From Opitutales bacterium (GTDB taxonomy: Bacteria > Verrucomicrobiota > Verrucomicrobiia > Opitutales > UBA953), in the NCBI GenBank assembly GCA_009691685.1, contig SIAU01000002.1:1-64000 (forward strand): a DNA stretch of 64,000 bases, read 5' to 3'. The notes below the pieces were generated by a model. That model did no database searches and had not been told where the DNA came from. It saw only the letters and a program-made list of their open reading frames with translations. Below, piece by piece: positions 1 to 64,000 of this stretch. Position 1 is the stretch's first letter, and every line of letters starts with the position of its first letter. The translations under genes were made by a program, and so were the position numbers.

Positions 1-1
1 T

Positions 2-562
2 GGTCTTTCCAATGAAATTCTAGAAGCGGCTTTTGTGCCCTTTCAAATTCACTCAATCGAAAAAGATAAAGATGAAACCGTCCGCCTCGCTCGCGTGGCT
101 GAACATATTCTCGACTCCGAAGAATTACTTTTCGCTCTCCCTAATGTTAAAGATGGCGAAAAAGGCTCTTATGCTGATTTTCTCGAACACATTACTCGTC
201 TTCGCGTAAAATTTATTAATGACACGATCAAGTTAGAGCAGAAGTTAACCATCGAAGACGTTGATGAACAATTGAGCGATCTGCGCAATCAGGCTTTGAT
301 TGAAGGTCGTGATATCCATCCCTTCGAAGAAATTACGGATATTTTAGAATTCGTTCCTGCCGGACATGAAGTACCGACGGACGACGACGATGATGATAAG
401 CCTGTGCGTCCTACTTCCGCGGCTGAAGAAATTACCGACTTACCTGAAGTTGAAGATGACGATAAGCTGAATAAGGAATTGAAGTGGGACGAAGAAGAGC
501 GCCCCGAGGACATGGAAGGCGAAGAAGGCGGCGAATCACGTGGCAGCAGCCGCCGTCGCTAA
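2..562 (+). CDS. C-terminal part of an unrecognised acidic protein (partial)
   Basis: The reading frame is open from the first complete codon of the window, so the gene starts upstream and only its last 187 codons are visible. A GTG at position 35 is in frame but need not be the start. The visible part has a predicted helical stretch (about residues 20-110) followed by a low-complexity acidic tail with a run of six aspartates and many Glu/Asp, ending in Ser/Arg. No known domain is recognised. It converges on lnt with a 12-base gap and no visible terminator. The tail suggests a soluble, disordered C-terminus. No function is assigned. Confidence 0.75.
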   Translation, partial: GLSNEILEAAFVPFQIHSIEKDKDETVRLARVAEHILDSEELLFALPNVKDGEKGSYADFLEHITRLRVKFINDTIKLEQKLTIEDVDEQLSDLRNQALIEGRDIHPFEEITDILEFVPAGHEVPTDDDDDDKPVRPTSAAEEITDLPEVEDDDKLNKELKWDEEERPEDMEGEEGGESRGSSRRR

Positions 563-574
563 TCTTTAAGGCCT

Positions 575-2194
575 TCAGCTGACACTTTTTTGTCTTCGTC
601 GCCCAATATAGGCGAAGGCAAAAAACAGTCCGCCTATCGCTACCGCCCAATCGCCGTGCTGAACCCAAAAGGTTTCCGGCTGATGTTTTTGAGTGAATAG
701 CGGGCCAACCACGGCTTGTCCTGCAAAATAGATACTCTCGTTTTGAGTCATCGCCTTGGCTTGGCCGAAGCGATTGATGGTTCCACTCCAGCCAGCATTG
801 CCACATCGAATCACGGGTAGTCCGGTGGAGGCTGCTATCAAAATGGAGTGAGCGTTATGTTGGTAGGCACCTGCTTCGCGACCATACCAAGCATCGTTCG
901 TTACGACCACGAGGAGATTGGCGCCAGCGAGTGCATGCTCGCGCGCGAGTTCCGGAAAAACATCTTCGTAGCAGATGAGTGCTCCCGCAATAGCGGTTTG
1001 TCCTTTGCGATTGGTGATTGGAAATAAATTCGGACCACGCCCCGCCACACAGTCTTCGCTAATCGGGACAACTTTTCTGAGTGGTAGAATCGTCGCGAAC
1101 GGTACGTATTCACCGAAGGGTACTAAATGGCGTTTAGAATAAATCGGTCGCTGTAATCCTTCCGACGTAATCACGGCGACGCTGTTGGTGTAACCGGTTT
1201 TTTCTTTATCGATGGTCCCAATGATGAGCGGCGTATCGGTTTTAATCACTAAACGTGTTAGGAGATTTACATACGGCTGACTGGCCAAGGAGATGGGCAG
1301 GGCAGCTTCGGGCCATAAAATAAAATCAGGACGTTCACCTTTGGCGTTGGGCTGACTGGCTGTAAAAGTGAGTGACTCAATTTTTTCGATGTGATCTTGT
1401 AGTCGGACTGAATCCCATTTCGCATTAGGATCGAAATCGGTTTGTACGACTCCGGCGGTAAATGGAATTAAATCGGCTCGCGTGACTAAACTTTCACTGC
1501 AGGCGATGAAACCAAAAACCACAGGTGATAAACAAAGATAAAGTTCTGGCGTGAGACGACTGAACCAGCTTAAAGGATTAACGGCTCTCAGGTTAGATTG
1601 GGTCGTAACTTTAAGTCGAAATATCCAACTGGCGAATCCGAGATTAATGAGAACAAGAAGGGCGGAAAGACCGTAAGGTCCGACCCATGCACACAGACTG
1701 AGTAACACGGCGTTACCTTCTTGGCTGGCTGAAAGTGGAAGCCAACCGAAGCCTGTTAAAAATTGCGAGCGAACCCATTCGAGTAATCCCCAGGCACCTG
1801 CTAAACCAATGAGATAGAGCAGACGAATGGGAAGTGAGGCATTTTCAGTCGCAGGAAAAATCCAACGTAAGGCAATTAACCATAAAAATAAATACAGGGC
1901 GCAGTAGGCGGTCAGTAGCACTAAGCCGATATAACCCAGAGGCGGGTAGACGTGTCGTAGCCAGATGAGAAGTGCTATCCAAAGAATCCAACTGACGCCC
2001 CAGGCCGCTTGTCGCCAAATCTTCCAAGGTATTTTCTGAGTTGTTGCAAGAATCGCAGGGATCAGCGCGAAGAGTGCGACGAAGGGATGTCCGACGGGAC
2101 CAAATGAGAAAAATAACAACAAGCCGGTTAGACCTGTTCCCAGCCATGCGATCAGGACTGGCGATTTGAAGAGTGCGGGCCGCTCAAGGGTCAT
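575..2194 (-). CDS. lnt: Apolipoprotein N-acyltransferase
   Basis: Transfers an acyl chain from phospholipid to the N-terminal Cys of apolipoproteins at the outer face of the inner membrane, the last step of lipoprotein maturation. The 539-residue length fits the family. The first ~230 residues form several hydrophobic membrane segments, followed by a CN-hydrolase (nitrilase-like) domain from about residue 243. The Glu-Lys-Cys triad is visible: Glu296 in LWPEAALP, Lys354 in KRHLVPFGEY and Cys408 in ICYEDVFPE. A last hydrophobic segment lies near the C-terminus. Its ATG overlaps the secA stop by 4 bases, so the two genes are probably cotranscribed and translationally coupled. Confidence 0.95.
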   Translation of the reverse strand: MTLERPALFKSPVLIAWLGTGLTGLLLFFSFGPVGHPFVALFALIPAILATTQKIPWKIWRQAAWGVSWILWIALLIWLRHVYPPLGYIGLVLLTAYCALYLFLWLIALRWIFPATENASLPIRLLYLIGLAGAWGLLEWVRSQFLTGFGWLPLSASQEGNAVLLSLCAWVGPYGLSALLVLINLGFASWIFRLKVTTQSNLRAVNPLSWFSRLTPELYLCLSPVVFGFIACSESLVTRADLIPFTAGVVQTDFDPNAKWDSVRLQDHIEKIESLTFTASQPNAKGERPDFILWPEAALPISLASQPYVNLLTRLVIKTDTPLIIGTIDKEKTGYTNSVAVITSEGLQRPIYSKRHLVPFGEYVPFATILPLRKVVPISEDCVAGRGPNLFPITNRKGQTAIAGALICYEDVFPELAREHALAGANLLVVVTNDAWYGREAGAYQHNAHSILIAASTGLPVIRCGNAGWSGTINRFGQAKAMTQNESIYFAGQAVVGPLFTQKHQPETFWVQHGDWAVAIGGLFFAFAYIGRRRQKSVS

Positions 2195-5187
2195 TCGGCT
2201 ACAGGTTCAATAACTTCCCAGCCCTCTTCGCGAACGAGCACTTCAGCTTTTTTCCATTTCATTTCTTGGACGTCGTTACCTTTGCGAATTTTCACCACGT
2301 CATTGCGACCGATTTTGGGAGTCGCGCGACGGAACGGTTCTGCTTTCGACTGATTGTCGGAAGTTTGACTTGCGGAGTCTTCCGGTGTACCTGGCTCGGC
2401 GGGTCTGGTGGCGATGGCACGTCCTTGGGCTGAGCGCAGTAAAGATTCGAGAGCTTCCATCGATGAAGCGGTGCGGAAAAGTCCGGAGCAAACTTCAGAG
2501 CGTAGTTGGCGCATTAAATCAGAGAAAGTACGATAAGCTTCAGTTTTGTACTCATTTAATGGGTCTTTTTGGGCGTAGCCACGGAGGCCGACGGCGCGAC
2601 GGAGTTCGTCCATATCGGTCAAATGATTCTGCCAATTTTTATCAATCGCCCGAATTAAAAGATGACGTTCTAGATAATGCAGAGCTTCTTTTGATTCATA
2701 TTTTTCGCGACTCTCTTGCAGCTCGTTAATTTTCTTCATGATATAAGCGGCTGCTAAATCACGATTCAGCGTAAGAATTTCATCAATCGCGATGCGAATG
2801 GGGAAGCATTGTGAAAACCAAGAAAGAAAAACTTCGGCACCTTCGCGGTCCGCCATGCGATGGCTATCGGGATAAATTAAATTAACCCGCTCTTCGACTT
2901 CTTCAGCGATGACTTCGAGGATGTTTTTGCGGGTATTGGCATCGACCAATGAACGATTTCTTAGGCCGTAGATGATCTGACGCTGATAATTGAGCACGTC
3001 GTCATATTGTAAGAGACGTTTACGTTGAGAGTAATTCTGACCTTCGACGCGCTTTTGGGCGGTGCCGATGGAACGATTCAGTAAAGGGTGTTCGAGGGGC
3101 TCACCTTCTTTAAAAGATTTCTCTAAGAGCGATGAAATAATGCCTGCGTTCGAGAAGAGGCGCATTAAGTCGTCTTCGAGCGCGATTAAAAATCGGGAAC
3201 GACCAGGGTCGCCTTGACGGGAGCAACGGCCGCGCAATTGGCGATCCACGCGACGCGATTCGTGGCGCTCGGTGCCGAGTACGAAGAGTCCGCCGAGTTC
3301 TCGCACCCCTTCACCCAAACGAATGTCGGTTCCGCGTCCGGCCATATTGGTCGCAATAGTTACCGCGCCTTTTTGGCCGGCCATGGCGATAATATCGGCT
3401 TCTTGTTCGTGGTGTTTAGCGTTGAGTACCTTGTGTGGAATTTTTGCATTGGTGAGCATTCGACTTAAGGTTTCGGAAGCTTCAACGGAAGCGGTACCGA
3501 CCAAGACGGGCTGACCTTTTGTATATGATTCGCTAATTTGTTTTATCGAATAACTATATTTTTCACGACGCGTTTTAAAAACAATATCATTTTCATCGAT
3601 GCGAATGCAGTTTCGATGGGCGGGGATGGTCACCACCGTGAGACCATAGATTTCATGGAATTCAGTGGCTTCGGTTTCGGCTGTACCCGTCATGCCGGCC
3701 AACTTTTGGTACATGCGGAAATAATTTTGAATGGTGATGGTCGCGTACGTTTTATTTTCTTTTTCCAGGGCGACCCCTTCTTTGGCTTCGATCGCTTGGT
3801 GGAGTCCATCGCTCCAGCGACGACCGGCCATAATGCGTCCCGTATTCTCGTCGACGATCATGACCTTATCTTCTTGAACCACGTAATGACGGTCTTTTTC
3901 GTAGAGCGCGAAGGCTTTGAGTAATTGGCCAATCGCGTGAATATCTTCCGAAACTTGAACGTAGGCCGCTTCAGCTTGGGTGCGTAATTCGTTACGTTTT
4001 TCTACGGTCAGCGATTCATCTTTATCTAATTCAACATAGCGCGTCGGTAAATCAGGTAAAACGAAAGCATCCGGTTCACCGGGGCGTAAGGTGTCGCGCC
4101 CGAGTTGAGTGAGATCCGATTCATGATTCCGCTCGCTGATGGAGAAGTACAAACGCTCCTTGAGATAGTAGCGGCGATCTTTTTCGACTTCGCTCGCCAG
4201 ATTACCTTCAAAAGATTCGAGTACTTTTCGCCAGCGCCCCACTTCCATCAAGCGGCTGAAGGATTTATTGCGCGGCATCCCGTGGGCGGTGAGCCAGAGT
4301 TTATCTAAGGTGTCTTGGGAAGGTTCTTTATTTTCAGGAACTTTTTTTAGTTCGGCTTCGACTTCATTGATGATGCGTGTGACCAACTTAGTTTGTAATT
4401 CAAAAAGTTTATTGACGGGTTCAACCAAACGAGGAAAAGCGGGTTCGCGTTCTTCGGTGGTGGGTCCGGAAATAATCAGTGGGGTGCGTGCTTCATCGAT
4501 GAGAATTGAGTCGATTTCGTCGACGATACAGAAGTAGTGACCGCGTTGCACTTGTTCTTTGGCGGCTAAGGCCATGCCGTTGTCCCGCAAGTAATCGAAA
4601 CCAAATTCCGAAGCGGTTCCATAAGTAATATCGCAAGCGTAGGCTTGCTGGCGTTCTTCGTTACCCATTTGATTTTGGATACAGCCCACGGTTAGGCCGA
4701 GCCAGCGATAGAGGTGGCCGATCCACTCGGAGTCACGACGCGCCAAGTAATCATTCACCGTAATCAGTTGGCAGTTTTTCCCCGTGAGTGCGTTGAGGTA
4801 AAGGGGAAGTGAGGCGACTAAAGTTTTGCCTTCGCCGGTGGCCATTTCGGCAATTTTATTTTGGTGGAGAGCAATACCGCCGACTAACTGAACGTCGAAG
4901 TGCACCATTTCCCAGTTTAACTCATGTTCGCAGACCATGGCTTTGGTACCGCAGAGTCGGCGGGCAGCATTTTTAACGACGGCAAAAGCTTCGGGTAAAA
5001 GGGCGTCTAATTTTTCGCCTTTGGCCAAACGCGCTTTGAATTCGGCTGTCTTGGCACGGACCTGTTCGTCGGAAAGTTTCTGGTATTCTAGCTCCAGAGC
5101 ATTGATGCGCTTAACGATGGGGGCGCACTTGCGGAGAAAACTCCGATTGTGGCTACCAACAAAGAGTTTGAGGATGCTTTGGAACAT
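2191..5187 (-). CDS. secA: Preprotein translocase ATPase SecA
   Basis: Motor ATPase that drives unfolded proteins through SecYEG. The ATG at 5187 gives 998 residues beginning MFQSILKLFVGSHNRSF, the usual SecA N-terminus. An upstream in-frame TTG at 5238 would add an atypical 17 residues. Walker A (MATGEGKT), a DEID Walker B and the helicase motifs (VDEIDSILIDEARTPLIISG, TNMAGRGTDIRLGEGV, QLRGRCSRQGDPG) are all present, as are the helical wing and scaffold regions. A long lineage-type insertion lies between the Walker B region and the preprotein cross-linking domain. The C-terminus ends in a Lys/Glu-rich segment and lacks the Cys-His zinc motif of many SecA proteins. lnt follows directly. Confidence 0.97.
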   Translation of the reverse strand: MFQSILKLFVGSHNRSFLRKCAPIVKRINALELEYQKLSDEQVRAKTAEFKARLAKGEKLDALLPEAFAVVKNAARRLCGTKAMVCEHELNWEMVHFDVQLVGGIALHQNKIAEMATGEGKTLVASLPLYLNALTGKNCQLITVNDYLARRDSEWIGHLYRWLGLTVGCIQNQMGNEERQQAYACDITYGTASEFGFDYLRDNGMALAAKEQVQRGHYFCIVDEIDSILIDEARTPLIISGPTTEEREPAFPRLVEPVNKLFELQTKLVTRIINEVEAELKKVPENKEPSQDTLDKLWLTAHGMPRNKSFSRLMEVGRWRKVLESFEGNLASEVEKDRRYYLKERLYFSISERNHESDLTQLGRDTLRPGEPDAFVLPDLPTRYVELDKDESLTVEKRNELRTQAEAAYVQVSEDIHAIGQLLKAFALYEKDRHYVVQEDKVMIVDENTGRIMAGRRWSDGLHQAIEAKEGVALEKENKTYATITIQNYFRMYQKLAGMTGTAETEATEFHEIYGLTVVTIPAHRNCIRIDENDIVFKTRREKYSYSIKQISESYTKGQPVLVGTASVEASETLSRMLTNAKIPHKVLNAKHHEQEADIIAMAGQKGAVTIATNMAGRGTDIRLGEGVRELGGLFVLGTERHESRRVDRQLRGRCSRQGDPGRSRFLIALEDDLMRLFSNAGIISSLLEKSFKEGEPLEHPLLNRSIGTAQKRVEGQNYSQRKRLLQYDDVLNYQRQIIYGLRNRSLVDANTRKNILEVIAEEVEERVNLIYPDSHRMADREGAEVFLSWFSQCFPIRIAIDEILTLNRDLAAAYIMKKINELQESREKYESKEALHYLERHLLIRAIDKNWQNHLTDMDELRRAVGLRGYAQKDPLNEYKTEAYRTFSDLMRQLRSEVCSGLFRTASSMEALESLLRSAQGRAIATRPAEPGTPEDSASQTSDNQSKAEPFRRATPKIGRNDVVKIRKGNDVQEMKWKKAEVLVREEGWEVIEPVAE

Positions 5188-5387
5188 AGGGGACCGGAGG
5201 CGAAACTTAGCAAACCCTCGGTAGAAAAGGCGAGCCAAAGCCCCTGTAGTTCAAATAATAAATGGGGGTAAATAAGCCCAGAGTGGGCTGATTTCGGCTA
5301 AAAAGTTCGATTTATTGGGCGTTTCGACCCCTTTACGGTCCCTCTGGACACCTGGGCTTTGGGTGGCGTAGGGTTGGATAACTCCCC

Positions 5388-6158
5388 GTGCTAAAGCTTT
5401 TATTCAAGTCATTAAGTGTTTTCGCCCTGTTCGTCGGCGGAGCAGTGAGCGCGGCGGAAAGTCCCAAGGTGGTAATTTGGAAATTTGATGATGTGCGAGC
5501 GGGAGAAAAAGCTCGGTTGCTACCAGGATTTAAAAAAGTGAGCGCTTGGGCTGTAAAAAATAAAACCGTTATTTCGATGGGCGTGATCTGTGATTCCTTG
5601 GCCAATCCGAATACTGATGATGTTGCGTGGATAAAGAAGAATGCAATCGAGAATGGTGGCTGTGTCGAATTTTGGTTACACGCCTGGGATCACAAGAAAA
5701 TTAAAAAACCCGATGGCACTGAGGGCTCTGAATTTAATGGTCCAGATTTAGAAACTCAGAAAAAGTATTTTAAAGACGCTTGTGATATTTTTAATAAAAA
5801 TACACAACTCACGTTCAACACTTTTGGGGCACCCTATAATCAGAGCGACGAAAATACGGCGACGGCGATGGATATTTGTCCGAATCTGACGAACTGGTTT
5901 TTCGGACCCAAAGATAAGAAGCGTCGGGTTTTGGCGCGTTCAATTAACATGGAGGTGACGACGGGGAAGGTGAGTTACGACAAATTCGCGGATGCCTATA
6001 AAGCCAAGACACCGGCTAGTCCTCTGGTTTTACAGGGTCACGTCGGCCAGTGGGATGACCAATCCTATAAGGATTTTGTTAAAATTGCTGATTTTCTGAG
6101 CAAAGAAGGTTGGATCGCCAAAACACCCAGACAATGGGCGGAGTCGCTCAAAAAATAA
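5388..6158 (+). CDS. Secreted polysaccharide-deacetylase-like protein
   Basis: A 256-residue protein with an N-terminal signal peptide (KLLFKSLSVFALFVGGAVSA, then AES). The mature part begins KVVIWKFDDVRAGEK, resembling the first strand of NodB/DUF2334-type deacetylases, where an Asp pair helps bind metal. A later HAWDH motif fits the second metal-binding segment, and QGHVGQWD near residue 215 fits the C-terminal His motif. The likely role is removal of acyl groups from a glycan in the periplasm or outside the cell. The substrate cannot be told. The start is GTG at 5388. It stands alone, divergent from secA and 89 bases before trxB. The fold assignment is inferred from motifs only. Confidence 0.7.
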   Translation: MLKLLFKSLSVFALFVGGAVSAAESPKVVIWKFDDVRAGEKARLLPGFKKVSAWAVKNKTVISMGVICDSLANPNTDDVAWIKKNAIENGGCVEFWLHAWDHKKIKKPDGTEGSEFNGPDLETQKKYFKDACDIFNKNTQLTFNTFGAPYNQSDENTATAMDICPNLTNWFFGPKDKKRRVLARSINMEVTTGKVSYDKFADAYKAKTPASPLVLQGHVGQWDDQSYKDFVKIADFLSKEGWIAKTPRQWAESLKK

Positions 6159-6247
6159 TTTTGCAGCATCGATGTCAGACCCAAACACGTGAAGCTTGAT
6201 TTTCTGTCTTGCCGTTACCTCAATCCACTCAAAATTAAAAACTCTTT

Positions 6248-7177
6248 ATGGCTGAAAACGTTTTAATTTTAGGAACGGGATGTGCGGGACTGACCGCTGC
6301 GATTTATGCTGCTCGTGCAGGGTTAAGTCCACTGGTTCTCGAGGGCGGCCAGCCCGGCGGTCAATTGACCACGACTTCCGAGGTCGAAAATTTCCCCGGT
6401 TTTGTGCACGGGGTGGATGGTAATGAATTAATTACTAATATGAAAGCTCAGGCGGAACGCTTCGGTGCACGTTTTGCTTGGGATCGCATTGAGAAGGTAG
6501 ATTTTTCTGGAGCCACTAAAAAACTCGTCGGCGGCGAAGCGACCTATGAAGCCAAGGCGGTTATTATTGCGACAGGGGCCTCGCCTCGACTCATGGGCAT
6601 TCCTGGTGAGATGGAATACTACGGCGGTAATGGAGTGACCACCTGTGCTACCTGTGATGGTGCGTTTTATCGCAACGTACCGGTCGTCGTGGTGGGTGGT
6701 GGTGACACGGCTTGTGAAGAAGCTTTATTTTTAACCCGTTTTGCCTCCAAAGTAATTTTAGTTCATCGTCGTGATAAATTCCGTGCTTCTGAAATCATGG
6801 TACAGCGCGTGAAGTCTCACGAAAAAATCGAACTCGCACTCAATTGCACACCGCTTGAAATTTTAGGGGGCGCGGATGGTAAAGTTCATACCATTAAAGT
6901 GAAAGAGGCGGACGGAAAAACCCGTGAAATCCCCTGTAAATGTGTGTTTATTGCCATCGGACACATTCCTAATTCCAAACCCTTTACTCCTGCCTTAAAG
7001 GTTGATGATAACGGTTACCTTGTCGCTGAAGCCAATACCGTGAATACTCAAGTCCCTGGTGTTTTCGTGGCGGGTGATTGTTCGGATCACGTTTATCGTC
7101 AAGCCATCACCGCGGCAGGGATGGGTTGTCGTGCCGCGATTGAGGCTGAACGTTGGTTGTCGGAGCACGCTTCATAA
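6248..7177 (+). CDS. trxB: Thioredoxin-disulfide reductase
   Basis: NADPH-dependent flavoenzyme that reduces thioredoxin in the cytoplasm. The 309-residue length is typical. The FAD-binding Rossmann motif is at the N-terminus ([19 protein letters not shown]), the redox pair C133-ATC-C136 lies in the NADPH domain ([13 protein letters not shown]), and the NADPH-binding [10 protein letters not shown] is at residues 150-159. The C-terminal FAD motif reads [10 protein letters not shown]. It ends just before a strong bidirectional hairpin shared with the convergent ilvB. No clear ribosome-binding site precedes the ATG. Confidence 0.96.
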
Positions 7178-7187
7178 TTAACCCATA

Positions 7188-7216
7188 AAAAAAGGTGCGG
7201 AGTCCGCACCTTTTTT
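7188..7216. terminator. Bidirectional intrinsic terminator between trxB and ilvB
   Basis: A run of six A, a perfect GGTGCGG/CCGCACC stem with a 3-base loop, then six T. Either convergent gene can use it: trxB reading right, ilvB reading left. Confidence 0.9.
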
Positions 7217-7235
7217 ATTTCTAAGAGAAGTGTGA

Positions 7236-9044
7236 TTACTTCGTGAGAATTTCCATGGCCGATTTCTTCTGAGGAATAAACGGCAACACGTGTTCGGTGT
7301 AAGGAACAACGACATCGAGTAAGTAGGGACCGTCGTGATCGAGCATTTCGCGAATCGCATCGCGGAGTTCTTCGCGCTTCATTACCTGGCGTGCTTTAAT
7401 ACCGAAGCCATTAGCAATCTTAACGAAGTCAGGATAGAGTCCGCTTGGATTATCGGGGCTACCGATATTGGAAGCGTCACCTAAGATGGTATGTCCGCGA
7501 ACGCCGGCGTAGAAGCGATCTTCCCACTGCACCACCATGCCCAAGTGTTGATTATTAAGGATGAGAATTTTGGCGTTAATCTTTTCAATTTTCATACACG
7601 CCAATTCTTGAATATTCATTAAGAATGAGCCGTCGCCATCGATATCGATGACCTGCTTTTTGGGGCAAGCCACTTTAGCGCCGATCGCAGCGGGCAGGCC
7701 GAAGCCCATCGTTCCAGCGCCTAATGAGCTAATGAAAGTGCGTGGTTTATTGAATTGGTAGTATTGCGGGGCCCACATTTGGTGTTGGCCCACGCCCGTT
7801 GAAATAATCGCTTCACCTTTGGTTTCCTCGTAGAGGGCTTCGACGGCTTCTTGAGGTAAGATATGCTTTGAGCCCTTGCGATCGTAAGTGAAAGGGAAGG
7901 GGTGTTCCTTTTTCCAGCCATTGATGGTGGTGTACCACTTTTTGAGATCAGGCTTTTTAAAATTCTTTTTGGTCAGTGCCGCGAGGCGTTTGAGCGCGTG
8001 CTTCACGTCGGAGTGAATCGGATAGTCTGCGAATTTATTTTTATGGTGTTCGGAGCGATCGATGTCGATGTGGACAATCGTTGCGTCGGGCGCAAATTTT
8101 TCAATCGCCCCGGTGATACGGTCGTCAAAGCGCGCGCCGAGTACGATAAGTAAGTCGCTCTTACAAACGGCCCAGTTACCCGCAACGGTACCATGCATGC
8201 CGTACCAGTAGAGTGATTGTGGGTGATTGGCTGGGAAAGAACCCAAGCCCATGAGCGTAGAAGCTACTGGAATGTTAGTCGCTTCAGCGAATTCCATTAA
8301 CTCTTTGTGGGCGTCGCCCGAAAGAACACCGCCACCAATATAAAGAACTGGCTGTTTGGCTTTTTCGATTAAGCGAATAATCGTTTCGAATTGGGCGTCG
8401 CCAGGCTTGGGCGGAACGGCTAAACCAGGAATGGATACATCGTCGATTGACTTAGGAAATACGGGCACAAACTCCACTTGTTGTACGTCTTTAGGAATAT
8501 CGATAACTACAGGACCTGGGCGACCGGTAGTCGCAATTTTGAAAGCCTTATACATGATCATCGGCAACTCTTCGTAATTTAATACGAGGAAGGAGTGCTT
8601 CACGATGGGCAGAGTCATGCCATAGAAATCAGTTTCCTGGAAGGCGGCACGTCCGATGAATTGTTGGTAAACTTGTCCGGTGATGCAAATGAGCGGAATA
8701 CTATCCATGTGAGCATCGGCAATCGCGGTAACTAAATTGGTAGCACCTGGACCCGAGGTCGCCATACACACGCCAGGTTTGCCCGTGGCGCGAGAGTAAC
8801 CGTGAGCCATAAACGCTCCACCTTGTTCATGACGAGGAAGGATGGTACGAATTTTTTTGGAACGGGTGAGGCCTTGGTGAAGTTCCATCGAGGCACCACC
8901 TGGGTAAGCGAAGATCGTATCGACGCCGAGGTTCTCGAGGCAACGGACCATGACATCACAACCGCGCATTTTCACGCCGGTGATGGCGGAAGAGGTGGAT
9001 TTTGTTTTAGAGGTCGATTGCTTCGCAGCGTTCTTTTTTGTCAT
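7236..9044 (-). CDS. ilvB: Acetolactate synthase large (catalytic) subunit
   Basis: Thiamine-diphosphate enzyme that condenses pyruvate (or 2-oxobutyrate) in the first common step of valine, leucine and isoleucine synthesis. The 602-residue length fits. The N-terminal TPP domain carries the catalytic Glu73 ([19 protein letters not shown]) and the SGPGATN motif. A central FAD-binding type domain follows, then the C-terminal TPP/Mg motif [14 protein letters not shown] Lys/Ser/Thr-rich extension of ~20 residues precedes the core. No ilvN or ilvC adjoins it, and the only ACT-type candidate regulator in the window is near 24.8 kb. The upstream region holds a direct repeat at 9154-9171. Confidence 0.95.
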
Positions 9045-9153
9045 GGTCGAATGGCGGGATGTTTACCGCAGGGAATGGGTTAGAAAAGGTGTGCAAGGCG
9101 AAGGGGCAAGTGTGAATAACCTAGGAGGGTTAAAAACATCCGATTTAGCCTAA

Positions 9154-9171
9154 TTAGACCGAAGTTAGACC
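9154..9171. repeat. Short direct repeat upstream of ilvB
   Basis: The heptamer TTAGACC occurs twice, 11 bases apart from start to start, between the ilvB start and the thiD stop. The spacing is about one helical turn, as in some activator or repressor sites. This could also be chance. Confidence 0.35.
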
Positions 9172-9189
9172 CTGTTTTATGTCTAGAAT

Positions 9190-9996
9190 CTAGTGTTTAA
9201 TGTGCTTTAAACCGGCGACTGAAATAGGGGAGGTCATGCCAGCCTGCAGGTAGGCATGTCCCGCCACGACGGCTGATTGTAAATCTTTTCCCAGCGCGAG
9301 GTGCGCGGTGATGGCTGCGGATAAAGTGCAACCGCTTCCGTGAGTATCAATTTCTTTGATACGCTTCGCCTTTAGCACAAAAGTTTTTCCATCGGGCCAA
9401 GCGAGTACATCGATCAGTTCATCACCTTGCGCATGACCGCCTTTGAGTAAAAAAGGTACGCGATAAAGTTGAGCCAGTTCGCGGGCTTCTGCTACGCAGT
9501 GCACCCCGCCAACGGCAGTTTTACCCAATAAAATTGAGGCTTCATCGAGATTGGGGGTAACTAAAGCGGCTAAGGGTATCAGGTTTTTTTTGACCGCGTT
9601 AACGGCATCGGGTGACAAAAGACAGGCACCACTTGAGGCGACCATGACGGGATCAATCACGCTAGGAATTTTTGTTGAACTAATTAAGCGTGCGACCGCT
9701 TCGACGATTTCTGTATTCAGCAACATCCCTGTTTTAAGGGCGCGCGGCTGAAAATGGAGGATTACTTGTTGGCATTGCTCGATGACAAAGTCTGCTGGCG
9801 TAGCTTGAATTCCGCTGACTCCTGTTGGATTTTGAGCAGTTAAACAAGTGATGGCGGTGGTTCCGTAGACTCCATTCGCCGCAAATGTCAGCAAATCGAC
9901 CTGTATGCCCGCACCCGCGCCACTATCGGAACCGGCAATAGTGAGTGCCGAAGCTAACGCACTATTTTGGCTGTGATATTGATTATCGGATTTCAT
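9190..9996 (-). CDS. thiD: Hydroxymethylpyrimidine/phosphomethylpyrimidine kinase
   Basis: Phosphorylates HMP and HMP-P in the pyrimidine branch of thiamine synthesis or salvage. It is a 268-residue ribokinase-fold protein. The N-terminal ALTIAGSDSGAGAGIQVDL motif is diagnostic of ThiD and the anion-hole/catalytic motif DTHGSGCTLSAAI lies near the C-terminus. There is no thiE fusion and no other thi gene nearby. The region upstream of the start shows no TPP riboswitch core. It reads toward ilvB, itself a thiamine-diphosphate enzyme, but a 145-base gap separates them. Confidence 0.94.
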   Translation of the reverse strand: MKSDNQYHSQNSALASALTIAGSDSGAGAGIQVDLLTFAANGVYGTTAITCLTAQNPTGVSGIQATPADFVIEQCQQVILHFQPRALKTGMLLNTEIVEAVARLISSTKIPSVIDPVMVASSGACLLSPDAVNAVKKNLIPLAALVTPNLDEASILLGKTAVGGVHCVAEARELAQLYRVPFLLKGGHAQGDELIDVLAWPDGKTFVLKAKRIKEIDTHGSGCTLSAAITAHLALGKDLQSAVVAGHAYLQAGMTSPISVAGLKHIKH

Positions 9997-10089
9997 TTTG
10001 AGACATAATTAGCCAGCCACCGCATTAAGTATTAATTGTTATTTGCCATTTGTATTATTTGCAATTTAGAAAGGTGAAAGCACACAAAA

Positions 10090-10455
10090 TTGAGCCCCGA
10101 TACTAAAAGTCCACCCCAACGGCGCTACATCACCTCCGATGCTCAGGCCGCTTTGGAACGTTTAGTCGTGGGCCGTGAGTGTAATAATTTTGATACTTTT
10201 AGTAGTGCTAGAAAAAGCATGGCTTATCTTATTTTATTAAAACTAGGTTTAATCAGTGCGACGGTTAAAGATGTTCCCGATCAATCCTACCCCGAGGTGA
10301 CTATTCTTAGTGTCACCCCGCTGGGACAGAGGACCTACGAGAATCAAATCAACTACAAGAAAAAGCCTTCCGCCAAAATCCCACAAATTTTAGTGGCATT
10401 AACTTTAGTCGGAATTGCCGTGATTATCACCCTGAAGTTTTTGAAAATCATCTAA
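10090..10455 (+). CDS. Small unrecognised protein with a C-terminal membrane anchor
   Basis: 121 residues starting at TTG 10090, with an AAAGGTGA sequence about 14 bases upstream. The first ~90 residues look soluble and alpha/beta (YITSDAQAALERLVVGREC, then a short strand-rich part with VTPLGQRTYENQ), loosely recalling a winged-helix wing. Residues ~95-118 form one hydrophobic helix followed by only three residues, so the protein is probably tail-anchored in the inner membrane with its N-terminal part in the cytoplasm. No homolog is recognised. It stands alone between thiD (divergent) and ppdK. Confidence 0.65.
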   Translation: MSPDTKSPPQRRYITSDAQAALERLVVGRECNNFDTFSSARKSMAYLILLKLGLISATVKDVPDQSYPEVTILSVTPLGQRTYENQINYKKKPSAKIPQILVALTLVGIAVIITLKFLKII

Positions 10456-10564
10456 GGTTTGGCCTGCCCTTAGACCTTTTGAATGGAGCGTTAAGATTTT
10501 CTAATGACCTATCTTTTTTTGGTGTTATGACCGAGGATGAAGGTTTTTTGAGCCCCCAAATCCG

Positions 10565-10570
10565 TTGACA
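10565..10570 (+). promoter_or_regulatory. Possible -35 element of ppdK
   Basis: An exact TTGACA lies 87 bases before the ppdK ATG. No good -10 hexamer follows at 16-18 bases, only T-rich sequence, so the promoter is tentative. Confidence 0.3.
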
Positions 10571-10657
10571 CCTTCGAGCGCTTTCTTCTTCTTTTAGTTC
10601 CCCCAATGTTCATCGGCTTGCCGTTGGACCGTGCAATTTCTCACACCTAACATCCCC

Positions 10658-13420
10658 ATGGCTAAAAATAAAAAAAGTAATCATTCACCGAAAACTAAAT
10701 CGACAAAAGTAGTTTACACTTGGGGAGGTGGCAAAGCCGATGGCGATGGTTCCATGAAAGCGCTCCTCGGTGGCAAGGGTGCCAACCTCGCAGAGATGAC
10801 CCGCATTGGTCTGCCCGTTCCTCCAGGCTTCACTATCACCACTGAAGTTTGCACTCACTACTACGCGAACAAGCGTACCTATCCATCCACCCTCCAAGCG
10901 CAGATGGAAGCGGGTGTTAAAAATATGGAAACTATTATGGGCACAAAATTTGGTGCCACCCAAGGCATGCCGCTATTACTGGCGGTTCGCTCGGGTGCTC
11001 GCGATTCGATGCCCGGCATGATGGACACCATTTTGAATCTTGGTCTGAATGATCAATCAGTCGTCGCACTTGAGAAAGCCACCAACAATGCCCGCTTCGC
11101 TTGGGATTGTTACCGTCGTTTTATTCAAATGTATGGTGACGTTGTGCTCGGCGTACAAAAGCGCGAAGGCGAAGACCACGAGCCTTTTGAAACAGTCATC
11201 GAAGAATTTAAACACCAAAAATACGACGCAGATATCGAAGACTCCAAACTGACCGCCGCCGACCAACAAGAGTTGGTGAAGCGCTTTAAAACTTTGGTTA
11301 AAGAGCGCACCGGCCGTGTTTTCCCTCATGATCCATGGGAGCAACTTCGCGGTGCTGCGGGTGCGGTTTTCAGTTCTTGGATGAATGACCGTGCAATCGT
11401 TTATCGCCGTAAATACAATATCCCTGCGGAGTGGGGTACCGCCGTTAACGTTCAAGCCATGGTGTTTGGTAACACCGGCGAACATTCCGGTTCAGGCGTA
11501 GCTTTCACGCGTAATCCTGCTAACGGCGTCGATGAGTTTTACGGAGAGTTTTTAGTGAACGCCCAAGGCGAAGACGTCGTCGCTGGTGTCCGTACGCCGG
11601 AGCCCGTCATCAAATTAAAGAACGTCATGCCTAAGAGCTACGAACAATTATTGAAGGTTCGTCAAATTCTCGAGAAGCACTTCAAAGACGTTCAAGACAT
11701 CGAGTTCACCGTTCAAGAAGGTAAACTCTACATGTTGCAGACGCGTAATGGTAAGCGCACGGCCGCCGCCGCACTGAAGTTTGCTGCCGACATGGTGAAG
11801 TCCAAACTCATCGATTGGGAAACTGCCATTCTGCGAAATCCGGCCGATCAGTTAGAACAATTGTTAGCTCCGATTTTTGACGTGAATGATGTCAAGAAAG
11901 CGAAAGCCATTGCGACGGGCCTGCCTGCTGGACCTGGGGCTGCGACTGGACGCATTTATTTCAATGCGGATCGTGCGGTTGTCGCTGCGGATAAAGGCGA
12001 AAAAGTTTTATTAGTACGCGTCGAAACTTCACCAGAAGATCTTCGTGGGATGATTGCCGCGGAAGGTATTCTCACTGCTCGTGGTGGCGTTTCATCGCAC
12101 GCCGCACTCGTGGCCCGTCAAATGGGTAAAGTCTGCGTCTGTGGTGCCGCTGCGGTGCACATCGATTACGATAAAAAAATCGCGACCATTGCCGGTCACA
12201 AATTCAAAGAAGGGGATTACTTATCCATCGATGGTACAGCCGGAACTGTTTACGCCGGACAAATCAAGACCGCCCCTTCTGAAATCGTCGCGGGAGTGAT
12301 TAATAACGATAAAAATGCTCAGAAGACCGAGAAATATAAAAACTATGTGCAATTAATGAAGTGGTGTGCTCAGGCCACTCGCTTACAGGTTCGTACGAAT
12401 GCTGACAATCCAGAGCAGACCAAACAAGCGGTCGCTTTCGGTGCACAAGGTATCGGTTTAACTCGAACCGAGCACATGTTCTTCGAAGGAAATCGTATCG
12501 ATGCTGTTCGCGAAATGATTCTCGCCGATTCACTTGAAGGTCGTCGTAAAGCTCTCGCCAAGATTCTTCCTTATCAACGCGAAGACTTCATCGGTATCTT
12601 TAAAGCACTGAATGGTCTGCCTGCGACGATTCGTTTACTCGATCCACCCTTACACGAATTCGTTCCTCATGATGATAAAGCCCAGGCTTTATTGGCGAAG
12701 AAATTAGGAATTTCTAAGGAAAAAGTCATCGCGCGCGTTCACGCCTTACACGAATTCAATCCGATGCTCGGTCACCGCGGTTGCCGCTTAGGTATCGCTT
12801 ATCCTGAAATCACCGAAACGCAGGCTCGTGCTATTTTTGAAGCCGCTGCCTTTGTCATGAAGAAGGGTATCAAAGTTAAACCTGAAGTCATGGTGCCTCT
12901 CGTTGGCTACAAACGTGAATTAGACTTACAGGTCGAAGTCATCCATCGCGTCGCCGCCGAAGTCCAAGCGGAGAAGAAAGTGAAGATTGCTTATTCAGTT
13001 GGGACTATGATTGAGGTTCCTCGTGGTGCCTTAACTGCTGATGAAATCGCACACACTGCGGAATTCTTCAGCTTCGGTACGAATGACCTCACCCAGACTA
13101 CCTTGGGTGTGTCGCGTGACGACATGGGTAACTTCCTGGGTGCTTATACCGAAAACGAAATCTTCAAAAAGAATCCGTTCGCGAGCCTCGATCAAACGGG
13201 CGTGGGTCAATTAGTGAAGATTGCCATCGAGAAGGGCCGTCAAACTCGTCCCGATATCAAACTCGGTATCTGTGGTGAACACGGGGGTGAGCCTGAGTCC
13301 GTTAAGTTCTGTCACCGCGTCGGCTTGTCTTACGTTTCTTGTTCGCCTTACCGCGTGCCCGTTGCTCGCCTTGCCGCCGCCCAAGCGGCGATTGAGGAAA
13401 AACGTGCAGCTAAGAAATAG
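10658..13420 (+). CDS. ppdK: Pyruvate, phosphate dikinase
   Basis: Interconverts ATP + Pi + pyruvate and AMP + PPi + phosphoenolpyruvate, at the glycolysis/gluconeogenesis node. The ATG at 10658 gives 920 residues. An in-frame GTG at 10631 is less likely because MAKNKKS followed by a Lys-rich leader is a normal start. The N-terminal ATP-grasp domain starts at [20 protein letters not shown]. The phosphorylated histidine is His481 in [19 protein letters not shown]. The C-terminal PEP/pyruvate barrel carries the catalytic Cys895 ([16 protein letters not shown]) and [11 protein letters not shown] good hairpin terminator follows, so the gene is probably monocistronic. Confidence 0.96.
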
Positions 13421-13440
13421 TCGGTTGGCTTAATCCAATA

Positions 13441-13473
13441 AAGAGGGACGAATCGAAAGGTTCGCCCCTCTTT
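13441..13473 (+). terminator. Intrinsic terminator of ppdK
   Basis: Stem AAGAGGG/CCCTCTT with an inner CGAA/TTCG pairing, followed by T residues. It lies 20 bases after the ppdK stop. Confidence 0.8.
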
Positions 13474-13556
13474 TATGCCCAAAAATAAAGGGAATAAAAA
13501 TTATTGAGTTTTGTATCGTGCAATCGACCCATTTTCCAACAAAGTAAGAGGCAGAC

Positions 13557-16500
13557 ATGAATCGACTTTATGTAGAAAAGAAACCCGCGTTTAGGTCAGA
13601 GGCCGATGCGCTTCTGCATGACCTACATGACTCTCTTCGTCTCAAAAATTTAGAGTCTATCCGTATCCTGCAACGCTATGATATCGAAGGGGCGAGCGAA
13701 GCTTCTATTCAAAAAGCCACACCGACCGTTTTTGCTGAACCTCCGGTCGATGATGTTTATTTAGAAAACTTTCCATCGACATCTGACGAAACTATTTTCG
13801 GCATCGAATATTTACCTGGTCAATTCGACCAACGATCCGATTCCGCCGCTCAGTGTTTACAAATTGTCGGTGGAGGCGAACGTCCCACCGTTGCGGCGGC
13901 ACGCATTTATTTAGCCAAAGGCAAATTAACGACCGAAGAGATTATTAAGCTCAAAAAATATTTAATTAATCCGGTCGATTCCCGAGAAGCCGATTTAGCC
14001 AAACCTGTGACGATTCGCCGTATCGCCCCTGAGCCATCAGCCGTTCCGGCGATTAAAAATTTCTTAATTAAGTCAGCGCAAGAACTGGCTACACTTCGCA
14101 AAGATCTTGGATTAGCGATGTCGGATGCCGACCTTCTTTTTTGCCAAAATTATTTTACAAAGGAAGCCAAACGTGAACCTTCCTTAACCGAGCTAAAATT
14201 ACTCGATACGTATTGGTCAGATCACTGTCGCCACACGACTTTCTTAGCTGAATTAACCGCCGTTGAATTCGCGCCGTCGCCATTACTCGAACCTTTTCGC
14301 TTAGCCTGGGAAAAATATAAACAAGTGCGTCTGGGTCTTAATCGCCAAGGTAAAGCGATTTGCTTGATGGATATTGCGACCATCGGCGCCCGTGAATTGA
14401 AACGTCGCGGCTTACTGGACGATCAAGAAGAGTCGGAAGAAGTGAATGCGGCGTCGATTGTGGTGCCGGTCGAAATCGACGGAAAAATGGAAGAGTGGTT
14501 GGTGATGTTTAAAAACGAAACCCACAATCACCCCACAGAAATTGAGCCCTTTGGGGGTGCCGCGACCTGTTTAGGCGGTGCCATTCGCGACCCTCTTTCG
14601 GGTCGCTCCTACGTTTATCAGGCCATGCGCGTGACGGGTGCCGCCAATCCGTTAACGCCTTACGACCAAACACTTCCTGGAAAACTTCCTCAGAGCAAAA
14701 TCACCCGAGGCGCTGCTGCGGGATATTCATCTTATGGAAATCAAATCGGTTTAGCGACGGGTTTAGTCTCAGAGCATTACCATCCTGGATATGTCGCTAA
14801 GAGAATGGAAATCGGTGCAGTGGTAGCTGCGGGACCACGCGAATGTGTTCGTCGTGAAGTTCCTTCGCCTGGCGATGTGATTGTATTGGTCGGCGGACGC
14901 ACGGGTCGCGATGGTGTCGGTGGTGCCACAGGTTCATCGAAAGAACATACGGAAACTGCCTTACAAAATTCTGCCGAGGTTCAGAAGGGCGATGCCCCGA
15001 CGGAACGAAAACTCCAACGTCTTTTCCGAGATGCCACAGTCAGTAAACTCATTAAACGCTGTAACGATTTCGGTGCGGGTGGTGTTTCCGTTGCCATTGG
15101 AGAACTGGCTCCATCGCTACACATTCATCTAGATCGCGTGCCTCTTAAGTATGATGGCTTAGATGGAACCGAAATTGCGTTATCTGAATCGCAAGAACGC
15201 ATGGCAGTGGTTTTGGATCCAAAAGACGTCGCTCAATTTATTTCTGCAGCTCAGCGCGAAAATCTCGAAGCGGTTTTAGTGGCTGATGTTACGGATACTG
15301 GCCGGCTCATCATGGAGTGGCGTGGACAGCGGATTGTCGATATTACCCGAGATTTCTTAGATACCAATGGAGTAAGCCAGTCGGCCATGGCATCCGTCGT
15401 CGCACCTGACGCTAATCATCATCCCTTTTTATCTAGTACAAAGCCACTCACTGCTGACGAATTTAAAACCGCATTGTCGAGTCTCACTCTGGCCGCGCAA
15501 CGTGGCATGGGTGAACGCTTCGATTCATCCATTGGAGCTAATACAGTTCTCCATCCGTTTGGAGGATTCACCCAGACTACTCCGCAAGATGCGATGGTTG
15601 CCAAACTGCCTGTTTTAAATGGTACAACCGATGTTTGTACGATTATGGCCTATGGATTTAATCCGGAGGTCGCTCAGTGGTCACCCGGACATGGTGCCGT
15701 ATGTGCGGTGGTTGAATCGCTCGCTCGCCTTACCGCCGCTGGTGGAAATCCACTGCGCGCGCGTTTAACTTTCCAGGAGTATTTTGAAAAATTAGGTAAT
15801 GATTCCAAACGTTGGGGTAAGCCCCTGGTTGCATTGTTGGGTGCACTCGATGCGCAACTTGAATTTGGTACAGCTGCGATCGGTGGTAAGGATAGTATGT
15901 CGGGTTCGTTTAAAGATCTCGATGTTCCACCGACGCTGGTTTCATTTGCGATTGTGCCCGCTAAGTCGGGCGAAGTGATTTCTGCTGAATTTAAAAAACC
16001 GAATTCCGTCATTCTGCTCGTCGATGTACCCCGAACCGAATCTTTATTGCCCGATTTAAAATTAGCTAAAAAACAATGGGTCGCTGTGCATAGTTTGATG
16101 AAGCAGGGCAGGGTTTTGGCTGCGTCTGCGGTGAGAAGCGGTGGCGTCGGCCACACGCTTGCGCGGATGTCCTTTGGTAATCGAGTGGGTGTGGAGTTAC
16201 AGACCGCTCCTTCGGCTGATTTTTTGGTGCCTCATTACGGCTCTATCATTTTAGAGGTAGAATCGACCGTTGATCTGGGTGAATTGTCTTATCGTATTTT
16301 AGGAAAGACTCAGGCTGCCCCTGTTATTTCCTGGCCTGGGGTAAGTATCACCATCGATGAACTATTAAAAATTAATGAAGGCGTTTTAGAATCCATTTTC
16401 CCAACTAAAGCTAACGAACCCGTAGGTGAGCCACTGACTTTTGATTTTAATACGCGCTTAATTCATAAGCCCAAATTTAGAGTAGCCCGTCCACGCGTCG

Positions 16501-17285
16501 TCATCACCGTTTTTCCTGGAAACAATTGTGAGTACGATACAGCGAAGGCATTTAACCAAGCAGGCGCTGAGTCCGAAATATTAGTATTTAGAAATGGTAA
16601 TGCTGAGTCGCTCGCAGAATCACTGCAGGCCTTAGCCGAAGCGATTAAACGCTCGCAGATCCTGATGATTCCTGGAGGTTTTTCAGCGGGAGATGAGCCC
16701 GATGGTTCGGGCAAATTTATTGCGGCGGTGCTTAAGTCGCCCGTGGTTCGTGATGCGACGATGGAGTTACTGAAATCACGCGATGGTTTAATTCTCGGCA
16801 TTTGTAATGGATTCCAAGCTCTGATTAAAACGGGCTTAGTTCCGTATGGTGAAATTCGCGATGTGGATCACCATGCGCCGACTTTATTTCACAATTATAT
16901 CGGCCGACATATTTCACGCTACGCTTACACTCGCGTCGCTTCAGTCCAATCGCCTTGGCTCTCGAAGATGTCGGTCGGACAACAGCACACGATTCCGTTT
17001 TCCCATGGAGAGGGCAGATTTGTCGCGTCGCCTGGAATGATTAATGAATTGGCCCGCCATGGACAAATTGCTTTCCAGTATTGTGATTCAGCCGGTCAGC
17101 CTTCACATAAAATTGATTTCAATCCTAATGGGTCGATTCATGCGATTGAAGGTATTACTAGTCCCTGTGGACGTGTCTTAGGTAAGATGGGTCACAGTGA
17201 GCGTACGGGGCGTGACGTTGCTAAGAATATTCCTGGTAATAAATATCAGCCGCTCTTTGAAGGCGGCGTAGACTATTTTAGTTAA
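13557..17285 (+). CDS. purL: Phosphoribosylformylglycinamidine synthase, single-chain form
   Basis: Converts FGAR, glutamine and ATP to FGAM in purine synthesis. At 1242 residues this is the fused form with its own glutaminase, so separate purQ and purS are not required. Order: N-terminal PurS-like region, two PurM-like ATP-binding halves (HNHPTEIEPFGGAATCLGGA; GGRTGRDGVGGATGSS), then a class I glutaminase from about residue 980. The nucleophile is Cys1083 in LGICNGFQALI, with PFSHGEGRF downstream. The pattern resembles the clostridial/Bacteroides-type single-chain family. AGAGG lies 6-10 bases before the ATG, one of the few good ribosome-binding sites here. Its stop codon shares a TTAA with the convergent photolyase stop. 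Confidence 0.95.
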   Translation: MNRLYVEKKPAFRSEADALLHDLHDSLRLKNLESIRILQRYDIEGASEASIQKATPTVFAEPPVDDVYLENFPSTSDETIFGIEYLPGQFDQRSDSAAQCLQIVGGGERPTVAAARIYLAKGKLTTEEIIKLKKYLINPVDSREADLAKPVTIRRIAPEPSAVPAIKNFLIKSAQELATLRKDLGLAMSDADLLFCQNYFTKEAKREPSLTELKLLDTYWSDHCRHTTFLAELTAVEFAPSPLLEPFRLAWEKYKQVRLGLNRQGKAICLMDIATIGARELKRRGLLDDQEESEEVNAASIVVPVEIDGKMEEWLVMFKNETHNHPTEIEPFGGAATCLGGAIRDPLSGRSYVYQAMRVTGAANPLTPYDQTLPGKLPQSKITRGAAAGYSSYGNQIGLATGLVSEHYHPGYVAKRMEIGAVVAAGPRECVRREVPSPGDVIVLVGGRTGRDGVGGATGSSKEHTETALQNSAEVQKGDAPTERKLQRLFRDATVSKLIKRCNDFGAGGVSVAIGELAPSLHIHLDRVPLKYDGLDGTEIALSESQERMAVVLDPKDVAQFISAAQRENLEAVLVADVTDTGRLIMEWRGQRIVDITRDFLDTNGVSQSAMASVVAPDANHHPFLSSTKPLTADEFKTALSSLTLAAQRGMGERFDSSIGANTVLHPFGGFTQTTPQDAMVAKLPVLNGTTDVCTIMAYGFNPEVAQWSPGHGAVCAVVESLARLTAAGGNPLRARLTFQEYFEKLGNDSKRWGKPLVALLGALDAQLEFGTAAIGGKDSMSGSFKDLDVPPTLVSFAIVPAKSGEVISAEFKKPNSVILLVDVPRTESLLPDLKLAKKQWVAVHSLMKQGRVLAASAVRSGGVGHTLARMSFGNRVGVELQTAPSADFLVPHYGSIILEVESTVDLGELSYRILGKTQAAPVISWPGVSITIDELLKINEGVLESIFPTKANEPVGEPLTFDFNTRLIHKPKFRVARPRVVITVFPGNNCEYDTAKAFNQAGAESEILVFRNGNAESLAESLQALAEAIKRSQILMIPGGFSAGDEPDGSGKFIAAVLKSPVVRDATMELLKSRDGLILGICNGFQALIKTGLVPYGEIRDVDHHAPTLFHNYIGRHISRYAYTRVASVQSPWLSKMSVGQQHTIPFSHGEGRFVASPGMINELARHGQIAFQYCDSAGQPSHKIDFNPNGSIHAIEGITSPCGRVLGKMGHSERTGRDVAKNIPGNKYQPLFEGGVDYFS

Positions 17286-18703
17286 CTCCGTAGTTTCTTA
17301 AACGCAGCCAAGGCTCGATCTCGACCTTCCGTGAGTCCGATGGCGGGTGCGGGATAATTCTTTCCGAGGACGACGCCTGCTTTTGCTAAAACATCGGAAG
17401 GTGCTTCCCAGGGCTTATGAATCCATTCGGCGGGCATGTTGGCTAGCTCCGGAACATATTTACGAACGTAGTCACCGTTGGGATCAAACTTCTCGCCTTG
17501 AAGGACGGGATTAAAAACACGGAAGTAAGGTGCAGCATCGGCACCACAACCACCCGCCCACTGCCAACCAAGCGTGTTAGAAGCCAAATCGGCATCCACT
17601 AAGGTATCCCAGAACCATTTAGCTCCATCCTGCCAGGGTTGCAGTAGGTGTTTCACTAAAACAGACGCAGCAACCATTCTGACGCGATTATGCTGCCAGC
17701 CGGTCAGCAAAAGTTGTCGCATGCCCGCATCCACAATCGGGAATCCGGTTTCACCCTTTTGCCAGGCACGAAGAAGTTTGGGATCAGACTGCCATGGAAA
17801 ATCATCGTACTCTTTGCGTAAGGCTTTTTCGGGAGTGTGGTTGAAATGGTGGAGTAGATGGTAACCAAATTCTCGCCAGCCAATTTCGGCGATGTAACGC
17901 TGACCGCTCTTGGTTTCGGCAAAAGCGGTTTCTTTAATGGCAGTATAAATTTCTAAGGGAGAAATCTGTCCAAAGTGTAAATAGGGAGAAAGTCGAGAGG
18001 TGCCGTCGATATTGGGGATATCGCGTGCCTCGTTATAATCTTTAACGGGGGTTTTTTTGAATTCGGCGAGACGGCTTTCTGCGCCAGATCGTGTGGGATT
18101 CCATTCTTTGGAGAATTGTTTATCCCACTTTATCTTAGGTAGTAGTTTTAGGCTATCGACGGATACCGTTGATAAGGACTGACTAGGGCTCTGAATTTTT
18201 TTAGGCGCTTTCGTGGGTGTACCAAACTGTAAATTCGCTAAGCAATTTTTCCAAAACGGGGTGAAGACCTGGAAGGGATTGCCCGAAAGATTTTTAATTT
18301 TCTGCGGTTCGTGTAATAAGCTGCCATTATAAGATTCCGCTTTGAGTCCGCTATTTCTTAATTGGGTTTTGATTTCGGTATCGCGCTTCACAATCAACGG
18401 TTCGTAACGACGATTCCAGACGACACTCGTTGCTCCCGTTTCTTTGATTAATTTTTCTAATTCTTTTAAACTATTGCCTTCGCGAATGATTAAAGGGCTC
18501 CCTGCTTTGTTGAATTGTTCAGCGAGATCGAGGAGTGCGTGATGTAGCCACCATTGCGTCGCTCCGCCGGGAGCCCATTCGCCTTCCGATTTTATATCGT
18601 GGATATAAACAGGAATGACCGAATCGCCGGCAGCGATAGCGGCCTGCAGGGCTGGGTTATCAGCGAGACGTAAATCTTGTCTGAACCAGACGAGGGTAGG
18701 CAT
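17282..18703 (-). CDS. phrB: Deoxyribodipyrimidine photolyase
   Basis: Light-driven repair of cyclobutane pyrimidine dimers. It has 473 residues. The N-terminal photolyase alpha/beta domain starts TLVWFRQDLRLADNPAL and binds the antenna. The C-terminal FAD domain includes TSRLSPYLHFGQISP, the WREFGYHLLHHF segment and the conserved block WQWAGGCGADAAPYFRVFNP. Class I (CPD) is the likely class, but a cryptochrome-like relative cannot be excluded. It converges on purL with a 4-base overlap, and the M42 peptidase lies 51 bases upstream on the same strand. Confidence 0.93.
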   Translation of the reverse strand: MPTLVWFRQDLRLADNPALQAAIAAGDSVIPVYIHDIKSEGEWAPGGATQWWLHHALLDLAEQFNKAGSPLIIREGNSLKELEKLIKETGATSVVWNRRYEPLIVKRDTEIKTQLRNSGLKAESYNGSLLHEPQKIKNLSGNPFQVFTPFWKNCLANLQFGTPTKAPKKIQSPSQSLSTVSVDSLKLLPKIKWDKQFSKEWNPTRSGAESRLAEFKKTPVKDYNEARDIPNIDGTSRLSPYLHFGQISPLEIYTAIKETAFAETKSGQRYIAEIGWREFGYHLLHHFNHTPEKALRKEYDDFPWQSDPKLLRAWQKGETGFPIVDAGMRQLLLTGWQHNRVRMVAASVLVKHLLQPWQDGAKWFWDTLVDADLASNTLGWQWAGGCGADAAPYFRVFNPVLQGEKFDPNGDYVRKYVPELANMPAEWIHKPWEAPSDVLAKAGVVLGKNYPAPAIGLTEGRDRALAAFKKLRS

Positions 18704-18754
18704 AGTCTTAGAGTGAGGGATGCACTAAAAGGTGCAAATAGCACCGCGTATTTA

Positions 18755-19831
18755 TTACCAAGTGTAATTTTGGTTTTTCTTAACTCGGCTGGCGAATTCA
18801 ACCAGCAGCTGGACGCACTGCTCAACCACGGCGAGGTCCACGACTTCGCCAGGAGTGTGCATGTAACGCAGAGGAATGGAGACCAATCCGCAGGCCACGC
18901 CACCATTGGCCATTTGGATAGCACGGGCATCGGTTCCCGTGGGTCGAGATTCAGCAGCCACTTGATAAGGAATGCCGAGTGATTCGGCAGCGGCTACCAT
19001 TTGGTCGAACACGAGTGGATTAATATTAGGGCCGCGACTGATGATGGGTCCGCCCGATAAAGTAAATTTACCGAACTTGCGATTATCGGCGTCGGGGTGG
19101 TCCGTCGCATGCCCGACATCTACGGTGATCGAAACTTGTGGGTTGATTCCTTGGGCTGCGACTTGAGCGCCACGTGTACCAATCTCTTCTTGAGTGGTGG
19201 CAACGGAGACGACGCGAGCGACGAGGTCTTTTTGTTTCGCGAGACGACGGAAAGCTTCCATGCAGACGTAGGCACCTGCTTTGTCGTCAAAAGCGCGAGC
19301 GACGCCGATGGAGCCACGAAGAATTTCTGGACCGTCGACATAGATTGCGGGATCGCCGATGCGCACGATATTTAAGGCGTCGGTGCGATTGTTAACTCCG
19401 ATATCAATCCACATGTCGTGACGTTCGGGAACGCGTTTACGATCTTCAGGAGAGAGGAGGTGGACTGCGCGTTTTCCGGTAACGCCGAGAACGGGTCCAT
19501 TGCGGGTGAGAATATGAACGCGACGACCGGAAGGGATGACGTGGTCGTGACCGCCTAAAAATTCGAAGTAGAGGAAACCCTTGTCATCGATGTGTGAAAT
19601 AATGAGACCGATTTCGTCGATGTGACCGGCAAACATTAAGGTTGGTCCGCCTTTACCTTTAAGTTCAGCAATACGATTACCCAGCGTGTCTTTATTATAA
19701 TTATCGGCCGAGTCTTTCACATAGCGGTCGATGACGGCTTGGGCAGCGAATTCATGACCCGTGGGAGATTTGGCATCGAGGAGTTCTTTGAGAAACTCAG
19801 GATAGCCAGTCGGCGAAAGTTTTTTGGACAT
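18755..19831 (-). CDS. M42-family metallo-aminopeptidase
   Basis: Probable cytoplasmic cocatalytic zinc aminopeptidase (M42; relatives include glutamyl aminopeptidase PepA, FrvX and TET). It has 358 residues. The metal ligands and catalytic residues of the family are visible in order: FAGHIDEIGLI (His, bridging region), ARAFDDKAGAYV (bridging Asp), TTQEEIGTRGAQ (Glu-Glu), VDVGHATDHP (Asp) and RYMHTPGEVVD (C-terminal His). The family is often mis-annotated as endoglucanase, but the motifs say peptidase. Substrate preference is not predictable. A terminator-like hairpin lies between it and the DUF1080 gene further right. Confidence 0.9.
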   Translation of the reverse strand: MSKKLSPTGYPEFLKELLDAKSPTGHEFAAQAVIDRYVKDSADNYNKDTLGNRIAELKGKGGPTLMFAGHIDEIGLIISHIDDKGFLYFEFLGGHDHVIPSGRRVHILTRNGPVLGVTGKRAVHLLSPEDRKRVPERHDMWIDIGVNNRTDALNIVRIGDPAIYVDGPEILRGSIGVARAFDDKAGAYVCMEAFRRLAKQKDLVARVVSVATTQEEIGTRGAQVAAQGINPQVSITVDVGHATDHPDADNRKFGKFTLSGGPIISRGPNINPLVFDQMVAAAESLGIPYQVAAESRPTGTDARAIQMANGGVACGLVSIPLRYMHTPGEVVDLAVVEQCVQLLVEFASRVKKNQNYTW

Positions 19832-19894
19832 GGAATACTTAATAAGAGTTTGGGCTTAAAAGTCGAGCGAGGGTAGTGAGGGATTTAGACATAA

Positions 19895-19921
19895 AAAATG
19901 CCCAATAAAATTGGGCATTTT
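19895..19921. terminator. Intrinsic terminator after the DUF1080/oxidoreductase pair
   Basis: Perfect stem AAAATGCCCAA/TTGGGCATTTT with a 5-base loop. It lies 19 bases past the DUF1080 stop (minus-strand direction) and just upstream of the M42 start, separating the two transcripts. Confidence 0.85.
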
Positions 19922-19939
19922 GTGCGATTTAGGCTTAAA

Positions 19940-20674
19940 TTACTTCGAGCTTAGATCTTTGATTTTAACATTTTTAAACCAAACTTCGTCACCGTGTTCT
20001 TGGAGAAGAATGTGACCAGACTCCCATTCGCCGAAGCGTCCGCCGTACTTTTTATCGGCGTATTTACTCTTCGCCACGAGGGCTTTGAATTCATCGGTGG
20101 TGCGATCGTAGGCAACAACGAGCATTCCATTTAACCAATGTTCGGTTTTTTTACCATCGGTCTTAACGAGTGCCGTATTCCATTGTTCGATGGGGTTAGG
20201 CTTTTTATCTTTGTTGGCGGTTATGATGTCGTACAGCGAACTGATGGTGCGGTTGCCATTAGTGCCCAATTTTGCATCGGGGTGATTTTCGTCATCAAGC
20301 ATTTGGAATTCTAAACCGAAAGCGGAACCGGCGCCTTGGTTGAGGTTAGGTTGGACGAAATATTTTAATCCGCTGTTAGCACCCTTGGTCAACTTGAAGT
20401 CTACACTGACTTCAAATTTGGAGAACTTATCGTTGGTGATAATGTCTCCGGCGGCGGCCGATTCTTTCCCGCCCGTGGATTCGGTGTGGAACTGTCCATC
20501 GACGATAGACCATCCTGCTTTCGGAAAGTCAGGTCCTTTGGCAGAGCGCCAGCCTTCGGTGGTTTTTCCGTTGAACAATAATTTCCAACCTTCGGCTTTT
20601 TCGGTGTCGGTTAACTCATTATCCCCGGCAAAACCGACGAGGGGGATGAGTGCGGCTAATAAATATTTTTTCAT
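19940..20674 (-). CDS. Secreted DUF1080 (3-keto-disaccharide hydrolase type) protein
   Basis: 244 residues with a short N-terminal signal peptide (KKYLLAALIPLVGFAGD). The concanavalin-like jelly-roll of DUF1080 follows: EGWKLLFNGKTTEGWRSAKG, a SGLKYFVQPNLNQG segment and GHILLQEHGDEVWFKNVKI at the end. Family members hydrolyse 3-keto-glycosides or bind glycans and are very abundant in Planctomycetes and Verrucomicrobia. The gene directly follows a Tat-exported Gfo/Idh/MocA oxidoreductase with only 2 bases between, consistent with an oxidise-then-cleave pair acting on sugars in the periplasm. The pairing is inferred from context. Confidence 0.88.
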   Translation of the reverse strand: MKKYLLAALIPLVGFAGDNELTDTEKAEGWKLLFNGKTTEGWRSAKGPDFPKAGWSIVDGQFHTESTGGKESAAAGDIITNDKFSKFEVSVDFKLTKGANSGLKYFVQPNLNQGAGSAFGLEFQMLDDENHPDAKLGTNGNRTISSLYDIITANKDKKPNPIEQWNTALVKTDGKKTEHWLNGMLVVAYDRTTDEFKALVAKSKYADKKYGGRFGEWESGHILLQEHGDEVWFKNVKIKDLSSK

Positions 20675-20676
20675 AT

Positions 20677-22200
20677 TTAGAATTTCGTAGGAATTTTGAA
20701 TCCGGCACGGCCTTCACGTTTCGCCACGAGGTCGCGGTTGGCGGCTTCGGAGTTGGCGCCCGTGAAGAGTTCTGTTTTGGGATCTTGGGAGAGCGGAGTG
20801 CCCAGGGTTAAGCTGGCTGGATCAACTTTAACGCCATTAACACCCAAGTGTTCTTTCAGTCGGCTGTAGGCTTCGGAAAGACCGGAGCTTGATTTAATCG
20901 CCTCAGTGATTTCGTCGCTATTTTTCTTTGCACCGAGGCGGTACGAAATATTCGCCGCGTGTACGAGGTTGGTCGAAATATGGCACTCGTGTAAGGGTGC
21001 ATGGATGTCGGCATTGGAACCCGCCCGAATACATTCAATCCAGTTAGCGTGGTGACTGGAGGCGCCGCCTGACATGTCTACTTGGCTTACTTCTTTACCG
21101 TAGGATTTAATCACGACACCTGAGGCATCATAAGCTTTGGCAGAGTGGTAGTCAGGGACGATGATGGTCGCGTTTTCGCATTCAACCACGATACCGATGC
21201 TCGCTTTACTGAATTTATGGATCTTATCCATAGGGCCATCCAACGTGCCGTCGGAGGTCAGGCCGCGGACTTCTGCAATTAAAGGTGCTGCTGCATAATT
21301 ATAAATAGCGAGGAAGCTATTCGGTGTTTCGCCACAGTCACTGTACGCTAAGCGTCCACCGATGGACATCACTTCTGGAGCGACTTCATGGGTATTGAGG
21401 AACCAGCGGGCGATATCGATTTCATGAATCGCTTGATTGCACATGTCGCCACCACCGTAGTTCCAGAACCAATGCCAATCGTAGTGCACTGAACCAAAAC
21501 TTTTGGTTTCGTTAATGGGGTCGGTTTGATTTCCGCGAATGGATTCTTGAATGTCGGCTGGGCCATTCCACATGTCATAATCAATATTGCTTGGTAATTG
21601 GGTCTTTTTAGCGGGTCCGATGGATTTACGACGTTTGTAACAAATTCCACGAGCCACTTTTACTTTTCCGTACACGCCTGCGTGAACATCTTTGACTGCC
21701 GCACGAATACCCGCACCTGATCGGCTCTGGGTACCAGCCTGAATGACTAATTTATTAAAATAATTTCCCGCTGCAACCAATTGTTGTCCCTCGAAAATAT
21801 TATGGGAAAGAGGTTTTTCGATGAAGAGATGTTTGCCGGCCTGTAGTGTCCAGATGCCTTGAATCGCGTGTTGATGATTCGGGGTAGCGTTGGAGACGGC
21901 ATCGATATTTTTATCTTCCAGCATTTTACGAATGTCGGTGTAACCTACGGCACCAGGACATTCTAAAAGACCTTTGGCTAAGATGTCCGAGTCGACATCG
22001 CATAATGCGACAATGCGGACGCCGGGAACTTTTTTAATTTCTTTAATGTGTTCGAGGCCGCGACTGCGGAAGCCGACCACGGCGACACGAATGTCTCCAT
22101 TGGCACCAGCAGACTGGGCGAAGCTACGAGCACTTAGTCCGACTGCGGTAGCAGCGAAGGCGGTACTCTTAATGAATGAACGACGATCGAGGGGTGACAT
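20677..22200 (-). CDS. Tat-exported Gfo/Idh/MocA-family oxidoreductase
   Basis: A 507-residue NAD(P)-dependent sugar oxidoreductase family protein. The N-terminus carries a twin-arginine signal (DRRSFIKS followed by a hydrophobic stretch ending RSFAQS), so it is probably exported folded with its cofactor. The Rossmann domain has DIRVAVVGFRSRGLEHIKE and the conserved EKP motif (KHLFIEKPLSHNI). The C-terminal alpha/beta domain has DWHWFWNYGGGDMCNQAIHE and the catalytic-type His in QAIHEIDIARWFL. It is cotranscribed with the DUF1080 protein. Family members in this phylum act on glucosides, alditols or N-acetyl sugars. The substrate is unknown. Confidence 0.9.
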   Translation of the reverse strand: MSPLDRRSFIKSTAFAATAVGLSARSFAQSAGANGDIRVAVVGFRSRGLEHIKEIKKVPGVRIVALCDVDSDILAKGLLECPGAVGYTDIRKMLEDKNIDAVSNATPNHQHAIQGIWTLQAGKHLFIEKPLSHNIFEGQQLVAAGNYFNKLVIQAGTQSRSGAGIRAAVKDVHAGVYGKVKVARGICYKRRKSIGPAKKTQLPSNIDYDMWNGPADIQESIRGNQTDPINETKSFGSVHYDWHWFWNYGGGDMCNQAIHEIDIARWFLNTHEVAPEVMSIGGRLAYSDCGETPNSFLAIYNYAAAPLIAEVRGLTSDGTLDGPMDKIHKFSKASIGIVVECENATIIVPDYHSAKAYDASGVVIKSYGKEVSQVDMSGGASSHHANWIECIRAGSNADIHAPLHECHISTNLVHAANISYRLGAKKNSDEITEAIKSSSGLSEAYSRLKEHLGVNGVKVDPASLTLGTPLSQDPKTELFTGANSEAANRDLVAKREGRAGFKIPTKF

Positions 22201-22277
22201 AAAATAGGGGTAGATTGAAGGATACTGAGATTGTAAAACAGTCGAGAAAGTTCCCTTAAAAAGTGAATAAATTCTTT

Positions 22278-22294
22278 AAAACCCGCCCGGTTTT
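22278..22294 (-). terminator. Weak hairpin after the GGCT-like gene
   Basis: Stem AAAACC/GGTTTT with a 5-base loop just past the 22300 stop. It is short, so only a tentative terminator. Confidence 0.35.
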
Positions 22295-22299
22295 ATCAC

Positions 22300-22752
22300 T
22301 TAACCTTTATGGGATAAGCCTTTGAGCCAAGTGGTCCAGCCCGCGGGTAGACTTCGCGCAAGTGCACCTCTAATAATTGTATCTAAATAGGCTTTGGCGG
22401 GAAGGTGAGGTCCGGTGGGATCGATGACCTTAAAGGCATCGCATTCAAAGGGGCAGTCTTCGACGCCAGCTTCCCAGACGGTGATGGTTGTGCGGCGATA
22501 GCCTGGACCCTCAGCGGTAGATAGTCTTACCCAGTCATCTGCGGTGAGTTCATAGATGCATCCCCACACGCCGGGTGAAAGTTCGTCATCGATGATATCG
22601 GCTGATCCGCCTGCCCAAGTGGTGCTCGGGTGAGTAAAGGCTAGGCGATGTTTCGGGAGAAAAGCTTTACAGCGGTACTGATGTCCAGGGCAGCGACGCT
22701 CCATTTGACTGCTGTCGAGATTTGAGCCGTAGGCGAAGTAGTACCGACTCAT
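22300..22752 (-). CDS. Gamma-glutamylcyclotransferase-like (AIG2/GGCT) protein
   Basis: 150 residues. The N-terminal RYYFAYGSNLDSSQME is the substrate-binding signature of GGCT-fold proteins. TAEGPGYRRTTITVWEAG holds the expected Glu-Gly and Tyr-Arg of the active site. Family members release 5-oxoproline from gamma-glutamyl peptides or amines. It stands alone between the Gfo/Idh/MocA gene and the TonB-dependent receptor, so context gives no substrate. The ATG at 22752 has no obvious ribosome-binding site. Confidence 0.85.
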   Translation of the reverse strand: MSRYYFAYGSNLDSSQMERRCPGHQYRCKAFLPKHRLAFTHPSTTWAGGSADIIDDELSPGVWGCIYELTADDWVRLSTAEGPGYRRTTITVWEAGVEDCPFECDAFKVIDPTGPHLPAKAYLDTIIRGALARSLPAGWTTWLKGLSHKG

Positions 22753-22805
22753 AGTTGAGGAGGGTCATACTAGTTGGCTATTCACGACCTTGGCAAGGAA
22801 GGGAA

Positions 22806-24683
22806 CTAGTATTTTACCGAAAAGGATAAATAAAATGAGCGAGGTTGAGCGGGAAACCCTAGGCTGGCGGGCGCAGCGGTTTCATTGAAGAGATTCTCCA
22901 CGTGCAGAGATAATTCTTGGCTAGTTTTATAACGATAAACGAGCCAGGTGCGCCAATAAGTTCCATCGGGTGATTTTACGACCGCGAAGCTGACGGGGTC
23001 GTAATCAATCCGGTTTGCGAGATGATTAACCGAGAGACCATAAGTCCACGCAGCCGTCGGATTCATTTCAGCCCCCAGAGTGAAAATGAGATCGGGTCGA
23101 CGGATTAAGCTATCGCCCGTCGCGAAATCCTTAGTGTTTAAATAGGTTCCACTGCCAAAGAGTTTAAGGGTATCGGTGATTTGAGTCTGTACTCCCAATT
23201 CTATTCCGCGAGTCCGTGCCTCATTAATATTGTAAGCTGGGTAGGGGGGAGTGAAATCAAAACTAATTAAGTCAGTTAAACTATTTTCAAAGACGACAAC
23301 GGTCCAGCTCAGATCTTTTCCGTTCTCATAACGTATCCCTAATTCTTTTCCGTAATTAGATTCTGGTCGTAAAGGAACTCCGCCCACTGTGCCCCCGGCG
23401 AGGTCATTCGCGGTCGGCGTATGATAAGCAGTGGCCAACTTAGCGTGCGCACTTAACTCTTTGTTCAATTGGTGTCGGTAGTTGATGTCCCAAGAAAAAT
23501 GTTTTTTGAAGTCCGAGAAAGTATCCTCGCGGAGGGTTACTTTCAATTGGTTATGGGCGTTTATTTTCCAATCCGCCCACGTCCAGAATCCGAGCGACTC
23601 CAAAGTATTAATATATATTTTGGGAGTGCTCTCAACTTGGTTGAACCGGTTATTTCCATAACTCACGCCCAGACCTAAGTGTAGTTGCGAGTTAACTTTT
23701 TGATCGACGTAGGCGGTGAGTTCGTCGCTCTTAACTTTATAACTGTAGTCCGTTGCAAAGGTATAGCTCTTGGTCGATGTTTCACTGTGTGACCAAAATG
23801 CGGCCGCCTGAGTGGACTCGTCGCGGAAAAATATTCCAGGCGACACGAGCCAACCATGATCGTTCTGCCAATCGTCGGGAGTGGGATTCACATCGGTTCC
23901 TGATAGCCGTGCGCGACCGTTATCCGCAGAGCCCAGTATATCGAAGTTAATTTTATCGGAAATTTTCCATACCGATTTAAATAATAGGTTAGAAGCGTCT
24001 CGAGAGCTATTATCTCTCCATCCATCACTGTGCGAGGTGGTGAACGTTACCGTATTACCTTGGGTGGCTGGTTCGGTGCCTTGGGCATTATTATTAGTGG
24101 CGGAGATGCTCAGTGACGCATAACCATAAGATCCGATTTCTAATGTTGAACGAACGTTACTGGATTCCGAAAGGGGTTGAGGGAGTCGACAGTCAATCAC
24201 TCCACCGAGTGCATTAGCGCCATAGAGTGATGATGACGGACCGCGCAGGATTTCTACCGAGGACAAACCGTAGGTGCGGTATCGGCCAATTTCGTAATTT
24301 CCAGAGAACCCTTCGGAGAGTCGACGGCCATCGAGGAGGAAAGCAGTGTGGGCTGAGTTTGTTCCACGGAAAAAAACTGAGGTCGAAGAACCGATACCCG
24401 CTTGCTCGCTCGCGTAAACTCCAGGCGTGGCCGAGAGAATATTGGAGAGGGTTCCAAATGGTGGCAGGGCACTGTCCTGAGGGGTGAACTTTGAAACTGA
24501 GGGTGAGGCTTTGCCCAACAACGACGGTCGGCGGTTTTCAATGACAATAGTTTCGGGTAATTCTACTACCTCCTGTTTGGTTTCATAGAGTTCAATCTTC
24601 AACTCGGCTGGGGGTGGGCTAGCTTGTGCTAATGGGCTAGCCTGAGCTAAGACAAGGGCGATAAACGCAATCATACCTTTCAC
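22806..24683 (-). CDS. TonB-dependent outer-membrane receptor
   Basis: A 625-residue ligand-gated outer-membrane channel. Signal peptide IAFIALVLAQASPLAQASPP, then a TonB-box-like VELPETIVIE. The plug domain (about residues 55-175) has ATPGVYASEQAGIGSSTSVF, RGTNSAHTAFLLDGRRL and EILRGPSSSLYGANALGGVI. A 22-strand type barrel ends in an aromatic residue (SFYLSFSVKY). The length and plug resemble the BtuB/colicin receptor group more than SusC. No cobalamin riboswitch is visible in the ~70 bases upstream. Either GTG 24683 or ATG 24674 can be the start. It diverges from the double-ACT gene. The ligand is unknown. Confidence 0.9.
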   Translation of the reverse strand: MKGMIAFIALVLAQASPLAQASPPPAELKIELYETKQEVVELPETIVIENRRPSLLGKASPSVSKFTPQDSALPPFGTLSNILSATPGVYASEQAGIGSSTSVFFRGTNSAHTAFLLDGRRLSEGFSGNYEIGRYRTYGLSSVEILRGPSSSLYGANALGGVIDCRLPQPLSESSNVRSTLEIGSYGYASLSISATNNNAQGTEPATQGNTVTFTTSHSDGWRDNSSRDASNLLFKSVWKISDKINFDILGSADNGRARLSGTDVNPTPDDWQNDHGWLVSPGIFFRDESTQAAAFWSHSETSTKSYTFATDYSYKVKSDELTAYVDQKVNSQLHLGLGVSYGNNRFNQVESTPKIYINTLESLGFWTWADWKINAHNQLKVTLREDTFSDFKKHFSWDINYRHQLNKELSAHAKLATAYHTPTANDLAGGTVGGVPLRPESNYGKELGIRYENGKDLSWTVVVFENSLTDLISFDFTPPYPAYNINEARTRGIELGVQTQITDTLKLFGSGTYLNTKDFATGDSLIRRPDLIFTLGAEMNPTAAWTYGLSVNHLANRIDYDPVSFAVVKSPDGTYWRTWLVYRYKTSQELSLHVENLFNETAAPASLGFPAQPRSFYLSFSVKY

Positions 24684-24753
24684 AGATGTAGATTTTTATT
24701 TTTGTCAAACTGAAATTGCTGGCTGAAATGCGATAATCTGTCATAAGGACTTA

Positions 24754-25212
24754 ATGACAGCCAAGACCGAGAAACATCCTGATGACGGATCCGTAAGGCA
24801 ATTTTCGGTCTTCGTTGAAAATAAAGTAGGTCGCCTCAATGAGTTGGTAGAGTCATTCGGCAAGGCGGATATCCATATCATGGCGCTGTGTTTGGTCGAC
24901 ACTACGGATTCAACCATCATCAGAATCATTGTCGATTATCCGGAAAAAGCGGAAGAGGTTTTAATTGAACACCGCTTTGCTTATGAAACTGTTCCCGTTG
25001 TCGCGATCGAATTACAATCCGAGTCACAACTAAAAGATGTAACCCGCTTTTTACTCGGTGCTGAAATTAATATTTATTACGTCTACCCATTTTTATTCCG
25101 ACCCAACGGACGCTACGGTCTAGTTCTGCGCACCGAAGCTCAAGATTTAGCAGCCTCAGTCTTACAAACACACGGCATCCAGGTGATTGGTCGCGGTGAT
25201 GTCGCGAGATAG
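24754..25212 (+). CDS. Protein with two ACT domains
   Basis: 152 residues, almost entirely two tandem ACT-like units. The first (about 15-80) begins RQFSVFVENKVGRLNELVESF; the second (about 85-145) reads VPVVAIELQSESQLKDVTRFLLGAEINIYYVYPF in consecutive pieces. ACT domains bind amino acids and regulate partner enzymes. It has no catalytic domain, so it probably acts in trans. ilvB in this window has no neighbouring ilvN, so an acetolactate synthase regulator is one possibility, but the two genes are 16 kb apart and this is inference only. AAGGA lies 4 bases before the ATG. Confidence 0.8.
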   Translation: MTAKTEKHPDDGSVRQFSVFVENKVGRLNELVESFGKADIHIMALCLVDTTDSTIIRIIVDYPEKAEEVLIEHRFAYETVPVVAIELQSESQLKDVTRFLLGAEINIYYVYPFLFRPNGRYGLVLRTEAQDLAASVLQTHGIQVIGRGDVAR

Positions 25213-25220
25213 TAGGATCA

Positions 25221-25260
25221 GGGGACAAGGGGACACGGTGACAAGTTGGCAAGGGGGAGT
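25221..25260 (+). repeat. Octamer-repeat array, element A left part
   Basis: Five contiguous 8-bp units: GGGGACAA, GGGGACAC, GGTGACAA, GTTGGCAA, GGGGGAGT. The consensus is GGKGACAM with a closing GGGG-A unit. It begins 8 bases after the double-ACT stop codon. The same unit grammar recurs at 25.3, 25.7, 52.0 and 57.7 kb. Confidence 0.85.
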
Positions 25261-25286
25261 TGCAAAAGACACTTAATTTAAATTAA

Positions 25287-25379
25287 GGGGACATGGGACG
25301 CGTGCGCTGCACGCGAGGGGACACGGGGACAAGGTGACACGTGGGCAAGGGGTAGTTGTGCAGGACGCATCGCGCACCT
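25287..25379 (+). repeat. Octamer-repeat element A right part with GC palindrome
   Basis: Starts GGGGACAT, then a core with the perfect hairpin CGCGTGC/GCACGCG (25299-25315, 3-base loop), then units GGGGACAC, GGGGACAA, GGTGACAC, GTGGGCAA and GGGGTAGT (25317-25356). It ends in a degenerate form of the second core (CGCATCGCGCACCTACC). The hairpin core is identical to that at 57.7 kb. Confidence 0.85.
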
Positions 25380-25567
25380 ACCAAACCCTTTCATCAAACT
25401 ATACATCTGTAGGAAAGCCAAGATGGTGCCTTATGTGCCTTTCCTTCAAATTGTTGTAAGTTATCCGATGAATAATTTAAAACATAATTCAGCTCAGTTG
25501 GGGTTGTCACTTGACCTCATCCATGGGTCGATTTACTGATTGATTCCGTTCAAATTTGGGCGGACCT
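25380..25567. other. Non-coding stretch between repeat element A and tRNA-Ser
   Basis: No supported gene in either strand. It is AT-richer than the flanking repeats. A TTGACC at 25511-25516 could be a -35 element for the tRNA, but no convincing -10 follows. Otherwise nothing is seen. Confidence 0.5.
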
Positions 25568-25658
25568 GGAGAGGTGGCTGAGTGGCCTAAAGCGCCCGTT
25601 TGCTAAATGGGTGTACCCCAAAAGGGTACCGTGAGTTCGAATCTCATCCTCTCCGCCA
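25568..25658 (+). tRNA. tRNA-Ser, anticodon GCU
   Basis: 91 bases with encoded CCA. Acceptor stem GGAGAGG/CCTCTCC, D-arm TGGCTGAGTGGCCTAAAG, anticodon loop TTGCTAA (anticodon GCT, reading AGC/AGU), a long class II variable arm GTACCC/GGGTAC, and T-loop TTCGAAT on a GTGAG/CTCAT stem. The long variable arm confirms serine. It is flanked on both sides by octamer-repeat elements. Confidence 0.97.
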
Positions 25659-25673
25659 CTTTTATCAAGTTGA

Positions 25674-25796
25674 GGGGACAAGTGGGCACGGTGACACGGT
25701 GACAAGGGGGAGATACAAAAGATCCAATGCAGTCGCGCCCTACCTAATTAAATCGAGGGGACAAGTGGGCACGTGGGCAAGGTGACAAGGGGAGAG
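25674..25796 (+). repeat. Octamer-repeat element B (two arrays in direct orientation)
   Basis: Array one (25674-25713): GGGGACAA, GTGGGCAC, GGTGACAC, GGTGACAA, GGGGGAGA. A 43-base spacer follows, holding a half core GCAGTCGCGCCCTACCT. Array two (25757-25796): GGGGACAA, GTGGGCAC, GTGGGCAA, GGTGACAA, GGGGAGAG. Unlike the 52.0 and 57.7 kb copies, both arrays point the same way, each preceded by a TTGA or TCGA. It starts 15 bases after the tRNA. Confidence 0.85.
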
Positions 25797-25833
25797 GCTG
25801 GACTTTAATTAAACTATTACCTAGGTAGTTTCT

Positions 25834-26373
25834 GTGAGTTTATTAAATCTTAAGTTAAAGTCCTTAATCGTGGTAGGAATTGTTTTATGCCTAGGCGCGT
25901 TGGGCTATTTTAGTTATTTCAAAAAATCAAAACCAGACAGTATTATTAAAAAAGAAATTGTAGTGAGCTCGCCTACACCCATTTCACCAGTGGCTGTAAC
26001 TAAGCCGGCCACTGTTTATAAGGAAAATCTGGATCCGCAGACTCGGTTAAAAACGTTAGAATTTAAATTGAGTGAGGCGCGTGCTAAGTATGAAAAACTT
26101 AAACGTCTTCGCACCGTCATCGAAGGACATATTAAACTAAGAAATGATTTGCTGAAGCCCGCTCAAGATCGGGTCACGCATATACAAAAACTTCAAAAAG
26201 AGGGTGCACTGAATGATCAAGATGTCGAATTGGCCCGCGGTCAATTTGTCTCCATTGAATCTTCGATTGAAAAAGCGCTGAAGGATAAGGAAAAAGTAGC
26301 TAAACTTATTTCCGCTCAAGAATTGGAAGTATCGAAAGCTGAAACTGAACTAAAAAAGTCCAAAGCTCTCTAA
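25834..26373 (+). CDS. Unrecognised membrane-anchored coiled-coil protein
   Basis: 179 residues from GTG 25834. Residues ~10-30 form one hydrophobic helix (LIVVGIVLCLGALGYFSYF), followed by basic KKSKP, a Pro/Val/Thr-rich linker to ~65, then a charged helical region (~70-178) with heptad-like spacing. This suggests a periplasmic coiled coil tethered to the inner membrane. The arrangement recalls the hairpin of HlyD-type adaptors, but the lipoyl and barrel parts are missing, so that family is not claimed. Its stop overlaps the convergent alcohol dehydrogenase stop by 4 bases. No function is assigned. Confidence 0.65.
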   Translation: MSLLNLKLKSLIVVGIVLCLGALGYFSYFKKSKPDSIIKKEIVVSSPTPISPVAVTKPATVYKENLDPQTRLKTLEFKLSEARAKYEKLKRLRTVIEGHIKLRNDLLKPAQDRVTHIQKLQKEGALNDQDVELARGQFVSIESSIEKALKDKEKVAKLISAQELEVSKAETELKKSKAL

Positions 26374-27425
26374 TTCTTGAGCGAGGCCACATCGATCACG
26401 AATCGATACTTTATATCCTGTTTGAGCATGCGTTCCCAGGCTTCGTTAATTTTCTGAATAGGAATGAGTTCAATCTCGGAAACAATTTTATGTTCGGCAC
26501 AGAAATTGAGCATCTCTTGAGTTTCGGCGATACCTCCGATACATGAACCAGCGAGGTTTTTGCGGGGGAGAATTAAACTAAAAGCGGAAACGGCTAAGGG
26601 TTTTTCCGGCACTCCTACCAGCGTCAAGGTGCCATCAAGCTTAATCAAATTCATGTACGCATTGATGTCATGGAGTGCAGATACACAGTCTAAAATGAAA
26701 TCGAAACTACCGGTGTGTTTAGCCATCGCTTCAGGATCGGTGGACAAAACTACTTCATGGGCCCCAAGACGTAATCCATCGCCCACTTTATTGGCAGAAG
26801 TAGTGAAGAGTACGACGTGCGCACCGAAAGCACGTGCAAATTTAACGCCCATGTGTCCTAGTCCGCCCAAGCCAACGATTCCCACTTTTTTACCGGCCGT
26901 TACTTTCCAATGTTTGAGCGGCGAATAAGTGGTAATGCCTGCGCAAAGCAGGGGAGCGGTGGCAGCTAAATCAAGACCCGCGGGAACTTTTAAAGCGAAT
27001 GATTCGTCGACCACGATGTGCGATGAGTAGCCGCCCCAAGTATGTCCGCCTAAATGTTTGTCTGGGCTATTGTAGGTAAACGTCGCGTAATTTAGACAGT
27101 ATTGTTCGAGGCCTGACTGGCAGTGATTACAGGTGCGACACGAATCGACCATGCAACCGACTGCACTGGTGTCGCCAACTTTAAATTGAGTAACCTTGTT
27201 TCCAACTTTAGTGACGCGACCAACGATTTCATGACCAGGAACGCAGGGATAGACGGTGCCCGGCCATTCGCTGCGAGCTTGGTGAATATCGGAGTGACAT
27301 ACGCCGCAGTATAAAATTTCCATTTCAACATCGGTGGGGCCTGCCTCACGTCGATTGATAGTTAAAGGCGCTAAAGGATTTTTACCTGCGGCGGTACCAA
27401 ACGCTTTAACGGAGAAAGATTTCAT
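26370..27425 (-). CDS. Zinc-dependent alcohol dehydrogenase (cinnamyl/YahK-type)
   Basis: 351-residue medium-chain dehydrogenase that oxidises alcohols or reduces aldehydes with NADP(H). Catalytic zinc ligands appear in YCGVCHSDIHQARSEWPG and GHEIVG. The structural zinc site is the four-Cys lobe in CMVDSCRTCNHCQSGLEQYC. The cofactor-binding motif is VGIVGLGGLGHMGVKFARA. The pattern fits the YahK/YjgB aldehyde reductase group. It stands between an unknown membrane protein and the fucosidase, with a 52-base gap to the latter's stop, so cotranscription with the fucosidase is possible. Confidence 0.92.
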   Translation of the reverse strand: MKSFSVKAFGTAAGKNPLAPLTINRREAGPTDVEMEILYCGVCHSDIHQARSEWPGTVYPCVPGHEIVGRVTKVGNKVTQFKVGDTSAVGCMVDSCRTCNHCQSGLEQYCLNYATFTYNSPDKHLGGHTWGGYSSHIVVDESFALKVPAGLDLAATAPLLCAGITTYSPLKHWKVTAGKKVGIVGLGGLGHMGVKFARAFGAHVVLFTTSANKVGDGLRLGAHEVVLSTDPEAMAKHTGSFDFILDCVSALHDINAYMNLIKLDGTLTLVGVPEKPLAVSAFSLILPRKNLAGSCIGGIAETQEMLNFCAEHKIVSEIELIPIQKINEAWERMLKQDIKYRFVIDVASLKN

Positions 27426-27477
27426 AGTGCTCGTAACGATACGGCACTATGAAAAAATCTCAAGTGTTGGTACGAGT

Positions 27478-29223
27478 TTACTCGGGTGAGTAGACTTGCC
27501 ATTCCGCAACGCCGGCTGGTCCCAGTTCACGTTGTACGTGTAGTCGGATTTTTTGAACCTTAATTTCTGGAAATCTAAACAGTTGTCCGTGTCCGTTGGT
27601 TGGGGCTGTAAGCAGCTGACTCCAACCTTGGGCGGTTTCAATTTCGACCCGAACCACTTGTTTATAGCGTGGCCAGCGATCGGGTTCATCCACGGCAAGG
27701 GCGTGAATCAAGGTGGGCTTACCTAAATCATATTCTAAATAAGCATTTTTATCTTCTGCCGCGGCTTCCCAATATTGGGTGGCGTCACCATCTTGCGCTG
27801 CGGTGATCGGATTTTTGGGTGATTGGCTTGTCGCGATCAGTTTTTTCTTAAACGAAGCGATGGGTTCGACGACGGGCTCTTCAGCTACTTCCAGTTTGAT
27901 TACGGTAGCAACGCTGTCTGGCGCTTGTTTAGGTAGATAGATAATGGTGCCCGTGGCATCTTGAGTGGTCTTTAATTCTTTGCTGGAGTCGACGAGAAGT
28001 TTCGTGCTCTTAATTTTGCTGTGGAGCGGTAAACGTAACTCACCGTTCGCTGGCCAATTAAAGACGTGAAGGTAAACAGTTTGATTTTTTCGAGTTGCGG
28101 CACCCCAGGAGAGGAAGGTGAAGGGTCCAGCAGTCGTTCCATAAATAGATTCACCATTCACTTTGAGCCACTGACCTACTTCGTTGAGTCGCTTGACGCT
28201 TTCCTCTGGAATTTCTCCTTCGGCAGTGGGTCCCACGTTGAGCAGGAAGTTACCGCCTTTGGCACAGATGCCGATGAGTTTCTGAATCAGTTCGGAGGAC
28301 GATTTCCAATTTTGATCCGCCGCATTGTAGCCCCAATGTTTATTCAGTGTCATGCAGGTTTCCCAATCGCCCTTTAAGCCGGTAGAGGGTACAAACTGTT
28401 CCGCGATATGGTAGTCGCCAAATCCTCCGCCGAGTCGGGTATTACTGATAAGATTAGGGCTAATTTCGTTGATTAATTTGGCAATCGGCTCAGCCCTTGG
28501 CTTGTACATGTGTAAGGGTGTATCCCACCAGAGAACATCGATAGGGTACTGGGTCAGAATTTCGCGTATCTGAGGCATCGCTGTTTTCTCAAGGTAAGAA
28601 TCAAAGGTTCCTTTTTGAGACTCGTCCCAACCATCTCCCTCTTTAAATGCTTTAATCGCTCCGCCACGATTACCCCAATCTTGGGCGTGGGAATAATAAA
28701 AACCAATTTTCAAATCTTGATCGTGGGCCGCTTTAACCAGTGGGCCTAATAGATCTTTGCCGTAAGCCGTGGCATCAACGACGTTCCACTTACTGGCTTT
28801 GGAGGGGAAAAGTGCGAAGCCATCGTGGTGTTTAGAAGTGATCACCATGTAACGCATACCAGCATCTTTCGCAATTTTCGCCCATTGATCTGGGTTGTAT
28901 TTAACCGGATTAAATTTTTTGGCGTAACCTTGATATTCGGTGGGCGACATCTTGGTGTTCCACATGATCCATTCTCCGTAGTTATCTTGATCGCCATACT
29001 TACCAGCGGGGACGGCATAAACTCCCCAATGGATAAATAAACCAAACTTCGCTTCGCGCCACCACGCCATTCGGGCATCACGCTGGGCTCGTGTTTCAGC
29101 GACGACGGAATTAGCTGCGCTCATTTCAACGGTCACCCCTTCATCGGCACCGGAGGCATTTTTGGCTTCTGCCTGGGTAGCAAAGATTGAGCCGAGTATG
29201 ATTAACCAGAGAGTTTTTTTCAT
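27478..29223 (-). CDS. Secreted alpha-L-fucosidase, GH29
   Basis: 581 residues with a signal peptide (KKTLWLIILGSIFATQAEA). The GH29 barrel starts near residue 50 with WWREAKFGLFIHWGVYAVP and contains MRYMVITSKHHDGFALFPS. The catalytic nucleophile is expected at Asp234 in DVLWWDTP. A C-terminal beta-sandwich (~390-460) is followed by a discoidin-like (F5/8 type C) carbohydrate-binding part with AYLEYDLGKPTLIHALAVDE. It removes fucose from plant, algal or host glycans in the periplasm or outside. With the sulfatase at 60.5 kb this suggests fucose-rich, possibly sulfated, substrates. Confidence 0.93.
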   Translation of the reverse strand: MKKTLWLIILGSIFATQAEAKNASGADEGVTVEMSAANSVVAETRAQRDARMAWWREAKFGLFIHWGVYAVPAGKYGDQDNYGEWIMWNTKMSPTEYQGYAKKFNPVKYNPDQWAKIAKDAGMRYMVITSKHHDGFALFPSKASKWNVVDATAYGKDLLGPLVKAAHDQDLKIGFYYSHAQDWGNRGGAIKAFKEGDGWDESQKGTFDSYLEKTAMPQIREILTQYPIDVLWWDTPLHMYKPRAEPIAKLINEISPNLISNTRLGGGFGDYHIAEQFVPSTGLKGDWETCMTLNKHWGYNAADQNWKSSSELIQKLIGICAKGGNFLLNVGPTAEGEIPEESVKRLNEVGQWLKVNGESIYGTTAGPFTFLSWGAATRKNQTVYLHVFNWPANGELRLPLHSKIKSTKLLVDSSKELKTTQDATGTIIYLPKQAPDSVATVIKLEVAEEPVVEPIASFKKKLIATSQSPKNPITAAQDGDATQYWEAAAEDKNAYLEYDLGKPTLIHALAVDEPDRWPRYKQVVRVEIETAQGWSQLLTAPTNGHGQLFRFPEIKVQKIRLHVQRELGPAGVAEWQVYSPE

Positions 29224-29439
29224 GGGGGTGGGGGTGGTTTTGAATAAAATAGCATCATGAGTTTGTCACTCATTTTGACCTAAATGAGCTAATTTGACAG
29301 GGACTCCGAGGGGGAGGGGGGCACTGCTCAAATTTGCTCACCTCGCCGATTTTTTGCCTTATATTTGTAGCCGAATAATCATTAAAATTCATTTGCGTTG
29401 GGGATATAATTAAAAATATGAATCAAAATTTATTATATT

Positions 29440-30168
29440 ATGAAACCCTCGACTCACCCCACTGTCTTGATTGCTGCCGCAGCAATGCTCGTGACACCGA
29501 TCCAATCAAGTGCGGTGACGATTACGCAGACGGCGTCAGCTGTATTGTCCGTTAATCAGGATTACTCATTACAGTCATTCCGGACTTTTGATAGTTCTTT
29601 GGGTACACTCAATAGCGTAACATTTACCATTAACTCGGCGAGTATTGCCGGTTCTTTGATTTTTTCAGCTAACGCTGCGAGCACTGTGAGTAGTTTCACT
29701 TCCTACATTTCGGTTACTGAGGGTGATGCCAATGCCGAGATGGGATTCAATGGTTTATCCGAGGATTTAATTTCAAATAACCAAATACTAGCCATTTCAA
29801 ACGTGAGTTTGCCACTGCAGGTTGCTGCAAATACTAACCAGACTTTCACGTTAACGAGTGGGCAGTCCATCATCGCAGCTTCGCCACTGACTCAGACCTT
29901 AACTTCTTCTTCTCAGTTACAGGATTTTATCGGAAACAATATCACTTACGCTCCGATTTTTATTATAAATTTATCCTTAAACACCACTTTGAGTACCACG
30001 GGTGAAACCGTTACACAGGTATATACGGGAATTTCTTCTACTGCGAACGTCTCTTTAGCCTACAACTACACCCCCGTAGCCGTACCTGAGCCTTCCACGT
30101 ATGGTTTGGTATTAGGGGGTCTGGCACTCGCTGCAGTTGCTGTTCGTCGTCGTAAATTAAAGTCCTAA
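29440..30168 (+). CDS. PEP-CTERM surface protein (choice-of-anchor E-like), first copy
   Basis: 242 residues. The N-terminal signal peptide runs to about residue 25 (LIAAAAMLVTPIQSSAVT). A Ser/Thr/Asn-rich beta domain contains FRTFDSSLGTLNSVTFTINS, matching the opening of the 'choice-of-anchor E' domain as I recall it. The sorting signal is VPEPSTYGLVLGGLALAAVA followed by VRRRKLKS. PEP-CTERM proteins are processed by an exosortase and exported to the surface or extracellular matrix. A hairpin terminator follows. The next gene encodes a diverged paralog. Confidence 0.85.
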   Translation: MKPSTHPTVLIAAAAMLVTPIQSSAVTITQTASAVLSVNQDYSLQSFRTFDSSLGTLNSVTFTINSASIAGSLIFSANAASTVSSFTSYISVTEGDANAEMGFNGLSEDLISNNQILAISNVSLPLQVAANTNQTFTLTSGQSIIAASPLTQTLTSSSQLQDFIGNNITYAPIFIINLSLNTTLSTTGETVTQVYTGISSTANVSLAYNYTPVAVPEPSTYGLVLGGLALAAVAVRRRKLKS

Positions 30169-30192
30169 TCGGACTTTTAATTAGATGAACTT

Positions 30193-30218
30193 AAACCCCT
30201 AGGCCTCTAGGGTTTTTT
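30193..30218 (+). terminator. Intrinsic terminator between the two PEP-CTERM genes
   Basis: Stem AAACCC-CTAG/CTAG-GGTTT with one bulged C, then a T run, 25 bases after the first PEP-CTERM stop. Confidence 0.75.
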
Positions 30219-30301
30219 GTTTGGGAATCAGATTAATCCTAAGAAAACGCTAAGGCATCTAATCGATTGGAGCTTTTGATTATGCGACCAATCAGTTGGG
30301 C

Positions 30302-31084
30302 ATGATTAAAAACCACAGCTCTCCAAAGTTTATCCATCGATTAATAACCATCGCCGTACTGGGTATTTTATTCCGCCCGGTCGATACGCATGCCGTCACA
30401 ATTCTGAATCAAGTCCAGACGATTACTTTTAACCCGACGATTTTTGCCAACTTTAGCTATGGCGAGTTTCTAAAGTTTGATTCCCAGCTGGGAACCCTCC
30501 GCGCCGTTACGCTCAAACTTAACTCCGTCACAGTCGGCGGAAGTTTCTTCTTTAACCAAGGATCATCCGGCAGTTCGACTATCACTGACCTGAATATATC
30601 TATCCTTTTCTATGCTGCTTCGAGTTTAAATAATACAGCGCATAATGGTTTAATCACGGACTATGATGTCGGAAGCCTACCCAGGACAGGGAGCCTAAGT
30701 ATGATCAATCAAACCCTCCCTAAAACCATTGCGCGGAGAACTTCCGCAACTTTTAATTTCGATTCTAGCCGCAATCTTTTAACCGAACCGGTGGTCATTT
30801 TAAATTTATCAGCCACGAATGATTTAGCCTTTTATCATGGCCCTGGCCTTTCCTTTGCCCCCGCCTTTACTTCGATTACCCGGTTTCTAACGGTGGGCAG
30901 TTACGGTGGAGTCCCCACCCGCGATTTCTCCAAGTTAACGCCAGCCGTGGGCATGTCTTTAATCTATGACTACACCCCGCCCGCTATTCCAGAGCCTAGC
31001 TATTATGGTCTCGGTATAAGTCTCGCAGCCGTAGGCCTCTGTCTGCGCCGACGTCCTTCCAGGAAAAAGCGGCGTACCGCCTAA
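30302..31084 (+). CDS. PEP-CTERM surface protein (choice-of-anchor E-like), second copy
   Basis: 260 residues from ATG 30302 (a TTG six bases earlier is in frame). Signal peptide FIHRLITIAVLGILFRPVDTH. The middle contains FLKFDSQLGTLRAVTLKLNS, clearly related to the neighbouring copy at the same place, and DLAFYHGPGLSFAPAF. The sorting signal is IPEPSYYGLGISLAAVGLCL followed by a long basic tail (RRRPSRKKRRTA). The two copies share layout but little sequence, so the duplication is old or the two were recruited separately. It converges on the beta-helix gene with a 7-base gap. Confidence 0.8.
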   Translation: MIKNHSSPKFIHRLITIAVLGILFRPVDTHAVTILNQVQTITFNPTIFANFSYGEFLKFDSQLGTLRAVTLKLNSVTVGGSFFFNQGSSGSSTITDLNISILFYAASSLNNTAHNGLITDYDVGSLPRTGSLSMINQTLPKTIARRTSATFNFDSSRNLLTEPVVILNLSATNDLAFYHGPGLSFAPAFTSITRFLTVGSYGGVPTRDFSKLTPAVGMSLIYDYTPPAIPEPSYYGLGISLAAVGLCLRRRPSRKKRRTA

Positions 31085-31091
31085 CCTGTAT

Positions 31092-33149
31092 TTACTGCGC
31101 TGGAGTGTTTAAGAGGTAGGGCTGAGCCGTCTCATTCACTTGTATGTCGCCACCCTTGTTATCCTTCACCAAGGATTGGCTGAAGTAATTGTTGAGGCTG
31201 TTTCTGTTGCCCGTTCCGATACCGTAATCGGTATTACGCGAGCATTCATTATTAAAGTAGAAGTTGGAGGCTGATAGTTTCTTGGCGTCTCTGCCACCGC
31301 AACTCAGCCCACGACGGTTCCCATTACAAACATTGGCCACGACCGCATTGTCGGTCGTATTGCCATTCACTTCTTCGTTCCAGACGTGGACGCCAGAATT
31401 GAGATTCTCATTCAGCTCATTCCCGAAAACGATATTATTGTGCGAGGCTTCTTCAATGAAAACCCCGTGTCGTTTATTTTTAACCGAAGTATTGAAGACG
31501 CAGATATTGAAATGAGCCCCCGCGTCTAAATCAATCCCGTCTTTACCACTGGTCTCCAGATAGTTCTCAACCGCGAAAACGGGACCACTCACATGAGGCC
31601 AAAGGGCGCGTCCGTTGTTATTGGAGAAATTACATTTAGACACAATGAGCCTGGATTTGCTATTTCTATATTTGGTATAAAGACCATCGCGGGCCCCATT
31701 ATTCATAGTGACATCTTCAATCACGCCGTGATCCGATTTTCCTGATGAAGAACGGATACAGAAAAAAGTCTTATGGCTGGCATCGAGTTTGCCACCCGAG
31801 ACTGCGCCATAGCCTTCTTTAGGGAATTCAATTAACTGAGTGGGTTTTTCACCTCTTACCCAGGGTGGACTGACGGGACTATCGGTGTCTGCGATGATAG
31901 TGCCGTCGAGAATGATACAGCTATTTGCAGGCATGCTTAGTCCTTCCGGCGTGCGTGCCGCAAAGTTGCCTTTCAGGTGAATCACAATGAAGTCTTGGGG
32001 GTGTTGCGCCCGTGCTTCATCGGCTTGCTTCTGCGCTGAACTTAAGTCCGGCCATTTTTTGGTATCCGCATCCTTGTCGCCCTTAATCTCTAAATCGTAT
32101 CGGCCCATGCCCGGGAGAATAGCGCTATCTTTATGAGGATTTTTCGAAGTGGGCGGATTGAAGACAATGAGTGTCGGTTCGTTGCCAGTTTTAAGATGTG
32201 GGTTCTTATAAATTAAATGATTGGCAGGGGAGGTAGCCGCTGTGGAAATCTTACCTGCGGTCGTGTTGTCAAAGAGGGTGTGTTTTTCGCCTTCTAACTT
32301 AAAGAGGACTTCATTTCCCTGATTTTTATTTTGCGAAATGAAGGCTAATTTACTTTCCGCTGTGGTCTCCAAAGCAGTCTGGCATTTAATAAATAAGTTG
32401 CGGACAAAAGCAGCATTTTCTCCGCCAAACTGGAAGGCCTTCACCACCTTATCAAAGCTGTTTCCCGCCAAGGTGGCGTTGGGTGAATTGACCGTAATTC
32501 CCGTGCCCTTAATATCTTTAAACGAATTATCAAGTGCCACAAAACCGTTAATTTTATTAGCGATTAAGGCGTTTTCAATTTTCAGGAACTCGCAGCGTGT
32601 GACGGCGCAAGCTTGATGAATCAGGGTGGCTTCTTCGCTTTCGATTTTAACGCCCACGGACAGATTTTCGAAATGCAGCTGATCGATATTCACGCGTGAA
32701 CTTTTGCTGATGATAATACCGGCGGTCATTTTTCCGTTTCCTTTAAGGATGCCTCCTTTTTTGGACTTACTATAAAGGTTCAAGTTTTCACTTTGCTGAA
32801 TTTTAATTAAACATTCTGCGGTGGTTTTTTCGTCAGCAACAATGCTCGATTTTTCGGCGAACTCTAAGAAGTTTTTTGTACCGAGGATCAAAGGCGTCGC
32901 TTTAACGGTCAGCTTACCTTTGAGCACGAATACCCAAATGGCTTCAGGGTTTTCTAAACGGCAGTTCTCAATTTGGCTTTGGGCTGCTGCTACGCTCACC
33001 GTATTTAAGTCCACTTTTTTTAGAACTTCTTTGGGGTGGATTGCAAAAGCTGCATTAGGATCCCGGTAGAATTTATCCGAGATAACTGGATTAATTTCTA
33101 CGGCGAGCAAGGAGGTGCTAAGCCAAAGCAATGAGAGGATGAAGCGCAT
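31092..33149 (-). CDS. Secreted right-handed parallel beta-helix protein
   Basis: 685 residues from ATG 33149, chosen because it gives a clean signal peptide (RFILSLLWLSTSLLAVEI); the frame extends 28 codons further upstream without one. The body is a chain of short Asn/Gly-rich turns typical of parallel beta-helices, seen clearly at NNGARDGLYTKYRNSKSRLI, NISVNKR-like NTSVKNKRHGVFIEEASHNN and NELNENLNSGVHVWNEEVNG. It has two helix sections joined near residues 310-350. Such folds occur in pectate lyases, epimerases and NosD-like proteins. No catalytic signature is certain. It lies downstream of the GH128-like gene on the same strand, so polysaccharide binding or cleavage is likely. Confidence 0.75.
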   Translation of the reverse strand: MRFILSLLWLSTSLLAVEINPVISDKFYRDPNAAFAIHPKEVLKKVDLNTVSVAAAQSQIENCRLENPEAIWVFVLKGKLTVKATPLILGTKNFLEFAEKSSIVADEKTTAECLIKIQQSENLNLYSKSKKGGILKGNGKMTAGIIISKSSRVNIDQLHFENLSVGVKIESEEATLIHQACAVTRCEFLKIENALIANKINGFVALDNSFKDIKGTGITVNSPNATLAGNSFDKVVKAFQFGGENAAFVRNLFIKCQTALETTAESKLAFISQNKNQGNEVLFKLEGEKHTLFDNTTAGKISTAATSPANHLIYKNPHLKTGNEPTLIVFNPPTSKNPHKDSAILPGMGRYDLEIKGDKDADTKKWPDLSSAQKQADEARAQHPQDFIVIHLKGNFAARTPEGLSMPANSCIILDGTIIADTDSPVSPPWVRGEKPTQLIEFPKEGYGAVSGGKLDASHKTFFCIRSSSGKSDHGVIEDVTMNNGARDGLYTKYRNSKSRLIVSKCNFSNNNGRALWPHVSGPVFAVENYLETSGKDGIDLDAGAHFNICVFNTSVKNKRHGVFIEEASHNNIVFGNELNENLNSGVHVWNEEVNGNTTDNAVVANVCNGNRRGLSCGGRDAKKLSASNFYFNNECSRNTDYGIGTGNRNSLNNYFSQSLVKDNKGGDIQVNETAQPYLLNTPAQ

Positions 33150-33233
33150 AGGTTTTAAATGGGATTTGGGTTGGGAGAGGCAAGCCATTCGACTGCATTC
33201 TTTCGGATTTGTTCCCCTTTCAATTACCGTCAA

Positions 33234-33980
33234 TTATTTCGGTTCTTTGGCGTAGGTTTTACCTGTCGCACTGAGCGACTTTCCTGAATCGTCGTATAGA
33301 CATGACGTGCCTTCACCCGAACTGTGCCAGGCGTAGCGCTGGACCCAGGGAGTTTTCTCCATCCAACGAGTCACTTCGGCAATAAACTGATTCACCTCTT
33401 GTTGACTGAATTTTTTCGGATCTGATTTTGATGATTCTGATGTCTGGCAGGCAAACTCAGTGATCCATAACGGTAAATTATAAGCTTTATGGATGGCCTC
33501 CATGTCATCGATAAATTTTTTCGAATTGGTACCTTTGTACCAATGAACCGCAATCGCATCGACCTTGGGCTTGGCTTTCATGAAATCAGGTAACCAGTCA
33601 TTATTGACTGGGTCTTTGCACATGGCAGGACTGACCACGAATTTACCTTTTGCTGTTACCTTCGACCAATTGGCCAAACCCTCTTTCACGCTGATGTTGT
33701 CTTGCTTGGGGTGATCGGGCTCGTTGTAGCCGAGAATGAAATCACCTCGACCTAGGGTCGGACCCACTTTACCGGCACGCAACATAGGCATGAATTCGAC
33801 ACTAGTATTAAATTTCGAATTAGTCGTTTGCCAATTATAGAACCAGGCGACTTTCAGTTCTTTTAATTCACTGGCCCCAAGCCAGTCAGGAAATCTGCCC
33901 AGACCTATTCCTTTTTTAACACTAATATTTTTTTCAACTTTAGGTGCGGGTTGGGCCAGAGACAGAGAACCTCCTAGCAA
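33234..33980 (-). CDS. GH128-like glycoside hydrolase, signal peptide out of frame
   Basis: 248 codons remain in the main frame, formally from TTG 33980. The domain matches Glyco_hydro_cc/GH128 (Asl1-like; beta-1,3-glucanases): KVAWFYNWQTTNS, acid/base Glu in ILGYNEPDHP, AIAVHWYKG, nucleophile Glu in LWITEFACQT, and WVQRYAWHSS near the end. The frame start falls in the middle of a signal peptide. The missing first half is present upstream in another frame from ATG 34024, so a single-base deletion is likely. That ATG lies 7 bases after the ThuA stop, placing this gene in the ThuA/DUF2231 operon. Confidence 0.8.
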   Translation of the reverse strand: MLGGSLSLAQPAPKVEKNISVKKGIGLGRFPDWLGASELKELKVAWFYNWQTTNSKFNTSVEFMPMLRAGKVGPTLGRGDFILGYNEPDHPKQDNISVKEGLANWSKVTAKGKFVVSPAMCKDPVNNDWLPDFMKAKPKVDAIAVHWYKGTNSKKFIDDMEAIHKAYNLPLWITEFACQTSESSKSDPKKFSQQEVNQFIAEVTRWMEKTPWVQRYAWHSSGEGTSCLYDDSGKSLSATGKTYAKEPK

Positions 33981-33982
33981 AA

Positions 33983-34024
33983 CTAGGCAATGAGGATGAA
34001 GGCAGAATAGGTTTTATTCCGCAT
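33983..34024 (-). pseudogene. Frameshifted 5' end of the GH128-like gene
   Basis: From ATG 34024 the minus strand reads MRNKTYSAFILIA and then a TAG at 33985-33983. One base further the main frame continues LVLLGGSLSLAQ-PAP. Adding one C to the CC at 33986-33987 joins them into one normal signal peptide. This is either a sequencing or assembly error or a true inactivating or phase-variable change. Confidence 0.7.
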
Positions 34025-34031
34025 AAAATAG

Positions 34032-34880
34032 TTATTTTTTACCGTAGCCCGCTTCTGGTTTTCCGTCAGGGCCCAGACGATTGACTGACCAGAGTAAGCC
34101 TCGAGTAATAAAATCAAGATAGCGATCATCGGCGACCGTTTTATTGTCGTGCCCCAACGTTGTACTAAAGATGCGAGTCTTATTAGGTCCGTATAAGTTG
34201 GTCCATGCGATGATCGCCTCCACTTTATTTTCTACTCCGGTTTTTTTATCCTTCACCATTTGGCTGCCGCGCACCAAGGGGGTGATTTGAAAAATTTTAA
34301 CATTATTGTAGAGCTCTTCGTTGGGGATGGTTGTCCAGTCAGTTAAACCTTTGGTGATGGGACTTTCCTGATTAAAGAATGAAATATCCAAGGCCAACTT
34401 AGGGCCGTGGCCGCTGGACTGTAGACCAATCATCTCGAACCAGTGTGCGTTATCGGCGCCTTCGGTGACGGGTTCTTTGTAATTACCCCAGCGATAACTA
34501 TGCATGGCGCAGTGGAGATTAACGGCGGGCTTTCCGTCGTGGTGGGCCTTTAAAATATTTTCAACGTACGCTGGCTCAGTCACATCGGCCGCACATTCAT
34601 CATGGATAATCACATCATAGGCATCGGCCCAGTTTGGTTTTTGGTAAGCTTCAAAAATAGGCTTGGTGCCCTTGGTGTCATTGTAAGCGATTTCTACGGT
34701 CGCATTAATCCGGGCTTCGATACCGTTTTTAAGTAGATCTTTTTGGGTAGCATAGTCGTGGCAACATCCACCAATCACTAAAAGAACTTTAATGGGCTTG
34801 GTCGTTTGCTCCGCTAAGCAGGTGACTGCACAAAATGCTATTAAGCAAACGGCGAGGGTTTTTTTATAGAGGGATAACAT
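34032..34880 (-). CDS. Secreted ThuA-domain protein
   Basis: 282 residues with signal peptide AVCLIAFCAVTCLAE. The ThuA fold (class I glutaminase-like) follows: KVLLVIGGCCHDYATQKDLL, YDVIIHDECAADVTEP, KPAVNLHCAMHSYRWGNYKE, and FSTTLGHDNKTVADDRYLDF at the C-terminus. ThuA-like proteins are linked to sugar catabolism in this phylum, often beside DUF1080 and planctomycete cytochromes, but their reaction is not settled. It lies 2 bases after the DUF2231-like gene and 7 bases before the ATG of the GH128-like gene, so it is part of one operon. Confidence 0.88.
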   Translation of the reverse strand: MLSLYKKTLAVCLIAFCAVTCLAEQTTKPIKVLLVIGGCCHDYATQKDLLKNGIEARINATVEIAYNDTKGTKPIFEAYQKPNWADAYDVIIHDECAADVTEPAYVENILKAHHDGKPAVNLHCAMHSYRWGNYKEPVTEGADNAHWFEMIGLQSSGHGPKLALDISFFNQESPITKGLTDWTTIPNEELYNNVKIFQITPLVRGSQMVKDKKTGVENKVEAIIAWTNLYGPNKTRIFSTTLGHDNKTVADDRYLDFITRGLLWSVNRLGPDGKPEAGYGKK

Positions 34881-34882
34881 AA

Positions 34883-35416
34883 TTATTTGGCGTTAGAAAC
34901 CTTAGCAGGTTTTAAAGGAAAGTCTTCGCCGTGCACCATTTCACCACCGCTATGAGCAGCGAAGAACACGGTAACGATGGCCATAAATTGCACAACTAGG
35001 CGAACCATGCGTGATTTGTGCAGGCAGTACCACGAGATCGATGCCCAGCACGATGTCCCAATACCTGCATAGAGGTGGGTTTCTAGTTCTGCACCTTCAA
35101 AGCCATTAAAGTGTCCGTAAATAATTCCGAGTAGGGCTGCAACCCAAGCGCTTACCGCGCCGGCCATACAAAGTCTACGCGTCCCGATTTGGGCCGACTC
35201 AGTATTGTCGAGTAACTCGAAGAGTGGAACGATGAGTAAAAATGCGATAGGTAGGTGTAGGGCTAAAATATGAAAATTACCGAAAATCGAAATAACCGCT
35301 GGCCCTCGTACTTGTCCGTCCGCTGGTAGAAAACTCATCCCCGCAAACAAAAGTAAGTTGGGGGCGATGGCTAAAAATAATCTTAGCCAAGTGTTGATCG
35401 CGTTTCGTTCACTCAT
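34883..35416 (-). CDS. DUF2231-like inner-membrane protein
   Basis: 177 residues with about five hydrophobic segments. FHILALHLPIAFLLIVPLFE in the second segment carries the His and Pro-Ile pattern of DUF2231 proteins, which may bind haem. Further segments are AVSAWVAALLGIIYGHFNGF, the cysteine-containing IGTSCWASISWYCLH and VVQFMAIVTVFFAAHSGGEM. In Planctomycetes and Verrucomicrobia such proteins often accompany PSCyt1-type cytochromes, as here (cytochrome gene 102 bases upstream). A membrane electron-transfer partner of that cytochrome is plausible but inferred. Confidence 0.75.
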   Translation of the reverse strand: MSERNAINTWLRLFLAIAPNLLLFAGMSFLPADGQVRGPAVISIFGNFHILALHLPIAFLLIVPLFELLDNTESAQIGTRRLCMAGAVSAWVAALLGIIYGHFNGFEGAELETHLYAGIGTSCWASISWYCLHKSRMVRLVVQFMAIVTVFFAAHSGGEMVHGEDFPLKPAKVSNAK

Positions 35417-35471
35417 GGGGCATCTACTTTTTAATTTTTATAAGATTAAAGGTCAACCGCCGAAGAAATGA

Positions 35472-35500
35472 AAAAAGTCACTTCGGGGAGCAGACTTTTT
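35472..35500. terminator. Hairpin after the cytochrome c gene
   Basis: Perfect stem AAAAAGTC/GACTTTTT around a 13-base loop that contains CTTCGG, 18 bases past the cytochrome stop. It may attenuate rather than end transcription into the DUF2231-ThuA genes. Confidence 0.5.
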
Positions 35501-35518
35501 GATAATTAATTATGAATT

Positions 35519-35920
35519 TTACTTCGCTAAAATCCACGCCTTCAATTTACCCAATTGCTCGGTGGTCAGAGGTTCATTTTTAGATTTCTTTGGGGGCATG
35601 GCCATATCGTGTTCGCGATCAGTTGCTCCCAGGTGGGCGAGTCGGTAAAGTGAACTTTTCTCTGGGTCACCCCAAGTGATTCCTTTGCCTTCTTCTTTGC
35701 CGCCTTTTTCTAAACCTTCAATCGTGGTGGCATTGAATCCTGCCTTAGGTTTTTTCCCGTCTTTGCCGTGGCAACTGATGCAGCTCTGATCCAGCATCGG
35801 TTTGATTTCCTTATTATAAGTAGCCACGCGTGCAGTTGCGTTAGGATCGTCGGCAGCAAGAACAGCCGAAGCTAAAAAAATGACGGCTAAGATAGATAAA
35901 CGGCTCATGGCGATACTCAT
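35519..35920 (-). CDS. Planctomycete-type cytochrome c domain protein
   Basis: 133 residues with signal peptide LSILAVIFLASAVLAAD. The mature protein has one haem-binding motif CISCHGKDGKKPKAGF and a distal Met in the MAMPPKKSKNEPL region, ending in QLGKLKAWILAK. This matches the PSCyt1-type domain found alone or fused in Planctomycetes and Verrucomicrobia. It is a periplasmic electron carrier or the redox arm of a carbohydrate-active system. It lies 43 bases downstream of hflX on the same strand, and the DUF2231-like protein follows after a hairpin. Confidence 0.88.
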   Translation of the reverse strand: MSIAMSRLSILAVIFLASAVLAADDPNATARVATYNKEIKPMLDQSCISCHGKDGKKPKAGFNATTIEGLEKGGKEEGKGITWGDPEKSSLYRLAHLGATDREHDMAMPPKKSKNEPLTTEQLGKLKAWILAK

Positions 35921-35963
35921 AAGTAATAACCCCTATTTTGGGTCAAAGTTCCAGATAAAAACT

Positions 35964-37271
35964 CTAACTTCTCACTGCCCAAGGTAAGAATGTGCTTTGT
36001 AGGCGTTCGGGAACGACCGCCACAATACTTGTCCCTATCTCATCCGCTTTGGCAGATAGAATCGAGGCTGAAGCGTATAACTTGGAAAGTTGGCTATACT
36101 CAGCGTGAGGGATAAAGAGATTTAATTTTAGATCATTTTCCGACGCACAATCTTCAAGGGTTTGTAACAGTCGAGGTAGTCCTTCTCCGGTAATGGTGCT
36201 GATAATGATAGCTCCCGGGTGTGCCGCAAGTGCCTCAGCCCGTGTGGCTTCATCAACTATATCTGCTTTATTTAAAAGGGTGATGATAGGTCGATCACCC
36301 GCTCCGATATCCATCAACACATTCAAAGTAGTTTGCGCATGCTTAACGCGCTCGGGAGACGATAGGTCGACGACGTGTAATAAAAAATCGGCCTGCACGG
36401 CTTCTTCTAAGGTCGCTTTAAAAGCTTCCACCAGTTGGTGGGGGAGTCGACGGACAAAACCCACCGTGTCTGTCAAAAGTACGGCACGACCCGACGGTAA
36501 TTTTAATCTTCGCGTGGTCGGATCCAGGGTCGCGAATAATTTATCCTCTGCCAAAACATCGGCTCCCGTGAGACGATTGAGCAGCGAAGATTTTCCGGCA
36601 TTCGTATAGCCCACAATAGAAAAGGAGGGTAACGGAATGCGGTGCCGTTGTTTGCGTTGCGTCGCACGTTGCGCTACGACCGCCGCGAGATCGCGTCGCA
36701 CTTTCGCAATCTTATCACGGATTTTTCGTTGATCCATTTCCATCTGCGTTTCCCCAGCATCACGTTGCATGGCGCCGCCACCACGTTGACGATCCAAGTG
36801 CGACCAGAGTCTTTTTAGTCGTGGTAACTGTTGTTGTAATTTTGCTAATTCGACCTGTAAAACTGCCTCTTTGGTCTTAGCACGGGTCACAAATATATCT
36901 AAGATGATTTCTTGTCGGTCGATGGCTTTGAGTCCGCCCGAATCTTTTTCCCAATTGCGTTGTTGGGCCGGAGTTAGCGCATCATCGAAAATAATTAGTC
37001 CACACTCTTTGGATTTCGCGAGCGCGACAATTTCTTCCATTTTGCCCGAGCCTACTAAATGCCTTGGACTCTCTTCGCGAATTCTGGCGATGACGGCGTC
37101 GCAAATTTCGACCCCGAGATTGCTCACGAGCTCATGGAGTTCGTTGAGTAGGGCTTGAGACTCCTCGGCCGTATCTTCTTGGCGCTGTAGACCTACCAAG
37201 ATAGCACGATTACTCCGGGCAATAACTTCCGGATCGTACGGATCGAAGGCTTTAGGTTTTTCGTCAGCCAC
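35964..37271 (-). CDS. hflX: GTPase HflX
   Basis: 435 residues from GTG 37271. The N-terminal HflX domain contains GSGKMEEIVALAKSKECGLI and FDDALTPAQQRNWEK, then a coiled-coil linker with RGGGAMQRDAGETQMEMDQR. The GTPase domain has G1 GYTNAGKSSLLN, the switch region ATLDPTTRRLKLP, G3 DTVGF and G4 NKAD. HflX splits stalled or stressed 70S ribosomes. It sits 6 bases after sufT, so it is the last or near-last gene of the Suf operon, an arrangement that could link ribosome rescue to iron or oxidative stress. Confidence 0.95.
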   Translation of the reverse strand: MADEKPKAFDPYDPEVIARSNRAILVGLQRQEDTAEESQALLNELHELVSNLGVEICDAVIARIREESPRHLVGSGKMEEIVALAKSKECGLIIFDDALTPAQQRNWEKDSGGLKAIDRQEIILDIFVTRAKTKEAVLQVELAKLQQQLPRLKRLWSHLDRQRGGGAMQRDAGETQMEMDQRKIRDKIAKVRRDLAAVVAQRATQRKQRHRIPLPSFSIVGYTNAGKSSLLNRLTGADVLAEDKLFATLDPTTRRLKLPSGRAVLLTDTVGFVRRLPHQLVEAFKATLEEAVQADFLLHVVDLSSPERVKHAQTTLNVLMDIGAGDRPIITLLNKADIVDEATRAEALAAHPGAIIISTITGEGLPRLLQTLEDCASENDLKLNLFIPHAEYSQLSKLYASASILSAKADEIGTSIVAVVPERLQSTFLPWAVRS

Positions 37272-37277
37272 TAAAAA

Positions 37278-37904
37278 TTAAATCAGACCGAGTTGCATTT
37301 TCCCGTCTTCGGAAATCATCGACTGGGTCCAAGGTGGATCCCAAACGATACTTACCTGCGCACGATTCACACCGGGCACCGTTAAAATTCGATTACGTGC
37401 ATCTTCGGCAATCACTGGACCCATCCCACAGCCGGGTGCTGTCAGCGTCATGGCCACTGTGACGCTATGATTATCGGGCGAACCATCAATCGATTCTATC
37501 TGCAAGGAATACACTAAGCCCAGATCAACAATGTTCACGGGAATTTCCGGATCAAAAACGGTCTTGAGCTGAGTCCAAATGGTTTCATCGCTGGGTTTGC
37601 CTTGGTGTCCAGGGTGCTCGGCTGTTCCGATAGAGCCATGGGCATCGGTCTTACCTTCTGCTTCATTCGAATCAGTCGGAATGGATTCACTGAGAGAGTC
37701 GGCGTCGGAACCGCGAATACGGAACATGCCCGAATCACAGACGACCGTAAAATTTCCACCGAGACGATGGGTGATGCTTACCTTGGTGCCCGCAGGTAAG
37801 ACGGCAGGTTCGCCCGCAGGAATGACGGTGGCCTGCACATCACGCGTGAGGGTACGGTCGTGGGGACTCGGAATGTGACGCTGGCCTGTGGTGTCTTCGG
37901 ACAT
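37278..37904 (-). CDS. sufT: SufT-like Fe-S assembly factor (DUF59)
   Basis: 208 residues. The N-terminal part ([20 protein letters not shown]) matches the SufT-specific leader. An acidic/polar linker of ~60 residues follows, then the DUF59/MIP18 domain with [20 protein letters not shown] and the conserved Cys in [15 protein letters not shown]. SufT proteins help deliver or mature Fe-S clusters. It follows sufD with one base between stop and start and precedes hflX by 6 bases. The linker between the two parts is Gly/His/Glu-rich. Confidence 0.88.
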
Positions 37905-37905
37905 A

Positions 37906-39231
37906 TTAGGATTGATGAAATTTTTGACGGAACATTTCTCTTACGACCGAGGCAGATTCTTCGTCATCTACTTTGGATAAAACTTCTTCGAGGAAACCTT
38001 CGGCGAGTAATTCTTGAGCCACCGAGAGGGGAATACCGCGGGCTAAAAGATAAAAGAGTTCTTCTGGATTAACTTGGCCGGTAGTCGCCCCGTGCGAACA
38101 TTTTACATCGTTCGCTTCGATTTCTAAACCAGGCATCGAATCGGCTTCCGCTTCCCCTGAAAGCAAGAGATTGCGATTGGTTTGATACGCATCCGTTTGT
38201 TGGGCGTCGGGTGCAACTTTGATCAGACCCGAGAAAATGGTGCGCGATTTACCGAGAAGCACATTCTTAAAGAGTAAATCAGACTTCGCTTTTCCGGCAT
38301 TGTGAATTTGCAGCGTGCGTTGGTCGAATTCTTGTTCACCCGTCGCAACACTAATTCCGTAAAGTCGAACATCGGCCCCTGGACCATCAATACGCACGGT
38401 ATTTTCAAGACGTGCCCGACGACTGCCCAGCGCAGCATTGACCGATGAAATGTGTGAGTCCTTCGCACCACTGGTATTGGCGATTTCGAATGACTGTGTT
38501 TCCTGGCTCCAACCTTGGACGGAAAAGCGAGAGATCCTAGCTCCCGAACCAGCATAAAGATCGGCCGCAGAAATCGCTAAGGCTTTTTGCTGTGGATGAG
38601 CACTTAAATTGTATTCGTGAATGGATAATTGAGCACGCTCATCTGCCACCACCAAGGCGTGAGGAAAAACCGCGACCCCGTCAGTGAGTGTCCAATTAAC
38701 CGAAACGAAAGGCTGTTTGATTTCAACACCCTTGGGCACATGAAGAACATATCCAGACTGAAGGTAGGCTTGGTGCAGTGCTAAAAACTTCGCACCGCCT
38801 AAACCCGCTTCGTGTTTTAATAAAAATTCCTTTAACAGCGCAGGGTGGTGTTTGAGTGCATCTTCGAGTGATTCGAATTTGACACCTTGTGCGGCGAGCT
38901 CAGCACTGATGGCGGGACGGAGGACGCAATGTCCATCGATGTGGATGATGAGTCCGGCAGGTCGAGAAATAAAATGAGACTGTGCAATTAACTGATTTAC
39001 TTCATCTTCGCTGGGGATTTTTCCAATATGATAGTTCTCTAAACTGAGTGAACGCGTATCGGAATAACGCCATTTTTCATCAGTCCGAATGGGCATAGGC
39101 AGGGCGGTGAACTTATCCCATCCCTTTTGTTTTAACTGGATAAACCAGTCATGACTGACCTGTCCTTGCGACAGATTCTTCTGAGTGGCCTGATCGAGAA
39201 TATTACCCGCGGAAGTAGAAAGAGTAGTCAT
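37906..39231 (-). CDS. sufD: Fe-S cluster assembly protein SufD
   Basis: 441 residues. Scaffold partner of SufB in the SufBC2D complex. The N-terminal helical part has [20 protein letters not shown], and the beta-helix core includes [18 protein letters not shown]. The C-terminal segment [20 protein letters not shown] and [20 protein letters not shown] is the SufB/SufD signature with its Cys-Ser-His. It lies two bases after sufB. Confidence 0.95.
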
Positions 39232-39233
39232 GG

Positions 39234-40661
39234 TTATCCGACTGACCCTTCCATTTGTAATTCAATCAGACGTTTTAATTCTACCGAGTATTCCATCGGG
39301 AATTCTTTGACCAAATCATTGACGAATCCGTTGACGGCGAGAGACATCGCTTCGCCTTCCGAGAGTCCGCGCTGCATCATATAGAAAATCTGTTCAGCTG
39401 ACACTTTGGATACACTGGCTTCGTGTTGCACGAAGTTTTTCTGTCCGCGAACGGAAATCGCTGGATAGGTATCGGTGCGACTATGCTCATTGATTAAGAG
39501 TGCGTCACACTCGGTATTATTTTTACAGTTTCTAAGAGTCTTCGGCATGTGCACGAGACCACGATAGGTCGAACGACCTGTGCCTACGGAGATAGACTTG
39601 GCGATGATGTTAGAAGTAGTTTCATCGGCGGCGTGAATCATTTTTGCGCCGGTATCTTGGTGCTGTCCGTCATTTGCCAAAGCAATCGAGAGAACTTCGC
39701 CCCGGGCACGTTTACCGCGTAAGACAACGCCAGGATATTTCATCGTGAGGCGTGAGCCGATATTACAATCAATCCAGCGAACTTCAGCGTCTTCTTCGGC
39801 AACTCCACGTTTCGTCACTAAGTTAAATACGTTAGCAGACCAGTTTTGCACAGTGATGTACTGAATTTTGGCACCTTTGAGTGCGACTAGTTCGACCACG
39901 GCTGAGTGTAAGGTCGCCGTTTCAAATTTAGGAGCGGTACAACCTTCCATGTAAGTGATTTCGGATCCTTCGTCGGCGATGATGAGCGTACGTTCGAATT
40001 GTCCGAAGTTTTCGGCGTTGATCCGGAAGTAAGCTTGGAGCGGCTGAGCGACTTTGACGCCTTTAGGAACGTAGATGAATGAACCACCTGAAAATACAGC
40101 AGAATTCAGTGCAGAGAATTTGTTGTCGCCGATTGGGATGACTTTTCCAAACCACTTACGGAAAATCTCAGGGTGATCGCGCAGGCCTTCGGTCGGTCCG
40201 CAGAAGATGACGCCGAGTTTCGACATTTCATCCTTCATGCGGGAGTACACGGCTTCGGAGTCGAATTGTGCTTCGACGCCGGCGAGGAATTTTCTTTCTG
40301 CTTCGGGAATACCGAGGCGTTCGAAAGTTTCTTTAACGTCATCCGGAACTTCTTCCCAGGTGCGACTCACTTTTTGTCCTTTCGAAAGGTAATAGCGAAT
40401 CTTGTCGAAATGAATATTTTTTAAGTCCTCCGTCGCCCAGTGGGTGGGCATAGGCATATCGGTGAACGTTTTCAGCGCTTTTAAGCGGAACTCACGAATC
40501 CATGATTCTTCACTTTTCACATCGGCAATGTAGTTAACGACTTTTTCCGATAGGCCGATGCCGGCATCGAAGGCATAATTTTCTTCGTATTTAAAATCAC
40601 CCTTCGTGCGATCGACATCGATCGCATCGCGTTGGGCTTGAGTGTCTTCGAATTGGGACAT
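39234..40661 (-). CDS. sufB: Fe-S cluster assembly protein SufB
   Basis: 475 residues, normal for SufB. It is the site where nascent clusters assemble in SufBC2D. Recognisable blocks are [40 protein letters not shown] (with the conserved Cys), [21 protein letters not shown] in consecutive parts, and [20 protein letters not shown] near the end. It follows sufC by 4 bases. No sufS or sufU/sufE is in the window, so the desulfurase must be encoded elsewhere. Confidence 0.97.
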
Positions 40662-40665
40662 TTTA

Positions 40666-41424
40666 TTAGGCGTTGGCTAAATCTTTTTTGACCCACTCGT
40701 AGCCTTTTGCTTCGAGTTCAATGGCGAGTTCTTTGCCACCGCTGTGGACAATGCGTCCGTCGTACATGATGTGTACGCGATCGGGTACGATGTATTCGAG
40801 GAGGCGTTGATAGTGAGTGATTACGAGGAAGCCAACATCCGGTCCGCGCATGTGATTAACACCGTCGGAGACGATACGGAGGGCGTCGATATCGAGGCCC
40901 GAATCAGTTTCATCCAGCACGGCATACTTTGGCTTGAGCATCATGAGCTGAAGAATTTCGCAGCGCTTTTTTTCGCCACCCGAGAAACCTTCGTTCACGA
41001 ATCGTGCGGTAAATTTGCGATCCATTTTGAGAGCATCCATCTTGGCGTAGAGTTCAGCGTAGTAGGCTTTAGCGTCGAAGGGAGCGCCTTTAGCTTGGCG
41101 AGCAATGAGGGCGGCACGAACAAAGTTGGCGATGGTCACACCAGGGATTTCGCTCGGGTATTGAAACGCGAGGAAAAGGCCAGCACGGGCAATGGCATCG
41201 GGCTCTTGGCCGATAATTTGTTGGCCGTCGATAAACGCTTCGCCGGATTGAACAGAATAGTCGGGGTGGCCTGCTAAAACTTTAGCGAGGGTGCTTTTAC
41301 CTGTGCCATTGGGTCCCATGATGGCGTGAACTTCGCCTTTGGGTACGGTCAAAGAAAAATCTTTGAGAATCGCACGTTCGCCGATGGAGGCGTTGAGGTT
41401 TTTGATGACGAGAGAGTCGGGCAT
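40666..41424 (-). CDS. sufC: Fe-S cluster assembly ATPase SufC
   Basis: 252 residues from ATG 41424 ([16 protein letters not shown]). A longer frame reaching 41493 overlaps the fur gene and lacks similarity. ABC ATPase signatures: Walker [18 protein letters not shown]-loop [13 protein letters not shown], signature [15 protein letters not shown], Walker [17 protein letters not shown] and an H-loop in [14 protein letters not shown]. It drives conformational change of SufBD during cluster assembly. The gene starts 7 bases after the Fur-family gene. Confidence 0.96.
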
Positions 41425-41431
41425 GTTAAAA

Positions 41432-41872
41432 TTAATTTTGGGTGGAAGATTTAGTGCGACCTTGGAAACTGATTTCGATGGTTTCAGTTTCAAAGTTGGC
41501 TGGTAAGATTTTGGTTAATTGATCCAAAATTTCTTTGGGAAGTTCGATGTCATGTACGCGGCCCGTGGACTCGTCGCGGAAGTGGGCATGAGGGGCGAGG
41601 TTGGGGCAGTAGCGGGTGGATTCACGTTCGTGATTCACTTGGCGGACAAGGCCGCAACCTACGAAAGTTTCCAGACAGTTGTAGACTGTGGCGAGTGACA
41701 GACCTGGCATCGTTTCTAAAGCACGATTATAAACCTCATCGACGGTCGGGTGATCGCGTTGGGCCAAAAGAACCGTGTACACAATCTCACGTTGCGGGGT
41801 GATTTTTTGTCCGCTTTTTGCGAGAGCTTCATGCAGAGACTCCCGTTCGTGCTTATTGAGATTTTGAATCAT
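41432..41872 (-). CDS. Fur-family transcriptional regulator
   Basis: 146 residues from ATG 41872. The winged-helix DNA-binding half has [30 protein letters not shown] and recognition-helix region [20 protein letters not shown]. The metal-binding half has [25 protein letters not shown], with the His residues of the regulatory site but without the paired CxxC structural zinc motifs of classical Fur or PerR. It heads the Suf operon and has a perfect 7-1-7 palindrome upstream, so autoregulation and control of sufCBDT by iron, peroxide or haem is likely. Which signal cannot be decided. Confidence 0.9.
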
Positions 41873-41889
41873 TCTAAACGAGTAATGAG

Positions 41890-41904
41890 TTGGAATGATT
41901 CCAA
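41890..41904. promoter_or_regulatory. Fur/PerR-like operator upstream of the fur-suf operon
   Basis: Perfect 15-base palindrome TTGGAATGATTCCAA (7-1-7), 17 bases upstream of the regulator's ATG. It has the same 7-1-7 geometry and AAT-N-ATT centre as the Fur (TGATAATNATTATCA) and PerR (TTATAATNATTATAA) boxes of Bacillus. Assignment to this regulator is inferred from position. Confidence 0.7.
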
Positions 41905-41959
41905 GTTGCAAGTTAAACCTACCCTAAAACCTTGGAAAATAGCCTATTTAACCAAAATG

Positions 41960-42619
41960 CTAATTTAGCCCGAGATTAGGGGGCTTAATTTCGTCATCGA
42001 GGTCTTTTTGGGCAGTTAAAGCGGAAAGGACTTCGGCGACTTTGGCGATTCGTTTGATGGGTGAAAGGCACTCGAGGAGTTCACGTCGGATATCCGTTTG
42101 CGCGACAAGGTGACCCGCGACGGCATCGGCTAATGCGCCCGGCTTATTGGCTAGTCCGCGGAAGCGATCGAGGAGCGGTTGGACGTCCTCTTCAGCATCA
42201 GACAAAAGATGTTCGGTGAAGGCGAGAGTTCGGGCGATTTCGCGGGTGAATGCGATAGAGTCAGCCTCATCTTCGTCGACCACTGGGCTGATTTCTAAAA
42301 GTGGATAAGGACCCTCGTGAGAAATTGAGTGAACCTTAGCGCGTCTTAATCCTTCTAGAATGATTTGGTGGGTTCCATCTTCCAATTCAAGATGTCCGGT
42401 AATTCTGCCTACGCAGGTAAAGGGGTAGGGCTGCTCCTGTTTAGTTTTAGAAGTCTTCGCTTTATCTAACTGAGAGACCGCAAACATTTGATTTCCCGCT
42501 AAGGCTGCTTTGAGCATGCGCTGATAGCGCGGCTCAAAAATGCGCAAAGGCAGAAGCTGTTGAGGCAGGAAAACACAATGTGCCATTGTCATGACAGGTA
42601 CGACGATAGTGGTTTTCAT
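41960..42619 (-). CDS. Stand-alone LON substrate-binding domain protein
   Basis: 219 residues consisting of the N-terminal LON domain only: VPVMTMAHCVFLPQQLLPLR, IFEPRYQRMLKAALAG, GRITGHLELEDGTHQIILEG and a helical C-terminal part. The AAA+ and protease domains of Lon are absent. Stand-alone LON proteins are common and their role is unknown, possibly binding of unfolded or regulatory substrates. It lies upstream of the fur gene on the same strand with 87 bases between, a gap that contains the operator. Confidence 0.87.
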   Translation of the reverse strand: MKTTIVVPVMTMAHCVFLPQQLLPLRIFEPRYQRMLKAALAGNQMFAVSQLDKAKTSKTKQEQPYPFTCVGRITGHLELEDGTHQIILEGLRRAKVHSISHEGPYPLLEISPVVDEDEADSIAFTREIARTLAFTEHLLSDAEEDVQPLLDRFRGLANKPGALADAVAGHLVAQTDIRRELLECLSPIKRIAKVAEVLSALTAQKDLDDEIKPPNLGLN

Positions 42620-42676
42620 TAGGACAACTTACGCATAGCCCCATGAGTGCAAATCAAACGTCCAAAAAACTAAACT

Positions 42677-43351
42677 TTAAGACACTCTCTCAAAGATGGC
42701 AAAACCGTTACGTAGGGCTACCTCACGAGCGATTATTTTATAACCCGGGTGGTTTAAGAGCAGTTGGTAGGACTGAAAATTCTTAAATGCATTGATATCA
42801 TCTAGGGCGATGATTTTTGCACCGATCACTGCACTAAGTTCGGCACTTCCGGTAAACTCTGAACCATCAATCAAAACCATATCAAAATATTCAATGCCTT
42901 GGTCTTTCTTGATAAAATCAATACCACACGCATCTAAACCGCTGCTTGCGATATAGCTAAGATCTTGTTCGAGCCAGCCGAGCACTTGTTCTAAGGGGTA
43001 AAGATTAAGATTGGTCTTAAAATTTTGATAAAAATGGATGACCGCCTCTTTCGAGGGAAATTGGTTAACACGGACAGATGAAAGTCGATAGGGTTTTACA
43101 AAAGAATCATTTTTGTAGATTCCAGATAGTTTTTCAAAACGTGCTTGGCTGATTTCCATACAGAATAGTTTAACCGAGTTTGAGTCGGGTCTATTTCGGA
43201 TAGCTTTTACAAAGGCGTCGGTACTCCCTTCGCCGCTCGAGGATCCTATTTCTAGAATGGTTTTAACATCGGATCTACTCGCACAATGTACAAGTGAATG
43301 ATAGAAATTATCATCTAAAACCTCAGGTGGAATGATTTCGTTATTGGACAT
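42677..43351 (-). CDS. Class I methyltransferase-like protein, unassigned
   Basis: 224 residues. A SAM-binding-like motif I appears as VKTILEIGSSSGEGSTDAFV, then a strand ending KLFCMEISQARFEKL. IEYFDMVLIDGSEFTGSAEL fits motif IV of class I methyltransferases acting on small molecules or sugars, and IIALDDINAFKNFQSYQLLL follows. It is 2 bases downstream of a second methyltransferase gene, so the two are cotranscribed. The substrate is unknown. With the exostosin-like gene nearby, a role in surface glycan synthesis is possible. Confidence 0.75.
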   Translation of the reverse strand: MSNNEIIPPEVLDDNFYHSLVHCASRSDVKTILEIGSSSGEGSTDAFVKAIRNRPDSNSVKLFCMEISQARFEKLSGIYKNDSFVKPYRLSSVRVNQFPSKEAVIHFYQNFKTNLNLYPLEQVLGWLEQDLSYIASSGLDACGIDFIKKDQGIEYFDMVLIDGSEFTGSAELSAVIGAKIIALDDINAFKNFQSYQLLLNHPGYKIIAREVALRNGFAIFERVS

Positions 43352-43353
43352 AT

Positions 43354-43938
43354 TTATGCTTTTTTGCGAAAAGCCACTTGGTAGCTGGAAATGACTACCT
43401 GTAGCTCGTCTCTGTAAACACTGGCAAAAGCATTAATACCGGGTTTAGGATATTCCAATTCGCCCAAGGTTTCGGGCCATTGCCATTGATAGTCATCGAA
43501 TAGAATAATTCCCCCTACACGGAGTAAGCCCCAACACATACAGGCATCGGCTAAGACATCCGGCGCGGTGTGACTACCATCGACGTAAATAAAATCGAAA
43601 GATTCATTATCTTTAATTAATTGAGCCAAACCTTGAAACGACCGTTTTACTTGGACGTTACAGGTTTGTTTTTCGCAGATCACACCTTTCACGTTATTTT
43701 GCCAGCGCTCAAATAAACCGGCAAGTTGGATGTCGGTGTGCTCGGGCGATCCTTCAAATGTATCGATACAGCAAATGGTTCCATCGGCTTCTAAGAAGTT
43801 CTGTAAGATCCAGCAAGTGCTGCGACCTTCAAGACAGCCAATTTCCAGAACGCGGTTGCGGTTAGGGAGTAACGATTTTATTTCCGAAAAACTAGGAATA
43901 TTATGGCTAAACCAATCGGGTAAAAGATAGTTTTGCAT
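43354..43938 (-). CDS. Class I SAM-dependent methyltransferase (Methyltransf_24-like)
   Basis: 194 residues. Motif I is NRVLEIGCLEGRSTCWILQN, with ICCIDTFEGSPEHTD next. FDFIYVDGSHTAPDVLADAC and GGIILFDDYQW are the family's metal and motif IV-V segments. This resembles Methyltransf_24 proteins that modify sugars or small molecules. It reads away from the exostosin-like gene (113 bases between starts) and is followed by a second methyltransferase. Confidence 0.82.
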   Translation of the reverse strand: MQNYLLPDWFSHNIPSFSEIKSLLPNRNRVLEIGCLEGRSTCWILQNFLEADGTICCIDTFEGSPEHTDIQLAGLFERWQNNVKGVICEKQTCNVQVKRSFQGLAQLIKDNESFDFIYVDGSHTAPDVLADACMCWGLLRVGGIILFDDYQWQWPETLGELEYPKPGINAFASVYRDELQVVISSYQVAFRKKA

Positions 43939-44050
43939 CAGTGGTAATCCTTTGAGCAGTAGGATTAAAGTTTTCTTAGTGTCAACCGCCCTAAACGGTA
44001 GAGTATTAATTGAGTCGATATTTAGAATATTTTATAGTTAATTCCTTTAA

Positions 44051-44965
44051 ATGACTCACAGCCCTAACGAGCATGATTGTCGGTTTGTTAGTTCCCGAGG
44101 GATTCTGAAGTCCTGTGATATCCGTAGTGCCACGCCTGTTTCCAGTATTCACAATCTATTAAATTATCAGTGGAATAATTTACAGCCAGGTTCCACCGTT
44201 TATGTTTGCACGTCTGCGGTCGGATCATTCACCCAATTACTGGCTCAGATTCCTTATCCGATAGTTTTCGTTTCTGGTGATGCGGATGAAGATGCCCCCA
44301 CCAATATTTTTGCGAGTGAGCAGGACTACCTCAATTTTATTGAAAGCCCAAACATCATTCACTGGTTCGCGCAAAATGGTATCGTCAAGCATCCAAAGTT
44401 TTCGCCCATCCCGATTGGTCTGGATTATCATACTATGTCTCAGGGTGATAGTCACTGGGGTCCTAAAATTTCACCGACCGATCAGGAACAATTATTACGG
44501 TCGATTCATGAAGCCGCCGCGCCTTTGTCTCAGCGAATTCCCAAGGCTCATGCTAACTTTCATTTTTTAATGACGACGAAATATGGTGCTGATCGTGTTC
44601 GAGCAAAGCAACTGATTGCACCTGATTTAATCGATTACGAATCACAGCGTGTTGATCGCGAAACTACCTGGAGAAACCAGTCCAAATATGCGTTTGTGAT
44701 TTCTCCCCATGGTAATGGCTTAGACTGTCACCGCACTTGGGAAGCCCTGTCTTTAGGCTGTATTCCAATAGTAAAAACATCTCCTCTTGATTCTCTCTAC
44801 GATGAGCTGCCGGTCTATATCGTACAAGATTGGTCCGATGTTACCGAAGAAAATTTACGCAAAGTTCTAACGAATTTTTCTCAACGTAAATTCGACTTAA
44901 ATCGTCTGACGCTGAAGTACTGGATGGACAAAATTAACTCAAAAAAGATTTCTCACACCCACTGA
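44051..44965 (+). CDS. Exostosin-like glycosyltransferase
   Basis: 304 residues, no signal peptide. The C-terminal third has the pattern of GT47/exostosin-like enzymes: YAFVISPHGNGLDCHRTWEA, LSLGCIPIVKTSPLDSLYDE and LPVYIVQDWSDVTEENL. The N-terminal half contains PYPIVFVSGDADEDAP and HPKFSPIPIGLDYHTM. It probably transfers a sugar during surface polysaccharide or O-antigen synthesis. It diverges from the methyltransferase pair and its end overlaps the convergent Cdd1-like gene by 13 bases. Confidence 0.75.
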   Translation: MTHSPNEHDCRFVSSRGILKSCDIRSATPVSSIHNLLNYQWNNLQPGSTVYVCTSAVGSFTQLLAQIPYPIVFVSGDADEDAPTNIFASEQDYLNFIESPNIIHWFAQNGIVKHPKFSPIPIGLDYHTMSQGDSHWGPKISPTDQEQLLRSIHEAAAPLSQRIPKAHANFHFLMTTKYGADRVRAKQLIAPDLIDYESQRVDRETTWRNQSKYAFVISPHGNGLDCHRTWEALSLGCIPIVKTSPLDSLYDELPVYIVQDWSDVTEENLRKVLTNFSQRKFDLNRLTLKYWMDKINSKKISHTH

Positions 44966-45246
44966 TCTAGGAAAAGTTTTTTAGCATCGGGTGTCGAAGT
45001 TTCTGCAAAATATATCGCCATACGTAACGCTGGCAGGAAATGAGCTGCTGGTTTTTCTTTTATTTTCTGACGAATCTCCTCAACGAGTGATTCAGCGGAG
45101 CGTCCGGATAGTTGATCAATTCGATAATATCCGGAATCGAGTAACTCGCGTGCGACATCCACGGGGAAGCGTGGAATGCGCATGAAGGGACTACAGACCG
45201 CTTCCCGACGTCGTTCCTCCGCCCGCAGTCGTTCTGATTCGTCCAT
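44953..45246 (-). CDS. Cdd1-like helix-hairpin-helix protein
   Basis: 97 residues. RIPRFPVDVARELLDSGYYR and IDQLSGRSAESLVEEIRQ resemble the helix-hairpin-helix part of the 'pathogenicity locus' Cdd1 family, and LPALRMAIYFAETSTPDAKK matches its C-terminal segment. The function is unknown; DNA or nucleotide binding is suggested by the fold. The ATG overlaps the leuB stop as TAATG, so translation is coupled to leuB. The family match is from memory of the pattern. Confidence 0.7.
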   Translation of the reverse strand: MDESERLRAEERRREAVCSPFMRIPRFPVDVARELLDSGYYRIDQLSGRSAESLVEEIRQKIKEKPAAHFLPALRMAIYFAETSTPDAKKLFLDQWV

Positions 45247-46340
45247 TACAGACGGGCGAGAATCGCTTGGCCCATTTCCTTGGTGCCCACCGCTTTGGCT
45301 CCACCTGCGATATCCGCAGTGCGAATTCCATTGGCAACCGTTTTTTCAACGGCGAGTTCGATGGCCTTAGCTTCCGCTTCTAATCCGAAAGAGTGACGAA
45401 GCATGAGTGCTGCGGAAAGAACTTGAGCACAAGGATTCGCTTTGTCTTGTCCGGCAATATCAGGCGCCGTGCCACCCGAGGGCTCATAGAGTCCATAACC
45501 TTTACCGTGACGGTTGATATCCATGCCGAGTGAGGCCGAAGCCATCATTCCAAGGGATCCGCAAACGACGGCCATTTCATCGGAGAGGATGTCGCCGAAC
45601 ATATTTTCAGTCAGGACGACATCGAATTGTCCAGGGCGAAGCACTAACTGCATCGCCGCATTATCAATATAGATGAAAGCTAAAGTAATATCGGGTGCTT
45701 TATCTTTAATACGGTCAGCCACTACTTTTCTCCAGAGCACTGAAGTCTCAAGCACATTGGCTTTATCGACTAAGGTGATGTGTTTGCGGCGCGCGCGCGC
45801 CGTCGCAATCGCTACATCTGTGATACGTTCAATTTCCGATTTTCGATATACCATCGTATCAATCGCTTCAATATCACCATCAGGTAAGGTGGTGGTTGAT
45901 TTCGCACCGAAATAAAGTCCGCCGGTAAGTTCACGAATACAAACCATGTCGACGCCGTTAGGAATGCGGTCAGGACGAATCGGTGAGGTTTCGATTAAAT
46001 TCTTAAGTAGTAAGCCCGGACGAATATTAGCGAAGAGACGGAAATGTTTTCTTAGAGGTAAAAGCGAAGCGCGCTCGGGTTGTTCTTTAGGAGGAAGTTT
46101 TTCCCACTTAGGTCCACCGACTGATCCGAATAAAATTGCATCTGCTTTACGACAGGCTTCGAGAGTCGAGTCGGGCAAGGCCTTGCCATGATTATCAATT
46201 CCGGCGCCACCGACGTCATGCGTCGAGTGCTCGAGCGTGTGACCCGATTTCTTGAGCACAGCTTCGAGAACGGGCAAAGCTACGGCCATGACTTCAGGGC
46301 CGATGTAGTCGCCAGGCAGAATTGCAATTTTTAGGTGCAT
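45246..46340 (-). CDS. leuB: 3-Isopropylmalate dehydrogenase
   Basis: NAD-dependent oxidative decarboxylation of 3-isopropylmalate in leucine synthesis. 364 residues. Family blocks: AILPGDYIGPEVMAVALPVL, LLPLRKHFRLFANIRPG (substrate binding), CIRELTGGLYFG, and VVLTENMFGDILSDEMAVV (metal-binding Asp residues). The C-terminal NAD-binding loop is EPSGGTAPDIAGQDKANPCA. leuA lies 6 kb away on the same strand, and leuC and leuD are not in the window. The gene is followed by the coupled Cdd1-like frame. Confidence 0.96.
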   Translation of the reverse strand: MHLKIAILPGDYIGPEVMAVALPVLEAVLKKSGHTLEHSTHDVGGAGIDNHGKALPDSTLEACRKADAILFGSVGGPKWEKLPPKEQPERASLLPLRKHFRLFANIRPGLLLKNLIETSPIRPDRIPNGVDMVCIRELTGGLYFGAKSTTTLPDGDIEAIDTMVYRKSEIERITDVAIATARARRKHITLVDKANVLETSVLWRKVVADRIKDKAPDITLAFIYIDNAAMQLVLRPGQFDVVLTENMFGDILSDEMAVVCGSLGMMASASLGMDINRHGKGYGLYEPSGGTAPDIAGQDKANPCAQVLSAALMLRHSFGLEAEAKAIELAVEKTVANGIRTADIAGGAKAVGTKEMGQAILARL

Positions 46341-46406
46341 AGAGGAAAGAAAAATAAGGCAAAGCTCGGTCCCGAGTGCAAGGACAAGCGATTAACAGTG
46401 GCTGAT

Positions 46407-46664
46407 TTAATTCTTAGGCATCGGGCCCGATCCAAAGCCACCACGGATATCGACCACATACCAGGCTTCCACTTTCTCACGTGCCCACGGCGTACGACGA
46501 AGAAAAGTGAGGCTGGATTTAATCGAAGGATCATAGGTGAAACAACGAATCGGGATACGGTTACCCATTTCCTGCCAACCATGTTTATTCTGTAAATGTT
46601 CGAGAACTTTTTGCAGGGTGACCCCATGAAGTGGGTCGCGCGGGTGTTGCGAAGGCGAAGTCAT
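46407..46664 (-). CDS. VF530-family (DUF2132) small DNA-binding protein
   Basis: 85 residues from ATG 46664; a longer frame to 46703 overlaps hemB and adds nothing recognisable. The sequence DPLHGVTLQKVLEHLQNKHG, QEMGNRIPIRCFTYDPSIKS and SLTFLRRTPWAREKVEAWYV is the conserved VF530 pattern. The family has a small helical fold reported to bind DNA; its cellular role is unknown. It follows hemB by 7 bases and precedes leuB by 66. Confidence 0.85.
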   Translation of the reverse strand: MTSPSQHPRDPLHGVTLQKVLEHLQNKHGWQEMGNRIPIRCFTYDPSIKSSLTFLRRTPWAREKVEAWYVVDIRGGFGSGPMPKN

Positions 46665-46671
46665 ACTCACC

Positions 46672-47670
46672 TTATTGTCTGTCCTTGGCGAAGGCCTCTG
46701 CAAAATAAGTTAAAATTAAATCTGCACCCGCTCGACGAATGGCGAGAAGGGATTCATCGCGGGTTGCCTTAAGATTGAGCCAGCCTTTTTCGGCTGCCGC
46801 ATGAATTTGTGCATACTCGCCCGAAACTTGATAAGCAGCAATCGGACGAGCAGAGGACTCACGAACGTCGCGAATGATGTCCAAATAAATTCCCGCAGGT
46901 TTAACCATGATGATGTCTGCACCCTCCAACTGATCTAAATGGGCCTCGCGAATTGATTCGCGACGATTGGCTGGGTTGATTTGATAAGTAGCTTTAGAGA
47001 GAGATTCACCTGATTTTCTGGTGCTGCCGACCGCATCGCGGAATGGACCATAATAGGCCGAAGCGAATTTAGCCGAGTAGGCGAGGATGCCAGTTTGTGT
47101 CAGGCCATTCTCATCGAGTGCACTACGAATGGCACTGACGCGTCCATCCATCATATCGGACGGTGCAACAAAATCCGTGCCCGCTTGGGCTGTGAGCACC
47201 GACATCTTAACCAGTGCCGCGACCGTCTTGTCATTATCTACATCGGTCTTCGCACTATTTAAAATTCCATCGTGTCCGTGTGTGGTGTAAGGATCCAAAG
47301 CAATATCCGCAAAGATAACCATCTCCGGACATTTTTGTTTCACTTCACGTATCGCACGCAGCGCGAGGTTGTTTGAATTATGTGCCTCTGCTCCGTCGGC
47401 CGATTTTTTACTTTCGTCAATTTTTGGAAACGGTGCGATACCATGAATTCCTAATTTAAGTAACTCATGACATTTGGCGGCGAGCTGCGAAAGGGGAATA
47501 CGATTAATTCCTGGGAGGGAGGGAATCGGTTCTAAGTTTTCACCTTCGGTGACAAAAATCGGCTGAATGAGATGGCGAGGCTCGACAGAAATTTCGGTGA
47601 GCATGGTACGAATACCGGCGGTAGCACGTAGACGACGTAGGCGAGTAGATGGGTCGAGTGATTCCGACAT
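46672..47670 (-). CDS. hemB: Delta-aminolevulinic acid dehydratase (porphobilinogen synthase)
   Basis: Condenses two 5-aminolevulinates to porphobilinogen in haem synthesis. 332 residues. The Schiff-base lysines lie in ILAYSAKFASAYYGPFRDA and DIIMVKPAGIYLDI. The metal-site segment reads FADIALDPYTTHGHDGIL: Asp replaces the Cys cluster, so this is the Mg/K-type rather than the Zn-cysteine type. hemL, which makes its substrate, lies 2.2 kb away on the other strand beyond dnaK. The start region is shared with the divergent dnaK promoter. Confidence 0.96.
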   Translation of the reverse strand: MSESLDPSTRLRRLRATAGIRTMLTEISVEPRHLIQPIFVTEGENLEPIPSLPGINRIPLSQLAAKCHELLKLGIHGIAPFPKIDESKKSADGAEAHNSNNLALRAIREVKQKCPEMVIFADIALDPYTTHGHDGILNSAKTDVDNDKTVAALVKMSVLTAQAGTDFVAPSDMMDGRVSAIRSALDENGLTQTGILAYSAKFASAYYGPFRDAVGSTRKSGESLSKATYQINPANRRESIREAHLDQLEGADIIMVKPAGIYLDIIRDVRESSARPIAAYQVSGEYAQIHAAAEKGWLNLKATRDESLLAIRRAGADLILTYFAEAFAKDRQ

Positions 47671-47752
47671 CGGAGGGTTGAGTTAGTCGAGTCACTGTCG
47701 AAGGGCAAGGCGAAGGGCAGGCTTTGACCCACGAGACACACGCAGGGTGTGA

Positions 47753-47767
47753 CACTTTGTCAAAGTG
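47753..47767. promoter_or_regulatory. Perfect 7-1-7 palindrome in the hemB-dnaK intergenic region
   Basis: CACTTTGTCAAAGTG, 83 bases upstream of the hemB start and 113 upstream of dnaK. It could be an operator for either gene. No known regulator is recognised from the sequence. Confidence 0.5.
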
Positions 47768-47789
47768 CCCGACAATTTGGCCATAAACT

Positions 47790-47823
47790 ATGACTAATTC
47801 TGTTAAAAACGCCTATTAGTCAT
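47790..47823. promoter_or_regulatory. Spaced inverted repeat upstream of dnaK
   Basis: Perfect 9-base arms ATGACTAAT and ATTAGTCAT separated by 16 bases. Geometry and sequence differ from CIRCE (TTAGCACTC-N9-GAGTGCTAA). It ends 11 bases before the -24-like element, a position where it might bind an activator or repressor. Confidence 0.5.
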
Positions 47824-47834
47824 GTATTTATCCT

Positions 47835-47849
47835 TGGCACAAGCCCTGC
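47835..47849 (+). promoter_or_regulatory. Sigma-54-like -24/-12 promoter match before dnaK
   Basis: TGGCACAAGCCCTGC fits the consensus TGGCAC-N5-TTGC at all positions but one, with exactly 10 bases between GG and GC. It would start transcription about 18-20 bases before the dnaK ATG. A TATAAT at 47852-47857 offers an alternative sigma-70 -10, but its -35 is poor. Confidence 0.45.
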
Positions 47850-47879
47850 CATATAATTTGCAAACCCATAAATATAACT

Positions 47880-49808
47880 ATGAGCAAAATCATCGGAATC
47901 GATCTCGGAACTACCAACTCCTGTATGGCCATCCTGGAAGCAGGTGAAGCTGTCGTCATCGCCAATTCAGAAGGCGCACGTACGACGCCTTCAGTCGTCG
48001 CCTTCACGAAGACAGGCGAAGTGCTCGTCGGCCAAGCGGCGAAGCGCCAAGCGGTCACTAACCCGAAGAACACCGTTTTCTCGGCGAAGCGCCTCATCGG
48101 TCGCAAATTTTCGGAAGTTAAAAATATCGCCTCCAAACTTCCTTACAAGGTCGTTGAAGGAAAAAATGGCGATGCTGCTATCGAATGCGACGTCGAAGGA
48201 AAACCTCGCGTCTTTGCCCCTGAAGAAATCGCGGCAAAAGTTTTAGCTAAACTCAAAGCCGATGCTGAAGCTTACCTCGGTGAAAAAGTTACCCAAGCGG
48301 TGATCACCGTTCCTGCTTACTTCAACGACTCCCAACGTCAGGCTACCAAAGACGCTGGCACCATCGCAGGTTTAGAAGTGCTTCGTATTGTGAACGAGCC
48401 AACTGCTGCATCCTTAGCTTATGGTTTAGATAAGAAGGGTGATGAGAAGATTGCCGTTTACGATTTAGGTGGTGGAACTTTCGACGTCTCGATTCTCGAA
48501 ATCGGCGGCGGCGTTTTTGAAGTTAAAGCAACCAATGGCGACACCGAGCTCGGTGGTGACAATTGGGATGAACGCATTATCCAGTGGCTTATTGATGGCT
48601 TCCGCGCTGAACAAGGAATCGATCTCTCCAAAGATCCAATGGCTCGTCAGCGTCTGAAAGAAGAAGCAGAAAAAGCGAAGATTGCTTTATCCTCTTCGAA
48701 CTCAGTCGATATCAACTTACCGTTTATCACGGCCGATGCGACTGGTCCAAAGCACCTTAACGTCACTCTCACCCGCGCCCAAATGGAAAAGGTCTGTGAT
48801 GATCTTTCCGAGCGCACCAGAAAGCCTTTCGAAAACTGCTTAAAAGATGCCGGCCTTTCGATGAGTGAAGTCGATGAACTCGTCTTGGTCGGTGGGATGA
48901 CTCGTATGCCTAAGATTAACGACATCGCTCGTTCACTCGCTGGCAAAGATCCACACAAAGGAGTTAACCCCGATGAAGTGGTTGCCATCGGCGCTGCTAT
49001 TCAGGCCGGTGTGTTGAAGGGAGACGTTAAAGACGTTCTCCTGCTCGATGTTACACCTTTAACGCTCTCGATTGAAACCATGGGTGGTGTATCGACCGCG
49101 ATGATTGATCGTAACACCACGATTCCTACTAAGAAATCACAAGTGTACTCGACCGCTGCCGACAATCAACCTGCTGTAGATATTGTTATTCTCCAAGGTG
49201 AACGTCCGATGGCTAAAGACAACAAACACCTCGGTACATTTAAGCTCGATGGCATTATGCCAGCAGCACGTGGTACTCCCCAAATCGAAGTGACCTTTGA
49301 TATCGATGCGAACGGTATCTTACACGTCAGCGCGACGGATAAAGGAACCGGCAAAGCTCAAAAGATTTCCATCACCGGATCTTCGGGTCTTTCTAAAGAA
49401 GAAGTTGAGAAGCTCCGTAAGGAAGCCGAACTCCATGCCGATGAAGATAAGAAAGCGCGTGACGGTGCCGAAGCGCGTAATCAACTCGACGCCATTATTT
49501 TCCAAGGCGAAAAACAAATCAAAGAAAACGGCGACAAGTTCCCTGGCGACACTAAGGCTCAAGCCGAAGCTGCGATCAAGGAAGCTCAAGAGCTCCTCAA
49601 AAAACCTGAAGCCACCGCTGAAGAGTTCCAAAAGGCGCACGAAGCCATCATCAAGCCACTCAGCGAAGCCGCTCAGGCAATTTACGCTGACGCCGCGAAA
49701 CAAGCCGAAGCTAACCCTCAAGGTGGTGCCGAAGCAAAAGACGGAAAAGCTAAGGACGGCAAAGTGGTCGACGGCGACTTCGAGGTTGTCGACGACGGTA
49801 AGAAATAA
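47880..49808 (+). CDS. dnaK: Chaperone DnaK (Hsp70)
   Basis: 642-residue ATP-dependent chaperone. ATPase signatures: [33 protein letters not shown] and [13 protein letters not shown]. The substrate-binding domain ([20 protein letters not shown], then the beta-sandwich) starts near residue 385, and the helical lid ends in an acidic tail [12 protein letters not shown]. It is monocistronic here, with no grpE or dnaJ beside it, and is followed by a strong terminator. The upstream region lacks CIRCE but holds inverted repeats and a -24/-12-like promoter. Confidence 0.97.
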
Positions 49809-49825
49809 TCTCTCATAATGTTCTT

Positions 49826-49855
49826 AAAAGGGCCAGCCAACCAGCTGGCCCTTTT
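49826..49855 (+). terminator. Intrinsic terminator of dnaK
   Basis: Perfect 12-base stem AAAAGGGCCAGC/GCTGGCCCTTTT with a 6-base loop and a T run. Confidence 0.93.
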
Positions 49856-49911
49856 TGTTTTAATATCGCTCAACCGTTGACCAAATGCCTCGGCTGTGTT
49901 GCCTTTAAAGT

Positions 49912-51189
49912 GTGAAATCTTCCGAGCAGTTATTCCAAGAAGCCCTAGCGATGATTCCCGGTGGGGTTAATTCTCCCGTTCGAGCCTTTCGCTCGGTCGG
50001 TGGTATACCTTTTTTCACGAAGTCGGCCAACGGTGCGCGCTTAACGACCGTAGATAATAAGCAACTGATTGATTTCGTTTTAACCTGGGGACCAGCGATT
50101 CACGGACACAACGATCCTGAAATTAGAAAGGCGATCCAAGAGGCCTTGGAGGCCGGAACGAGTTTTGGTACGCCTAATCCTCTGGAAGTTGAAATGGCTA
50201 AACTGATTTTAGAATGCGTGCCAGCAGTTAAAAAAGTTCGTATGACTAATAGTGGGACCGAAGCTACGATGTCGGCTATTCGCTTGGCTCGCGGTTATAC
50301 GGGCCGAGAAAAGATTATTAAATTCTCGGGATGCTATCATGGTCACGTAGATTCTCTTTTGGTAAAAGCTGGCTCGGGCGCGCTCACCCAGGGAAATCCC
50401 GATTCAGCAGGCGTGACGAAGGGTACGGCGGCTGATACTTTGGTGGCTGAATATAATAATTTACCCGATGTAGAAAAACTCTTTGAGGCGAATCCAGGCG
50501 CCATCGCAGGAGTTATTTTAGAGCCTTATCCCGCCAATGTTGGATTAATTTTACCGCAAAAAGGCTTTCTCGAAGGCCTGCGAAATCTTTGTACCAAACA
50601 CGGTGCCGTATTAATTTTTGATGAAGTGATGACCGGCTTCCGTCTTTCTTTAGCCGGCACTCAGGGATTACATCATGTGGTGCCTGACTTAGTTTGCTTA
50701 GGAAAAATTATTGGTGGCGGACTTCCCGTGGGGGCATTCGGAGGCAAAGCAGAGATCATGGATAAACTCGCGCCGCTGGGTCCGGTGTATCAAGCGGGCA
50801 CACTCAGTGGAAATCCACTCGCCATGGCGGCTGGCTTGGCAGCGGTCAGAAAATTAAAACGTGAAAATCCTTATCAGAGATTAGACCGACTCGGTATAAA
50901 AGTTCGCGACACCTTATTGTCTGCGGCGAAGGCTAAAGGAATTCCTCTGCACGTTCCGCAAGTAGGTTCGATGTTCTCATTATTTTTCAATCCCGAGGTA
51001 GTTAACAATTACGATCAAGCGATTGCGTCGAACGGTGATTTGTATCGTAAAGTATTTCGCTACGCGTTGGACCATGGGGTATATTTAGCACCTTCGCCTT
51101 ATGAGACGGCCTTTATCTCGACCGCTCACGAAGGGGTCGACATCGACCAAGCCTGTGCTACACTGGATTTAGCAATTCGCTCACTTTAA
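49912..51189 (+). CDS. hemL: Glutamate-1-semialdehyde 2,1-aminomutase
   Basis: Makes 5-aminolevulinate from glutamate-1-semialdehyde in the C5 haem pathway. 425 residues from GTG 49912. Begins [20 protein letters not shown], the usual HemL start. The PLP lysine is Lys265 in [37 protein letters not shown] holds the PLP-contacting Asp. [16 protein letters not shown] follows. proC starts 7 bases downstream, so the two are probably cotranscribed. With hemB close by, two early haem steps cluster around dnaK. Confidence 0.96.
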
Positions 51190-51196
51190 TATCACC

Positions 51197-51997
51197 ATGG
51201 CTAAACTTTCATTCATCGGTGCAGGGCGTATGGCGGGGGCCATCGTGCGTGGTCTCATTCGCTCTGGCGCCTGTGTGCCTAGTGATATTAAGATTATCGG
51301 CGGAGCTAATCACTCAGCGAAAGACTTAGCCAAGGAAACGGGCGTAATCATCGCCACCAGCGCAGAAGATTTATTTGCGGGTGCAGATGCGGTTGTGGTC
51401 GCTTGCAAGCCACAACAGTTTCCGATGCTCAATGAGTCCTATGGGAAATTATCTAAAGAAAAATTAGTCTTATCTGTTTTAGCGGGCAAGCGCTTGGCGA
51501 CTCTTACTCAATTTTTTAACTCGGCGCGTAACGTGGTACGCACCATGCCGAATACACCTGGAGCGATTGGCAAGGGTGTGACCGCGCTTTGCTCTGCGAA
51601 AACTCTTACAACGGGTGATCGGTCTATTGTGGAAGCCATCTGCAACGGACTTGGGACGACTTTAGAAATCCCTGAAAATATGTTCGACGCGGTGACCGCA
51701 GTCTCCGGTAGCGGCCCTGGATTTTTCTTTGAAACCATTTCAGCCTATGAAGAAGCGGCTGTTGAACTTGGGTTTACACCCGCCCAAGCTCAGTTACTCG
51801 TCAGACAAACCTTTTTAGGTTCACTCGCCTTATTGCAGTCGACCCAGGAAACGCCGGAAAATTTACGCAACCAAGTGACCTCGCCTGGTGGAACGACCAA
51901 AGCGGGCTTAGACGCTCTCACTAAGAATCAATTCCGCGAAACGATTAAGGCCGCCTTATTAGCTGCTAAGAATCGCTCCGAAGAACTTGGGAAGTAG
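51197..51997 (+). CDS. proC: Pyrroline-5-carboxylate reductase
   Basis: Last step of proline synthesis, reducing P5C with NAD(P)H. 266 residues. The Rossmann motif FIGAGRMAGAIVRGLIRSG is at the N-terminus, VVACKPQQFP in the middle, and the signature VTAVSGSGPGFFFETISAYE with TSPGGTTKAGLDALTK in the C-terminal dimer domain. It follows hemL by 7 bases. An octamer-repeat element begins 6 bases after its stop. Confidence 0.95.
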   Translation: MAKLSFIGAGRMAGAIVRGLIRSGACVPSDIKIIGGANHSAKDLAKETGVIIATSAEDLFAGADAVVVACKPQQFPMLNESYGKLSKEKLVLSVLAGKRLATLTQFFNSARNVVRTMPNTPGAIGKGVTALCSAKTLTTGDRSIVEAICNGLGTTLEIPENMFDAVTAVSGSGPGFFFETISAYEEAAVELGFTPAQAQLLVRQTFLGSLALLQSTQETPENLRNQVTSPGGTTKAGLDALTKNQFRETIKAALLAAKNRSEELGK

Positions 51998-52003
51998 TAA
52001 ACG

Positions 52004-52099
52004 TTGAGGGGACACGTGGGACAGGGTAGGGGCGCGACTGCGTCGCGTCCTCGCATCTCCCCTTGTCACCGTGTCACCTTGCCCCCGTGTCCCCTCAAT
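52004..52099. repeat. Octamer-repeat element C, inverted-repeat form
   Basis: Left arm TTGA-GGGGACAC-GTGGGACA, core with hairpin CGCGAC/GTCGCG (52033-52047), and a right arm whose reverse complement reads GGGGACAC, GGGGGCAA, GGTGACAC, GGTGACAA, GGGGAGAT. The ends GTTGAGGGGACACG and CGTGTCCCCTCAAT are inverted. It fills the gap between the convergent proC and rhodanese genes almost exactly and could fold as a transcriptional barrier. Confidence 0.85.
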
Positions 52100-52101
52100 A
52101 A

Positions 52102-52629
52102 CTATTTATTCCAAGGGGCGCGGGCCATGAGGAGTCCCATGCCGCACCAATCGGTAATTCCCGCAAAGATGAGTCCGGCTCCGATAAAAGCACTGAGGAA
52201 ATAAAAATTAGGATGAACGAAATGTCCGAGAGCTACACCTAGACATATTAAACTTCCAGCACCGATGCGCACTTGTCGCTCAATCGAAATCACTGCCTCT
52301 CCGCCTTTTTCAATGGGGAGATTGGCATCAACGCAGGCATTAGTTCCGCCTTCCACGACGAGAAGATTAAATGACCCAGCTTGAAGAATTTCCGCAGCTT
52401 TGCGTGCTCGGCCACCTTTTCCGCAAAGTAAAATAATGGCCGGATTTTGTTTATCACCAATAAGTTTTTGGACGTCAGCGCAACTGATGGTATTTAAAGG
52501 CAGATTGACGGCGCCTTGAACACGCAGGCTGCGGTATTCCGCAGGCGATCTGACATCGACAAAGATTTTATCATGTCCCTCGAGCTTCTGTAATTGCTCA
52601 ACAGAGATGACTTTAAATTTTTCACTCAT
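52102..52629 (-). CDS. Rhodanese domain with C-terminal membrane segments (DUF2892-like)
   Basis: 175 residues. Residues ~5-105 are a rhodanese domain: KIFVDVRSPAEYRSLRVQGA and the catalytic Cys loop in IILLCGKGGRARKAAEILQ. The rest has two hydrophobic helices (IGAGSLICLGVALGHFVHPN; FLSAFIGAGLIFAGITDWCG) typical of DUF2892 transmembrane proteins. It probably holds a sulfurtransferase at the cytoplasmic face of the membrane. Sulfur donor and acceptor are unknown. One base separates it from the leuA stop, so it is cotranscribed after leuA. Confidence 0.88.
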   Translation of the reverse strand: MSEKFKVISVEQLQKLEGHDKIFVDVRSPAEYRSLRVQGAVNLPLNTISCADVQKLIGDKQNPAIILLCGKGGRARKAAEILQAGSFNLLVVEGGTNACVDANLPIEKGGEAVISIERQVRIGAGSLICLGVALGHFVHPNFYFLSAFIGAGLIFAGITDWCGMGLLMARAPWNK

Positions 52630-52630
52630 T

Positions 52631-54292
52631 TTAGGAGAGGCGATTAACGGCGCTGACTAGTGCTTTGAGGCCAGCGATTTCAATGTTCGGATCGACGCCC
52701 CCGCCCCAAACGGTTTTTCCGCTGTCGGACTGTAAAGATACATAAGCTGCAGCAGAGGATTCTTCGCCCGACGATAAAGCGTGTGAGCGATAATCGCGCA
52801 GTGTGAACTTGGCCCAGCCTTTATTGGCAATGGCATGGACCAAAGCGCTGATTGGACCATTACCTTGGCCTTCAATGTGCATTTTTTCTCCACGGTATTT
52901 TACTTCCGCGGTGCACTTCACTGATTCCTTGCTGGTGGACTGGGTATTGAAATCAATTAACTCAAGGGGCTTAGAAACATTTACGAAATCTAAACGGAAT
53001 TTTTCATGAATTTCTTTAGGTGTTAATTCGCGTCCTAAGCTATCGGCGTATTGTCCGATGATATTGCCGACTTCAGGGTGCATCAACTTAGGTAAATCAA
53101 AACCGAACTCGCGGTCTAAAATATAGGCGACTCCACCTTTACCGCTTTGGGAATTAATACGAATGATGGCTTCGTAGGATCGACCAATATCCATCGGGTC
53201 GATTGTGAGGTAGGGGACCTGCCAAGCGCTGTGTTCGCCATCTTTATTGCGACGATCCATCCCTTTTTTAATCGCATCTTGGTGTGAGCCAGAAAAGGCG
53301 GTGAAAACTAAATCGCCAGCGTACGGATGGCGTTCATGCACGCTCATCCGTGTGCAGCGTTCGTAGATTTCGCGAATCTGTGGTAGGTTTTTAAAGTTCA
53401 ACTGAGGATTAATGCCATGTGAGAACATGTTTAGTCCGACTGTAACGATATCTAGGTTGCCCGTGCGTTCACCGTTACCAAATAAAGTGCCTTCAACGCG
53501 ATCAGCTCCGGCCATTAAACCTAATTCAGTAGCAGCGACGCCCGTTCCGCGGTCATTGTGTGTATGTAAAGAAACCACGGCACTCGCACGATTTTTCAAA
53601 TGAGTGCAGAACCATTCAATCTGATCCGCATGGGTGTTCGGTGTGCCGGCTTCAATAGTGAGTGGTAAATTTAAGATAATTTTTCTTTCCGCGGTCGCAC
53701 CCCAAGCTTTCGAAACCGCTTCGCAGACTTCTAAAGCGTATTCAGCCTCCGTTAAGACGAAGGTTTCCGGACTAAACTCAAATTGCCAATCCGTATTAGG
53801 TAAGGCGTCGGTTAACTCGCGAACCAACTGGGTACCCGCCACAGCCATTTCCAGGACTTTTTCTTTCGATAAGCCGAAAACGATTTCGCGTTGGGCCGGA
53901 TTGGTCGGGGTATAAAGGTGGACGATGGCACGACGGGCACCTTTTAATGACTCGATGGTTCGACGAATCAAGTGTTCACGGGCTTGAACTAATACCTGCA
54001 CGGAAACATCATTCGGAATTAATTTCTTTTCGATGAGTTCACGCGTGAAAGCAAATTCCGTGTCGGAAGCGGAGGGGAATCCAATTTCGATTTCTTTGAA
54101 GCCGATATCGCACAACATTTTAAACATCTCTAATTTTTCAGAGACGTTCATCGGAATGGCTAAGGCCTGATTACCATCGCGTAAATCGACCGAGCACCAG
54201 CGAGGGGCGTGGGTGATTGACGCGTCGGGCCATTGACGTTTTTCTAAACGCACCGTTTGGAAGGGACGGTATTTGGAGCCAGAGTTTTGCAT
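52631..54292 (-). CDS. leuA: 2-Isopropylmalate synthase
   Basis: Condenses acetyl-CoA and 2-oxoisovalerate, the committed step of leucine synthesis. 553 residues, starting YRPFQTVRLEKRQWPDASI, the long (Mycobacterium-type, LeuA2) form. HMGL-like barrel motifs: CSVDLRDGNQALAIPMN and the metal-binding VVSLHTHNDRGTGVAATELG. FGNGERTGNLDIVTVGL and GSHQDAIKKGMDRRNKD follow. The C-terminal ~120 residues are the LeuA regulatory domain, where leucine would bind. A rhodanese gene follows at one base. Confidence 0.95.
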   Translation of the reverse strand: MQNSGSKYRPFQTVRLEKRQWPDASITHAPRWCSVDLRDGNQALAIPMNVSEKLEMFKMLCDIGFKEIEIGFPSASDTEFAFTRELIEKKLIPNDVSVQVLVQAREHLIRRTIESLKGARRAIVHLYTPTNPAQREIVFGLSKEKVLEMAVAGTQLVRELTDALPNTDWQFEFSPETFVLTEAEYALEVCEAVSKAWGATAERKIILNLPLTIEAGTPNTHADQIEWFCTHLKNRASAVVSLHTHNDRGTGVAATELGLMAGADRVEGTLFGNGERTGNLDIVTVGLNMFSHGINPQLNFKNLPQIREIYERCTRMSVHERHPYAGDLVFTAFSGSHQDAIKKGMDRRNKDGEHSAWQVPYLTIDPMDIGRSYEAIIRINSQSGKGGVAYILDREFGFDLPKLMHPEVGNIIGQYADSLGRELTPKEIHEKFRLDFVNVSKPLELIDFNTQSTSKESVKCTAEVKYRGEKMHIEGQGNGPISALVHAIANKGWAKFTLRDYRSHALSSGEESSAAAYVSLQSDSGKTVWGGGVDPNIEIAGLKALVSAVNRLS

Positions 54293-54365
54293 ACGCCGAA
54301 GGTATTAGATGAAGGATGAGAAAAAGAGGAGGGATAGGCGAGCGTGGGTTTTGGTCTTAAAACAA

Positions 54366-54398
54366 AAAAGCCCGCTTGGAATGTCCAGGCGGGCTTTT
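54366..54398 (-). terminator. Intrinsic terminator after the small basic protein gene
   Basis: 15-base stem with one mismatch (AAAAGCCCGCTTGGA/TCCAGGCGGGCTTTT), 3-base loop. On the minus strand it follows the 54421 stop and precedes leuA. Confidence 0.88.
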
Positions 54399-54420
54399 CG
54401 CAAAAGGGTGCGACCCGGAC

Positions 54421-54579
54421 TTAAGCTTCTGGTTTAGTCTTAGGAAGTTTGGTCACGCGCTTGATGTCCTTGATGGTACCGCGTTTCTTGAGTAACTCAA
54501 CGCGCTCGAAGCGTTTGAGAACATTGCGTTTGGCACCAGCTGAACTGGCGCTTGATTTGAAACTATTGTGCTGGGTCAT
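54421..54579 (-). CDS. Small basic protein of the Verrucomicrobia/Chlamydiae/Planctomycetes type
   Basis: 52 residues from ATG 54579 (MTQHNSFKSS). The frame runs upstream to 54708 but only this part is conserved. AGAKRNVLKRFERVELLKKR followed by a basic KRVTKLPKTKPEA end is the pattern of the family I know as TIGR04137. It is strongly basic, so RNA, ribosome or DNA binding is likely, but its function is not known. It has its own terminator. Its presence is one of the best phylum markers in the window. Confidence 0.88.
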   Translation of the reverse strand: MTQHNSFKSSASSAGAKRNVLKRFERVELLKKRGTIKDIKRVTKLPKTKPEA

Positions 54580-54771
54580 GTCCGTAAGAAGTGGAAAGGT
54601 GGAGAAAAGGGTTGGAGTGTTCGGGGGCAAGGGGAAAACACTCGAAAATGATATTAATTGAATAAATGGACGGTTTGTCGGCCTGGAGCAATGGTTTTGC
54701 AGCCCCACCGCCCGTTCAATCGATAACCTTTGGGATTGCTGGCTGGGGCGACTCTGCTGACATCGAGAGCG

Positions 54772-55893
54772 GTGCGTTTACTCGATCGTTATATTCTCTC
54801 AGAATGGGCCAAGGTTTTCAGCCTCTGCTTTGCGAGTTTTTGTGGAATTCTCATCATATCCGAGGCCTATAATTGGCTTCCAGAATTCATTAATCTGAAA
54901 ACCTCGGTTCTTAATATCCTGATATATTTTTCTTACAGCATCGTGGTCCGAATTTCGACGATTGTGCCGATTTCGTTGATGGTCTCCACGGTGTTTGTTT
55001 TGACCAACATGAATCGCAATCAAGAGCTCGCTGCATTGCGTGCCGCGGGAGTGGGCATCGCGAGAATCACCGCTCCGCTCTGGTGGGTCGGCGGAATTTT
55101 CACCGCGCTACTTATTTTGCTCAATGCGGTGTTCGTACCTGATGTGATCGAAGCACAGAACAGTCTGCTCGAACGTGAAGAGTTTAACGCACTGAAGTCA
55201 AAAGGTGTGACGGTACTGCCTTCAGGCCATTCCGACTTCGTCTCGTTCGAAAATACCAAGAAGCATCGCTTTTGGCTGATTACCCGCCTGGGTTTGAGTA
55301 CTGGACAAGCTTTCGAGGTGTCCATTGATTCCTTTGACGAAAAAGGGCGAAAAATCCGTGGCATAAAGGCCGACTTCGCGGAATTTAAAAAAATAAATAA
55401 TCAGTGGGTCTGGATTTTTAAAGAGGGACGCGATTCTAAATTTAATCCTGAGACGGGCTCGTTATTATCCCAACCACGCTTTAAAGAATTAAATATTCCT
55501 GATTATGATGAGGATCCGGAGGTGATGCTTTTTGCGAAACGCGATCCCGATACTTTATCGTTCCGCGAAGTGAATCGCTTCGTGGATCATACGGGTAGCA
55601 ATGCGGGTGGACGTAATGCTGCCTATGCGATGCGCTATCACTCCATTCTGGCTGCACCCGCCATCTGTTTGGTCGTGATTGCCGTGGCTATTCCTTTCTC
55701 GGTGGTCGGAGGTCGGGTGAGTCCGATGGTCGGCGTGGCTAAAACATTCGGATTATTTCTTCTGTTTTATTTCATTTCAGCACTGTGTTATGCTTTGGGT
55801 AACAGCGGAGCACTTCCGCCGGTGGTTGCTGCATGGTTGCCGGTTATACTCACTATTCTTTGGATCACGCCCAAACTTAGGGCTGTAAATTAA
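54772..55893 (+). CDS. LptF/LptG-type lipopolysaccharide export permease
   Basis: Membrane subunit of the LptB2FG complex that extracts LPS from the inner membrane. 373 residues from GTG 54772 (RLLDRYILSEWAKVFSLCF), the classic LptF/G start; a TTG at 54730 adds 14 unconvincing residues. Three N-terminal transmembrane helices (FCGILIISEAYNWL, LIYFSYSIVVRISTIVPISL, ITAPLWWVGGIFTALLILLN), a periplasmic beta domain (~150-270), and three C-terminal helices. NRNQELAALRAAGVGIARI is the cytoplasmic coupling loop. Whether it is LptF or LptG is undecided. The next gene follows after one base. Confidence 0.9.
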   Translation: MRLLDRYILSEWAKVFSLCFASFCGILIISEAYNWLPEFINLKTSVLNILIYFSYSIVVRISTIVPISLMVSTVFVLTNMNRNQELAALRAAGVGIARITAPLWWVGGIFTALLILLNAVFVPDVIEAQNSLLEREEFNALKSKGVTVLPSGHSDFVSFENTKKHRFWLITRLGLSTGQAFEVSIDSFDEKGRKIRGIKADFAEFKKINNQWVWIFKEGRDSKFNPETGSLLSQPRFKELNIPDYDEDPEVMLFAKRDPDTLSFREVNRFVDHTGSNAGGRNAAYAMRYHSILAAPAICLVVIAVAIPFSVVGGRVSPMVGVAKTFGLFLLFYFISALCYALGNSGALPPVVAAWLPVILTILWITPKLRAVN

Positions 55894-55894
55894 A

Positions 55895-57049
55895 ATGCTG
55901 CAAACTCTACGTCTCAAAGCGGGCCCTCCGGCTCGCGTTCTTTTGGGTCACCCCTGGGCATTTCTCGGGGAAATAATTACCAATGGTCCATTACCTAAGT
56001 CAGGTGACTGTGTGGAGCTCCTTGATCTTAAAGGCCAGAGTCTCGGCTCAGGTCTCTGGAGTAGTAAGTCTCAAATCGCCTGGCGTCGTTATTCCCACCG
56101 ATTGGTTTCGTTGGATGGCCCGTTACTCGATGAACTGATTGTGGCAGCGATTCGCCGTCGTGCTAACAAACCTTTCTGTCGCCTCATTTGGTCAGAGGCG
56201 GATAATTTACCAGGCTTGGTCGTGGATCGTTACAACGATTTGCTTTCGGTGCAGGCTCTGACTTTTGGCATCGATCAACGCTTGCCCCAAATTATTGATT
56301 GTTTGAAACGCGAGTTACAACCTCGTGAAATCGTGATTCGCAATGATGCTTCAGTTCGAAAACTTGAAGGCCTAGATAATAGCATAACCACCGCCTCGGG
56401 TAACCCGCTCGAACCGTGCTGGATGAAGATAGGGGATATCGAAGTGCGCGTTGATTTAGTAGGCGGTCAGAAAACCGGAATGTATCTCGACCAAATCGAA
56501 CAGCATGCGCGCATCGCTCAATTAGCGAAAGGCCGTCGCGTGCTGGATGCTTTTTGTAATCAGGGTGGATTTGGCTTAGCCTGTGCGAAGGCTGGTGCTG
56601 TTTCAGTGCTAGGTTTAGATTCATCCGAAAGCGCAATTAAAGCTGCTCAGTTGGCCGCGGAGCGTAATCAGCTCAATGCGACTTTCGAAGTCGCCAATGT
56701 TTTTGATTGGTTTGGTGCTAATCGCGAAGTGACCTTTGATTTGATTATCTTGGATCCGCCACCCTTCGCCCGCAGTAAGGAGTCGATCGACGGAGCGATG
56801 CGCGGATATAAAGAACTTAATTTGAGAGCTCTTCGCCTGTTATCACCGAAGGGTATTCTTGCGACCTACTCCTGCTCGCATCGCATCTCCGATGAAATGT
56901 ATTTTGACGTAATAGAATCCGCCGCTCGCGATGCTCGTCGCCAGGCCATTCTGCTCGATCGTGTCTCGCAACCTTCCGACCACCCGATTCTCTTAAATTT
57001 CCCGGAAAGTCGTTACCTCAAAGGTTTTATTCTCGAAGTTCGGTCCTAA
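55895..57049 (+). CDS. RlmI-like 23S rRNA (cytosine-C5) methyltransferase
   Basis: 384 residues. The N-terminal PUA-like domain (LRLKAGPPARVLLGHPWAFL; LDLKGQSLGSGLWSSKSQIA) is followed by a central RlmI-type domain with SEADNLPGLVVDRYNDLLSV. The SAM domain has motif I RRVLDAFCNQGGFGLACAKA, ILDPPPFARSK and the Cys-containing YSCSHRI. RlmI methylates C1962 of 23S rRNA in E. coli; the target here is assumed by similarity. The start lies one base after the permease stop, so translation is coupled. ruvA follows 25 bases on. Confidence 0.9.
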   Translation: MLQTLRLKAGPPARVLLGHPWAFLGEIITNGPLPKSGDCVELLDLKGQSLGSGLWSSKSQIAWRRYSHRLVSLDGPLLDELIVAAIRRRANKPFCRLIWSEADNLPGLVVDRYNDLLSVQALTFGIDQRLPQIIDCLKRELQPREIVIRNDASVRKLEGLDNSITTASGNPLEPCWMKIGDIEVRVDLVGGQKTGMYLDQIEQHARIAQLAKGRRVLDAFCNQGGFGLACAKAGAVSVLGLDSSESAIKAAQLAAERNQLNATFEVANVFDWFGANREVTFDLIILDPPPFARSKESIDGAMRGYKELNLRALRLLSPKGILATYSCSHRISDEMYFDVIESAARDARRQAILLDRVSQPSDHPILLNFPESRYLKGFILEVRS

Positions 57050-57074
57050 TCGCTATTATTTCTAATCCGACCTT

Positions 57075-57674
57075 ATGATAGTTTCCCTTCGCGGTAAATT
57101 AATTGAAGCCACTGTGCTTCGCGTGGTGATTGAATCTGCCGGCGTGGGTTATGAAGTAAATATTCCTGTAACGACGGCCGAACGCCTACCTAAAGTGGGT
57201 TCAGAAATATTTTTATTAATCCATCATGCCTTTCGTGAAGATGGCCAAGCGCTCTATGGTTTCGCTGTTCCAGAGGAGCGTGATTTTTTCCGTCTACTCG
57301 TCGAAAAAGTTTCGGGGGTGGGTCCGAAATTAGCGCTCACGATTTTAAGTCGCCTTTCCTTGCCTGTATTGTGCGATGCGATTTCACGGGGTGACGTGGC
57401 GCTTTTATCTCAGTGTCCTGGTATTGGTAAAAAAACTGCTGAGCGTTTAGTCATCGAACTGCGCGATAAAGTAGGCGCTGGTTCCGGTACATCTTCAGTG
57501 GGTGCAAGTCTGCCCTCGGGTGTCCAACCTTCTGCGGTGTCCGATGCGGTCGCTGCCCTCATTGCTCTAGGTAATAAGGCCGTTGATGCCGATAAATCAG
57601 TGCGCGCTGCCGTACTTAAACTCGGCTCAGGCGCTACCGCAGATCAATTGGTGAAGGCTGCGTTGGGGCGGTAG
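57075..57674 (+). CDS. ruvA: Holliday junction branch migration protein RuvA
   Basis: 199 residues. Binds four-way junctions and loads RuvB. N-terminal OB-fold (MIVSLRGKLIEATVLRVVIE), two helix-hairpin-helix motifs (LVEKVSGVGPKLALTILSRL; LLSQCPGIGKKTAERLVIEL), a Ser/Gly-rich flexible linker, and the C-terminal RuvB-contacting domain (VSDAVAALIALGNKAVDADK). No ruvB or ruvC is in the window. An octamer-repeat element begins 4 bases after the stop. Confidence 0.96.
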   Translation: MIVSLRGKLIEATVLRVVIESAGVGYEVNIPVTTAERLPKVGSEIFLLIHHAFREDGQALYGFAVPEERDFFRLLVEKVSGVGPKLALTILSRLSLPVLCDAISRGDVALLSQCPGIGKKTAERLVIELRDKVGAGSGTSSVGASLPSGVQPSAVSDAVAALIALGNKAVDADKSVRAAVLKLGSGATADQLVKAALGR

Positions 57675-57678
57675 TAAT

Positions 57679-57857
57679 AATTGAGGGGACATGGGGGCAA
57701 GGGACGCGTGCGCTGCACGCGAGGGGACAAGCTGGCACGGTGACACGGGGACACGGGGAGATGCATTTACATTCTTAGGAAGGTTAGGGCGCGACTGCGT
57801 CGCGTCCATGCACTACCCCTTGCCAACTTGTCCCCTTGCCCACGTGTCCCCTCAATT
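57679..57857. repeat. Octamer-repeat element D, full inverted-repeat form
   Basis: Ends AATTGAGGGG and CCCCTCAATT are exact inverted repeats. Left to right: GGGGACAT, GGGGGCAA, the hairpin core CGCGTGC/GCACGCG (57705-57721), GGGGACAA, GCTGGCAC, GGTGACAC, GGGGACAC, GGGGAGAT. A 25-base spacer follows, then the second core GCGCGACTGCGTCGCG and an inverted array reading GGGGACAC, GTGGGCAA, GGGGACAA, GTTGGCAA, GGGGTAGT on the other strand. It contains every part seen in the other copies and fills the gap between convergent ruvA and dapB. Confidence 0.87.
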
Positions 57858-57860
57858 CGA

Positions 57861-58604
57861 TTACTTCAACCCTAACACATCTTCCATCGAATAGAGGCCG
57901 GCTGACTTGTCTTTAACCCAATGGGCGGCTCTGACAGCTCCACGTGCAAAGATTTCACGGTTCGCAGCTTTGTGCGTTAACTCAATGCGCTCACCTTCCG
58001 CAGCGAACATAACGGTGTGATCGCCTACGACGTCACCACCACGAATCGCATGAACTCCAATTTCATTCAGAGGGCGTTCACCGACTAAACCCTCGCGACC
58101 ATGCTTAAGGGCATCAGCCGCGAGCTTACGTTCTTCGAGTAAAATTTTGAGTAAGGTTTCAGCGGTTCCACTCGGTGCATCTTTTTTAAGACGGTGATGC
58201 ATCTCGGTGACCTCAATATCCCAGCGACCCGCTTGGCTTAACGCACGAGCGGCTTGACGAACTAAAGCGTTAAGAAGGGTAACACCGACGGAATAATTTC
58301 CAGCCCAAACCACCGGAATGCCTTTGATGGCTTCGGTGATTTGCTTTTTTTCTTCCGCGGTATGGCCAGTAGTTCCGATGATTAAAGGCTTTTTGTGTTC
58401 TGCACAAATTTTAGCTACAGCGAGAGTGACGGAGTGAAGTGAAAAATCGATAACTACATCGGCATTACCAATCGACTTCTTTAAATCGTCACCTTGATCG
58501 AGTCCGGCAAACACGTTGGCGCTTTCGCTGCTAGCAATCGCGGTGATGGCTTGGCCCATGCGACCTTTGGCACCATTCAATAAGATTTGGAGGGAGTGGC
58601 TCAT
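57861..58604 (-). CDS. dapB: 4-Hydroxy-tetrahydrodipicolinate reductase
   Basis: Second enzyme of the lysine/diaminopimelate branch. 247 residues. The Rossmann motif is LNGAKGRMGQAITAIAS, VIDFSLHS and IGTTGHTAEEKKQI hold the NAD(P)H site, and the catalytic/substrate motif is EMHHRLKKDAPSGTAETLL. AIRGGDVVGDHTVMFAAEGE follows. The ATG overlaps the dapA stop by 4 bases, giving a coupled dapA-dapB operon. Confidence 0.96.
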   Translation of the reverse strand: MSHSLQILLNGAKGRMGQAITAIASSESANVFAGLDQGDDLKKSIGNADVVIDFSLHSVTLAVAKICAEHKKPLIIGTTGHTAEEKKQITEAIKGIPVVWAGNYSVGVTLLNALVRQAARALSQAGRWDIEVTEMHHRLKKDAPSGTAETLLKILLEERKLAADALKHGREGLVGERPLNEIGVHAIRGGDVVGDHTVMFAAEGERIELTHKAANREIFARGAVRAAHWVKDKSAGLYSMEDVLGLK

Positions 58605-59527
58605 CGGATGGAAGATTTATAAGCATCTGCAGTGCTTTCGACAAGTTTACGATTCGCTTCAGACATCTCACAAAGCGGGAGACGAACTTCGGCCGACTGG
58701 ATGAGCTTATCGCGATGCATCAAATGCTTAACGGGCACTGGATTAGGCTCAACAAAGAGCACTTTGAAGATTTCGGCTAATTGATGATGCAGGACCTTGG
58801 CCTCAGCGAATTTCTTGGCTTGGACGAGTTGATTAAGTTTCGCGACGGGTGCGGGTAACCAGTTTGAGGCCACTGAGATAATTCCTTGTGCGCCCACTTC
58901 ACCAAAGGCGACAGTTAAGGAGTCGTCTCCGCTAAGAACTAAAAATTCAGGATCCAGTTCACGAACCAGGCGTGCCGCTTTCTCGACTTGGCCACCGGCT
59001 TCTTTAATGCCGATGATATTACGATGGGCTTTGCGCAGACGTACGACTGTTTCGACGGCGATTTCGATTCCGCAACGACCAGGGATTGAATAAAGCATAA
59101 TCGGCTTTGCGGTGGATTCTGCAAGGACTGAGAAGTGACGATAGAGACCCTCTTGGCTCGGCTTGTTATAATACGGAGCGACCAACAAAAAAGCATCTGC
59201 ACCGACTTCTTCGGCACGCTTCGTTAAATCGAGGGCTTCGGTGGTGGCATTGGATCCCGTTCCAGCCATGACGGGCACGCGACCAGCCGAATACTCAACC
59301 ATGCGTTGAATGACTTCGATGTGTTCGTCGTAGTCGAGCGTGGGTGATTCGCCAGTCGTACCCACAGAGATCAAACCATTGATTCCGCCGGCGATTTGAA
59401 AATCGACCAATTTCTTTAAATCATCCCAAGCTACTTTGCCGTTAAGGAAAGGAGTAATCAGCGCCGTATGTGCCCCTGCGTAAACTTTAGGGTCGTTGAA
59501 GCGAGTGGACTGGCTGGTGGATGACAT
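58601..59527 (-). CDS. dapA: 4-Hydroxy-tetrahydrodipicolinate synthase
   Basis: Condenses pyruvate and aspartate semialdehyde, the entry to lysine and diaminopimelate. 308-residue TIM barrel. INGLISVGTTGESPTLDYDE (pyruvate-binding Thr pair), VAPYYNKPSQEGLYRHF (catalytic Tyr), SIPGRCGIEI and the Schiff-base lysine in NIIGIKEAGGQ are all present. It precedes dapB with a 4-base overlap. A 176-base divergent region separates it from the hydrolase gene. Confidence 0.96.
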   Translation of the reverse strand: MSSTSQSTRFNDPKVYAGAHTALITPFLNGKVAWDDLKKLVDFQIAGGINGLISVGTTGESPTLDYDEHIEVIQRMVEYSAGRVPVMAGTGSNATTEALDLTKRAEEVGADAFLLVAPYYNKPSQEGLYRHFSVLAESTAKPIMLYSIPGRCGIEIAVETVVRLRKAHRNIIGIKEAGGQVEKAARLVRELDPEFLVLSGDDSLTVAFGEVGAQGIISVASNWLPAPVAKLNQLVQAKKFAEAKVLHHQLAEIFKVLFVEPNPVPVKHLMHRDKLIQSAEVRLPLCEMSEANRKLVESTADAYKSSIR

Positions 59528-59703
59528 CGTGCGTTGGGTCGACTAAAACAAACTCTTCAAAGCTTCGGCTGACAAACCAAAAGCCAGACTTTCACCTTAA
59601 ATCTGAAATATTCTCAATCGAATCGGCTAGTTTGGCATGCTTTGCTGTTGGGTGAGCGATTTGAAAATAACCATTGAGCAAAGACTTAAATCGGATTGGT
59701 CTG

Positions 59704-60489
59704 ATGTTCATGGCCAAAGTTTTACCATTAGCGGCACGTGAACTCGGCGGTAGTGGTTCACCCATCGTTATTTTACATGGTCTCTTAGGCTCATCGCGTA
59801 ATTGGCAATCTGCGGGTGTGGCTCTCGCGGCGAGTGGACATCGCGTCATCGGATTAGACTTACGTAATCATGGAATCTCTCCCTGGGATGATGATTGTAG
59901 TTACACCGCTATGGCTGAAGACGTTTACACTTTCTTGCAGTCCGAAAAATTAGATTCTGTTCATCTGGTGGGACACAGTATGGGCGGAAAAGTCGCGATG
60001 CGTTTAGCGTTCAGTTATCCTAAACTCGTGAGTCGTCTTACCATCGTTGATATTGCACCACGTTCTTACTCGGATCGTGTACGGGTAGAATTTACGGCGA
60101 TGAACTCGATTGATTTAACCAAGATTAAATCTCGTCGTGACGCGGAGAATCAACTGATGGATACGGTCACTGACTGGGGGATGCGTCAGTTCATTTTAAC
60201 CAATCTTAATAGTGATGAAAAGGGGGTGTGGAAGTGGACGGTTAATCGCGAAGCCCTCACGCAATCCCTTCAATCCATTCTCGATTTTTCGATTAATGAT
60301 AACGAGACTTTCAATGGCCCGACGCGCTTTATTCGCGGAGGTAAGTCGAATTACATCACGGACGCAGATACTATTTTAATTAAGAAACACTTTCCGGCTG
60401 CGGATTGGGTGACGTTGCCTGAGAGCGGACATAATCCGCACTTCGATTCTCGGACCGGGTTTGTGGATGCAGTTCTTAAAACTGACTAA
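59704..60489 (+). CDS. Alpha/beta hydrolase (YbfF-like esterase)
   Basis: 261 residues from ATG 59704; ATG 59710 or TTG 59674 are also possible. Oxyanion-hole region VILHGLLGSSRNWQSAGVAL, nucleophile elbow VGHSMGGKVAMRLA, and catalytic His in LPESGHNPHFDSRTG. The DLRNHGISPWDDD segment matches the YbfF/ABHD11 group of small acyl esterases. The natural substrate is unknown. It converges on the sulfatase gene across a good terminator. Confidence 0.88.
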   Translation: MFMAKVLPLAARELGGSGSPIVILHGLLGSSRNWQSAGVALAASGHRVIGLDLRNHGISPWDDDCSYTAMAEDVYTFLQSEKLDSVHLVGHSMGGKVAMRLAFSYPKLVSRLTIVDIAPRSYSDRVRVEFTAMNSIDLTKIKSRRDAENQLMDTVTDWGMRQFILTNLNSDEKGVWKWTVNREALTQSLQSILDFSINDNETFNGPTRFIRGGKSNYITDADTILIKKHFPAADWVTLPESGHNPHFDSRTGFVDAVLKTD

Positions 60490-60493
60490 ACAA

Positions 60494-60519
60494 AAAGACC
60501 TTCCGGATGGAAGGTCTTT
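60494..60519. terminator. Bidirectional terminator between hydrolase and sulfatase
   Basis: Perfect 11-base stem AAAGACCTTCC/GGAAGGTCTTT with a 4-base GGAT loop, between convergent genes. Confidence 0.9.
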
Positions 60520-60542
60520 GTTTGGAAGTATTTTGATGAGAA

Positions 60543-62360
60543 TTACTTCGTGTTGGCTTTGATCCATTCCTGTTCGCTGACATCGCTGCTCTTGTCGGCG
60601 TCATAACGAACGAAACTCTTCTCGGCTTTAGCGGGATCTTTTTTACGGACCGCTAAGAACTCATCCTTGGTGACTTTGCCGTCTTTGTTGGCATCCGCTT
60701 TCTTAAAGTCAGCAGACATTTGTTCTGGGGTTTTAACTTCAGCAGGTGCGGTTGTTGCAGGTGCGGTTGTTGTTCCACTGGCATTGACGCCACCAAACAT
60801 GGTATCTTCGTCTTTACTCTTGGCTGTAGTGTCGACGATTTTAGTTTTTTTACCTTTTCCGATAACGATGGCGTTTGGATTAGGTGCTGGAATGGGTGGA
60901 GGCAGGAATTTGGAGAGACGCTCAATCACCGCTTTATTCTCGGGCTTGTTTGCTAAGTTAACAGGCTCGGTCGGTGCGTTAACGTAATCGTATAATTCGG
61001 TGTCGTAAATTTTGTTATCTTCGATGCCGCGCCAGAGGATTAAGCGCCAGCGATCGTCGCGGATACTGTAGCCCATGATGTTGCATTTGCCGCCTTTGAT
61101 GAAGCCGTCTTTAACCGCAGGAGCTTCCTTATTTGCTTTTGGATATTGGCTCAGGGCGACTTCTTTAACCTGCACTGTCGGATTTTCTAGAACAGGGCGG
61201 AGTGATACGCCATCCACATCAGGTTTAGGTAATCCGCAAAGATCAGCGAGGGTAGGATACACGTCTACGAATTCGACTAAGGAGTCGGACTTCATATTGG
61301 CGTTCTTCATGTTTGGATAGCTGAAGATAAGAGGTACGCGATTATCTGCTTCGAAGTTGGTGTGCTTGCCCCACTCTTGGTGGTCGCCTAGTTTCCAACC
61401 GTGGTCACCCCAGAGTACAATAACGGTACTGTCCGCTAAGCCTTCTTTTTCTAAGGCATCAAGAAGAACACCCAGATTCGCATCGGCGTAACTAACGGCA
61501 GCGTAGTAACCGTGACGAAGTTGTTTGGCTAATTTATCGGGGATTGCGGTGAAATCTTGTTTTTTCTCGCGCGGAGGAATGTTGGTGTAAGAGCGTAACT
61601 CGCCGCTATCGCTATCGTTAGCGTAGACTGGAGAGCCCTCAGGATACTTGCTGCTGGTATCAGGCAATTTATCGGCATCATACATATCCCAATATTTCTT
61701 AGGGGAAACGAAGGGGAGGTGAGGTTTGGAGAAACCCACGGCTAAGAAGAACGGAGAATCTTTTTTCTTGAGTTCACCGAGAGTTTTCGCGGCGAGACGT
61801 GCGGTCTTTCCGTCGGTGTAAAAATCATCAGGCACATCGCCGGCTTCGAAGGCAGGACCTTTGACTTTTGCTGCACCGCTTTTTCGGGAGTTTTCAAGAG
61901 CTTGGCGACTTTCAGCATTCGCGTAGATTTCTGCTTCAGGAGTTCCCCAGGGTACAGACCAACCTACTGCATCATCGTAACCCCCGTGGAAAATTTTACC
62001 CATACCTTGAGAGAAGTATCCATTTTTAATGAAGAACTGTCCAAGGGAGACCGCGTTGGGCAGGGCCGTGCGGAAGTTTGTTTCTAAATCCCAGACACGT
62101 GTATTGTCGGGACGTTTGCCAGTCATGATAGACGCACGTGAGGGAGCACAAATGGATTGCTGGCAGTAGGCGCGATTAAAAACCATGCCGCGTTTAGCGA
62201 GACGATCAAAGTTAGGGGTCTTGATGGCAGTATTACCATAACAACTTAATTCAGGACGAAGGTCATCAATGGCAATAAACAGCACATTCATTTTTTTCTC
62301 CTGAGCACAAAGCTGGGCGCTGAGTAGTCCGAGGGTTATTAAGGTAAGTAACTTTTTCAT
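60543..62360 (-). CDS. Secreted type I sulfatase with C-terminal EF-hands
   Basis: 605 residues from ATG 62360, which gives the signal peptide KKLLTLITLGLLSAQLCAQ; the frame extends 16 codons further without one. Sulfatase domain: NVLFIAIDDLRPELSCYG (calcium Asp pair) and CAPSRASIMTGKRP, where Cys71 would be oxidised to formylglycine. Later HGGYDDAVGW, GFSKPHLPF and VIVLWGDHGWKLGDHQEWGK match iduronate-2-sulfatase-like S1 enzymes. A Thr/Ala/Pro linker (~520-545) joins two EF-hand motifs (DANKDGKVTKDEF; DADKSSDVSEQEW). It probably desulfates algal or host polysaccharide outside the inner membrane. Confidence 0.92.
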   Translation of the reverse strand: MKKLLTLITLGLLSAQLCAQEKKMNVLFIAIDDLRPELSCYGNTAIKTPNFDRLAKRGMVFNRAYCQQSICAPSRASIMTGKRPDNTRVWDLETNFRTALPNAVSLGQFFIKNGYFSQGMGKIFHGGYDDAVGWSVPWGTPEAEIYANAESRQALENSRKSGAAKVKGPAFEAGDVPDDFYTDGKTARLAAKTLGELKKKDSPFFLAVGFSKPHLPFVSPKKYWDMYDADKLPDTSSKYPEGSPVYANDSDSGELRSYTNIPPREKKQDFTAIPDKLAKQLRHGYYAAVSYADANLGVLLDALEKEGLADSTVIVLWGDHGWKLGDHQEWGKHTNFEADNRVPLIFSYPNMKNANMKSDSLVEFVDVYPTLADLCGLPKPDVDGVSLRPVLENPTVQVKEVALSQYPKANKEAPAVKDGFIKGGKCNIMGYSIRDDRWRLILWRGIEDNKIYDTELYDYVNAPTEPVNLANKPENKAVIERLSKFLPPPIPAPNPNAIVIGKGKKTKIVDTTAKSKDEDTMFGGVNASGTTTAPATTAPAEVKTPEQMSADFKKADANKDGKVTKDEFLAVRKKDPAKAEKSFVRYDADKSSDVSEQEWIKANTK

Positions 62361-62496
62361 TATTAAGAGTATCGTTAGGTTCATAGGAAACACCTCCAAG
62401 GCTAACAAGTTCCAAAATCGTGAAATTGGCTTAAATAGCCCAAATTTTCGGAATCTTGCTATTTCGATTGAGGTAACCTACCGATGGAGCAACTGC

Positions 62497-64000
62497 ATGT
62501 CAGAATCTCGCTTAAAGTTTAAATTAGAGGCCAAAGCCTCCGGCTCCAGAGCGCGAGCGGCGACATTCTATACCCTCCATAATGAGGTTAAAACTCCTCT
62601 GTTTATGCCCGTGGGCACGCAGGCGACGGTTAAAGCACAAACCTTCGAAACCTTACACGACTCGGGATCGCAAATTCTCTTAGCGAATACTTATCACTTA
62701 TTACTGCGACCCGGCCCCGAGGTTTTTCAAAAGTTTGGTGGTATTCATTCTTTCATGAATTGGAGTAAATCGGTACTCACGGATTCGGGTGGCTACCAAA
62801 TTTTTTCACTTCCGCATTCTCGTTCGATCGGCGAAGACGGCGCAGAATTCAGAAGTTACGTGGATGGTAAAAAAATTCTGCTGAGTCCGGAAGTGAGTAT
62901 CGCCACGCAAATGGCCATCGGCAGTGATATTATGATGGTGCTGGATCAGTGCATTCCGTCGACCGCTGATAAGGCCACGGCGAAACGTGCCTTAGAAATT
63001 ACCCAACGTTGGGCAGTGCGTAGTTTAAAAGCGCGCGGCGAATCTCCGCAATCTATGTTCGGTATCGTACAAGGTGCACTCTATCCCGAACTGCGAAAGC
63101 AAAGTGCGGATGGATTAACTCAACTACCTTTTGATGGATTCGCGATTGGCGGTCTCGCCGTCGGCGAAGAAAAACAAGAGCGCGAGGACACGTGCGAAAT
63201 CGCCGCCGCACTTTTACCCGAAGATAAACCACGCTATCTCATGGGTGTAGGAACTCCGCTCGATTTACTTGAGGCCGTGCATCGCGGGGTGGATATGTTT
63301 GACTGCATTATCCCCAATAAAGTCGCACAATTTGGCACTGCTTTCACCTCGAAAGGCTTACTGCAATTACGTCGATCGGTTTACAAATTCTCGGAGGAGA
63401 AAATCGATGCTAATTGCGCGTGTCCGGTCTGCCAAAAATACTCTCGTGGCTATCTCCATCACTTAACTAAGACGCGTGAGCCCTTGGGTTGGACTTTGCT
63501 CGGCCAGCATAACATCGCCTTTTATCACCAGATGATGCGGGAGATTCGTCAGAGTATTTTAGAAGATAGATTTTTAGAGTACTACAATAGTCGTCGAACG
63601 GTTCTTGCCGTTGAAGATGCGGAGAATCCCGCCAGCCCTCCGAAGGTCGGCAAGGAACGTCGCCCGCGTACACTCGGCGATTATGTGGTGCATATCGCCT
63701 CCGCGGGCTTTGCGAGTATTAAGCAAGTATCCTCGGGGGAAATCATGCACTCGCACACGCCACCGATGGATGAGGCGAAGTCCCTTTACGTCGATCAAGC
63801 GGAGTTGCTTAAGCACTTACGCTTACCCGAAGGAAAATCTGCAAACGATGTTCCTGAGCTGATTATTTGGGATGTGGGATTGGGTGCTGCCACGAATGCG
63901 ATGGCGGCGGTACAATGTTACGAGAAACTCGCGAGTGAAGGTGAAGTGCGTCGAATGAAAATCATCAGCTTCGAAAATAATCTCGATGCGCTCCGTTTAG
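62497..64000 (+). CDS. tgt: tRNA-guanine transglycosylase fused to an MnmD-like methyltransferase domain (partial)
   Basis: 501 codons are visible and the frame runs off the window. GGAG lies 8 bases before the ATG. Residues ~10-375 are Tgt, which inserts queuine precursor at G34: MPVGTQATVKAQTF, Asp96 in LTDSGGYQIFSL, GIVQGALYPELR, GGLAVGEEKQER, nucleophile Asp269 in DMFDCIIP, and zinc ligands Cys307, Cys309, Cys312 and His338. After the nucleophile the sequence is NKVAQFG instead of the usual TRNARNG. From ~393 a second domain begins (GDYVVHIASAGFASIKQ; HSHTPPMDEAKSLYVDQAEL) with WDVGLGAATNAM at 458-469, the SAM motif of MnmC2/MnmD (mnm5U34 methylation). Both activities target the wobble base. 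Confidence 0.88.
   Translation, partial: MSESRLKFKLEAKASGSRARAATFYTLHNEVKTPLFMPVGTQATVKAQTFETLHDSGSQILLANTYHLLLRPGPEVFQKFGGIHSFMNWSKSVLTDSGGYQIFSLPHSRSIGEDGAEFRSYVDGKKILLSPEVSIATQMAIGSDIMMVLDQCIPSTADKATAKRALEITQRWAVRSLKARGESPQSMFGIVQGALYPELRKQSADGLTQLPFDGFAIGGLAVGEEKQEREDTCEIAAALLPEDKPRYLMGVGTPLDLLEAVHRGVDMFDCIIPNKVAQFGTAFTSKGLLQLRRSVYKFSEEKIDANCACPVCQKYSRGYLHHLTKTREPLGWTLLGQHNIAFYHQMMREIRQSILEDRFLEYYNSRRTVLAVEDAENPASPPKVGKERRPRTLGDYVVHIASAGFASIKQVSSGEIMHSHTPPMDEAKSLYVDQAELLKHLRLPEGKSANDVPELIIWDVGLGAATNAMAAVQCYEKLASEGEVRRMKIISFENNLDALRL

Follow-up and report, generated by a model that had tools for sequence, protein, structure and literature searches.

A 179-bp sequence (57679-57857) lies inside the 186-bp gap that separates the stop codons of ruvA and dapB in the genome of an Opitutales bacterium. 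A preliminary description, made from the letters alone, had read this sequence as a dispersed intergenic element built from 8-nt units, with inverted ends and two GC palindromes, and had proposed a transcription barrier, a protein-binding array or a non-autonomous mobile element as its possible roles. The locus thus raises the question of what kind of element this is, how widely it occurs, and which of these roles the evidence favours. In the following, the window is the whole stretch of 64,000 nt that was analysed, and the source genome is the 1.33 Mb genome to which it belongs.

Architecture of the ruvA-dapB element

The phased units, the inverted ends and both palindromes were all found where they had been described, and so was the placement between two convergent genes (Table 1); dapB is adjoined by dapA, which was assigned by PF00701. 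From left to right, the modules are a 2-unit arm, a stem-loop (HP1), a 4-unit arm, a core with a second hairpin (HP2), and a 4-unit arm on the opposite strand. The left side of the element is composite, a 2-unit arm with a stem-loop to which a complete 4-unit arm is attached. The element is bounded by terminal inverted repeats, AATTGAGGGG at 57679-57688 and CCCCTCAATT at 57848-57857, its arms are 92% complementary over 25 nt, and it has no coding capacity. The terminal units are GGGGAGAT at 57755-57762 and GGGGTAGT on the minus strand. The tag of HP2 is degenerate in this copy (GTTAGGG at 57783) and intact, as GTAGGGGCGCGACTGCGTCGCG, in four other copies of the source genome. No known RNA family besides a tRNA was found in the window.

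Table 1. Features of the ruvA-dapB element, its flanking genes and other elements of the window.
Feature	Position	Strand	Remark
ruvA	57075..57674	+	upstream gene; name from sequence recognition
Left outer end AATTGA	57679..57684		inverted copy at 57852-57857
2-unit truncated arm, GGGGACAT GGGGGCAA	57685..57700	+	
Stem-loop HP1, CGCGTGC-GCT-GCACGCG	57705..57721	+	stops 1 nt short of the complete arm
Complete 4-unit arm, GGGGACAA GCTGGCAC GGTGACAC GGGGACAC	57723..57754	+	
65-bp core, GGGGAGATGC...GCACTACCCC	57755..57819		compared with two sister-species orthologous loci
Hairpin HP2, GGGCGCGAC-TGC-GTCGCGTCC	57787..57807		GTAG-REP-like
Complete 4-unit arm, GGGGACAC GTGGGCAA GGGGACAA GTTGGCAA	57820..57851	-	
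Right outer end TCAATT	57852..57857		
dapB	57861..58604	-	convergent gene; name from sequence recognition
Two 4-unit arms, same direction	25221..25348	+	25221-25252 and 25317-25348; downstream of an open reading frame
Two four-unit arms, same direction	25674..25796	+	closely downstream of the tRNA gene 25568-25655
Second element	52004..52098		short inverted end, GTAG REP hairpin, minus-strand 4-unit arm

The family of 8-nt units to which this element belongs is referred to as family A. Among the other elements of the window, the second arm of the first same-direction pair (25317-25348) is preceded by HP1. Another repeat, about 110 nt long, was observed after tRNA genes with serine-type ends (L048:2140-2460, L042:5250-5420 and L288:12860-13100); it restores the tRNA 3' end (...TCTCTCTCCGCCA) and is followed by a family-A arm.

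Distribution of the family

The element is indeed dispersed, as further copies occur across the source genome and in relatives from the same genus, with the 8-nt phase retained. The window contains 18 GGGGACANGGGGACA-like sites, compared with 0.22 in shuffled sequences, and a two-unit pattern gave 106 matches in the genome versus 2 for a reversed control pattern. About 20 places in the source genome carry the family, and no other non-coding arrays with an 8-nt period occur in the 946 of 1330 kb that were analysed. The elements bunch within a few kb, often close to contig ends (contigs C28, C54, C16 and C31 of the source genome); stronger matches are absent from long contigs, for example C32 (119 kb) and C4 (76 kb).

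Genus-wide dispersal is established, since the family is present in 34 of the 36 congeners that were sampled; none of 20 genomes from other families of the order carries it. Two genomes, G018 and G031, are without arms. A scan of 85,462 prokaryote genomes (one genome per species) returned 108 stretches, nearly all of which are labelled Opitutae or Verrucomicrobia, including UBA953 and BS6/BS10, the latter being Lake Biwa bins. Taken together, the 108 stretches look like the same freshwater Opitutae. The few that are labelled otherwise (Akkermansia, Polynucleobacter) are taken to be mislabelled bins. A phage origin was rejected, as phages gave just one 22-bp match at chance level and viral contigs gave no match for the family.

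Arms of exactly four units

What is conserved in family A is a single arm: (C/T)GA, with or without a stem-loop before it, exactly four units of 8 nt, and then GGGG. An A precedes the arm in 93%, and GGGG follows it in about 90%. Two linked types of unit, GGKGACA and GYKGGCA, make up the arms and appear in 66 orders among 140 distinct arms. Four units are present in 221 of 334 strict arrays, and only three arrays exceed this number. The source genome, in which loci were chosen without any pattern, has 40 arms: 29 with four units, five with three, six with two, and none above four. The loci of the relatives were fetched by a three-unit pattern, which biases the unit order and the lower counts, not the ceiling. 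The repeat is thus degenerate yet constrained, as had been described, in that the phase is kept and the number of units is capped at four.

A stem-loop that ends about 1 nt before the arm (stem score of at least 6) was found for 36% of the arms, compared with 0.7% of shuffled flanks. Because 77 distinct stem-loop sequences precede arms at this enriched frequency, it is the stem that is conserved and not its sequence; the stem of HP1, too, is maintained in other copies although its sequence varies. Within the arm, identical neighbouring units are avoided (8 seen versus about 18 expected). For one methyltransferase-like gene (L040:1505-2137), the longest reading frame begins within an arm, so that arms can supply start codons, false or real.

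Unrelated dialects obey the same rule

Relatives of the genus bear arrays of like build whose sequences are unrelated to family A, among them GTTGRYCN and GAGGCYCN (8 nt) as well as GCGGTTR and GAGTATN (7 nt). GAGTATN arrays (dialect D) were found in 31 of 41 sampled genus genomes and, in an order-wide scan, in one of 132 genomes, which is also from the genus. Among the matches listed, 63 of 81 GAGTATN arrays have four units and three have five; the remaining dialects seldom go above four. Identical neighbours were seen 5 times against 39.5 expected in GAGTATN and 33 times against 55.4 in GCGGTTR (dialect C), which is the opposite of what tandem duplication would give. The four-unit rule is therefore established in several unrelated dialects, as are the non-identical neighbours. 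Dialects can be joined in a hybrid arm, as in L199 (GTTGATCA GTTGACCA GTTGGCCG GTTGACAA GGGGAGATGC), and intergenic gaps in relatives (L191, L192, L203 and others) are mosaics of many further repeats, such as GGAGACC, GGTGGCR and REPINs with CGCGACTGCGTCGCG hairpins.

The number four could mean that the arms are G-quadruplex repeats, which have four units because four G-tracts are needed and which act on DNA or transcript near gene ends. In Xanthomonas and Nostoc, the G-rich heptamers GGGAATC and GGGGA(C/T)T show the same preference for four units, which has been linked to G-quadruplexes, and the same sense position, no more than 50 bp past the stop codon (Rehm et al. 2015, PMC4692102). In line with this explanation, 164 of 167 family-A arms (arm plus trailing 4 nt) contain at least four GG tracts. 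Four GGG tracts, however, are present in just 55 of these arms, and none of 30 GAGTATN arrays has four GG tracts, despite the same four-unit rule and sense position at gene ends. Since these arrays would be unable to form a G-quadruplex and yet obey the rule, the G-quadruplex can hardly be the general explanation. In addition, GGTGGCA would keep the G-tracts and yet is rarer even than the tract-less GTTGACA; for this reason, the notion that every unit keeps a G-tract was also rejected as a full account of the coupling between positions 2 and 5. We therefore consider it unlikely that the arms are quadruplex repeats; a quadruplex role would be conceivable for family A alone.

Sense placement after stop codons

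When the copies were mapped to gene ends, arms proved to be enriched directly after same-strand stop codons. Up to 30 nt after such a stop there are 117 family-A arms, compared with 10 in the mirror position, the G-rich strand being sense. The other dialects behave alike (9 versus 2 for B, 28 versus 5 for C, 13 versus 0 for D), which establishes the sense placement after stops. In the source genome, arms are located in 7 of 30 convergent gaps versus 7 of 195 others (p=7e-4). Inspection by eye of about 27 relatives indicated that, at nearly every ruvA or dapB end, an array stands about 15 nt or less from the stop, in a dialect that differs between species; where the array is lacking, there is a REP hairpin instead.

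A gene-end regulatory element would be placed in this way. The stem-loop and arm might set or protect transcript ends as part of the 3' UTR, or might halt antisense transcription through the C-rich strand. This reading gains from the sense position directly after stops in four dialects, from the conservation of the stem-loop while its sequence changes, and from the fact that the ruvA and dapB ends keep some array although dialects replace one another. Yet the source genome has just about 20 such places, and the same pattern is expected from an insertion preference for gene ends. Moreover, no intrinsic terminator was predicted at the ruvA-dapB site, and ordinary terminators occur in other convergent gaps of a relative. 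Pairing between facing arms, as a basis for structure or termination, was rejected as well, because the arms of one element match in 8.18 of 16, compared with 8.93 when shuffled. A regulatory role thus appears rather improbable, and the transcription barrier of the preliminary description finds no direct support.

Differences between sister species

Orthologous gaps were compared with those of two close species, G006 (about 88% nucleotide identity) and JAEMQU (about 90%). At ruvA-dapB, the left arm is shared by JAEMQU, whose flanks are orthologous on both sides but whose 65-bp core is inverted (score of 96 inverted versus 43.5 as is). G006 has the core in the orientation of the source genome, and an extra gene sits between two elements. 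The copy in the source genome looks like the left part of one G006-type element fused to the right part of the other. In a control, unrelated cores scored about 42-91 when the better of the two orientations was taken. The idea that cores invert recurrently, at several loci, was accordingly downgraded, as only the ruvA-dapB case exceeds this control.

At 52004-52098, the source genome has an element, which is reversed in JAEMQU, and in G006 a gene stands in its place. Genes next to arms were also present or absent at a pseudopilin gene and at a gene pair on contig C31 (G000/G006/JAEMQU trio). The inverted core at ruvA-dapB and the presence or absence of genes beside arms are thus established. 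Replacement and gene loss in orthologous gaps were seen in these comparisons; a clean empty site or a target duplication was not. On G006 contigs L285, L287 and L290, arms of mostly the same direction separate genes for a rhodopsin and a beta-carotene dioxygenase as well as toxin-antitoxin pairs (YoeB/PhdYefM, and an HTH antitoxin with an unclassified partner).

Same-direction arms that separate genes, toxin-antitoxin pairs included, and gene gain and loss beside arms would also fit attachment sites of an integron-like gene-cassette system. However, none of 41 genomes has an integron integrase above the TIGR02249 cut-off, the weak matches being Xer-like, and ordinary conserved genes have arms between them as well, which makes such a system very improbable. 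It is just as hard to believe that the arms are decayed simple slippage microsatellites, for although an 8-unit arm in G006 (L288:11219-11282), which resulted from duplication of the 16-nt pair GTGGGCAAGGTGACAC and is the sole large expansion seen, proves that slippage happens, the ceiling of four units is sharp and identical neighbours are strongly avoided, the reverse of slippage products. The same two features bear out the earlier statement that the repeat is unlike a microsatellite.

Search for a mobilising enzyme

The enzyme searches covered Y1 transposases, integron integrases, serine recombinases and reverse transcriptases. The Y1 transposase PF01797 is absent from the source genome (88% complete), from its nearest relative G006 and from the 99%-complete G019. 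Other relatives (L176, L177 and L171) have Y1-type transposase genes of up to about 330 codons, the ends of which bear GGGGTCAGGCCG-type repeats. A RAYT or TIRYT flanked by arms was rejected, as none of the Y1 genes examined in the genus has flanking arms, save for one arm about 1.1 kb away. Likewise rejected were a serine invertase (PF00239 in 0 of 41 genomes) and synthesis by a reverse transcriptase or a telomerase-like enzyme (RVT_1 in just one of 41 genomes). For 45 genes between arms, the 25 of 34 Pfam families that were listed include no transposase. The earlier proposal of a non-autonomous mobile element is plausible, but a partner enzyme was not found in these searches.

Discussion

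The statement that the element belongs to no named family is supported, the nearest counterparts being GTAG REPs and quadruplex repeats, each with differences. With the quadruplex repeats of Xanthomonas and Nostoc, the arms share intergenic 7-8-nt G-rich units, the preference for four units, the sense position close after stops and rarity between divergent genes. Those arrays, however, reach up to 26 near-identical units, whereas the arms of the genus have a ceiling of four and non-identical neighbours. Furthermore, only the latter come with a stem-loop, a REP core and a non-quadruplex dialect under the same rule.

GTAG REPs, which are abundant in Opitutus terrae (Verrucomicrobia), REPINs, and TIR families with the motif GGGGWSAS have been described along with their RAYT/TIRYT transposases by Di Nocera et al. 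(2013, PMC3733652). Our elements resemble GTAG REPs and REPINs in their GTAG-REP-like core hairpin, a short palindrome that has the GTAG tag at its foot, and in being proximal to gene ends and dimeric or clustered; GGGGACAC fits the TIR-family motif. In contrast to GTAG REPs, they have phased four-unit arms, the source genome is without a RAYT, and the longer Y1 genes examined in the genus have GGGGTCAG-type ends on their flanks instead of four-unit arms. A REPIN has two inverted REPs bounding a spacer, whereas here a single REP hairpin is located between two inverted arms. Like REPINs and MITEs, the elements are short, dispersed and gene-less, and they share with MITEs terminal inverted repeats without coding capacity. 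The TAACTGA direct repeats of Beggiatoaceae (MacGregor 2015, PMC4679880) are also short, dispersed, intergenic heptamer arrays. Yet they are exact, number 2-6 copies or as many as 43, stand for the most part immediately before a start codon, and lack inverted arms. The element class is therefore best filed among short dispersed intergenic repeats, with an unusual four-unit grammar.

We tentatively favour the reading that this is a non-autonomous, REPIN-like gene-end element of a genus-specific class, with a four-module recognition arm; it has a fair chance of being correct. Its basic piece would be the arm, in which (C/T)GA, preceded in some cases by a stem-loop, is followed by four units of 7-8 nt from a single dialect and by GGG(G). 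In a full element, two such arms in inverted orientation would enclose a REP-like hairpin core. The arm could then represent a four-module recognition site. Its reader would probably be a host protein, multimeric or modular, that recognises the site either in DNA or at the 3' end of a transcript. Copies may spread through a copying or transposition process. Once placed, the arms would offer short homologies, by which cores could flip and genes between same-direction arms could be lost or exchanged.

It is also quite possible, although we put this forward with some reserve, that the elements are defined by grammar rather than by sequence, i.e. by four units with one free base each, differing neighbours, a GGG close and a sense position at gene ends, and that the number four stems from a reader with four modules, be it protein or RNA, rather than from a G-quadruplex. 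If this is true, the four-unit bias in Xanthomonas and Nostoc needs to be re-examined. So far, the preference of G-rich repeats in bacteria for four units has been connected with the formation of G-quadruplexes, without a shown function, and a quadruplex-incapable dialect with the same count and position represents a natural test of this idea. For the organisms themselves, it is important that the elements stand at breakpoints of gene gain and loss between close lake bacteria, and they may help to explain the turnover of accessory genes in reduced genomes.
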